Positions 1 through 43,394 of a stretch of 43,394 bases of DNA are shown here, one piece after another. How positions within the stretch are numbered: position 1 is the first letter of the stretch; each line of letters begins with the position of its first letter. Below the pieces are notes generated by a model. The model saw nothing but the letters and a program-made list of their open reading frames with translations, did no database searches and was not told the origin of the DNA. A program made the translations under genes and the position numbers. Origin of the DNA: Albidovulum sp. (GTDB taxonomy: Bacteria > Pseudomonadota > Alphaproteobacteria > Rhodobacterales > Rhodobacteraceae); the NCBI GenBank assembly GCA_015487815.1, contig WFPA01000242.1:1-43394 (forward strand), written 5' to 3'.

Positions 1-228
1 CGCCTTCTCGTCCGGCACTTCGTGAGGTGCTTCTTCCGGCCCTTCCTCCGGCTCTTCCGGGACCGGAGGGATCACTTCGCTCCCGCCAGGGGAGCGGGCG
101 GCGGCCTCGGGCCGGGTCTGGAACCAGGTCGTGCCGCAGCCGGCGCACATCACCTCCCGCCCCTCGGGCGGGATCGCCTCGTCATCCACCTCGTAGAGCG
201 CCCCGCAGCCGGGGCATTTCAAGCGCAT
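1..228 (-). CDS. Zinc-ribbon (MJ0042-type) domain protein, truncated by window start
   Basis: Minus-strand translation from 228: MRLKCPGCGALYEVDDEAIPPEGREVMCAGCGTTWFQTRPE...; two CxxC motifs; divergent from ftsE. Confidence 0.85.
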   Translation of the reverse strand, partial: MRLKCPGCGALYEVDDEAIPPEGREVMCAGCGTTWFQTRPEAAARSPGGSEVIPPVPEEPEEGPEEAPHEVPDEKA

Positions 229-411
229 GGCGGCATCCTCTCTGGCCTGACGCGACAAGTTGTAACCCGCATGGCCGATCGTTCCAAGCCGGACGATTCG
301 CCCGCCATCCCGTGCACAGCCCGACTACGGGCCGCGGCCCGGGGCGCACATCAAAGGCCAGATTGCAACCGCGCGAGGCTTCAGGCAGTAACGGGGCAAA
401 GGAGGCTCGCG

Positions 412-1089
412 GTGATACGTTTCGACAAGGTCACCCATTCCTATGGCGGTGGCAACATCCTCGAAGATCTGGACCTCGAGCTCGCGCCCGGCTCCTTCCA
501 CTTCCTGACCGGGCCCTCGGGCGCGGGCAAGACCACGCTCCTGCGCCTTGCAAGCGGCGAGCTGCAACCCACGCGTGGTGCGGTTCGCGTGCTCGGCCGC
601 GAACTTGCGACCCTCGACCGCGATGCCATCGCCCGCATGCGCCGGCGCATCGGCATCATCCACCAGGATTGCCGCTTTCTCGACCACCTGACCATCCGTG
701 AGAATATCGCCCTGCCGCTCGACATCGCCGGAGAAGACCTCGACGAGCGGGCTTCCCATGTCGATGAGCTCATCGCCTGGGTCGGGCTTGCCCATCGACA
801 GGATGCACGCCCCCCCGAGCTTTCGGGGGGAGAGCGGCAGCGGGCGGCGCTGGCGCGCGCCGTCATCCTCGCTCCCGAAATCGTGCTTGCGGACGAGCCG
901 ACCGGCAATATCGACTGGGAAATGTCGCTGAAGATCCTTCGGCTTCTCGCCCAGCTCAACCGGGGCGGGGTCACCGTGCTGTTCGCGACCCATGACCTTG
1001 CCCTCATCCGCGCCGCCAAGAACGAGGTTCAGGCCCGGACGCTGCGACTGAAGGGCGGACAGATCCAGATCGCGGGGGCCGAGCTGTGA
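412..1089 (+). CDS. ftsE: Cell division ATP-binding protein FtsE
   Basis: VIRFDKVTHSYGGGNILEDLDLELAPGSFHFLTGPSGAGKTTLLRL; ABC signature LSGGERQRAALARA; Walker B IVLADEPTGNID. GTG start at 412 is preferred over the ORF-track start at 22. Confidence 0.93.
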   Translation: MIRFDKVTHSYGGGNILEDLDLELAPGSFHFLTGPSGAGKTTLLRLASGELQPTRGAVRVLGRELATLDRDAIARMRRRIGIIHQDCRFLDHLTIRENIALPLDIAGEDLDERASHVDELIAWVGLAHRQDARPPELSGGERQRAALARAVILAPEIVLADEPTGNIDWEMSLKILRLLAQLNRGGVTVLFATHDLALIRAAKNEVQARTLRLKGGQIQIAGAEL

Positions 1090-1991
1090 GCATGTGGTTC
1101 GCAAGGAGCGGAAAGGGCTTCGGCCGGCGGCCGTCTGCGCGTGTCGTGCCACCAAACGGCATGTCGGCCTGGCTGACGGCGGGGGCAGCGGCCGCCATCG
1201 CCTTTCTCGCCACCTTCATCCTGGCGATCGGCCTTGCGGCCGGCCATGTCGCCGACCGCTGGTCGGAAGAGCTTTCACGATCGGTCACGATCCGCCTGCC
1301 GGTACCGGCCGGGGAAGCGGAGACGGAAATGGCGCGAATCCTGCAGGTTCTCCGCACAACCGCCGGCGTGGCCCGGGCACGCGCAATTCCCCCGGACGAA
1401 CTCGAGGCCTATCTCGAACCCTGGCTCGGCGACCAGACCCTGCCGGAGGGCATCATCGACCTGCCGGCCATGATCGAGGTGATCGAGACACCGGCCGGGC
1501 TCGACCCGGTGGGGCTCGAGAAGCGGCTTCAGGCCGAATTGCCGGGCACGGTGGTGGACGATCATGCCCGCTGGCGGCGGCCGCTGGTGCAGATGGCGGC
1601 CCGTTTGCGCCTCATCGCCGCCCTTGCCGTGGCGCTGACAGCCGCGGCCGGCGCGCTGATGGTCGCCTTCTCGGCCATGGCTGCGCTTTCGGCCAATGAC
1701 GAGGTCATCCATGTGCTGCGCCTCATCGGTGCGGAAGACGGCTATATCGCCCGCGCCTTCGTGGGCCGCCAGAGCCTTCGCGCCCTTGCCGGTGCGCTCA
1801 TCGGCAACCTGCTTGCAATCGCCGCGCTTCTCTGGCTGCCGACCGAAATGCCGGGCGAAACCCTGATCGCGGGGCTCGCGCTGCGTCCCACCGACTGGCT
1901 TCTTCTCCTTCTCGTTCCGCTTTTCCTGACGATGATCGCCTGGCTCGCAACCCGCCTGGCTGTCCGTCGCCATCTCAAGGAGCACGTCTGA
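1086..1991 (+). CDS. ftsX: Cell division protein FtsX (permease-like)
   Basis: 4-nt overlap with ftsE; N-terminal TM then C-terminal TM bundle; FtsE-FtsX synteny. Confidence 0.9.
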   Translation: MSMWFARSGKGFGRRPSARVVPPNGMSAWLTAGAAAAIAFLATFILAIGLAAGHVADRWSEELSRSVTIRLPVPAGEAETEMARILQVLRTTAGVARARAIPPDELEAYLEPWLGDQTLPEGIIDLPAMIEVIETPAGLDPVGLEKRLQAELPGTVVDDHARWRRPLVQMAARLRLIAALAVALTAAAGALMVAFSAMAALSANDEVIHVLRLIGAEDGYIARAFVGRQSLRALAGALIGNLLAIAALLWLPTEMPGETLIAGLALRPTDWLLLLLVPLFLTMIAWLATRLAVRRHLKEHV

Positions 1992-2788
1992 TGCGGCAGA
2001 TCACACCATGGCAATGGTTCAAGTCCCTGCTCTATGTCCTTCAGGTCTATGGGATGATGGCGGTCATGGCGGTCTATTTCGTGCCACTTGCCATCTTCTC
2101 GCGCGACTGGGCCTATCGCGGCGTCCGCACCTGGTGCCGCTATGCTCGCTGGAGCGCCGAGAAGATGGTCGGCCTCCGAACCGAAGTGCGCGGCGAGGTG
2201 CCGACCGACGAGGTGCTGATCGCCTCGAAGCATCAATCCTTTCTCGACATCATCATCCTTGTCTCCGTTCTGCCGCGGCCGAAATTCATCATGAAGAAGG
2301 AACTGGTCTGGGCGCCGATCCTCGGCTGGTTCGCTCTCAGGATGGGCTGCGTGCCGGTCGAACGGGGCAAGCGGGCGCAGGCGATCCAGCAGATGATGGA
2401 AGGAGTGAAGGCCGGGCGTCAGGATCCGGGTCAGCTGGTGATCTACCCGCAGGGCACACGGGTGCCGCCCGGGGAATACCGTCCCTACAAGATCGGCACC
2501 GCGCTGCTCTATGAACAGCTCGGCCAGCCCTGCGTGCCGGCGGCGACAAATGTCGGTCTGTTCTGGCCCAAATCCGGCATCTGGCGCCGGCCGGGCACGG
2601 CGGTGCTCGAATTCCTGCCCCGCATCCCCCCCGGAAAACCCCGTGAGGCCTTTCTGGAGGAGCTCGAAACCGTGATCGAGACCCGCTCGAACGAGCTGAT
2701 GCGCGAAGCGGGTTATGACGGGCCGCTGCCTGCACCGCGGCAAGGAAACACGCACCCGGCAGGCCGCCGTGGGCGAAAAGGGGACTGA
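1991..2788 (+). CDS. plsC: 1-acyl-sn-glycerol-3-phosphate acyltransferase (PlsC family)
   Basis: SKHQSFLDI (HxxxxD-type), FIMKKEL, YPQGTRVPPG motifs; 1-nt overlap with ftsX. Confidence 0.88.
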   Translation: MRQITPWQWFKSLLYVLQVYGMMAVMAVYFVPLAIFSRDWAYRGVRTWCRYARWSAEKMVGLRTEVRGEVPTDEVLIASKHQSFLDIIILVSVLPRPKFIMKKELVWAPILGWFALRMGCVPVERGKRAQAIQQMMEGVKAGRQDPGQLVIYPQGTRVPPGEYRPYKIGTALLYEQLGQPCVPAATNVGLFWPKSGIWRRPGTAVLEFLPRIPPGKPREAFLEELETVIETRSNELMREAGYDGPLPAPRQGNTHPAGRRGRKGD

Positions 2789-2929
2789 CCGATGCCAATT
2801 CTGAAGAAAAGCTTCAATATCGATCCATAACCCATTGAAATTGAGGCGTGAAGCAAAACACGCACAAGCTGGCTCACTCTTGGCGGGCCGGATCAAGAAC
2901 ACCCTGCAACCCACTGAAAACACAGAAGA

Positions 2930-3892
2930 TCAGGCGGCCAGTCCCTTCTTGCCCATTTCGAGATATTTGCGCCGGCGCTGCGCGCGAATCTCGTCCGGGT
3001 CGAGCTTCTCGAGCGGCGCCAGCATCTCCTCGATCGCCTTGCCCACCGCCGCGATCACCTCCTCGCGGTGGCGATGAGCCCCGCCAACGGGCTCGGGGAT
3101 GATCCGGTCGATCACGCCGAGCGCATAGAGATCCTGGGCGGTGAGCCGCAGCGCCTCGGCGGCTTCGCGCATCTTCTCGGCATCCTTCCACAGGATCGAG
3201 GCGCAGCCCTCGGGCGAGATGACGGAATAGATCGCGTGTTCGAGCATGGCGACCCTGTCGCCCGTGGCCAGGGCAACGGCACCGCCCGAGCCTCCTTCGC
3301 CGATGACGACGGAGACCAGCGGCACCCTGATCTGGAGGCACTTTTCGGTCGAACGGGCGATGGCCTCGGCCTGCCCGCGCTCCTCGGCGCCACGGCCCGG
3401 ATAGGCGCCCGGCGTGTCGATGAAGGTGATGACGGGCAGGCCGAACCGGTCGGCCAGATCCATCAGCCGCACCGCCTTGCGATATCCCTCGGGCCGGGCC
3501 ATGCCGAAATTGCGTTCGAGCCGGGAGGAGGTGTCATGCCCCTTCTCGTGACCCATCACCACCACGGGCCGGTCGTTGAAACGGGCAAGGCCACCCACGA
3601 TCGCCTGGTCCTCTCCGAAATTGCGGTCCCCCGCCAGCGGCGTGAATTCGGTGAAGAGAGTCTCGACATATTCGAGCGTATGCGGCCGCTGGGGGTGGCG
3701 GGCGACCTGGGCCTTGCGCCACGGATCGAGTGATTGGTAGAGCTCCGCCAAGAGCTGCTCGGCCTTGCGGTCGAGTGCCTCGGCCTCGGCGGAGATGTCC
3801 ATGTCCTTGTTCTCGCGCGCGAGCGCCCTGAGCTCCTCGGCCTTGCCTTCGATCTCGGCCAGCGGCTTCTCGAAATCGAGATAGTGCTTCAT
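2930..3892 (-). CDS. accA: Acetyl-CoA carboxylase carboxyltransferase subunit alpha
   Basis: [22 protein letters not shown]...; [41 protein letters not shown]. Confidence 0.96.
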
Positions 3893-4011
3893 CCGGTCCC
3901 GCCCTCATTGCGATTTGCGCCTATATGGCCGCAAGCAGCCGGCAATGCAATGCGGGGCGCCGGAAGGCAGGCAGATGAGCAGCCAGCCGCGGCAGGCCGG
4001 CCGGATGCGGG

Positions 4012-4983
4012 TCAACCCGCGATCATCTCGGCCTGACGGACGATCACCTCGGCCTGGCGAATCGAGGCAAGATCGATGAGCCGGCCCTTGTAGGTGACGG
4101 CGCCAGCGCCCTCGGCCTTGGCCCTTTCCATCGCTGCAAGGATCTCCCGCGCCTCGCGCACCTGCTCCTCGGACGGGGTGAAGACCTGATTGGCCAGCGC
4201 GATCTGCTTCGGATGGATCGCCCATTTGCCGACCATGCCGAGCGTGGCGGCGCGGCGCGCCTGGGCGAGATAGCCTTCGTCGTCTGAGAAGTCGCCGAAG
4301 GGCCCGTCGACCGGCAACACCCCGTTCACCCGGCAGGCGGCGACGATGGCGACCATGACCGTATGCCACGGGTCGGCATAGTCCTTCTGACGCGGCTCCT
4401 GATCCTTCGGGCCGAGCATGTAGTAGTTTTCCTGGGTGCCGCCGATGCCGGTTGTCTGCATGCCCATGGAGGCGGCATAATCGGCAGCGCCGAGCGACAG
4501 CGCCTCGAGACGAGGAGAAGCAGCGGCAATCTCGCCGACATTGGCAAAGCCCGCCGCCGTCTCGATGATGCCCTCGAAACCGATGCGCTTCTTGCGACCG
4601 GTGGCGGTCTCGACCGCGGTCGCAAGCGCGTCCACCGCATAGACGTCGGCCGCATTGCCGAGCTTCGGGATCATGATGAGATCGAGCCGCTCGGACGCCT
4701 TTTCGAGAAGCTCGACCACGTCGCGATACCACCAGGGCGTGTCGAGCCCGTTGATCCGCACCGAGACGGTCTTGTTGCCCCAGTCGATGTCGCCGATCGC
4801 CTCGATGACGTTGCGGCGCGCGGTCTCCTTGTCGTCTGGCGCCACCGAATCCTCGAGATCGAGATTGACGACATCAGCCGCCGAGGCCGCCATCTTCTCG
4901 AAGATCTGCGGCCGCGAACCGGGACCGAAAAGCTGGCAGCGGTTGAGACGGGCGGGCGGGGCCGGCTGGGTGCGGAAACTCAT
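4012..4983 (-). CDS. mcl1: L-malyl-CoA/beta-methylmalyl-CoA lyase (HpcH/HpaI aldolase/CitE superfamily)
   Basis: MSFRTQPAPPARLNRCQLFGPGSRPQIFEKMAASAADVVNLDLEDSVAPDD...; closely resembles Rhodobacter-type Mcl1 as I recall it; start at 4983 rather than the longer ORF. Confidence 0.85.
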   Translation of the reverse strand: MSFRTQPAPPARLNRCQLFGPGSRPQIFEKMAASAADVVNLDLEDSVAPDDKETARRNVIEAIGDIDWGNKTVSVRINGLDTPWWYRDVVELLEKASERLDLIMIPKLGNAADVYAVDALATAVETATGRKKRIGFEGIIETAAGFANVGEIAAASPRLEALSLGAADYAASMGMQTTGIGGTQENYYMLGPKDQEPRQKDYADPWHTVMVAIVAACRVNGVLPVDGPFGDFSDDEGYLAQARRAATLGMVGKWAIHPKQIALANQVFTPSEEQVREAREILAAMERAKAEGAGAVTYKGRLIDLASIRQAEVIVRQAEMIAG

Positions 4984-5137
4984 CCTGTCCTCCGAAAGAT
5001 TGTTGCGCCTTTCATCGGTGTTGGAGGTAGAATGTTTCTGCGGCACAGGCAAGAAGAAATGCCGCGGCGCAGCAAGTGCCACGGCATCCGCCCAGTTGCC
5101 GGCACCAGGCCGCCCCGGGGTGATCCTGTTCCGTGCC

Positions 5138-5464
5138 TCAATCGGCTTCCTTGCCCACATTCTCGGCGAAGGCCTTCTCGAAGGCGGCCTTCTTGGCCTC
5201 GTCGGCCTCGGTCTGGTACTTCGCCTTCCACTCGTCATAGGGCATGCCGTAGTAGAGCTCGCGGGCCTCGGCCTTGCTCATCTCGATACCACGCTCGGCC
5301 GCCGCTTCCTGCATCCAGCGCGAAAGGCAGTTGCGGCAGAAACCGGCGAGATTCATCAGATCTATGTTCTGCACGTCGAGCCGGTCTTCCATCAGGTGCT
5401 TGCGCAGTCGCCTGAAGGCCGCCGCCTCGATCTCGATCATGGTGCGTTCGTCGATCTTCGTCAT
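5138..5464 (-). CDS. DUF1244 domain-containing protein
   Basis: EIEAAAFRRLRKHLMEDRLDVQNIDLMNLAGFCRNCLSRWMQEAAAERGIEM. Confidence 0.8.
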   Translation of the reverse strand: MTKIDERTMIEIEAAAFRRLRKHLMEDRLDVQNIDLMNLAGFCRNCLSRWMQEAAAERGIEMSKAEARELYYGMPYDEWKAKYQTEADEAKKAAFEKAFAENVGKEAD

Positions 5465-6324
5465 GCAATCTTCTCCTTCGGTTCCATGGCCGCGCCGCCG
5501 ACAGCCTGTTCGCGGCGGTCTTCTGCCCGTTCGACAAGGCCGGCCTGCCGCGCCGCATCGAGGATGTGCGGAGCGAGCCGCGCGGCCCAGGCACCCTGCC
5601 CCGCCGCATCACGGATGAGATCGTTGCGCAGCTCGATCAGCGCATAGGGACGCCCCGGCAGCATGGCATGGCGATACATGCTGTCGCCGACAAGGTAGCC
5701 GGGATAGGGCTCGTTGTCACCGACGCAGAGGTCGCTCTCCGTCCGCAGGCTGGCGATCAGCGCCTCGGCAAACGGGTTCGGATCGTGATGGAGAATGCCC
5801 ACCTGCCAGGGACGCATGGCATGGCCATTGAGCCGCGGCGTGAAGCTGTGCACCGCGATGATGACAGGCCCCCGGCCTGCGGCCTCCCGCTCGGCAAGAA
5901 GATCGGCAAGACGCTGGTGGTAGGGGCGGTAGCACTTCGCGAGGCGCCTTTCGCGTTCGGCGGCGTCCACATGGCGGTTGGCCGGGATGATGGTGCCGTC
6001 ATACAGCTTCATGATCAGCGTCGGATCGTCCTCGCCACGGTTGGGATCGATCACGAGACGGGAGAAATCCGAATGCACCAGCGGCGCATCGAGCCGCCGC
6101 GCCAGCTCCCGGGCCACACCGAGCGCGCCCACATCCCAGGCTATGTGCCGCGCCATTTCCTCGGCGGAAATCCCCAGATCTCCGCCGGCCACGAATTCCG
6201 GCACGGTGTTGGTGGCGTGATCGCATGTGACGACGAAGGGACCGGCACGGCCTTCCCCCTCGACATGAGCCGGCTGCCACCCCTCCACCTCCGACGGGTG
6301 ATCCTTTCCGACTGGCACGTTCAC
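5461..6324 (-). CDS. N-formylglutamate amidohydrolase family protein
   Basis: FVVTCDHATNTVPEF...; VHSDFSRLVIDPNRGEDDPTLI; VHSFTPRLNG; 4-nt overlap with the DUF1244 gene. Confidence 0.85.
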   Translation of the reverse strand: MNVPVGKDHPSEVEGWQPAHVEGEGRAGPFVVTCDHATNTVPEFVAGGDLGISAEEMARHIAWDVGALGVARELARRLDAPLVHSDFSRLVIDPNRGEDDPTLIMKLYDGTIIPANRHVDAAERERRLAKCYRPYHQRLADLLAEREAAGRGPVIIAVHSFTPRLNGHAMRPWQVGILHHDPNPFAEALIASLRTESDLCVGDNEPYPGYLVGDSMYRHAMLPGRPYALIELRNDLIRDAAGQGAWAARLAPHILDAARQAGLVERAEDRREQAVGGAAMEPKEKIA

Positions 6325-6421
6325 AGGCTTCCGTCCTCCTCGTTCCGCCCGCCGGCCGGCCGCAGCCCGCAGCGGGATGCCGCTCCACCCGAATGCGCTC
6401 CGCCATTGTCAATCGGCGGCG

Positions 6422-6451
6422 TTTTCCCCATAAGGTATGGCAAGGGGAAAA
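6422..6451. repeat. Nested inverted repeat in the divergent intergenic region upstream of pyk
   Basis: TTTTCCCCATAAGGTATGGCAAGGGGAAAA: outer 8-bp arms 6422-6429/6444-6451; inner CCATA/TATGG 6428-6432/6436-6440. Confidence 0.6.
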
Positions 6452-6505
6452 GGCCAGAGCGCCGCCGGCGCGGAACGCAGGGCCGAAATGGTTGAAAGGT
6501 GAACT

Positions 6506-7954
6506 ATGCGCAGGCTGCGGAATGTCAAGGTGGTGGCCACGCTCGGCCCGGCCTCGAGCGATTACGAGATGATACGGGCGCTGTTCGAGGCCGGAGCCGA
6601 CCTCTTCCGCCTCAACATGAGCCATGGCAGCCATGAGGAGGTCGCGAAGCGACACGAGATCATTCGCCACATCGAAAGGGAAAGCGGCCGGCCCATCGGC
6701 ATTCTCGCCGATCTTCAGGGGCCGAAACTGCGGGCCGGCGTCTTCCGCGAGGGCAGCGCCGAGCTAAGGGAAGGGGCCCGCTTCCGCTTCGATCTCGACG
6801 AGACGCCGGGCGACGAAACCCGCGTGAACCTGCCCCACCCCGAGATCTTCGAGGCCGTCAAGCCCGGCAACAGCATCCTTGTCGATGACGGCAAGATCCG
6901 CCTCCGGGTTGATGCTGTCGAGGACGGACACATCGACACGACCGTCGTGGTGGGCGGGCGAATCTCGAACCGCAAGGGCGTCAACGTGCCCGATGCGATC
7001 CTGCCGCTTGCCGCCCTTTCCGAGAAGGACCGGCGCGATCTCGATTTCGTCTGCGAGCTGGGGGTGGACTGGGTGGCGCTCTCCTTCGTCCAGCGTCCCG
7101 AGGACGTGCTCGAGGCCCGCGAACGGATCGACGGCCGCGCCGCCGTTCTTGCCAAGATCGAGAAACCGGCGGCGGTGCTGGCCTTCGACGACATCCTTGC
7201 CGTTTCCGACGGCATCATGATCGCCCGCGGCGATCTCGGGGTGGAAATGCCGGTCGAGGCGGTGCCGCCGATCCAGAAACGTCTCATCCGCCTGTGCCGC
7301 CACGCGGCCAAGCCCGTCATCGTCGCCACCCAGATGCTGGAGAGCATGGTGCATTCACCGGTGCCGACGCGGGCCGAGGTCTCGGACGTGGCCAATGCGA
7401 TCTACGAAGGCACGGACGCGGTGATGCTCTCGGCCGAATCGGCCGCCGGAGCCTACCCGGTCGAGGCGGTGCGGACGATGAACAACGTGGCGATCGAGGT
7501 CGAACACGACGAGAATTACCGCCAGATCATCGAGGCCACGCGCTCGGGCGAACGCAGGAGCGTGGCCGACGCCATCACCGTTGCTGCTCGTGAGATCGCC
7601 GAGACGACCGACGTCAAGGCCATATGCTGCTTCACCCAGACCGGCACGACCGCCCTCAAGGTGGCGCGCGAACGGCCACGGGTGCCGATCATCGCCCTGA
7701 CGCCCCTGCCTTCCACCGCGCGGCGGCTGACCCTGAGCTGGGGTGCCCATTGCGTCATCACCGAGGGCAAGGTCGAACGCTTCAAGATGGCGGTGGTGAA
7801 CGCGGCGCGGACAGCCAAGGAAGAAGGTTTCGCCGACGAGAAAGACAACATCATCGTCACCGCAGGCGTGCCCTTCAACCACCCCGGCACCACCAACATC
7901 ATCCGCGTCACCCCCTGTGACGAGCGCGCCATCTTCGGGGCCGATCCCGACTGA
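6506..7954 (+). CDS. pyk: Pyruvate kinase
   Basis: NVKVVATLGPASSDYEMIRALFEAGADLFRLNMSHG; IARGDLGVEMP; ATQMLESMVHSPVPTRAEVSDVANAIYEGTDAVMLSAESA. Confidence 0.97.
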   Translation: MRRLRNVKVVATLGPASSDYEMIRALFEAGADLFRLNMSHGSHEEVAKRHEIIRHIERESGRPIGILADLQGPKLRAGVFREGSAELREGARFRFDLDETPGDETRVNLPHPEIFEAVKPGNSILVDDGKIRLRVDAVEDGHIDTTVVVGGRISNRKGVNVPDAILPLAALSEKDRRDLDFVCELGVDWVALSFVQRPEDVLEARERIDGRAAVLAKIEKPAAVLAFDDILAVSDGIMIARGDLGVEMPVEAVPPIQKRLIRLCRHAAKPVIVATQMLESMVHSPVPTRAEVSDVANAIYEGTDAVMLSAESAAGAYPVEAVRTMNNVAIEVEHDENYRQIIEATRSGERRSVADAITVAAREIAETTDVKAICCFTQTGTTALKVARERPRVPIIALTPLPSTARRLTLSWGAHCVITEGKVERFKMAVVNAARTAKEEGFADEKDNIIVTAGVPFNHPGTTNIIRVTPCDERAIFGADPD

Positions 7955-8021
7955 AAAGCCGTCGGGCCCGGCAATTGGCGATTCCCTTTCTCCGTCGCAC
8001 CCGATAGGATCGGGCAAGGAG

Positions 8022-8252
8022 ATGCACATGGGCCCCGAGTATTATCTGGTCGGAAGTCTCGTCCTCGCCGCCTTCTCGATCCCGGCGATCCTGTCGGCCT
8101 GGATCGACCGAAGGTCTCCCTGGCGAGCGCTGATCGTCGTGCTGATCGCGGGCGGTCTGTTCTTTCAATACACACGCCTTGCCGACAACAGCCTGACGCT
8201 GGAAGAGATCACCGCGGCCTTCGCCAGGGTGATCGGCGACATCTTGCGCTGA
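8022..8252 (+). CDS. Small hydrophobic (likely membrane) protein of unknown function
   Basis: AAGGAG before the [79 protein letters not shown]. Confidence 0.65.
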
Positions 8253-8268
8253 GAGCCGCCCGCGCCCC

Positions 8269-8297
8269 TTGCATCCCGCCTTTCCCTTCATTAGAAG
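8269..8297 (+). promoter_or_regulatory. Candidate sigma70-type promoter for rpmI-rplT
   Basis: TTGCAT - 17 bp - TAGAAG, about 70 bp upstream of the rpmI start. Confidence 0.35.
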
Positions 8298-8365
8298 CCC
8301 GTCACCATCATGCGCGGCCGGCCGTGAGGGCTGCCGAGTCGCGTGTCAACGCAAGGAGTAGCGAA

Positions 8366-8569
8366 ATGCCCAAGCTCAAGACCAAGTCGAGCGCCAAGAA
8401 GCGCTTCAAGGTGACCGCCAAGGGTCATGTCAAGGCGGCCCAGGCCGGCAAGCGCCACGGCATGATCAAGCGGACGAACAAGTTCATCCGCCAGGCGCGG
8501 GGAACGACGGTCCTCTCCAAGCCCGACGAGAAGACCGTGAAGAAGCATTACCTGCCCTACGCGCGCTGA
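8366..8569 (+). CDS. rpmI: 50S ribosomal protein L35
   Basis: [45 protein letters not shown]. Confidence 0.97.
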
Positions 8570-8581
8570 GGAGGCTGAACA

Positions 8582-8944
8582 ATGGCACGAGTGAAATCCG
8601 GCAAGGTCACCCACGCCCGCCACAAGAAGGTCATCAAGGCCGCCAAGGGCTATTACGGCCGTCGCAAGAACACCTTCCGCGCCGCCAGGCAGGCCGTGGA
8701 CAAGGCCAACCAATATGCGACCCGGGACCGCAAGCAGCGCAAGCGCAATTTCCGCGCCCTGTGGATCCAGCGGATCAACGCCGCTGTCCGCGCCCATGAT
8801 GCAGGGCTGACCTATTCGCGCTTCATCAACGGCCTCAACAAAGCCGGGATCGAGGTCGACCGCAAGGTTCTGGCCGATCTCGCCGTGCGCGAGCCCGAAG
8901 CCTTCGGCGCCATCGTCGAGAAGGCCAAGGCCGCGCTTGGCTGA
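8582..8944 (+). CDS. rplT: 50S ribosomal protein L20
   Basis: [68 protein letters not shown]. Confidence 0.98.
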
Positions 8945-8964
8945 GACCGATACGAGATCGCATG

Positions 8965-8994
8965 AAGGGCCCGTCTTCGGACGGGCCCTTTTTC
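8965..8994 (+). terminator. Rho-independent terminator after rplT
   Basis: AAGGGCCCGTC-TTCG-GACGGGCCCTT followed by TTT; 11-bp stem with UUCG tetraloop. Confidence 0.95.
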
Positions 8995-9006
8995 ATTGTG
9001 CGGTCA

Positions 9007-10167
9007 TCATTCCTCGGGCAGGAACTGGCGCAGGAGCCAGGGAGGCGGAGCCGCCGGCAGGGTGCGACCGGCGCTCCATTCCCAGAAGCCTGTTCTCACT
9101 CCCACCAACCGGAAACGCAGATAGGGCCGCCATGCCTTCACGGGACCAAAGAGGACGGGCACGCCCTCCCCTGCTAAATGGGCCGCCTTGACAAAGGCCC
9201 TATCCGGCCATTTCCGCGGATCGATCAGGAACGCATCTTCGGTGGCCGAGGGCCAGAGGGGCGCCGGCTCCACCGCTCCCTGCTCCCCGCTCCTGGCGGA
9301 AAGGGCGTGCCGCGGCACCCGCCGCATCCCGTCCTCGCGCCCGGCCTCGAGGGTTTTCATCAGCCGCGGGACGTCGAAGGGGTCGAGGCGCCCGGCGAGC
9401 ATGTGCCGCAGGAGGCGCCGGCGCTGCGCCTCGGCAAAGCGCTGCCACGCTTCCGCGAACGCGTCGGGCGCAGCATGTTTCTTCAGGAAATGCGCCCTGG
9501 AAGCACCGATCTCGAACAGGCTCTTCGGCACGCGGTGACGCCGGCGAAGGGGACCGGGCGCGAAGCCGTGCATCACCTCGGCGCCGGATATGCCGCCCCA
9601 CCGGCCCACACGGTGGAGAACCCATGAAATATCAGCATCTTCCATGAAAAACCTGAGGCTTTCATCGAACCCCCCGGCCGCGAGAAGCGCTGTGCGGTCG
9701 AAGGCCATGTTGGTGCCGATGGCCTTGAGCGGACATCGGGGGAAATCCCCTTCATCCAATATATCAATATCTTCTCCCAACTCATTTACATGACTTGGTT
9801 TCCACTCGATCTTCCATCCGTTATCACGGCGCACCGGGCCGGTGCTCCAGCCAACACCGCCTTTCATGGGCGCCGTCAGGCGCAACAACCACATGGGAAA
9901 AGCCACGGCGTCGTCATCGAGAAAGGCAACGATCGGGGCCCGCGTCGCGGCGATGCCGATATTGCGTGCGCGCGAGAGGTTCTGCTCATCGAAGGGGATG
10001 AAACGGGCGGGCCAAGGGTCGCCAAGAGCGGCGATGCCCGAACTGTCTGCGACAACAATGACTTCGAAGGTGGCATTCACCTGGTAGCGCAGAGAGGTCA
10101 GCGCCTGCCGCAACCAGCCGGGCCGGCCGTGGGAGGCGATGACGACGCTGGCTGCGGGCGCGGTCAT
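9007..10167 (-). CDS. Glycosyltransferase family 2 protein
   Basis: ASVVIASHGRPGWLRQALTSLRYQ...NLSRARNIGIAATRAPIVAFLDDDAVAFPMWLL (GT-A fold, DDD). Confidence 0.88.
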   Translation of the reverse strand: MTAPAASVVIASHGRPGWLRQALTSLRYQVNATFEVIVVADSSGIAALGDPWPARFIPFDEQNLSRARNIGIAATRAPIVAFLDDDAVAFPMWLLRLTAPMKGGVGWSTGPVRRDNGWKIEWKPSHVNELGEDIDILDEGDFPRCPLKAIGTNMAFDRTALLAAGGFDESLRFFMEDADISWVLHRVGRWGGISGAEVMHGFAPGPLRRRHRVPKSLFEIGASRAHFLKKHAAPDAFAEAWQRFAEAQRRRLLRHMLAGRLDPFDVPRLMKTLEAGREDGMRRVPRHALSARSGEQGAVEPAPLWPSATEDAFLIDPRKWPDRAFVKAAHLAGEGVPVLFGPVKAWRPYLRFRLVGVRTGFWEWSAGRTLPAAPPPWLLRQFLPEE

Positions 10168-10967
10168 GGCATGTTCTGGCGCGCCAGCACCGCTTCGATC
10201 CGCGGCACGTCCTCGGGATTGTTGAGTTCCCAGAATTCGCGGCCCCGGGCCTCGACCTCGACGCAGCGAACGATCATGCCGTTCTCGAGAAAGCGCAGCT
10301 GCTCGAGCCCCTCCAGCGTCTCGAGCGGCCCTTGGGGCAGGCGGCGGTAGCGGGCCAGCGCCGCGGGCGTATAGGCATAGACGCCGACATGATGGAAGAC
10401 CGGTGTCGGCTCGTCGTCCGCATATAGGCGGCCGGTGTAGGGAATCACCTCCTTCGAGAAATAGAGCGCGCGGCCCTCACGGTCGAAGACGGCTGTGGTG
10501 CCGCCGACACGGCCCGCCGCCCGATCCTCGAGGAAGGCGCGATGCGCTGCTCCGCTGCAGCGGAGCACCGGCGTTGCCACATCCACCCCTTCCTTCGCCA
10601 GCGTCCCGATCAGCGCTTCTACGAACCAGGGCGGCGTCAGCGGCGCATCCCCCTGGAGATTGATGACGATGTCGGGCGCTGCCCCCAACACGTCGAGAGC
10701 TTCGGCGCAGCGTTCGGTGCCGTTGGCCGCATCGGGCGATGTCATCACCACCTCGCCGCCGAACCGGGCAACCTCGTCCGCGATGCGCTCGTCATCGGTG
10801 GCCACCACCACCCGATCGACCCCGCGCACCGCCCGGGCCGCCTGCCAGCTGCGTTCGATCAGCGTGCGGGCCGCGCCACCTGCCCCCCTGAGCGGCACCA
10901 GCGGCTTGCCGGGATAGCGGCTCGACGCGAAGCGCGCCGGAATGACGACCAGCGTTCCGCCCTTCAT
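10164..10967 (-). CDS. kdsB: 3-deoxy-manno-octulosonate cytidylyltransferase
   Basis: VVIPARFASSRYPGKPLVPLRG; VVVATDDERIADEV; NLQGDAPLTPP; YFSKEVIPY; HHVGVYAYTPAAL. Confidence 0.9.
   Translation of the reverse strand: MKGGTLVVIPARFASSRYPGKPLVPLRGAGGAARTLIERSWQAARAVRGVDRVVVATDDERIADEVARFGGEVVMTSPDAANGTERCAEALDVLGAAPDIVINLQGDAPLTPPWFVEALIGTLAKEGVDVATPVLRCSGAAHRAFLEDRAAGRVGGTTAVFDREGRALYFSKEVIPYTGRLYADDEPTPVFHHVGVYAYTPAALARYRRLPQGPLETLEGLEQLRFLENGMIVRCVEVEARGREFWELNNPEDVPRIEAVLARQNMP
10548..10567. repeat. Perfect 20-bp palindrome inside kdsB
   Basis: TGCTCCGCTG|CAGCGGAGCA. Confidence 0.9.
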
Positions 10968-11752
10968 CCCTCCCCCCTCACAAGCTCGACACCGGGCGCA
11001 TGGGCGATGAAGAACGGGTTTTCGAAACCGGGCTTGCCATAGGTGAGAGGCGTCAGGTCATCGAAGCGGACGACCTTGCCCCCCGCAGCCGCCAGCACCG
11101 CATGTCCCGCAGCCGTGTCCCACTCCATGGTCCGGCCAAGCCGCGGATAGAGATCGGCCTCGCCGGCGGCCACCAGGCAGAATTTCAGCGATGAGCCGGC
11201 CGAACGCAGCTCGGCAACCCTGTAGCGGGCGATATAGTCGTCGGTCGCCCTGTCACGGTGGGACTTGGAGGCAACGACGATCAGCGCGTCATTGTCGGGC
11301 TCGCGCACATGGATCGGCCGCGCCGCTCCCGGCCTGGCAGCATCGAAAGGTCCGGTTTCCTCGACGGCCCCGCCCTCGGGCAGGGTGCGGAACATGCGCC
11401 CGACCGCCGGTGCGTGCACCACCCCGAGCCGCGGCACGCCCTTCTCGACCCAGGCGATGTTGACGGTGAACTCCCCCGAGCGGCGGACGAATTCCCTGGT
11501 GCCGTCGAGAGGATCGACGATGAAGAAGGTGTCGCCCTCGAGCGCATGGCTTGCCGCGTTTTCCTCGGTCACGATCATGGCGCCGGGAAAGGCCGCTTCG
11601 AGACCATGGGTGATGAGTGCGTCGGCCTCCTCGTCGGCGAGGGTGACGGGGCTTTCGTCGCTCTTGCGGCGCACCTCCATCTCGTCCGCCTCGAACACCT
11701 TCATGATGCGCTCCCCCGCCTCGACCGCAAGCCGACGCATTGTTTCCATCAT
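10964..11752 (-). CDS. cysQ: 3'(2'),5'-bisphosphate nucleotidase CysQ (inositol monophosphatase superfamily)
   Basis: MMETMRRLAVEAGERIMKVFEADEMEVRRKSDESPVTLADEEAD; VTEEN; FIVDPLDGTREFVRRSGEFTVNIAW; EWDTAAGHAVLAAAGG. Confidence 0.9.
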   Translation of the reverse strand: MMETMRRLAVEAGERIMKVFEADEMEVRRKSDESPVTLADEEADALITHGLEAAFPGAMIVTEENAASHALEGDTFFIVDPLDGTREFVRRSGEFTVNIAWVEKGVPRLGVVHAPAVGRMFRTLPEGGAVEETGPFDAARPGAARPIHVREPDNDALIVVASKSHRDRATDDYIARYRVAELRSAGSSLKFCLVAAGEADLYPRLGRTMEWDTAAGHAVLAAAGGKVVRFDDLTPLTYGKPGFENPFFIAHAPGVELVRGEG

Positions 11753-11923
11753 TTCGCCACGATCCAATGCTTTTCTCCCTGTCGTCCGCCCCCGGCCGGC
11801 GGCCCTCGTTGCAAGACCGGCCTGCACTTCCTATTCTTGCCGGATCGAGGGGGCAAGTCGGGCCCTCCGCGCCCGAAGGCGGCCCCGGCGATGCCGGGCA
11901 TCGCCCACAGGAGAATGTGAGAG

Positions 11924-12742
11924 ATGTTTCAGACCCCCCGTCCGAAGAGCGTGCTCGAATCGGCCTTCACGCTGATCGACCTCATCTTCGTGGCCACGGT
12001 CCGCAACATCCGCAAGACCAACGGCAATGCCATCATCGGCCTTCTGATGAACATCCTCCAGTCCGTCATCATGGTGGCGGTCTTCTGGCTGATGATCGAC
12101 GTGCTCGGCATGCGGCATCTCGCCCTCAGGGGAAACTACATCGTCTTCCTGCTCTCGGGCATCTTTCTCTTCATGACCCACACCAAGGCTGTGGGCGCCG
12201 TGGCGGGAGCCCCCAACGCCGCTTCGCCGCTGATGAAGCACGCCAACATGAACACGGCGATCTCCATAACCGCCGCTGCGCTGTCGTCACTCTACTTCCA
12301 GATCCTTTCGATGGCGGTGATTCTCTTCATCACCCATGTGGCGATCGAACGCGTCGAGATCTATGACTGGGCGGGCTTTCTCAAGATGTTCTTCCTCGCC
12401 TGGCTTTCGGGTGTGGCCCTCGGCCTCGTGCTGATGGCCCTGAGCCCATGGGCGCCGACGGTCACCAGCCTGATCGCCACCATCTACCGCCGGGTGCAGA
12501 TGCTCGCCTCGGGAAAGATGTTCCTCGCCAATACCATGGGCGCCTATCTCTACATGTTCGACTGGAACCCGCTCTTTCACATCATCGACCAGGCGCGCGG
12601 TTACGCCTTCATCAATTACAACCCGCGCTTCACCAACAGCGAATATCCCATGGCGATGACGGTGGCCTTCCTCGTGCTCGGCATGGTCGCCGAATTCTAT
12701 ACCCGCAAGCGCACCTCCCTCAGCTGGTATGCCCGCCGGTAG
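11924..12742 (+). CDS. ABC-2 type (polysaccharide-export-like) transporter permease
   Basis: Multiple hydrophobic segments; MFQTPRPKSVLESAFTLIDLIFVATVRNIRKTNGNAIIGLLMNILQSVIMVAVFWLM...WNPLFHIIDQARGYAFINYNPR. Confidence 0.8.
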   Translation: MFQTPRPKSVLESAFTLIDLIFVATVRNIRKTNGNAIIGLLMNILQSVIMVAVFWLMIDVLGMRHLALRGNYIVFLLSGIFLFMTHTKAVGAVAGAPNAASPLMKHANMNTAISITAAALSSLYFQILSMAVILFITHVAIERVEIYDWAGFLKMFFLAWLSGVALGLVLMALSPWAPTVTSLIATIYRRVQMLASGKMFLANTMGAYLYMFDWNPLFHIIDQARGYAFINYNPRFTNSEYPMAMTVAFLVLGMVAEFYTRKRTSLSWYARR

Positions 12743-12896
12743 GCCGGGATGACAGGCATTTTAGATGCTTTTCAGGCATATTGCGGATGAAACACCACTC
12801 GGCCGGCACGGCCCTTAACCAAGCATAAACCTCCGCTGACGATTCTTCCCGGTGACGGGTCGGGCTTTCCGGCCCGGCATCGACAGCGGAGGGAGC

Positions 12897-14135
12897 ATGG
12901 CGAAGGACGGCGGCAAACCGGAAGGCAGGCGCATTCTCGTGACCGGAGGCGCCGGTTTCGTCGGCCTCGGTCTCGTCCGTGCCCTCGCCGGAGCGAACGA
13001 GGTTGTCGTCCTCGACAATCTCCATCCGCAGGTCCACCCCGACCGGGCCGCAGCGCGCGCACGCACCGAAGCCTCCGGGGCAAGCCTCGTCGAGGCCGAC
13101 ATCCGCGACGGGGCCGCTCTCTCCCGGCTTTTCGGCCGCTTCCGCCCGGACATCGTCTTTCATCTGGCGGCCGAGACCGGCACCGGCCAGTCCCATGCCG
13201 CGCTCGGCCGGCATGTGGATGTGAACGTCGTCGGCACGACCCGCCTCATCGAAACCATCCGGCGCGCAGAGGCCCGGCCCGCACGGATCGTCCTTGCAAG
13301 CTCCCGTGCCGTCTATGGCCAGGGCGCGATGGTGGACCGGGCCGGCCAGCCGGCACTCGCCCTGCCGCGCAAGCGCACCATGCTCGAGCAGGGCTGTTTC
13401 GACATCTTCGGCCCCGACGGCCAGAAACTCTATGCCCGACCCACATCCGCCCGAAGCTGCCTGCCGAACCCGGTGTCGATCTATGCCTCGACCAAGCTCA
13501 TGCAGGAGCATCTCGTCACCCAGGGGCTCTGGGGCAGCGGGATCGAAACCGTGATCCTGCGGCTTCACAACGCCTATGGGCCGGGCCAGTCTCTCGCCAA
13601 CCCCTATACCGGCGTTCTTGCCCATTTCGCCCGACTGGCCATCCGGGGGCAGCCGATCGAGATCTACGAGGATGGGCGCATCGTGCGGGATTTCGTCCAT
13701 CTCGAAGACGTCGTGCGGGCGCTCCTGCGGGCGGCTTCCTGCCGGCCGCCCCCGCCGTTGCCGATCGACATCGGCACGGGCCGCCCCGTCACCCTCGCGG
13801 CCCTTGTCCGCTTGCTCCTGCGACGGTCCGGGAACCGGGCGCCCTGCCGCGTGAGCGGCGCCTTTCAGCCCGGCGACGTGCGCCACGCCGTGGCCGACCC
13901 CGCGAATGCAGCCCGCTTTCTCGGCTGGTCGCCGACGGTCGATCTGGAGACCGGGCTGGCCGATGTGCTGCGTTGGGTGCGGGAAGAACTCTCCTGCGCG
14001 CCGCACCCCGAAAGACCGCCGCTCCATCCTGTCGAAGGAGGCTCTCCATGTCCGACCAGGCCATGCCCCACCAGGCGCTACTTGCCCTCGGCCACAGCCA
14101 CCTCGCCGCCCTTCGCAGCGGCTGGCAGCACCTGA
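12897..14135 (+). CDS. NAD-dependent epimerase/dehydratase (extended SDR)
   Basis: RILVTGGAGFVGLGLVRALAG (GGxGxxG); SSRAVYGQG; SIYASTKLMQE (YxxxK); ATG 12897 after GGAGGG. Confidence 0.9.
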   Translation: MAKDGGKPEGRRILVTGGAGFVGLGLVRALAGANEVVVLDNLHPQVHPDRAAARARTEASGASLVEADIRDGAALSRLFGRFRPDIVFHLAAETGTGQSHAALGRHVDVNVVGTTRLIETIRRAEARPARIVLASSRAVYGQGAMVDRAGQPALALPRKRTMLEQGCFDIFGPDGQKLYARPTSARSCLPNPVSIYASTKLMQEHLVTQGLWGSGIETVILRLHNAYGPGQSLANPYTGVLAHFARLAIRGQPIEIYEDGRIVRDFVHLEDVVRALLRAASCRPPPPLPIDIGTGRPVTLAALVRLLLRRSGNRAPCRVSGAFQPGDVRHAVADPANAARFLGWSPTVDLETGLADVLRWVREELSCAPHPERPPLHPVEGGSPCPTRPCPTRRYLPSATATSPPFAAAGST

Positions 14136-14857
14136 AATCCGAAGGGCGGACCCTGCCCGATGTGCATTTCGCCCTTCTCAACAGACCGCGTTTCCAGCCC
14201 AATTTCATCGGCCCGGCGACACAGCGGGCGCTTTCGCCGAAGATGAACGCGGCCCTTGAAGCGCTGCTCGGCGCACGACGCTGGCATGCCGTGCTGCTTG
14301 CCCCGCTCGGCAATGAATGCCTGGCCCGCTTTCTTGTGGCGGACGAGCCGGCCCTCACGCTCCATGATCCATCCATCCCCGCCCCGGCCGATGGCGTACC
14401 CGTCTGCATCGAAACCATGCGGGCCTGGCTGAAGGAGATCGCTGCGCGCAATGCCGGTCTGTTTCTCTCTGCACTGCGCGAGCGCACCGATCTGCCGATC
14501 ATCCTTGTGCCCCCCCCGCCGCCGATCGCCTCCGAAAAGCTGATCCGGGAGGGCGAGAGCCCGCTTCACGCGATGCTTGCCACCGCCCGGCTCAACCCGC
14601 CGGAGCTGCGCCTGAGGATCTGGGAACTCTATCTCGGGATTTGCGCCGGACTGGCGCGAGACAGCGGCGCAACGCTTCTGCGGCCGCCTGCCGCCGTCCG
14701 GGACGAGGCCGGCTTTCTTCACTCCTCCTGTGCCCGCGGTGATCCGACCCACGCCAATGCCCGTTATGGCGCCTGCCTCTGGCCCGAAATCCTGAAGCAC
14801 CTGGCCGGGGCGGGCACCGGGCCAGCATCACCCTTCCACATGGAGCTTTCGACATGA
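14048..14857 (+). CDS. SGNH/GDSL-like hydrolase domain protein
   Basis: SD GAAGGAGG; MSDQAMPHQALLALGHSHLAALRSGW...; C-terminal GDPTHANARYG resembling an SGNH block V DxxH. Confidence 0.6.
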   Translation: MSDQAMPHQALLALGHSHLAALRSGWQHLKSEGRTLPDVHFALLNRPRFQPNFIGPATQRALSPKMNAALEALLGARRWHAVLLAPLGNECLARFLVADEPALTLHDPSIPAPADGVPVCIETMRAWLKEIAARNAGLFLSALRERTDLPIILVPPPPPIASEKLIREGESPLHAMLATARLNPPELRLRIWELYLGICAGLARDSGATLLRPPAAVRDEAGFLHSSCARGDPTHANARYGACLWPEILKHLAGAGTGPASPFHMELST

Positions 14858-15963
14858 ATCACCCTTACAGCGATCTGCCCGATCATTGTTACTGGGCGCG
14901 GTCCGTGGCCCGCCTGCCGCCCGACAGGGTCGATCCCATGCTGCAGGCACCCTTCCGCATCACCCGCAGCACGCCGGTGCTCACGGCCGGGTCCTGTTTT
15001 GCCGATCGCATCACCAGGGCGCTTGCCACCCGCGGCTTCAACCTCGTCATGACGGAGCTGGCGCACCCGCTTCTGCCCCGTCGCATCGCGCAGGCGCATG
15101 GCTATGGCCGCCACGCCGCCCGCTACGGCAACATCTATACCGCCCGGCAACTGCGCCAGCTGCTCGAACGCGCCCTGGGTCGCTTCGCACCGGCCGAACC
15201 CCCCTGGCGGCTCGGCAACGGCAACTGGGCCGACCCCTTCCGCCCCACGGTTCAGCCCGGCGGTTTCGTCAGTCACCACGAACTGGCTGCCGACCGGGCC
15301 CGTCATCTCGCCTGCGTGCGGGCTGCCTTCGAGACGGCCCGGGTCTTCATCTTCACCCTCGGACTTACCGAAGCCTGGCACAGCCTCGAGGACGGGGCCG
15401 TCTTCCCGGTCGCCCCTGGCGTTGCCGCCGGCCGTTTCGACAAGGCCCGACATGGATTCATCGACTTCTCGGTTGAAGAGATCGTGGCGGATCTCGAAAT
15501 CTTCCTTGACCTCGCCAGGGAGATCAGCCCCGGTCTCAAGGTCATATTGACCGTCTCCCCCGTCCCCCTCGCGGCGACCGCCCGGCCGGATCGCCATGTG
15601 CTCACCGCCACCACACTCTCGAAGGCCAAGCTGCGCCTCGCGGCCGAGATGTTCTGCCGCGACCGGCCGGATGCCGTCTACTTCCCCGCCTACGAGATCG
15701 TGACCGGCCCGCACGGGCGCGGCCGGTATTTCACCGGCGGATTGCGCGATGCAAGCCGAATGGCCGTCGAACATGTCATGGCCAGTTTCTTCCGCAACTT
15801 CACCGAAGGCGCCGACAGGCCCCTTCCGCCGGCCGATCCCCCCTCGCCGCGCGCGGCACCACCCGGCGGCCGGCACCGCGCGGCTCTCTTCGCCTCCTCC
15901 TGTGACGAGATCCTCAGCGATGACGAAGAAGCCCCCCGCGGGAGGTCCCCCCATGTCCATTGA
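14854..15963 (+). CDS. GSCFA domain-containing protein
   Basis: PVLTAGSCFADRITRALATRGFNLVMTE...YGNIYTARQLRQLLERALG...FTLGLTEAW; ILTVSPVPLAAT; 4-nt overlap with upstream gene. Confidence 0.92.
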   Translation: MNHPYSDLPDHCYWARSVARLPPDRVDPMLQAPFRITRSTPVLTAGSCFADRITRALATRGFNLVMTELAHPLLPRRIAQAHGYGRHAARYGNIYTARQLRQLLERALGRFAPAEPPWRLGNGNWADPFRPTVQPGGFVSHHELAADRARHLACVRAAFETARVFIFTLGLTEAWHSLEDGAVFPVAPGVAAGRFDKARHGFIDFSVEEIVADLEIFLDLAREISPGLKVILTVSPVPLAATARPDRHVLTATTLSKAKLRLAAEMFCRDRPDAVYFPAYEIVTGPHGRGRYFTGGLRDASRMAVEHVMASFFRNFTEGADRPLPPADPPSPRAAPPGGRHRAALFASSCDEILSDDEEAPRGRSPHVH

Positions 15964-16804
15964 GCGCGTTGTCGGCATCTACTCCTTCCCGAAAAGCGGG
16001 AACACGTGGCTGCGGGCCATCATCGCCGCCATGTTCGGCATTCCGCGCGGCGCAGGCGCCCTGCAGACCTATGTCACCGACACTCATTTCGGGCGCGTTC
16101 TCGAGAACCCCTGGCGCCGGAACGGCATCGACTGGTATTTCTACAAGTCGCACCACAAGCAGCCCCTTGCCTGCCACAGGGGCCAGAAATTCCGGACGGA
16201 TGCCTTCATCTACATCTACCGTCATCCGCTCGACGTGTTCGTATCCTATCTCAACTTCATTTCCGCCAATGTCTCCCCGCAGGCCGGCCGCTCGCTGGGC
16301 GTGTCCTTCGCGCGGGTGGAGGACATCCCGCCACGCGAAATGGAGCGGCTTTTCTCCCTCTACCTCGCCCATGGCACGCTCTTCCCGCAGAACCGCGCCT
16401 TCGGGAGCATTTTCGAGAACATCGCCACATTCAGGCGGCTGGCCGATGAAGGAGCGCCGGTCCTCGTCCTGCGCTACGAGGATCTCAAGCACGATTTCGC
16501 GCCGCAAGTGCAGGCCATCGCCAGACATCTCGGGATCGGCCCCGTCGACCCCGAGAAGATCCGGGCGGAGGCCGAGACCAGAACCCGCAGGAACGGTCGC
16601 TTCTTCTGGAAAAAGACGGTGGGGAACCATCGAAACTACCTCACGGCGGCCCAGATCGAGCGTTTCTGCTGGGTGCATGAAGCCGAAATGGCCGCGCTCG
16701 GTTATCTTGGCGAGCCCGCCGGCTCTCCCTCGAACGGTCTGGTGGGTACGGGCGGATCTCCCGGCGGAAACCGCGGAACGCTTCTGCCGGAGACTGCGCG
16801 ATGA
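15953..16804 (+). CDS. Sulfotransferase domain-containing protein
   Basis: YSFPKSGNTWLRAIIAAMFG (PAPS 5'-phosphosulfate loop); FIYIYRHPLDVFVSYLNF (3'-phosphate motif). Confidence 0.9.
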   Translation: MSIERVVGIYSFPKSGNTWLRAIIAAMFGIPRGAGALQTYVTDTHFGRVLENPWRRNGIDWYFYKSHHKQPLACHRGQKFRTDAFIYIYRHPLDVFVSYLNFISANVSPQAGRSLGVSFARVEDIPPREMERLFSLYLAHGTLFPQNRAFGSIFENIATFRRLADEGAPVLVLRYEDLKHDFAPQVQAIARHLGIGPVDPEKIRAEAETRTRRNGRFFWKKTVGNHRNYLTAAQIERFCWVHEAEMAALGYLGEPAGSPSNGLVGTGGSPGGNRGTLLPETAR

Positions 16805-18609
16805 AACCCGTCGTTCATTATGCCATCGGGCATCGCTCCGAGCTTGAACGGCCCCATGTGCAGCTCGCGCTCGAGCGCCATGTTGCACGTGCAGAGGCAG
16901 TCGTCCTGCACGGGCCGGGCCTCCCTCCGCTGCCAGTCGCCGGCAAGAACCCGCTGGCGGAGCTGCCCCTGCCGCGACGGGGCCGACCGGCGACCCCGCT
17001 TCGCCTCCTGTTCCAGGCCCTGCGCCATCATGCCCATCGGATGCCCGACCGCCCTTTCCTCTTCACGGGCGCCCATGCGCTCGGCCCGATCGGCGCGAGC
17101 GGGCAGGAGCGGCACCCGCGCAACGGCCTTCATTGCCTCGCATTGGAGAAGCGGGACGGGCTCTCCCTCCCGTCTCTGGAATATCTGTGGCTGTCTCCCG
17201 CCTTCTTCGCGGATCGCCACTGCCGCGAAAGAATCGACCGGCTCCTCGACCCGCAAGGGGGGAGCCTTTCGGACGAACGGACGGCGCGGACGCTGGCCGA
17301 GCTCGTCGCTGCATATGGCGGGCCTGTGCATTCCATCCTTTCGCCCGAGGAAAGCGAGCCTCTCGCGCCCCTTTTCCAGGCTGATCTGCTGATCGAAAAG
17401 GGCGCGCCGGCGGTTTCATCGCGGCTGTTCGAGATCGACCCGCTCGTTCACGACCTCCACGGCGCCGACACGGCCCGCGTGCTCTCCCTTCTCCACCTCC
17501 GCGACGCGCCGCTCGAGCGGGCTCTGCGACAAACCCATTTGCGCAACATGAGACTGCGCGATTACAGCCTCCTTGCCGGGCGCTACGAGGTGATCCTGCC
17601 GCGCACAGAGCCACCGCCGGCGATGCGCGTCGCCGTTCTCGTGCATCTCTATTATCCGGACGCTCTCCTGGAGCTCTGGCCGGCGATTTCCGCCGTTCCG
17701 GGGGCGCCGCACCTGTTCATCACCACCGACACGGACAAGAAGGCCGCTTCCATCCGTGCACAGCTCGAGGCACTTTCCTGGCCTTCGCAACGGTGCGTGA
17801 TCCGGCTCGTCGAGGAAAACCGCGGGCGCGACATGGCTGCGCTCTTCATCAGCTTGCGCGAAGAAATGCTGGGCGGCCGGTTCGATGTCGCCCTGCGGCT
17901 GCACTCGAAGAAGACGCCGCAGGTGCCACGCCGTGTCGCCCTGGGGTTTCGCGAGCATCTCCTGCAGAATCTCGCCGCCTCCCACGGACACGTCAACGCC
18001 ATTCTCGCCCGATTTGCGGAGGACCCGGCACTCGGCATCGTCATCCCGCCGGTGATTCATCGCGGTTTCGCCACGCTCGGTCATGCCTGGTTCGGCAACG
18101 AAACCGGGGCGAGGCGCCTGCGAAGGGACATGGGGCTCGTCCCACCTCTCGATGCGGCAACACCGGTCGCCCCCTATGGCACCATGTTCTGGTTCCGCCC
18201 GGCTGCGCTCGAACCGCTTTTCCGCTGGCGCTGGCGCTGGCGCCATTACAACCCCGAGCCCCACCACGTCGATGGCGGATTGGCCCATGTCCAGGAACGG
18301 ATGATCTGCCTCGTCGCCCAGGACCGGGGATACGAGACACTCATGGTCATGACGCCGGAGAACGCCGCCCGCGACTATGCCGCCCTGGAACACAAGCTTC
18401 AGGCGCTGGCGGCTCACATGCCGGATGGCAACATCCTCCACCAGCTCGCATGGCTCGAGGGGCGGCGTCCGCACCAGCGGCTCCACGATGCGCTGGCGCG
18501 GCTCTACCTGCGGCTCGGCCGTGCCTCTCCGTCCCTCGGCCGGGCGCTTCTTCCGGCGGCGCGGTGCGTGTCGCGCTGGCTGCGGGGGCGAGAGGCGCTT
18601 CCTCCCTGA
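16801..18609 (+). CDS. Rhamnan synthesis F (RgpF) family protein
   Basis: MRVAVLVHLYYPDALLELWPAISAVPGAPHLFITTDT...ENRGRDMAALF...ALRLHSKKTPQ...APYGTMFWFRPAALEPLF. Confidence 0.82.
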   Translation: MKPVVHYAIGHRSELERPHVQLALERHVARAEAVVLHGPGLPPLPVAGKNPLAELPLPRRGRPATPLRLLFQALRHHAHRMPDRPFLFTGAHALGPIGASGQERHPRNGLHCLALEKRDGLSLPSLEYLWLSPAFFADRHCRERIDRLLDPQGGSLSDERTARTLAELVAAYGGPVHSILSPEESEPLAPLFQADLLIEKGAPAVSSRLFEIDPLVHDLHGADTARVLSLLHLRDAPLERALRQTHLRNMRLRDYSLLAGRYEVILPRTEPPPAMRVAVLVHLYYPDALLELWPAISAVPGAPHLFITTDTDKKAASIRAQLEALSWPSQRCVIRLVEENRGRDMAALFISLREEMLGGRFDVALRLHSKKTPQVPRRVALGFREHLLQNLAASHGHVNAILARFAEDPALGIVIPPVIHRGFATLGHAWFGNETGARRLRRDMGLVPPLDAATPVAPYGTMFWFRPAALEPLFRWRWRWRHYNPEPHHVDGGLAHVQERMICLVAQDRGYETLMVMTPENAARDYAALEHKLQALAAHMPDGNILHQLAWLEGRRPHQRLHDALARLYLRLGRASPSLGRALLPAARCVSRWLRGREALPP

Positions 18610-19391
18610 TCGGGCGCATCGGCAACGGAGGCGGGCCGCGGGCGCAGGACATGGGGTCTTGCCGGGTCGTAGAGGGCACTGTCCGGGAATGATGCGTTCT
18701 CGCGCAGGGCCGGCCCCACCAGAATGAGCGCCGTGCGGGTGATGCGAGCGGCCCGCACCTTTCCGCGGATGTCGGCGAGGGTGCCGCGGATGATCTGCTC
18801 GTCCGGCCAGCTGATGCGATAGCCGACGATCACCGGGCAATCGGCCCCGTAATGGGGGATCAGCTCCCGCTCCAGATGACGCAGGTTGCGGATCGAAAGA
18901 TGTATCGCCAGCGTTGCGCCGGTGCGGGCGAAATTCGCCAGCGACTCGCCTTCGGGCATGGCGGTGGATTTCATCGCCGTGCGCGTCAACACCACCGACT
19001 GGGCAATGCCCGGCACCGTCAGCTCACGGCCGATCCGTGCCGCCATCGCCGCAAAGGCCGGCACGCCGGGAACGATTTCATACGGGATTCCCTCGGCTTC
19101 GAGGCGACGGATCTGTTCGGCAATGGCACCATAGAGAGACGGGTCCCCGGAATGCACGCGCGCAACATCCTCCCCGCGTTCATGGGCCGCGCGGATCTCG
19201 GCATGAGTCTCGTCGAGAGTCATCGAGGCGGTATCGAGCACCCGGGCATCCGCCGGCGCCTCGGCGATCACCTCGGGCGGCACCAGGGAGCCGGCATAAA
19301 GACAGACCGGGGCGCGGCGGATGATCCGCAGGGCACGGAGCGTCACGAGATCCGGCGCTCCCGGCCCCGCACCGATGAAATAGACGGTCAT
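18504..19391 (-). CDS. cobM: Precorrin-4 C11-methyltransferase
   Basis: MTVYFIGAGPGAPDLVTLRALRIIRRAPVCLYAGSLVPPEV; VHSGDPSLYGAIAEQ; VPGVPAFAAMAA. Confidence 0.95.
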   Translation of the reverse strand: MTVYFIGAGPGAPDLVTLRALRIIRRAPVCLYAGSLVPPEVIAEAPADARVLDTASMTLDETHAEIRAAHERGEDVARVHSGDPSLYGAIAEQIRRLEAEGIPYEIVPGVPAFAAMAARIGRELTVPGIAQSVVLTRTAMKSTAMPEGESLANFARTGATLAIHLSIRNLRHLERELIPHYGADCPVIVGYRISWPDEQIIRGTLADIRGKVRAARITRTALILVGPALRENASFPDSALYDPARPHVLRPRPASVADAPDQGGSASRPRSQRDTHRAAGRSARPRDGEARPSRR

Positions 19392-19395
19392 GTGG

Positions 19396-21267
19396 TCACC
19401 CCCCATCGAGCTTGCGGGCATATCCTCGCGGTGTATAGGCGCGGTCGTTGCCCCCCTGGCGGAAGCGGCGTGATGCGGATGAACCCACGAGCACCACTGT
19501 CAGCATGTCCACGCGGCCCGGGGTGAGATCGGCAAGACGAACGATCTCGACCCTCTCGTCGGTACGTCCCAGATCTCGCGCCAGAACCACCGGTGTGTCG
19601 GCGGGGCGGTGTTTCAGGAGCATGTCGCGGGCCTGCACGAGAAGATCCTGCCGGCGGCGCGATACCGGGTTGTAGAAGGCGATGACGAAATCGCCCCGCG
19701 CCGCCGCTTCGATCCGCGCGAGGATGGTTTCCCGCGGCGTCAGCAGATCGGAAAGGGAAATCGCACAGAAATCATGCCCGATGAGAGCGCCCGCTCGGGC
19801 GGAAGCGGCCTGCATGGCCGTGATGCCGGGTGCAAACACGATCTCCGCCCGCCGTGCGGCATCGGACACGCCACCTTCATCGACCGGGCGGTCGAGCAGC
19901 TCGCAGACGAGGGCGCCCATGGCGTAGATTCCGGCATCACCCGAGGAGACGAGGGCGACACGGCGCCCGGCTCCCGCCGCCTCCAGCGCATGGCGGCAGC
20001 GCGCCTCCTCGCTGCCCAGGGGGAATTCGACCCGCTTCTTGCCCCGGGCCAGAGGGCCGAGAAGATCGAGATAGAGGCCGTAGCCCACGAGCTCCTCCGC
20101 CTCGGCGATGAGGCGGCTTGCCTCGGGTGTTCGCCAGGTCGGCGCGCCGGGGCCGATCCCGATCACCGCCAGCCGCCCGCGGGGCCGGCCGCGCAGGGCG
20201 TCGATCGGGCCGGGTGCCTCGGCAAGCGCCGCCGTGGCCCGGGCCGTCTTGCGCTTGGCAAGGACAAGCCGCCCCGCCGCACCTACGGCCGCCAGCGCCG
20301 CGTTTTCCGCCACGCCATGAGTGCCGACCTCCGCCTTGACGATCCCGGACGGCGAGGCGCTTCGCGGGGTTTCCCTCTCGAGTTCGTCCGCCGTGAAGAA
20401 CTGGACCGGGCATTGCCAGTCGCGGGCAAGCGTCAGGATTGCCGGCTCGTCGGCCTTGATGTCGATGGTCGCGACCGAATGCAGCGCGGCCGGCACGATC
20501 CCTGCCTCGGCCAGCACGCTTTCGGCCAGTTGCCGCAGCTCTTCGGGCGGGCAGTCGCGGGCACAGCCGAGGCCGAGAACATGACGTTTCGGCCGGTATT
20601 TCAGGATAATGCCGTCCCCGGATACCGGATTGTCACCTGTCGCCCCTCCCGGCCCGAAATGAAGGCGGACGGCGGCATGCCCTTTCCCGGCGCCGTCAGC
20701 TTCGCGACCGTTCTCGAGCGGCGCAAGCCATGCCTCGGCTCCGGCCGGATTTCCCTCCATTTCGAGCGCCGCGCCATCGAGAAGAGCGGCCATCGCCGCC
20801 TTGGCGTCTTCCGGGTTCTCAAGCACCCAACCGGGCGGCGGCGCATCGAGCGCGATACCGAAATGCCGTTCCCCCGCCGTGCTGAGGGCGGCGTGGCCCC
20901 CCGTGATCGCGGCCACCTCCAGCGCCAGGGCATTGCTCCCCCGGTGACCGCCGAGAAGCGGGATCACCTCGGCCCCGTCCTCCGTCACCACCACAACCGG
21001 CGGTTCCAGCCGCTTGGAAAGGAGCACCGGCGCCAGCGCCCGGATGACGATGCCGCTGGCAGCAAGGGCGATGATCGGCCGGCCGGCAAGGAACAGCTCC
21101 TGCAGCGTGGTGACCACGTCCCCCACGAGCGTGTCGCCCGCGCCGCCAGCTCTCGGCGTGAGGAAAAGCTCGGCTCCGAGCTGCTCGGCCAGCCGCGATG
21201 CCAGCTCGCCTCCGCTGCGGGTAAGGGCAAGGATGGCGGTTCTTTCTGCCCGGACGGTCACAGCCAC
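19396..21267 (-). CDS. cobJ: Cobalamin biosynthesis CbiG fused to precorrin-3B C17-methyltransferase CobJ
   Basis: N-term VVTEDGAEVIPLLGGHRGSNALALEVA (CbiG); middle VLGLGCARDCPPEELRQLAESVLAEAGI (CbiG_C/CobE); C-term GRLAVIGIGPGAPTWRTPEA...VALVSSGDAGIYAMG (CobJ). Confidence 0.93.
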   Translation of the reverse strand: MAVTVRAERTAILALTRSGGELASRLAEQLGAELFLTPRAGGAGDTLVGDVVTTLQELFLAGRPIIALAASGIVIRALAPVLLSKRLEPPVVVVTEDGAEVIPLLGGHRGSNALALEVAAITGGHAALSTAGERHFGIALDAPPPGWVLENPEDAKAAMAALLDGAALEMEGNPAGAEAWLAPLENGREADGAGKGHAAVRLHFGPGGATGDNPVSGDGIILKYRPKRHVLGLGCARDCPPEELRQLAESVLAEAGIVPAALHSVATIDIKADEPAILTLARDWQCPVQFFTADELERETPRSASPSGIVKAEVGTHGVAENAALAAVGAAGRLVLAKRKTARATAALAEAPGPIDALRGRPRGRLAVIGIGPGAPTWRTPEASRLIAEAEELVGYGLYLDLLGPLARGKKRVEFPLGSEEARCRHALEAAGAGRRVALVSSGDAGIYAMGALVCELLDRPVDEGGVSDAARRAEIVFAPGITAMQAASARAGALIGHDFCAISLSDLLTPRETILARIEAAARGDFVIAFYNPVSRRRQDLLVQARDMLLKHRPADTPVVLARDLGRTDERVEIVRLADLTPGRVDMLTVVLVGSSASRRFRQGGNDRAYTPRGYARKLDGG

Positions 21268-21959
21268 GAATCATTCCCCTTACGGATCAGGATCATCGAG
21301 AAATAGGGAGCCTCCTCCGCCGCCTCGGCAAGCGGCAACACCGCCTCGCTGGGCAGGGAAGCGTGGATGACGAGCCGCGCAGACCCTTCGAGACCGAGCG
21401 CGGTGACAATCCGCTTCAGGCGGCCCAGATGCCGGCCGACCTTGGGAATCGCAATCGCATCGGCCGCGGCGATGACCGCCGCGATCTCGTCATCGGCGCG
21501 TGTGGCCGGAATCACGGTCAGCGCCTCCTTGCGCCCTGCAAGCGGCAAGCGGGCGGCCGCGGCGCAGGCACCGAGGGAAGAGACGCCCGGCACCACCTCG
21601 ACCGGACAGCACGAGGCGAGACGGGAGAGAAGATACATGAAGGAGCCGTAGAGCAGCGGATCGCCCTCGCACAGCACGCCGACATCACGCCCGGCCTCGA
21701 GATGCGCCCCGATGGCGGCGGCAGCAGCGTCATAGGCGCGTTGCGCCGGCTCCCGCGCGGTCGTCATCGGGATCGTGAAGGGGAGCGGGATGCTTGCCGG
21801 TGGTATGTGCGCGGCCGCAATCTCGTGGGCGAAGCCGGGGCGGCCCGGCAGTTCCGGCCAGGCGATCACCGGCAGCGCCTGCAACAGCCGCACGGCCTTG
21901 AGGGTGAGCAGCTCCGGGTCGCCGGGGCCGACGCCAATGCCGTAGAGCTTTCCGCTCAT
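21258..21959 (-). CDS. cobI: Precorrin-2 C20-methyltransferase
   Basis: [60 protein letters not shown]. Confidence 0.94.
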   Translation of the reverse strand: MSGKLYGIGVGPGDPELLTLKAVRLLQALPVIAWPELPGRPGFAHEIAAAHIPPASIPLPFTIPMTTAREPAQRAYDAAAAAIGAHLEAGRDVGVLCEGDPLLYGSFMYLLSRLASCCPVEVVPGVSSLGACAAAARLPLAGRKEALTVIPATRADDEIAAVIAAADAIAIPKVGRHLGRLKRIVTALGLEGSARLVIHASLPSEAVLPLAEAAEEAPYFSMILIRKGNDSWL

Positions 21960-23179
21960 GCTTCCTCCACCGGCTTGATCGCGCTCCAGAGCGTGACATG
22001 CCTGAGCGGCCGCCATGCCGTCATTTCGCCGAGGCGCTCGGCCCGTTCGATGCCGATGCGCACGAGATCGCCCCCAAGTGTCGCCTGCATTTCGCCGAGC
22101 ACCCTCTCGCTGCCAAGGCTGACGGCAGAGGCGGCGATCCGCCCCGCAGGCTTCAGCCGCTTCCAGGCAAGGCGGATGGTCCCGGGCGAGATGCCACCGC
22201 CGAGAAACACCGCATCGGGCCGTGGCAGATCGGTCAGCGCCTCGGGCGCTTCCCCCTCGATCAGCCTCAGCCGCGGCGCCCCCAGACGAATGGCATTCTC
22301 CCGCGCCAGCGCCAGCCGGTCGGCCCGCCGGTCGATGCCGATCGCCTGCGCATCGCGAGCCGCACGCATCCACTCGATCGCCACCGACCCCGAACCGCAG
22401 CCGATGTCCCACAGAAGCTGCCCACGCATCGGCATCAGCCGGGAGAGCACCAGCGCCCGCACTTCGCGCTTGGTCATCACCCCGTCGGAGCGGAAGGCCG
22501 CATCCGGCAGACCGGGCATCTGCGACCGGATCTCGGCCGCGGGGCCGGGAATGATCTCGACACCCATCGTGTTGAAGGGCGGGACCTTGCCCTGCCATTC
22601 TTCCGCGGTGGCGGAATGGCGGGTTTCCTCGTGCGTGCCCATATCGGCAAACACGTGAAGCCGGCTCGGCCCGTAACCGCGCTCTGTCAGGATACGGGCG
22701 ATCTCGGCCGGCGTGTCCTCGCCCGTCGTCAGCACCAGCCACCGCATTCCCGGCTGGATGAAGGGAATGACCTGCTCGACGGGGCGGCCATGGACGGTCA
22801 GCGTCTCGAGATCGGCCAGCGACCAGCCGAGACGACAGGCGGCGAGCTGAAAGGCCGACAGCTGTGGATAAAAGGCGGTCTCTTCCTTGGGGAAGGCACG
22901 GGCGATGCGGGCGCCCACCGAATACCACAGAGGATCGCCGGTCGCGAGAACGGCCAGTTGCCGGCCCCGATGGGCGGCGATGGTGTCGATCAGGGCGCTG
23001 AAGGGCGAAGGCCAGGCAATGCGCTCGGCCCTGATCTCCGGGGTCAGCCGGTGATGCCGGTCGGCGCCGATGACAAGCTCGGCCTGCTCGAGCGCAGCCC
23101 GTGCCGCCGGCCGCAGCCCGGCGAGCCCGTCGGGGCCGAAGCCGATGACATGAAGCCAGGGGCGGGCCGCATCAGCCAT
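21956..23179 (-). CDS. cobL: Precorrin-6Y C5,15-methyltransferase (decarboxylating), CbiE-CbiT fusion
   Basis: [35 protein letters not shown]...; [23 protein letters not shown]. Confidence 0.95.
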
Positions 23180-23831
23180 CGGCCGCCTCCTCGCCGGGCA
23201 GGCCGGCCGCAAGCGCGTTGACCGCGGCCGCTGCCATGGCCGAACCGCCGCGCCGGCCCCGCAGGGTGACGAATTCGGCGCCGCGCGGATCGGCCGCGAG
23301 TGCCGCCTTGCTCTCGGCCGCACCTACGAAACCCACCGGGAAGCCGAGTATCACCGCCGGCCGCGGCCAGCCTTCGTCGAGTCGCTCGAGGAGATGAAAA
23401 AGGGCCGTCGGCGCATTGCCGATCGCCACCACCGCTCCTTCGAGCCGCGGTCGCCACAGATCGACCGCCGCCGCCGAGCGCGTGGTGCCAAGATCGGCAG
23501 CCAGCCTCGGCACAGCCGGATCTTCGAGCGTGACGACGACATCGTTTTCTGCCGGCAGCTTGTCGCGGATGATGCCGGCAGCCACCATCGAACAGTCGCA
23601 GAGAATCGGCGCGCCGGCGGCCAGCGCCTCGACCCCGGCCCGTGCCGCCCCGGGGCTGAAGGCGATCCGGTCGGCGATCTCGACCATGCCCGAGGCGTGA
23701 ACCAGCCGCACGATCACCGGCTGCATCGACGGCGGAAAGCGGCCGAGCCGGGCCTCGCGGCGCACCGTCTCGAAGCTGCGGCGGTAGATCTCGGCCGGAT
23801 CCTTCAGATATCGCAACGGCGGTCGCGTCAT
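23172..23831 (-). CDS. cobH: Precorrin-8X methylmutase
   Basis: [67 protein letters not shown]. Confidence 0.96.
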
Positions 23832-23835
23832 CGAC

Positions 23836-24960
23836 TCACCTCTTGCTGCGCCGCACGCTCACCGGCCCCAGCGGATGATCCGCATGGGGGTAACGATGGT
23901 GATGGTGGTGATGGTGGTGATGGTGCTCGTCATCATGATGGTGATGGTGATGCGCGGCCATCTCGAGACGGCACTCCCCGGTGCAGAAATCGTCACACAG
24001 GGTGCATGCCGCCACATTCGAGCCCGGCGCCGAAGCCCCCTGCCCCTCGACATGGTGATGATGACTTTCCTGAGGCGTGCCCACTTCCTCTTCGAAACCG
24101 AGAATTCGCGTGCGGTACTTGCACATCGCACAGCTTGGCGGCGGCGCCTCTCCCATCTGCTCCATGATACGTTCGACGAAGGCCGCCATCACCTCGGGAT
24201 GATCATTGAGATAACCGGCCTTGACGAACTCGATCCCGGGATGGGCGGTGGCAACCCGGTCGGTGAAGCCGTATATCCGATCGACGAGAATGCCCGTGAA
24301 GAGCATGTAGGGGAAAACGACAATGCGCCGATAACCGAGCTTCGCCGCATGCTCCAGCGTCGGCTGCACCAGCGGGAAGGTGACGCCGGAATAGCCGACT
24401 TCGCACCAGCCGAAGCCCATGCCCTCCCACAGCATCCGCGCCAGCTTGGCGACATTGCCGTTGGCGTCGGGATCGGAGGCGCCGCGGCCGATGACGACAA
24501 GACAGGTTTCCTCGGGCGGTACCGGGCCGGAGGCGGCATCGGCCGCGGCCATCGCTTCGCGCACCCGGTCGCCGGCGGCCGCCAGAAGATGGGCATCGAT
24601 GCCGAGCTCGCGGCCCATGGTGATCTCGATGCCATGTTCGGCGGCATAGCGCGCGAGCACCGTCGGCACGTCGTTCTTGGTGTGCATGGCGGCGAACAGC
24701 ATGCCGGGAACCGCATAGATGCGCGTGCAACCGGCCTCGCGCAGCCGGTCGAGCCCGTCGCGGATCACCGGGTTGGCGAATTCGAGATAGCCGTGGGCGA
24801 CTTCCCAGCTTTCGGGCAGAAAGGCCGGCAGCCTTTCTGCAAGAGCTGCAAATTCGGCCACGGCCCGCTCGTCCCGCGAGCCATGGCCACAGAGCATGAC
24901 ACCGATTCTGCCGCCATCCTCGGCGGTTCGGGGAAGATCTGTCGGGGGAAGCATGTCCAT
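23836..24960 (-). CDS. cbiX: Sirohydrochlorin cobaltochelatase CbiX-like, with Cys-rich and His-rich C-terminus
   Basis: [86 protein letters not shown]. Start 24960 chosen by SD AGGAG at 7 nt spacing. Confidence 0.9.
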
Positions 24961-24961
24961 C

Positions 24962-25148
24962 GGCGGTCTCCTCATGCAACGCCCGAAGAGACCGCCTCGC
25001 GGCGGGTGACGACGCTGGCCTCCGATCCCCGGTTTGGGTCGATCTCGGCGCAGCCCACCTCTCGGGCCCCTCGGACTTCGTCCTCTCCCGCTTACTTCCG
25101 CATGAAGGATGCTGCAAGCGCAAAGGCCCCGGCGCCATCGCTTGCATG
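24962..25148 (-). promoter_or_regulatory. Candidate structured 5' leader of cbiX (riboswitch-like or leader-peptide element)
   Basis: Inverted repeats 24962-24970/24988-24996 (9 bp, covers part of SD), 24992-24996/25001-25005, 24973-24979/25142-25148 (7 bp), 25113-25120/25139-25146 (8 bp). Confidence 0.5.
24972..25058 (-). CDS. Possible leader mini-ORF (28 aa) upstream of cbiX
   Basis: GTG start with AGGGG 8 nt upstream; VGCAEIDPNRGSEASVVTRREAVSSGVA-stop; high GC3; TGA overlaps an upstream in-frame ATG of cbiX. Confidence 0.35.
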   Translation of the reverse strand: MGCAEIDPNRGSEASVVTRREAVSSGVA

Positions 25149-25188
25149 CGCGTGACAATTCGGCCTAGGGAAGCGCGAAGGAGGCGCC

Positions 25189-25575
25189 ATGACCACGACC
25201 ATCACCATATGCAGCACCTGTCGTCACATGGGCCGGGACCTGCCCGAAGGCGCGGTGCGGGACGGGGAGCGGCTGGCCGAGAAGGTCGCGCGTCTCGTGC
25301 CGGAAAACGGTGATCTGCGCGTTCGCCGCGTGGCCTGTCTCATGGGCTGCGATCACGGTTGCAATGTCGCCATCCAGGCCGAGGGCAAGCTTGCCTATGT
25401 GCTGGGCCGCTTTGCACCGGAGGAGGAGGCTGCGCGCGCGATCCTTGCCTATGCCGCGCTTCATGCCGCCAGTCCTTCGGGGCAGGTGCCTTTCCGCGCG
25501 TGGCCGCAAGGGGTGAAGGGGCATTTCGTCGCCCGGATTCCTCCGCTCGACATCGAGGGGGAGGACAAGGCGTGA
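25189..25575 (+). CDS. DUF1636 family protein (Cys-rich, metal-binding-like)
   Basis: MTTTITICSTCRHMG...RRVACLMGCDHGCNVAIQAEGKLAYVLGRF; divergent from cbiX, next to cobC. Confidence 0.85.
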   Translation: MTTTITICSTCRHMGRDLPEGAVRDGERLAEKVARLVPENGDLRVRRVACLMGCDHGCNVAIQAEGKLAYVLGRFAPEEEAARAILAYAALHAASPSGQVPFRAWPQGVKGHFVARIPPLDIEGEDKA

Positions 25576-26552
25576 GAACGCCGCGGGAACATGGCGGTGG
25601 TCTCGATGCGGTGATCTTCCGCCGCGGCGGCTCCCGGGCCGAGTGGATCGACCTTTCGACCGGCATCAACCCCTGGCCATGGCCACACCCGGCGCCGCTG
25701 CCACCGCTTCCCGCAGAGAGTTTCACCCGCCTGCCCGACGGGAGCGCCTTCGCCCGGCTCGAGACGGCGGCCCGCCGCTTCTGGAAGATCCCGGCAGAAG
25801 CTGCGGTTCTTCCCGCCCATGGCGCATCGGCGCTGATCGCCCTCATCCCGTCGCTCGCCCCGCCCGGGCGTGTGGCCATCGACCCCGATACCTACAACGA
25901 GCACGCCGCCGCCTTCCGTCATTGGGGCTGGCGGATCGTGCCGCCCGGGGACGCCGCCGAAGCCGCCGTCTTCATCCATCCCGACAATCCCACGGGGCGG
26001 ACGGTGCGGGCGGACGACATCCCGGAACTGTCCCTGGTCGTGATCGACGAGAGCTTCTGCGACACCATGCCCGAGAAGTCGCTGATCGCGCTTTCACGGC
26101 GACCGGGGATCATCATCCTCAAGAGCTTCGGCAAGTTCTGGGGGCTCGCCGGGCTGAGGCTCGGTTTTGCCATCGGCCATCCAGAAACCCTTGCTCCTCT
26201 TGCCGAGAGGACAGGGCCCTGGGCGGTGAGCGGGGCTGCTCTCGCGACCGGAGCAGAAGCGCTTGCGGATACGGGCTGGGCCGAGACGGCCCGGGCGCGG
26301 CTCGAGCGGGGCGCAAGGCGGCTCGATCGGCTGCTCGAGGCGGCCGGGGCGCGGGTTCTCGGCGGCACTCCGCTCTTCCGGCTTGTCGAAGTGGCCGATG
26401 CCGACCTCTGGCAGGCGCAGCTCGAAGAGCGGCGCATCCATCTGCGCCGCTTCTCCCGCCACCCCCGGCGGCTGCGCTTCGGCCTGCCCGGCCCCGACAC
26501 GGCATGGCAGCGCCTCGAAGAAACGCTTGCGGAGCTGGGCGATGCCGGCTGA
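25572..26552 (+). CDS. cobC: Threonine-phosphate decarboxylase (pyridoxal-phosphate-dependent)
   Basis: WIDLSTGINPWPWP; HPDNPTGR; VIDESFCD; ILKSFGKFWGLAGLRLGFAIG; GTG start at 25572. Confidence 0.93.
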   Translation: MRTPREHGGGLDAVIFRRGGSRAEWIDLSTGINPWPWPHPAPLPPLPAESFTRLPDGSAFARLETAARRFWKIPAEAAVLPAHGASALIALIPSLAPPGRVAIDPDTYNEHAAAFRHWGWRIVPPGDAAEAAVFIHPDNPTGRTVRADDIPELSLVVIDESFCDTMPEKSLIALSRRPGIIILKSFGKFWGLAGLRLGFAIGHPETLAPLAERTGPWAVSGAALATGAEALADTGWAETARARLERGARRLDRLLEAAGARVLGGTPLFRLVEVADADLWQAQLEERRIHLRRFSRHPRRLRFGLPGPDTAWQRLEETLAELGDAG

Positions 26553-27474
26553 AGCGGTCCTTGCCCTGGCACTGATCCTCGACGCGCTTGCCGGCGAGCC
26601 GGCCTTTCTCTGGCGGCATCTGCCGCATCCGGTGGTGCTCATCGGCCGCGTCATCGCCCTTCTCGACCAAGGGCTGAATCGCGGCTCTTTTCGCAAGATC
26701 AAGGGGTTGGCTGCCATTGTGAGTATATGCGGAGCGGCTGTTGCCGTCGGCATCCTCCTCTCGCGCCTGCCGCTGGCACCGTTCTGGCAGCTTCTTCTGG
26801 CCGCCATCCTTCTCGCCTGGCGCAGCCTCGTCGATCATGTGGCCGCCGTGGCCGATGCCCTGACCCGCTCCCTGCCCGAAGCGCGCATCGCGCTCGGGCG
26901 CATCGTCGGTCGCGACACCACCGAAATGGACGAAGCGGCCATCGCCCGTGCCGCCATCGAGAGCGCGGCCGAAAACTTTTCCGACGGGGTGATCGCCCCT
27001 GCCTTCTGGTTTCTCCTTCTCGGCCTGCCCGGCATGCTGCTCTGCAAGGCCATCAGCACCGCCGATTCGATGATTGGCTACCGCAACGACAGATATGCGG
27101 AATTCGGCTGGGCGGCGGCCCGTCTCGACGATCTTGCCAACTGGGCCCCGGCACGGCTTTCCGCCCTTCTGATCGTCCTGGCCGGCGCTGTCCCACCCCG
27201 CAGCTGGCCGGCCATCGCCGCCGAGGCGCGCCGCCACCGCTCCCCCAATGCCGGCTGGCCGGAAGCGGCCATGGCTCACGCGCTCGGTGTCTCGCTTGCC
27301 GGCCCGCGCCGCTATGGCGGTGTTCTTCATGACGAACCCTTCATTCATCCTGCGGGCAACAGAACGCCCGGCATATCCGGGATACGCCGGGCGATCGGGG
27401 TTCTGTGGCGGGCCTGGGGGCTCTTTCTCGCCCTCATTCCGGCCTTGTTTCTTCTCAAGCGGCTCGTAACCTGA
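26542..27474 (+). CDS. cbiB: Adenosylcobinamide-phosphate synthase
   Basis: LILDALAGEPAFLWRHLPHPVVLIG; AIESAAENFSDGVIAPAFWF; STADSMIGYRNDRYAEFGWAAARLDDLANW. Confidence 0.95.
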   Translation: MPAEAVLALALILDALAGEPAFLWRHLPHPVVLIGRVIALLDQGLNRGSFRKIKGLAAIVSICGAAVAVGILLSRLPLAPFWQLLLAAILLAWRSLVDHVAAVADALTRSLPEARIALGRIVGRDTTEMDEAAIARAAIESAAENFSDGVIAPAFWFLLLGLPGMLLCKAISTADSMIGYRNDRYAEFGWAAARLDDLANWAPARLSALLIVLAGAVPPRSWPAIAAEARRHRSPNAGWPEAAMAHALGVSLAGPRRYGGVLHDEPFIHPAGNRTPGISGIRRAIGVLWRAWGLFLALIPALFLLKRLVT

Positions 27475-27521
27475 GGCAATGCCTCAGAAAAACGCTGCAC
27501 ACGCTTGATAATGGCGGACTT

Positions 27522-28079
27522 TCAGGCGTCAACCTTCTTGCCGAGCTCCTTGGCATGGAGCCAGTCGGCATGTTTCGGCGCCCGCTTGGTCTTCGACCAT
27601 TCCTCGAGCATTTCCCATTTCACGGCATCGAGCTTCTTCAGCTTCTCCTCTTCTTCCGGGTCGGGGCAGGCAAGCTCGATCCGGTGCCCGTTCGGGTCGA
27701 AGAAGTAGATCGAATGGAACAGCGAATGGTCGGTCACGCCGAGAACCTCGATACCGTTCTTCTCGAGATGCTCCTTGTAGGCGAGCAGCGTTTCGCGATC
27801 CTTGACCTTGAAGGCGATGTGCTGAACCCATTCGGGCGTGTTCGGGTCCTTGCCCATCTCCGGCTTGGTCGGCAGCTCGAAGAAGGCAAGGATGTTGCCG
27901 TTCCCCGCATCGAGGAAGATGTGCATGTAGGGGTCGGGCTCCTTGGTCGAGGGCACGCGGTCCTCGGCGATGGCAAGCACGAAATCCATGTTGAGCATCT
28001 TGCCATACCACTCGACGGTTTCCTTCGCATCCTTGCAGCGATATGCAACATGGTGAATCTGTTCGATCCTGAGTGTCAT
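27522..28079 (-). CDS. VOC family (glyoxalase/dioxygenase superfamily) protein
   Basis: MTLRIEQIHHVAYRCKDAKETVEWYGKMLNMDF...HIFLDAGNGNILAFFE...HIAFKV...FFDPNGHRIEL. Confidence 0.88.
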   Translation of the reverse strand: MTLRIEQIHHVAYRCKDAKETVEWYGKMLNMDFVLAIAEDRVPSTKEPDPYMHIFLDAGNGNILAFFELPTKPEMGKDPNTPEWVQHIAFKVKDRETLLAYKEHLEKNGIEVLGVTDHSLFHSIYFFDPNGHRIELACPDPEEEEKLKKLDAVKWEMLEEWSKTKRAPKHADWLHAKELGKKVDA

Positions 28080-28083
28080 TCCT

Positions 28084-28317
28084 CTACCCTTCCTGTCTGT
28101 CGATCCCGTTTTCGGCCGCCTTGCGGGCGGCTTCCATGGCTTCGGAAAGAACCTCGCGGTCACCGACCTGGTTCGCGAGGATGAGCACGAGCCGGGCATT
28201 GACCGCGGCCGACTGCGCCTCCGTCAGCCCTTCATGCAGGCCGACAAGTTCTTCGTAGAATCCGTCCGGGTCGGGGATGTTCGGCTCGGTAATCAGCTTG
28301 CCCATCTCGGCCTCCAT
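28084..28317 (-). CDS. DUF2783 domain-containing protein
   Basis: PNIPDPDGFYEELVGLHEGLTEAQSAAVNARLVLILANQVGD. Confidence 0.78.
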   Translation of the reverse strand: MEAEMGKLITEPNIPDPDGFYEELVGLHEGLTEAQSAAVNARLVLILANQVGDREVLSEAMEAARKAAENGIDRQEG

Positions 28318-29958
28318 TCATTCAAGCCCGATCGCGCGGCGCAGCGCAGCGCGCATGGCGGCATCATCGAATGCCTGCCAGCGGGCGACGACATGCTGGT
28401 CGGGGCGCATGAGATAGACCGCACCCGGCGCCTCGCCCAGCCAGCGTTCGCGGAATTCCGGGGATTCGTCCGGCGAGAGCCGCACCACCTCCACATCGAC
28501 ACCGGCTTCCTCGAAATGCTCCGGCGCATCGGTGCCGATGGCGAGGATCTGGAAGCGGTTGCCGAGCCGGTCGATCAGCCACCCTTCCCGTGTGGGCGCA
28601 TCGGCGGCCGGAGCACCGGGCCGGGTGCGCCGGGGAAGGTCGGCATCGTCCGGGCCGTTGAGCGGGCTTTCGTCGTAGATGCTCGGCACCGAAAGCCGGC
28701 CGGCATTGACCAGCGGCCGGGCGAATTCGAAATGCTCCGAAAGATCGAGCACCGCATCGCGGAACAGCCGGCTTGCGGGCGATTTCGGGGTGATGAACTC
28801 GGTGGAGCGAGTCGAGTTCAGGATGTTTTCATCGGCGGCGAAGATCCGCTCGGCATCATAGCTTTCCAGGAGATCCTCGGGCGCCTTGCCCTCGATCACC
28901 AGCTTCAGTTTCCAGGCAAGATTGTCCGTATCCTGAAAACCCGAATTCGCGCCACGGGCGCCGAAGGGGCTGACCTGATGGGCCGCGTCCCCGGCAAAGA
29001 TCACCCGGCCGTGGCGGAACTTCTCCATCCGGCGGCACTGGAAGGTGTAGATCGAAAGCCATTCCAGATCGAATTTCGCATCCTCGCCGAGCATGGCATG
29101 AAGCCGGCGGCGGACATTCTCTTCCTTGAGTTCCTCCTTGCGGTCGATATCCCATCCGATCTGGAAATCGATCCGCCAGACATTGTCGGGCTGCTTGTGC
29201 AGAAGGGCCGACTGTCCGGGGTTGAAGGGCGGATCGAACCAGAACCAGCGCTCGGTGGGAAAGTCGGCCTCCATCACGACATCGGCGATGAGGAAATTGT
29301 CCTCGAACACCTTGCCGACGAAATCGAGCCCCAGCATCGACCGGATGGGGGAACGGGCGCCGTCACAGGCGATCAGCCATTCGGCCTCGAGATTGTAGGG
29401 GCCTTCGGGCGTGCTGATCTCGAGGCGCACATGATCGTCATGCACCCCCACCGCCTCGACACGGTTGCGCCCCCTGAGCTCGATCGGCGCGCCGGCGGCT
29501 TCGAGCTCCCGCACCCGATCGACCATGTATTGCTCGAGATAGTATTGCTGGAGGTTGATGAAGGCCGGGCGCTTGTGCCCGCTCTCGGGCAGAAGATCGA
29601 ATTCGTAAACCTTGCGATCTCCGAAGAAGACCTTGCCGATGTTCCACGTCACGCCCTTCTCGACCATCCGCTCGCCGCAGCCGAGCCGGTCGAGGATCTC
29701 GAGCGGGCGCTTGGCAAAGCAGATCGCGCGTGAGCCGTGCGAAACCTTGTCATTCTCGTCGAGAATGACGACCGGCACCCCCTGCTGCGCCAGGTCGATG
29801 CCGGCAGCAAGACCGATGGGTCCGGCTCCGACCACCACCACCTTGTGGCGGACCGGAGCGCCGGCCTTCTGGTCCGGCGAGCGCCTGTAGGGGTAAAGCG
29901 GCGTCTCGAAGATCCTCTGTCCGAGGCTCTGGGCCATCTCCTCCTCCCTCGTTTTCAT
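28318..29958 (-). CDS. FAD-dependent aromatic-ring monooxygenase (PheA/MhpA-like)
   Basis: HKVVVVGAGPIGLAAGIDLAQQGVPVVILDEND; WLIACDGARSPIR; VIFAGDAAHQVSPFGARGANSGFQD. Confidence 0.88.
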   Translation of the reverse strand: MKTREEEMAQSLGQRIFETPLYPYRRSPDQKAGAPVRHKVVVVGAGPIGLAAGIDLAQQGVPVVILDENDKVSHGSRAICFAKRPLEILDRLGCGERMVEKGVTWNIGKVFFGDRKVYEFDLLPESGHKRPAFINLQQYYLEQYMVDRVRELEAAGAPIELRGRNRVEAVGVHDDHVRLEISTPEGPYNLEAEWLIACDGARSPIRSMLGLDFVGKVFEDNFLIADVVMEADFPTERWFWFDPPFNPGQSALLHKQPDNVWRIDFQIGWDIDRKEELKEENVRRRLHAMLGEDAKFDLEWLSIYTFQCRRMEKFRHGRVIFAGDAAHQVSPFGARGANSGFQDTDNLAWKLKLVIEGKAPEDLLESYDAERIFAADENILNSTRSTEFITPKSPASRLFRDAVLDLSEHFEFARPLVNAGRLSVPSIYDESPLNGPDDADLPRRTRPGAPAADAPTREGWLIDRLGNRFQILAIGTDAPEHFEEAGVDVEVVRLSPDESPEFRERWLGEAPGAVYLMRPDQHVVARWQAFDDAAMRAALRRAIGLE

Positions 29959-30911
29959 TCCTTGCCCTGAAGCGCGTTCCACATCTCGAGGTCACGCTGG
30001 GCGGTCCAGATGCGCGGTGTGTCGATGCCCTGCGCCTCGTCATAGGCTCGGGCAACGTTGAAGGGCAGGCAGTGCTCGTAGATGGCGTAGTCGGAGAATT
30101 TCGGATCGCACACCGCGCGCACGGCCTCGAAGGCCTCCCTGAGCGTGCCGCCGCGGGCCACGACCTTTTCGACCGGCGCGTAGGTGCTCTCGAGGAAGTC
30201 GCGGGTCAGGGCGACGGCCTCGTCCACCTTCTCGCGTCCCATCAGCGCGTCACCCCGCCCGGGGGCGATGGCCTCGGGCTCGAAGGAGGCTATGGCTTCA
30301 AGGGTTTGCGGCCAGTCCTTGAAGTGCCCGTCGCCGCAATAGCAGGCCGAGTGATACTCGACGATGTCACCGGTGAACATCACGCCCGAATCCGGCACCC
30401 AGACGACGGCATCGCCGGCGGTGTGCGCCCGGCCCAGATGCATGATGTCCACCCGGCGCGAACCGAGCCAGACCGTCATCCGCTCCGAGAAGGTGGTTGT
30501 CGGCCAGGTCAGGCCGGGGATCGATTCATGCCCGCGGAAGAGCCTCGGAAAGCGCTGGAACTCGCTCTCCCAGTCCTCCTTGCCGCGCTCGGCCACCATC
30601 GCCCGGGCCTTCTCGGACATGATGATCTCGCGCGCCCCGTAGGCCGAGGCCCCGAGCACCCGCACGGCGTGGTAATGGGTGAGCACGAGATGGGAGATCG
30701 GCTTGTCGGTCACCTTGCGGATCTCGTCGATCACCTTCTGCGCCAGAAGGGGCGTCGCCTGCGCCTCGATCACCATCACGCTGTCGTCGCCGATGATCAC
30801 GCCCGAATTGGGGTCGCCTTCGGCGGTGAAGGCCCAGAGCCCCTCGCCGATTTCGGTGAAGGATGTCTGCTTTTCCTCGAGATCGCCCTGGGAGGCGAAG
30901 GTCTTTGTCAT
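29955..30911 (-). CDS. MBL-fold (metallo-beta-lactamase superfamily) protein
   Basis: Start 30911; SGVIIGDDSVMVIEAQAT; LVLTHYHAVRVLGAS; DSGVMFTGDIVEYH. Confidence 0.85.
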   Translation of the reverse strand: MTKTFASQGDLEEKQTSFTEIGEGLWAFTAEGDPNSGVIIGDDSVMVIEAQATPLLAQKVIDEIRKVTDKPISHLVLTHYHAVRVLGASAYGAREIIMSEKARAMVAERGKEDWESEFQRFPRLFRGHESIPGLTWPTTTFSERMTVWLGSRRVDIMHLGRAHTAGDAVVWVPDSGVMFTGDIVEYHSACYCGDGHFKDWPQTLEAIASFEPEAIAPGRGDALMGREKVDEAVALTRDFLESTYAPVEKVVARGGTLREAFEAVRAVCDPKFSDYAIYEHCLPFNVARAYDEAQGIDTPRIWTAQRDLEMWNALQGKE

Positions 30912-30916
30912 GTCGT

Positions 30917-32182
30917 TCACTCCATCCAGAATGGCTTTTCGATCGCGGGCAGCACCCGGCCGCGGCATTCGCCGAAGCTGATGGCGAGATCCGGGCCGCC
31001 GGCCGCGCCGCGAAAGATCACTTCGTCGCCGTCCTCGAGGAAGCTGCGGGTGATGCCGCCCGGCAGCTCCAGCGGCTCCGCACCACCCCAGCTCAGCTCG
31101 AGCATCGAGCCGCGGCTCTCGCGCGTCGGCCCCGAGATCGTGCCCGAACCGACGAGATCGCCCACCCGCATCGGACAGCCCGACAGCGTGTGATGGGCGA
31201 TCTGCTGCGGGAAGGAATAGTAGAGTTCGCGGGCATTGGTGCGGCTGATGATGACCTCCTCCCCGCCATCGGCGACCAGCGCCACCTCGAGGGCGATGTC
31301 GAGCCCCATCGGGTGCGGCTCGGCGAGATAGGGCAGAAGCGGCACCTCGCGCGGTGGGGTCGGCACACGGAAGGGCGCGAGCGCCGCCCGCGGCACGATC
31401 CAGGGAGAGATGCTCGTCGCCGTCGCCTTGGCCTGGAACGGGCCGAGCGGCTGGTATTCCCAGGCCTGGATGTCGCGGGCCGACCAGTCGTTGAGGAGCA
31501 CATAGCCGAAGATCATACGCTCCGCCTCCTCGGTCGGAACGGGCTCCCCCGGCCGTGAGGGTCGACCGATAACGGCGCCCATCTCGAGCTCGAAATCGAA
31601 ACGCCGCGAAGGAGACAGGATCGGTGCGGCGAAGTCCCTGCCCTTGATCTGGCCCCATGGCCGGCGGACCGGCGTGCCCGAAACGATCACGGAAGATGCA
31701 CGGCCGTTGTAACCGATCGGCATGTGCAGCCAGTTGGGCGGCAGGGCGTTTTCCGGCCCGCGGAACATGGTGCCGACATTCTCCGCATGGTGTCGGCCAG
31801 CATAGAAATCGGTGAACTCGGTCACATCGAACGGCAGATGCAGTCTGATCCCTGCCCGCCGCACCAGAGCCCGCTCAACCGCCGGCCGGTGGGGAGCACC
31901 CTCTCCCAGGAGTTCCCGGAGCCGGGCGCGCATCTCGTCCCATTTCGCCGGCCCAAGCGCCATCACCCCGTTCCAGGCACCGCGATTCATCACCGGTTCC
32001 CCGGCCAGTGCCAGCAGCCCTTCCTCCTCGAGGCGGGAGAGATCGAGCACGAAATCGCCGATCGCCACACCAAGGCGCTTGCGCCCGTCCGTCTCCGAGA
32101 AGACGCCCATGGCGAGATTGTCGAGCGGAAACCCGCCGGCCGGGTCGTTGGCGCTCTCGATCCAGGATGGCGTCGGCTGCAT
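30917..32182 (-). CDS. fahA: Fumarylacetoacetase
   Basis: FPLDNLAMGVFSETDGRKRLGVAIGDFVLDLSRL (N-terminal domain); DFYAGRHHAENVGTMFRG; FELEMGAVIG; LLNDWSARDIQAWEYQPLGPFQAKATATSISPWIV. Confidence 0.95.
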   Translation of the reverse strand: MQPTPSWIESANDPAGGFPLDNLAMGVFSETDGRKRLGVAIGDFVLDLSRLEEEGLLALAGEPVMNRGAWNGVMALGPAKWDEMRARLRELLGEGAPHRPAVERALVRRAGIRLHLPFDVTEFTDFYAGRHHAENVGTMFRGPENALPPNWLHMPIGYNGRASSVIVSGTPVRRPWGQIKGRDFAAPILSPSRRFDFELEMGAVIGRPSRPGEPVPTEEAERMIFGYVLLNDWSARDIQAWEYQPLGPFQAKATATSISPWIVPRAALAPFRVPTPPREVPLLPYLAEPHPMGLDIALEVALVADGGEEVIISRTNARELYYSFPQQIAHHTLSGCPMRVGDLVGSGTISGPTRESRGSMLELSWGGAEPLELPGGITRSFLEDGDEVIFRGAAGGPDLAISFGECRGRVLPAIEKPFWME

Positions 32183-32247
32183 CGGCTGGGGGCCCTGACT
32201 GAGATGAGAAGCCACGAATGGCGGGGATGCGACTGGCCCCGCTCTTA

Positions 32248-32265
32248 TCATTGCGATTGCAATGA
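32248..32265. promoter_or_regulatory. Perfect inverted repeat upstream of fumarylacetoacetase (candidate operator)
   Basis: TCATTGC-GATT-GCAATGA, 66 bp upstream of the ATG. Confidence 0.55.
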
Positions 32266-32306
32266 AGTCAAGGCGGGCTGACCGGGCCCCGTGCCGCTGC
32301 CGGAAT

Positions 32307-33179
32307 TCAACGGGCGAGGGGGTGGAAGCGGCCGGCGGGCGATTCCGTGAAGTTTTCGGCGCCCTCGGCGGTGACTCCCACTGTGTGCTCGAACTGGGCC
32401 GACAGCGAGCGGTCGCGGGTGACGGCTGTCCAGTCGTCGGCGAGGATCTTCGTGTCGGGACGACCGAGATTGACCATCGGTTCGATGGTGAAGAACATCC
32501 CCTCCTCGAGCACCGGCCCCGTCCCCGGACGGCCGTAATGCAGCACGTTGGGCGGCGCATGGAACACCCGGCCGATGCCGTGGCCGCAGAAGTCGCGGAC
32601 TACCGACATGCGCTGGCTCTCGACATAATCCTGGATCGCCGCCCCGATGTCGCCGAAAGTGGCGCCGGGCCGCACCTGCTCGATGCCGATCATCAGCGCG
32701 TCATGGGTGACGCGGATCAGCTTCTCCGCCTGCCTCGAGGGCTTTCCGGCGACATACATGCGGCTGGTGTCGCCATACCAGCCATCGAGGATCACCGTCA
32801 CGTCGATGTTGAGGATGTCTCCTTCCTTGAGCGTATCGTCCCTGCGACGCTTCTCGAGGCTCTTCGAGATCGTCTCGCCCCGGCCCATCGGAATGCCGGC
32901 ACCGGGAATGCCGTGACAGACGACATGGTTGACCGAAATGCAGCAGGATTTCGGATAGCCCCTGTATCCGAGCGTCGCCGGAATGGCGCCGTGGGCGGTG
33001 ATGAAATCGTGGATGATCCGGTCGAGCTCGCCGGTGGTCACGCCCGGGCGGACATGCTCGGCGATCATGTCGAGGGTTTCGGCCGCCAGCCGGCCGGCGC
33101 GGCGCATTCCCTCGAAGTCCTCGGGGGCATGGATGGTGATGCCGTCGGCATTCACATGTCTGAGATCGGTTTCATCCAT
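32307..33179 (-). CDS. map: Methionine aminopeptidase type I
   Basis: ITIHAPEDFEGMRRAGRLAAETLDMI; SVNHVVCHGIPG; GDILNIDVTVILDGWYGDTSRMY; CGHGIGRVFH; FTIEPMVNLG. Confidence 0.96.
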   Translation of the reverse strand: MDETDLRHVNADGITIHAPEDFEGMRRAGRLAAETLDMIAEHVRPGVTTGELDRIIHDFITAHGAIPATLGYRGYPKSCCISVNHVVCHGIPGAGIPMGRGETISKSLEKRRRDDTLKEGDILNIDVTVILDGWYGDTSRMYVAGKPSRQAEKLIRVTHDALMIGIEQVRPGATFGDIGAAIQDYVESQRMSVVRDFCGHGIGRVFHAPPNVLHYGRPGTGPVLEEGMFFTIEPMVNLGRPDTKILADDWTAVTRDRSLSAQFEHTVGVTAEGAENFTESPAGRFHPLAR

Positions 33180-33245
33180 GACGGGCTCCTTGTGGCCGGA
33201 CCTTGCATTGCTGGCCGGGTGAGGACTGCGGCCGACTCTCGTTAC

Positions 33246-33983
33246 TTAATCCGCCGCGGGGTTCTCTGCCAGTACCGGGGGCAGGATCGGCAGCGGATCG
33301 GCGGTTTCGATCTCCTCGAGGGTGATCCTGGTGCCGACGGCGTGAAACTCGACCCCCGCTGCTTCCGCCGCCTCATGGGCGGCGGCGTAGGCCGGATCGA
33401 TGTCGCCAGCGATGCGGAAGGCGGTGGCGTCGCTGCGCTGGACGACGTAGAGAACCGCCGCTCCCTCGCCCTGCCGCGCCTTCTCCGCCAGCTCGAAGAG
33501 ATGGCGTGCGCCGCGCTTCGTGACCGTGTCGGGAAACTCCGCAATGCCGGGCGTGCGGCTCAGATGGGCGTTCTTGACCTCGAGCCAGAGCGGCCGGCCC
33601 GCCTCATCCGTCAGCAGGAAATCGACCCGGCTTGCGGCGCCGTAACGCACTTCGGGGCGGATGGTGCGGGCATGGCGGAAAGGCTCGAGCCGGCCTGCCG
33701 CGAGCGCCTCGGCGACAAGGCGGTTGGCAAGGGCCGAATCGATGCCGGCATGGTGGCCGCCGGGCAGTTCGGTCAGCTTCCAGCTCCATGCGAGCTTGCG
33801 CCCGCCGCCGGCGACATCCTGCAGCCAGATGCGCATGCCCGGTTCCGCAAGACCCGTCATCCGCCCCGGATTGGGGCAATGGGCCGTGACCTTGCGGCCG
33901 TCCTCTTCGAGAACCGCATCGGCGAGAAAACGCTTGTAGCGCCGCAGGAGACGTGCCGGAACGAGAGGAGTTGGAAAGCGCAT
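33246..33983 (-). CDS. sfsA: DNA/RNA nuclease SfsA
   Basis: VPARLLRRYKRFLADAVLEEDGRKVTAHCPNPGRMTGL; SRVDFLLTDEAGRPLWLEVKNAHL; FPDTVTKRGARHL. Confidence 0.94.
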   Translation of the reverse strand: MRFPTPLVPARLLRRYKRFLADAVLEEDGRKVTAHCPNPGRMTGLAEPGMRIWLQDVAGGGRKLAWSWKLTELPGGHHAGIDSALANRLVAEALAAGRLEPFRHARTIRPEVRYGAASRVDFLLTDEAGRPLWLEVKNAHLSRTPGIAEFPDTVTKRGARHLFELAEKARQGEGAAVLYVVQRSDATAFRIAGDIDPAYAAAHEAAEAAGVEFHAVGTRITLEEIETADPLPILPPVLAENPAAD

Positions 33984-34047
33984 GACCCGGGGCCTATAGA
34001 AGGAAGCGGCCCGTCGGACAAGTCGGGCATGGCAGCAGGAGACGCGC

Positions 34048-34827
34048 ATGAGCCCTTCCCGGGATTCTTCCTCCCCCGCTCCGACAGCGGCGATGATCGT
34101 CATCGGTGACGAGCTGCTCTCGGGACGCACGCGCGACGCCAACACGCCCCATCTCGCCCAGGCACTCGAGAAGATCGGCATCCGCCTTCGCGAGGTGCGG
34201 ATCGTGCCCGACGAGACGGAGGCGATCGTCGAGGCGGTGCGCGCGCTTTCGGCAGTTCACGACCATGTCTTCACTTCGGGCGGCATCGGCCCGACCCACG
34301 ACGACATCACCGCCGACGCCGTGGCCCGGGCCTTCGATCGCCCCATCGAGATCAATCCCGAGGCACATGCCCGGCTCGCAGCCTTCTACGAGGCCCGCGG
34401 CATCGAGATGAACCCGGCGCGACTGCGCATGGCCCGCATGCCCGCGGGCGCGCGGCTGATCGACAACCCCGTTTCCGCCGCGCCGGGCTTCTCGATCGAG
34501 AACGTCCACGTCATGGCCGGTGTGCCGAGCATCTTCCGCGAAATGCTTGCCGGGCTGCTGCCGCGGCTCACGGGCGGCGCGCCACTCCTCGTGCGCGGCT
34601 TCCTCCTGCGCCGGCCCGAGGGCGAGATCGCGGCCGCGCTCGGCGCGATCGCCGCGGCGCATCCCGATGTCGCCATCGGCTCCTACCCCTCCTTCCGCGC
34701 CGACGGTCACGAAACCCGCATCGTGCTCAGAAGCGCCCTTCCGGCCGCGCTCGAGGCCGCCTGCCAGGCGCTGACAGCCGCCTTCGCAGATCTCGTGCCC
34801 GACGAGCACGGGCCCGGCAATGGCTGA
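34048..34827 (+). CDS. Competence/damage-inducible protein A-like molybdopterin-binding protein (CinA N-terminal family)
   Basis: AAMIVIGDELLSGRTRDANTPHLAQALEKIGI; VFTSGGIGPTHDDITADAVARAF. Confidence 0.9.
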   Translation: MSPSRDSSSPAPTAAMIVIGDELLSGRTRDANTPHLAQALEKIGIRLREVRIVPDETEAIVEAVRALSAVHDHVFTSGGIGPTHDDITADAVARAFDRPIEINPEAHARLAAFYEARGIEMNPARLRMARMPAGARLIDNPVSAAPGFSIENVHVMAGVPSIFREMLAGLLPRLTGGAPLLVRGFLLRRPEGEIAAALGAIAAAHPDVAIGSYPSFRADGHETRIVLRSALPAALEAACQALTAAFADLVPDEHGPGNG

Positions 34828-35671
34828 GAAGGGCGGCATCCCTTCCCTTCCTGCTCCCGAGAAGCTTCTCGCGGCGCTCCACGCCACATGGCCGCCTGCC
34901 GGTGAGCGGCGCCTCGGCCCGTTCATCCTTCGCTTCGGCGCCGGCGGCGGGCGGCGTGTCTCGAGCGCCACCCTCATCGCTCCACCGCCGGAACACATCC
35001 TCGCCGAGGCGATCGGGGATGCCGAAAGCGACATGCGTGCATGGGGGCAGACGCCGAGCTTCATGATCCGCCGGCTGACAAGCCCCGAACGCGACGTGGC
35101 GGAACGTGCGCTCGCCGCCGCTCTTGCGGGTCGTGGCTATGTCGAACGGGACCCGACGGTGATGCTCGCCGCTCCTCCCGACACCATCCTTGCCGACACC
35201 CGACACGAACCCGGCGAAACCCTCGTCAGCGACCGAGCGCCGCTGCGTCTTCAGGAGGAGATCTGGGCCGAGGGCGGCATCGGCCCGGCGCGACTCGCGG
35301 TGATGGGACGGGTGCGCGGTCCGCGGGCCTTCCTGCTTTCGCGCAAGGGACAGAGGCCGGGCGGGGTCGGCTTCGTGGCCGTCGCGGGCGGCATCGGCTT
35401 TCTCCATGCCCTGTTCGTGCCCTCCGGTCTGCGCGGCCAGGGTCATGGCCGGCGCCTTCTCGGAGCCGCGGCGGCCTTCGCCGGGCGCCACGGCGCACGC
35501 CATCTCGCGGTGGTGACGACCGGCGAGAATCTGCCGGCACAGCTACTGTTTGTTAACGCGGGGATGACATTCTGCGGGGGATACACATATCTTCTCTCCG
35601 AAGAAGCAGGTACGAGCACGCCCTCCGAACATGGACATGAAGGTCGAAAATCCCCCCGTCACCGCCCTTGA
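34820..35671 (+). CDS. GNAT family N-acetyltransferase
   Basis: FLHALFVPSGLRGQGHGRRLLGAAAAFAGRHGARHLAVVTTGENLPAQLLFVNAGM (acetyl-CoA-binding RGQGHG). Confidence 0.87.
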   Translation: MAEKGGIPSLPAPEKLLAALHATWPPAGERRLGPFILRFGAGGGRRVSSATLIAPPPEHILAEAIGDAESDMRAWGQTPSFMIRRLTSPERDVAERALAAALAGRGYVERDPTVMLAAPPDTILADTRHEPGETLVSDRAPLRLQEEIWAEGGIGPARLAVMGRVRGPRAFLLSRKGQRPGGVGFVAVAGGIGFLHALFVPSGLRGQGHGRRLLGAAAAFAGRHGARHLAVVTTGENLPAQLLFVNAGMTFCGGYTYLLSEEAGTSTPSEHGHEGRKSPRHRP

Positions 35672-36212
35672 CCTGCCGGCGGTGGATCCTCTCCCCGAGA
35701 GGACGGCGGCCTATTTTGCCCTGTGCGAGGAGAAGCTCGGCCTTGTTCCGAACGTCCTCAGGGCTCATGCCTTTGCGCCGGCCAAGCTCGATGCCTTCAC
35801 CGCCATGTACAACGAGCTCATGCTGGCCGATTCGGGCCTCTCCAAGCTCGAACGCGAGATGATCGCGGTGGTGGTATCCTCGATCAACCGCTGCTTCTAC
35901 TGCCTCACGGCCCATGGTGCCGCGGTCCGTCAGCTTTCGGGTGATCCGGTTCTGGGGGAAATGCTGGTGATGAACTGGCGGGTCGCCCCTCTCGACGAAC
36001 GGCAGAGGGCGATGCTGGCTTTCGCCGAAAAGCTCACCCGCGAGCCTCATGCGATCGAGGAGGCCGACCGGGCTGCGCTGCGCGAGGCCGGCTTTTCCGA
36101 CCGGGACATCTGGGACATCGCCTCGGTCGTTGCCTTCTTCAACATGTCGAACCGGCTGGCTTCGGCCACCGACATGCGCCCCAACCCCGAATATCACGCG
36201 ATGGCACGATGA
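35631..36212 (+). CDS. Peroxidase-related protein (AhpD/carboxymuconolactone decarboxylase-like)
   Basis: LVPNVLRAHAFAPAKLDAFTAMYNELML; SSINRCFYCLTAHGAAVRQLSGDP (CxxC...H). Confidence 0.88.
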   Translation: MDMKVENPPVTALDLPAVDPLPERTAAYFALCEEKLGLVPNVLRAHAFAPAKLDAFTAMYNELMLADSGLSKLEREMIAVVVSSINRCFYCLTAHGAAVRQLSGDPVLGEMLVMNWRVAPLDERQRAMLAFAEKLTREPHAIEEADRAALREAGFSDRDIWDIASVVAFFNMSNRLASATDMRPNPEYHAMAR

Positions 36213-37240
36213 CGATTCGCTCGACAATCGCCGTGGCGCTGACCGCCCTCTTCCTGCCGGGAGCGGGGATGGCCATGCCGTGGGCGGAGACGGGCGACGA
36301 GAGCTTGCGGCCGGTGCCGGCGACCCAGATCATCCGTTCGCTGCCGGGCCTCGGAGAGGCCAGGGAAGATTTCTCGGTTGTGCAGAAGGCCCGGCGCGTC
36401 GTTCTTCCGATCGGCCCATGGACGAGCGGCGGCCGCAACACCATCGAGCGGCTGGGCGATCTGCGCCGCAAGGTCTATCGCATCGAGGGGCTGTCGGAGG
36501 GAGCCGCGCCGCTCGCAGCCGCGCTCCAGAAGGCGCTCCGGCTCGCCGGCTACGAGCTGATCTACAGCTGCGAGAGCCGCGAATGCGGCGGTTTCGATTT
36601 CCGGTTCTCCCTCGACGTGGCGCCACCCCCGGCGATGCATGTCGATCTCGGCGACTATCATTACATGCTGGCATCGCGACCGGGAGCGCAGGGACCGGTT
36701 CATGTGATGGCGCTCGTCTCCCGCAGCGGCACGACCGGTTTCATCCAGCTTGACGAGGTGCGGCCCGTTTCCCTCGAACGAAACGGGGACCCCGTTGTCC
36801 TCTCGACGAAGAACGAGGCCGCGACTCCGATTGACGGTGCCCTTGCCCGGTCCGCGTCAGGGCCGGCCGATCTCGGGGAAACCCTTCTCTCCCGCGGCGC
36901 GGCCGTCCTGGAGGGAGTGCGGTTTGCCAGGGGATCGGCCCGGCTCGAAGGGGAGACGGCGAGGCAGTCTCTTGCCGCTCTTGCCGCCTTTCTCGAGGCC
37001 AATCCCGACCACCGGGTGATGCTGGTCGGCCACACCGACGCCACCGGTTCGCTTGCCGGCAATCTCGCGCTGTCGCGCAAGCGCGCCGAGGCCGTGCGCC
37101 GCAAGCTCATCAACGACTACGGCGTCTCGCCGGCCGCCGTCTCCGCCGAAGGTGCCGGTTTCCTTGCGCCTCGCGCCCCGAATACCAGCGAGGAAGGCCG
37201 CACCCTCAACCGGCGGGTCGAGGCCATTCTTCTCGACTAG
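36209..37240 (+). CDS. OmpA family outer-membrane/periplasmic protein
   Basis: Signal peptide MTIRSTIAVALTALFLPGAGMAM; C-terminal VMLVGHTDATGSLAGNLALSRKRAEAVRRKL; NRRVEAILLD. Confidence 0.9.
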   Translation: MTIRSTIAVALTALFLPGAGMAMPWAETGDESLRPVPATQIIRSLPGLGEAREDFSVVQKARRVVLPIGPWTSGGRNTIERLGDLRRKVYRIEGLSEGAAPLAAALQKALRLAGYELIYSCESRECGGFDFRFSLDVAPPPAMHVDLGDYHYMLASRPGAQGPVHVMALVSRSGTTGFIQLDEVRPVSLERNGDPVVLSTKNEAATPIDGALARSASGPADLGETLLSRGAAVLEGVRFARGSARLEGETARQSLAALAAFLEANPDHRVMLVGHTDATGSLAGNLALSRKRAEAVRRKLINDYGVSPAAVSAEGAGFLAPRAPNTSEEGRTLNRRVEAILLD

Positions 37241-37294
37241 GAGGGGATTCGTCCGCCCCCTCCCTGCCCTCCGCCGATCTGTTCGCCGTAGATC

Positions 37295-37310
37295 TGTTCC
37301 ACGTGGAAGG
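37295..37310. promoter_or_regulatory. parS-like palindrome
   Basis: TGTTCCACGTGGAAGG; contains perfect 12-bp palindrome TTCCACGTGGAA; 14/16 to TGTTCCACGTGGAACA. Confidence 0.45.
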
Positions 37311-37734
37311 GCAGCGCGGGCATGGCGGCGCCAATCGGTATCGTGCGGCACGTCCCGAAACGCCCGGCCATCCTGGATGCGTCGGACATTCGGGGCGGGG
37401 TTCCGAAAATCCCGACTCTGGCGCTCGCGCCGGTCCGGCTCTTCCGCAGCAAGGTCTTTGGCGAAAGACCAGCCAGGCTCCTTGCGGGCCGGGACCGGCG
37501 TCTGAGGGCAGTCATTCGGAGAGCGGACGGGGGCGGCACAACCACCGGCCTGCCCCAGCCGGCGCAAGACGGGTTTCGCAGCATCGGCCGACAGGCCCGC
37601 CCCGGGACCCGGCGTCCAGGTTGCACTGGCCCCGAGCGGCCATTCCGTATGGTGATCGGATCGCGGGCGGCCCTGCTCCTCTGCATGCAATCCCGCACGG
37701 CTCCAGCGAACGGAGAGGCCCCACCCGGCCCCTC

Positions 37735-38640
37735 TTACCAGTCGTCGGCGCCCTTGCCCCTGAAGGCCTCGACGAAATGGTCGATGAAGGCACGAAGCTT
37801 CGGCTGCATGAAGCGCCCGGGCGGATAGACCGCATGGATGCCGCGGTGCTCGACCGGCAGCCCTTCGATCGCCTCCTCGAGCTCGCCCGAACGGAGCGCC
37901 GGGCCGCAAAGATAGCTCGGCAGGTAGGCGATGCCGAGCCCGGCCTTCGCCGCATCGAGGAGCGCCCGCCCGTCATTGATGGTGAGCCAGCCCGTCGCAC
38001 GGATCTGCCGCTTCTCGCCCGAAGGTGCGGTGAGCTTCCAGACATTGCCGTTCGCCTGCGCGGTGTAGTGCAGGAGCTTGTGCTGGACGAGGTCATCGAT
38101 CCGCCGCGGCTTGCCGAACTTGCGGAAATAGTCGCGCGAACCCACCAGACGCATGGTGGTCTCGGCGATCTTGCGCACCCGCAGGGAGCTGTCTTCGAGT
38201 TCGCCGACGCGGATCGCCACATCGAACCCTTCCGAGATCAGCTCGACATAGCGATCCGTCAGCACGAGATTGGCCGTGATGTCGGGGTATTTCCTGAGAA
38301 ACGAGGCCATCTGCGGTGCCATGTGCATCACCCCGAAATCGGAGACGACCGCAACGCGCAACAGCCCCGTCGGCGCCGACTGCAGAGCCGAGACGATGGC
38401 ATCGGCTTCTCCCGCCTCGTTCAGCACCTTCCGCGCCCGGTCGTAATAGGCAAGGCCGATCTCCGTCGGGCTGACGCGGCGGGTGGTGCGGTTGAGAAGC
38501 CGCGCCCCGAGCCGCGCCTCGAGCGAGGCCACATGTTTCGAAACGGCGGACTTCGATATCCCGAGCTTCTTGGCCGCATCGGTGAAGCCGCCGAGATCGA
38601 CAACCGTTGCGAATGCCTCCATTTCTGCAAGGCGATCCAT
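37735..38640 (-). CDS. LysR family transcriptional regulator
   Basis: MDRLAEMEAFATVVDLGGFTDAAKKLGISKSAVSKHVASLEARLGARLLNRTTRRVSPTEIGLAYYDRA. Confidence 0.95.
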   Translation of the reverse strand: MDRLAEMEAFATVVDLGGFTDAAKKLGISKSAVSKHVASLEARLGARLLNRTTRRVSPTEIGLAYYDRARKVLNEAGEADAIVSALQSAPTGLLRVAVVSDFGVMHMAPQMASFLRKYPDITANLVLTDRYVELISEGFDVAIRVGELEDSSLRVRKIAETTMRLVGSRDYFRKFGKPRRIDDLVQHKLLHYTAQANGNVWKLTAPSGEKRQIRATGWLTINDGRALLDAAKAGLGIAYLPSYLCGPALRSGELEEAIEGLPVEHRGIHAVYPPGRFMQPKLRAFIDHFVEAFRGKGADDW

Positions 38641-38735
38641 ACTGATGACACTCCCTAATACTTCATAAGCACTTCTCGAACGCCCCCAGCTGCCTCCTTC
38701 CTGCCATCCAATTCAGGCATCACCATGCATGAGCT

Positions 38736-38820
38736 GCGGCAAGGATGGGGAGATTCCATCCTCTTTGCGGCAAATGCCATATTTCCCTTGCCGCTTTTCG
38801 CTTCCCGCCGGCCTTGCCGC
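38736..38820. repeat. Four copies of a 7-bp half-site (two GCGGCAA, two TTGCCGC) upstream of the rimP promoter
   Basis: GCGGCAA at 38736-38742 and 38767-38773; TTGCCGC at 38788-38794 and 38814-38820. Confidence 0.75.
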
Positions 38821-38822
38821 CC

Positions 38823-38851
38823 TTGTCAATCCCGGGGGCAGGCGCTATATC
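38823..38851 (+). promoter_or_regulatory. Candidate sigma70-type promoter of rimP-nusA-infB
   Basis: TTGTCA - 17 bp - TATATC. Confidence 0.6.
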
Positions 38852-38899
38852 CCTTGCAACAACGGCGGCTCGAGCCTTCGAGCCCCACCGGGAATTCGA

Positions 38900-38922
38900 G
38901 CGGGCCGTTGGCCCGCTTTTTT
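38900..38922 (+). terminator. Intrinsic terminator hairpin in the rimP leader (candidate attenuator)
   Basis: GCGGGC-CGTTG-GCCCGC-TTTTTT, ending 15 nt upstream of the rimP GTG. Confidence 0.75.
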
Positions 38923-38937
38923 GCTTTGGAGACAACC

Positions 38938-39591
38938 GTGCCGAAGACCGGCGATCAGAACCCGAACGGAGAGACGGTGCATCCTGCCCCGCAGAGCCCG
39001 GCGGCCGCCGGCGACCTTGTCGCCGTCGCGCCGATCGAACAGCGGCTGGCCGAGATCCTCCGCCCCGTCATCGAAGGGATGGGATACGAGCTCGTCCGGC
39101 TGCGCTTCATGGGAGGCGAGGGCAAGACCCTGCAGGTGATGGTCGATCGGCCCAAGGGTGGAATCGACATCAACGAGCTGGCCGAGATCTCCACCGCGCT
39201 TTCCGCGGTGCTCGATGTCGAGGACCCGATCGAGAACGCCTACACGCTCGAAGTCTCCTCGCCGGGGCTCGACCGGCCGCTGACCCGGCCAGCAGATTTC
39301 GAGACCTGGGCCGGTTTCGAGGCCAAGCTCGAGACCCGCGAACCGATCGAGGGCCGGCGGCGCTTCCGCGGCCGTCTCCACGGCATGGAGGGAAACGAGG
39401 TGCTGATCGAGATTGCCGAAGGCGTGATCGGCCTCCCCTTCGAGTGGCTGGCCAGCGCCCGGCTGATCGCCAATGACGAACTGATCGAGAAGATGATGGC
39501 CATGCGCAAGGCGACCCCGGTCGAGAGCCTCGACAAGGGCAGCTTCGACGCCATCGAGACCGATGACAACCGTGAAGAGGACGGAAAATGA
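38938..39591 (+). CDS. rimP: Ribosome maturation factor RimP
   Basis: GTG start after [65 protein letters not shown]. Confidence 0.92.
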
Positions 39592-41276
39592 GCATCACCA
39601 GTGCCAACCGCCTCGAGCTTCTGCAGATCGCCGAGGCCGTGGCCCGTGAAAAGATGATCGACCCCGAGCACGTCATCCAGGCGATGGAGGAATCCCTCGC
39701 CCGTGCGGCCAAGTCGCGTTACGGGTCGGAATTCGACATTCGCGCTCATATCGACCGCAAGACCGGCAAGCTCACACTCACCCGTGTGCGCACCGTCGTC
39801 GAGGAGGTCGAGAATCCGGCGGCCGAGCTTACCCTGGAGGAGGCCCGCGCCATCAGACCCGATGCCGAGATCGGCGACGAATTCACCGAGGAGCTGCCGC
39901 CTCTGGAGATGGGGCGGATTGCGGCCCAGTCGGCCAAGCAGGTGATCCATCAGCGGGTCCGCGAGGCCGAGCGCGAACGCCAGTACGAGGAGTTCAAGGA
40001 CCGTGTCGGCACCATCATCAACGGAACGGTCAAGCGCGAGGAATACGGCAATGTGATCGTCGATGTCGGTCGCGGCGAAGCCGTGATGCGGCGAGGCGAC
40101 AAGATCCCGCGGGAGACGCTGCGCCAGGGCGACCGTATCCGCGCCCTGATCAAGGACGTGCGCCGCGAGCAGCGCGGCCCGCAGATCTTCCTCTCGCGCA
40201 CCGCACCGGAGTTCATGGCCAAGCTGTTCGAGATGGAAGTGCCGGAAATCTACGACGGCATCATCGAGATCAAGGCCGTCGCCCGCGATCCGGGTTCGCG
40301 CGCCAAGATCGCCGTTCATTCCAACGACCCGACCATCGACCCGGTCGGTGCCTGCGTCGGCATGCGCGGCTCGCGCGTGCAGGCGGTGGTGAGCGAGCTT
40401 GCGGGCGAGAAGATCGACATCATTCCCTGGTCCGAGGATCTGGCCACCTTCCTCGTCAACGCGCTGCAGCCGGCCGAGGTAACCAAGGTCGTGTTCGACG
40501 AAGAGGCCGGCAAGGTCGAGGTGGTGGTGCCCGACGAGCAGCTCTCTCTGGCCATCGGCCGTCGCGGCCAGAATGTGCGCCTTGCCTCGCAGCTCACCGG
40601 GCTCGACATCGACATCCTCACCGAGGAAGAGGAGTCCGAGCGGCGCCAGAAGGAGTTTGCCGAACGGACCGGGCTGTTCATGCAGGCCCTCGACGTGGAC
40701 GAGCTTGTCGCCCAGCTTCTGGCCGCCGAAGGTTTTGCCAGCATCGAGGAGGTCGCCTATGTCGATCTCGACGAGCTGACAGCCATCGAGGGCTTCGACG
40801 AGGAGACCGCCCAGGAGCTTCAGACACGCGCCCGCGAGCATCTCGAGGCCGAGGCGGCCCGGGCGATCGAGAAAGCCCGCGAACTCGGGGTCGAGGACAG
40901 CCTGATCGCCTTCGAGGGGCTGACACCGCAGATGCTGGTCAAGCTCGGCGAGGAGGGCATCAGGACTCTCGAGGACTTCGCCACCCTTGCCGACTGGGAG
41001 ATTGCCGGCGGCTGGACGGTGCAGGATGGCGAACGCGTGAAGGATGACGGCATTCTCGAGGAATTCGACGTTTCCCTGGAGGAGGCGCAGAACCTGGTGA
41101 TGAACGCCCGGCTGCAACTTGGCTGGGTCGACATCTCGGACCTGGAGAAGGCCGCCGGAGAAGAAGGCGACGAAGAGGACGGAGAGACCGCCGCGGACGA
41201 GACGGAGGGTGCGGAAGGCCCTTTGCCTGCCGCGACCCTGAACACGGCCGAAGCCAAGACGCCGGAGGCGCACTGA
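39588..41276 (+). CDS. nusA: Transcription termination/antitermination factor NusA
   Basis: [80 protein letters not shown]. Confidence 0.97.
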
Positions 41277-41286
41277 GGGCGGGCCG

Positions 41287-41952
41287 ATGACGCGCGGGGG
41301 GCGTGCCGGCAAGGCGGACAGGAGCGAGCGCCGCTGCATCGTCACCGGCGAGAGCCGACCGGTGAGCGAACTCGTCCGCTTCGTCGTCGGCCCTGACGAC
41401 GCGATCGTTCCCGATGTCGCGGGCCGGCTTCCCGGCCGCGGCATCTGGGTTTCGGCGGACCGGGCGGCGCTCGAGGAGGCCGTCCGCACCAATGCCTTCT
41501 CCCGCGCGGCGCGGCGCCGGGTCGTGGTGCCGGAGGGTCTTGTCGAACAGCTCGAGCGGCAGCTGGTCGACCGGCTCGTCGGTCTCGTCTCGCTGGCCCG
41601 CAAGGGCGGCGGTGCCGTCGCCGGCTACGAGAAGACCCTGGCCCTGCTCCGGTCGGGCCGGGCCGGGGCGCTCATTCAGGCAAGCGACGGCTCACCCGCC
41701 CAGAAGGCACGGTTGCAGCCGCCGGGCGGGGAAGAGCGACGGATCGAATGCCTGACCGCGAACGAGCTCGGTTTGGCTTTTGGCCGGGAAAATGTCATAC
41801 ATGCCGCGCTGGTCTCTGGCGGTTTGGCGGAACGTGTAGTACAGGAGGCTCCGCGCCTGGCCACACTCCGCGCCAGACGAGATCAGGCATCCCGGCATCA
41901 GGAGGATGCGCCGGCCCCCGGTCGGCCCCATGCAGGTACTGGAGATAGATGA
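41287..41952 (+). CDS. YlxR (DUF448) / L7Ae-like RNA-binding protein
   Basis: [82 protein letters not shown]; position between nusA and infB. Confidence 0.92.
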
Positions 41953-43394
41953 GCGACAACGACAACAAGGGTGGCAAGACTTTGGGGCTGCGCGGCGCGC
42001 GGCCCGGTCAGGTGCGCCAGAAATTCAGCCACGGGCGGACAAAGCCGGTCGTCGTCGAAACGAAGCGTCGCCGGGTGGTCGTGCCGAAACCCGGCGCGGC
42101 GAAACCTGCTGCCGAGAAATCGCAGGCCGCGAAGGCCGCTGCCGGTTCGGAAGCCGCGCGGCAGGCCTCGAAGCGGCCGGCCGGCATTTCCGATGCCGAA
42201 CTCGAGCGGCGGCTCAAGGCGCTTCAGGAAGCGAAGAAGCGCGAAGCCGAGGAAGCCCGGCGTCGCGAAGAAGAGGAACGCCGCCGCGCCGAGGAGCGCG
42301 AACGCCGCCGGCGCGAAGCCGAGGAGGCAAAACGCCGCGAGGAAGAGGCGCGTCGCCAGGCCGAGGAAGAGGCGGCCCGCAAGGCCGCGGCCGAGGCCGA
42401 GGCAAAGCGCACTGCCGAGCCCGTGGCTTCCGTCGCACCCGAACCTTCGACCGCTCCCCGGCCGAAACCGTCCGCGGCGCCGTCGCGGCCCGGACCTCGC
42501 AAGGAACGCGAAGAGCGCAGACCTAAACCCTCGAAGGGGACCGGTGAGCGCCGTCGCGGGAAGCTGACCCTCAACCAGGCTCTCAGCGACGATGGCGGGC
42601 GGCAGCGGTCGCTGGCCGCGATGCGCCGGCGCCAGGAGCGCGAGAAGCGCAGGATGATGGGCCAGCAGGCACCGCGCGAGAAGGTCATCCGCGAAGTGCA
42701 GATTCCCGACACGATCGTCGTCTCGGAGCTGGCCAACCGCATGGCCGAACGTTCGGCCGATGTGGTCAAGGCGCTCATGAACATGGGGATGATGGTCACC
42801 TCCAACCAGTCGATCGACGCCGAGACCGCCGAGCTGATCGTCGAGGAATTCGGCCACAAGCCGGTGCGGGTGTCGGCCTCGTCGGTCGAGGACGTGATCG
42901 ACACCGAGGAAGACCGGCCGGAGGATCTGGTGCCGCGCCCGCCTGTGGTCACCGTCATGGGCCATGTGGACCACGGCAAGACCTCGCTGCTCGACGCCAT
43001 CCGTCGCTCCGACGTGGCTTCGCGCGAGGCCGGAGGCATCACCCAGCATATCGGCGCCTATCAGGTGACAACCGAGGACGGCAAGCTCATCACCTTCCTC
43101 GACACGCCGGGCCACGAGGCCTTCACCTCGATGCGGGCCCGCGGCGCCCAGGTGACGGACATCGTCGTGCTTGTCGTCGCCGCCAATGACGGGGTGATGC
43201 CGCAGACGGTCGAGGCGATCAACCACGCCAAGGCCGCAGATGTGCCGATGATCGTCGCCATCAACAAGATCGACGTGCCCGGCGCCGACCCGGAAAAGGT
43301 CCGCCTCGAGCTTCTCCAGCACGAGGTGGTGGTCGAGAAGCTTTCGGGCGACGTGCTCGATGTCGAGGTGTCGGCCAAGACCGGGCAGGGGATC
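41949..43394 (+). CDS. infB: Translation initiation factor IF-2, truncated by window end
   Basis: [83 protein letters not shown]; open to last base, so absent from the ORF track. Confidence 0.97.

Follow-up and report, generated by a model that had tools for sequence, protein, structure and literature searches.

What controls the corrin (vitamin B12) operon of Albidovulum sp., and does the leader of its first gene contain a riboswitch? The window, by which we mean the whole 43,394-nt stretch analyzed here (contig WFPA01000242.1 of assembly GCA_015487815.1, Rhodobacteraceae), carries this operon on its minus strand in the order cbiX, cbiC, cbiET, cbiG-cobJ, and cobM, with the cbiX ATG at 24960. 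Rhodobacteraceae are major marine B12 producers. Few aptamers are as large or as well studied as cobalamin riboswitches, whose ligand site is believed to require a four-way junction and a kissing loop. For this locus, the original prediction proposed a conserved, structured cbiX leader with a sequestered Shine-Dalgarno (SD) sequence, representing either a diverged cobalamin riboswitch or a new leader class. All of the sequences that it quoted exist in the leader, and its general proposal is supported both by covariation and by the statistics of SD sequestration described below. The cbiX leader is a conserved cis-acting structured RNA. Covariation among relatives' cbiX leaders, which had been suggested as a check, was indeed found, although it resides in a domain that the prediction did not contain.

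This domain was recognized by comparing the cbiX leaders of relatives and extends from 25083 to 25007 of the minus strand (GGACGAAGTCCGAGGGGCCCGAGAGGTGGGCTGCGCCGAGATCGACCCAAACCGGGGATCGGAGGCCAGCGTCGTCA; Table 1). A covariance model constructed from seven relatives' cbiX-leader sequences (R1) identifies it as the sole match in the genome to which the window belongs. Two further models were employed: R3, built only from 77 cbiX leaders of named genomes, and R2, whose building set took in a classical cobalamin riboswitch (L113). The pattern of covariation fits a three-way junction in which P1 closes straight after the P3/P4 arm. The most variable parts are P3 and outer P4. Near-invariant positions comprise the CCC/GGG of inner P4, the GA bulge, and G3, A4, G7, and G8 of the joining strand J2/3, the last assessed over 118 eleven-nucleotide examples. 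The apex of P4, YGACCC-loop-GGGR, is found in 156 of 162 relatives.

Table 1. Features of the cbiX leader and gene, in the direction of transcription (window coordinates)
Feature	Position	Strand	Evidence and remarks
-35 box TTGCAG	25112-25117	minus	TTGC at matching position in relatives
-10 box TAAGCG	25089-25094	minus	TATACC-like in relatives; TATA/TATG peak at -13 to -11 in relatives
Three-way-junction RNA (candidate aptamer)	25007-25083	minus	about 76-77 nt; R1 84 bits, E 7e-19; R3 74.5 bits, E 1.9e-16
P1 5' strand GACGA	25078-25082	minus	pairs with 25008-25012; 99% of cells paired, both-side changes in 5/5 pairs (100-sequence alignment)
P2 hairpin GTCC-GAG-GGGC	25066-25076	minus	97.7% of cells paired; both-side changes in 3/4 pairs
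J2/3, 11 nt, CCGAGAGGTGG	25055-25065	minus	consensus C-R-G-A-R-M-G-G-T-K-G
P3, enclosing P4	25014-25054	minus	25051-25054 with 25014-25017, extendable; 95% of cells paired; 4/4 pairs covary
P4 with GA bulge (25039-25040) and apical YGACCC-N5-GGGGR	25024-25044	minus	98.7% of cells paired; 6/7 pairs covary
P1 3' strand TCGTC	25008-25012	minus	partner of 25078-25082 (100-sequence alignment)
Hairpin CCGCC-GCGA-GGCGG	24992-25005	minus	mutually exclusive with sequestor; retained in L024; folding
12-bp SD sequestor GGCGGTCTCTTC / GAGGAGACCGCC	24962-24996	minus	z -4.8 vs shuffles; pairing probability about 1 in folded leader
Shine-Dalgarno GAGGAG of cbiX	24968-24973	minus	sequence
cbiX	23836-24960	minus	first corrin-operon gene; 374 aa, His-rich tail; PF01903, E 1e-50

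Fitting alignments to a model biases pairing counts towards that model, and slid and shuffled controls were used as a guard: in an alignment of 100 sequences, 97.8% of cells pair, compared with 84.5% in shuffled and 36-55% in slid controls. Compensatory changes on both sides occur in 18 of the 20 pairs of this alignment, and none of 500 shuffles reaches any of five measures. A set of 77 sequences selected through CbiX gave closely comparable values (97.6% of cells pairing; both-side changes in 16/20 pairs).

The element is tightly linked to cbiX. Within the family, R1 matches 102 of 397 genomes, nearly always once per genome. One hundred of these matches were retrieved and realigned, and 99 lie upstream of cbiX or of a DUF6732-cbiX pair; roughly a quarter of the 99 directly precede cbiX, and the rest have one small DUF6732 ORF between. 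The remaining match, L113, turned out to be a cobalamin riboswitch of the classical type that precedes a cobW-like gene. Conversely, when 80 loci were chosen solely for the similarity of their CbiX proteins, 77 proved to have the element on the coding strand; these loci come from named genomes including Roseovarius, Jannaschia, Yoonia, Octadecabacter, Amylibacter, Limimaricola, and Tropicimonas. Matches without RF00174 in class- and phylum-level samples outside the family are followed by cbiX (L142, L265), DUF6732-cbiX (L143, L144, L264, L266), or HupE-cbiX (L145). In one further genome (G1298; L263/L268, the latter on G1298:C11), the element heads a cobE-cobA-cobB-cobC-cbiB operon that lacks cbiX. 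This case widens the regulon of the element and favors a corrin-pathway signal over cobalt alone. Weak matches at L121, L122, L123, L147, and L267 were set aside as chance, their helices not being intact or no B12 genes being in view.

The intervening DUF6732 ORF (PF20506, AHPGH...AGHDHW) is present in about three-quarters of relatives (L026 and some 74 other family loci; also L264 and L266) and absent in the window. A HupE/UreJ permease occupies the same slot in L145, which suggests a role for DUF6732 in cobalt uptake.

A conserved promoter precedes the RNA. Among 162 distinct upstream regions, 121 (37+60+24) have TTGC at -36 to -34 from the motif start, and a few have it at other positions; a TATACC-like -10 sequence follows at 17-bp spacing and ends about 6-8 nt before the motif. 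Given these boxes just ahead of the motif, transcription should start where P1 begins, at about 25081-25083. Because the promoter ends just before the element, two helices originally assigned to the leader fall at or upstream of it: the 5' arm (25142-25148) of a 7-bp CATGCAA/TTGCATG helix is upstream of the -35 element, and the 3' arm (25113-25120) of an 8-bp stem overlaps the -35 box. Both are at chance level: in dinucleotide shuffles of the 187 nt from 24962 to 25148, perfect inverted repeats of at least 7 bp and at least 8 bp arise in 79% and 34% of cases, respectively. In addition, the 7-bp helix is disrupted in L003, where the 3' arm reads ATGACATG and CbiX is 93% identical. Two sequence resemblances likewise found other explanations. 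The segment GTAAGCGG, put forward as an aptamer core, is the -10 region, and the B12-box-like AGGAGACC-GCC (AGGAGACCGCC) is the SD itself, with no such box seen in relatives' leaders.

The proposal of a sequestered SD fared better. Shuffles yield perfect repeats of at least 9 bp in 10% of cases and shorter ones frequently, so among the repeats originally listed only the 9-bp sequestor, GGCGGTCTC/GAGACCGCC, is somewhat unusual by itself. This helix is real; with GU and AU pairs, it grows to 12 bp (24985-24996 with 24962-24973) and buries the whole GAGGAG, at a z score of -4.8 relative to shuffled spacers. The window is the extreme of a broader set. Across 90 leaders, upstream pairing to the SD is stronger than with shuffled spacers (mean z -0.9), reaching p≤0.05 in 25 leaders versus 4.5 expected. 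The distance from the element to the start codon is about 50 nt in most relatives, and, by this enrichment of SD sequestration, the putative expression platform is near the ribosome-binding site. The hairpin CCGCC-GCGA-GGCGG, which had been proposed as an anti-sequestor, is present, is exclusive with the sequestor, and is retained in a same-genus relative (L003/L024). A hairpin just after P1 is common in relatives; as a general feature it is weakly enriched (mean z -0.56, with p≤0.05 in 9/67), and the anti-sequestor is clearly conserved only inside the genus.

Thermodynamic folding of the window leader leaves the SD buried throughout and places P1 and P2 outside the minimum-energy state. Since the equilibrium fold buries the SD and disfavors P1 and P2, any switching would probably need to be co-transcriptional. 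In L266, which belongs to another family, P1 itself abuts the SD. Two alternative pairings were inspected by eye and rejected: J2/3 (GAGAGG) with the anti-SD (CCUCU) shows no co-variation, J2/3 position 6 changing to C without a matching change, and the pairing of J2/3 with CACC in the minimum-energy fold of the window leader is not retained in L025 and L026.

We compared the element with known RNAs. Rfam 15 yields no gathering-score match in the window, and around the leader even E≤10 brings up no relevant family, consistent with the suggestion of a new leader class. The Rfam Cobalamin and AdoCbl-variant models, recommended as a check, do not match the leader even at E≤10, and RF00174 likewise gives no match at gathering score or at E≤10 for the window, L026, L265, or L142. 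Our own models point to a distant relationship nonetheless. R1 matches L113 (RF00174, 98 bits) at E 2.9e-6 in that locus's genome, and R2 matches another classical riboswitch, L146 (122 bits). Because R2, built with L113, is contaminated, our conclusions regarding kinship rest on R1 and R3. Over 98 kb surrounding 31 classical riboswitches, the four top-scoring R3 matches are L113 (38.6 bits), L146 (30.9), L001 (24.3), and L170 (21.8), all in P3-J3/4-P4 and on the correct strand; L113 and L146, half of this evidence, had been selected by the models themselves, whereas L001 (E 3.9e-4) and L170 (E 1.8e-3) had not. L001 is associated with cbtA by Pfam, and L170 with a CbtA-like gene. L113 (G122:C4) is the closest classical relative found: R1 and R3 score it at 37-39 bits, and R2, the model including it, at 46 bits.

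The element thus resembles half of the cobalamin riboswitch. As in RF00174, it occupies the leader of a B12 gene and contains a hairpin that leads into a purine-rich strand of 11 nt, which resembles J3/4 and has GG at positions 7-8, as well as a P4 arm with an internal loop. SD sequestration, a known output of RF00174 members, also occurs here, judging from sequence. The cbt-type RF00174 members of the family have the apex YGACCC-N5-GGGG in common with the cbiX element. This apex is present in the classical riboswitches L001, L166, L170, L171, L113, and L146; elsewhere in the panel, the apex of P4 varies. The differences are equally clear. In the cobalamin riboswitch, a four-way junction formed by P3-P6 encloses the ligand (PMC11260477), whereas the element has a three-way junction, with P1 closing directly after the P4 arm, and measures about 76 nt rather than about 200 nt. 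Conserved features of B12 riboswitches include the B12 box and the sequences of L5 and P6 (PMC11260477, or the RF00174 alignment). No L5-like segment (CCCCCGC, the kissing-loop half that partners with L13) follows P3/P4 in aligned members, P6 GCCACTG and J6/3 are absent from the element, the P6 sequence is absent from inspected leaders, and no B12 box (AGCCAGGAGACCTGCC-like) was seen between the motif and the start codon in relatives' leaders read by eye. With the core absent and RF00174 unmatched, we describe the element as kin to one half of the cobalamin riboswitch rather than as a member of its family: the distant kinship implied by a "diverged cobalamin riboswitch" stands for the P3-J3/4-P4 half, and the family membership does not.

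Other known leader RNAs offer partial parallels. AdoCbl-variant RNAs (RF01689), reported as marine (PMC2864571), are also reduced relatives of the cobalamin riboswitch, but the element is unmatched by this model at E≤10. The HRC-8-4, uORFC-8-2, and SAM/SAH motifs of Rhodobacterales, which are linked to cco, cysS, and metK genes, are likewise order-restricted leader RNAs discovered by comparative genomics (PMC8632094, PMC2864571). The main texts of the 26-genome, 50-genome, and 104-motif surveys mention no similar corrin- or cobalt-linked motif.

We consider it reasonably probable that the element is a compact candidate riboswitch, uncatalogued in Rfam 15, that is probably corrinoid-linked and translational and that is kin to half of the cobalamin riboswitch. 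The RNA has its own promoter and should begin at P1. Over its first ~76 nt, the cbiX mRNA forms a conserved three-way junction with P1 at the 5' end, the hairpin P2, an 11-nt purine-rich joining strand, and P3 capped by the GA-bulged P4, and this junction is the probable sensor through which a translational riboswitch would govern the corrin operon. Within about 50 nt lies a start site whose SD an anti-SD strand can bury; in this genus, that strand may alternatively fold into a separate hairpin. We infer that ligand binding would bias the choice between sequestor and hairpin, in whichever direction control runs. Because the P3-J3/4-P4 half is kept and the half comprising P5, P6, J6/3, and the kissing loop is missing, the element most likely descends in reduced form from the cobalamin riboswitch or is a sister to it, and a corrinoid or corrin precursor is the likeliest candidate ligand. 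A more specific version is plausible, though we would not bet on it: a new class of compact corrinoid or corrin-precursor riboswitch that arose through loss of P5, P6, J6/3, and the kissing loop, fashioned a new pocket from J2/3 and the GA-bulged P4, and serves the cobalt-early B12 operon across Alphaproteobacteria. The parts needed for the known cobalamin-riboswitch pocket are absent from the element, a point against the favored reading.

Several other explanations deserve consideration. The RNA might instead sense cobalt(II) or another metal, such that CbiX and the corrin pathway are made only when cobalt is present, with the likeness to the cobalamin riboswitch convergent or functionally irrelevant. 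The strongest linkage of the element, to the cobalt chelatase gene cbiX and to small membrane proteins of the DUF6732/HupE type, speaks for this idea, but the operon that it heads in G1298 encodes nothing that handles cobalt directly, and the element has a half-domain in common with the cobalamin riboswitch. The NiCo riboswitch, the known RNA sensor of cobalt that would come into question for a Co2+ ligand, has a different fold, and the element is unmatched by its model at E≤10. Overall, we regard metal sensing as rather unlikely. We think it about as unlikely that the element is bound by a regulatory protein or small RNA, with YGACCC-N5-GGGG as a recognition hairpin that also occurs in the leader of the cbtAB cobalamin riboswitch, rather than being a metabolite aptamer. 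The near-invariance of the P4 apex and its recurrence in classical cbt-type riboswitches of the family would fit such a site; a near-invariant unpaired J2/3 framed by the covarying helices of a three-way junction is, however, how an aptamer is usually built, there is no known candidate partner, and the element spans many families of Alphaproteobacteria that have no obvious regulator in common.

An ordinary but divergent cobalamin riboswitch (RF00174 or RF01689) overlooked by the models would account for the common P3-J3/4-P4 half and the B12 operon context. We judge this very improbable, as RF00174 and its variants are unmatched at E≤10, the L5, P6, and B12-box sequences are absent in inspected leaders, and the ~50 nt before the start codon leaves no room for them. 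The same genome does contain one classical cobalamin riboswitch, upstream of cbtA, and RF00174 scores it at 124 bits. Finally, a conserved promoter and ribosome-binding region with no regulatory RNA is scarcely credible: the conserved promoter exists, but this explanation is contradicted by the compensatory changes, which affect 18/20 and 16/20 pairs and exceed those of all shuffles.

The compact corrinoid-linked riboswitch that we favor bears on how such RNAs evolve and are deployed. With well over a hundred examples, the element is about one-third the size of a cobalamin riboswitch, keeps one half of it, and is found on B12 biosynthesis genes. If our reading is correct, it is an example of how a large riboswitch may be pared down or put to a new use, and it makes available a small sensor of corrins or cobalt. 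It also suggests that Rhodobacteraceae may control the B12 pathway by means of this element, while the ordinary cobalamin riboswitches of the same genomes serve cobalt uptake (cbtAB).

Several additional features of the locus are worth recording. The CbiX protein of the window (23836-24960) bears a long histidine-rich C-terminal tail after conserved CxxC-type cysteines. Upstream of the cbiX ATG, a minus-strand frame stays open into the leader, with a TTG at 25158, probably as an effect of high GC content only. A DUF1636 gene (25189-25575) is divergent from the cbiX operon, and a promoter region of about 100 nt is common to both.
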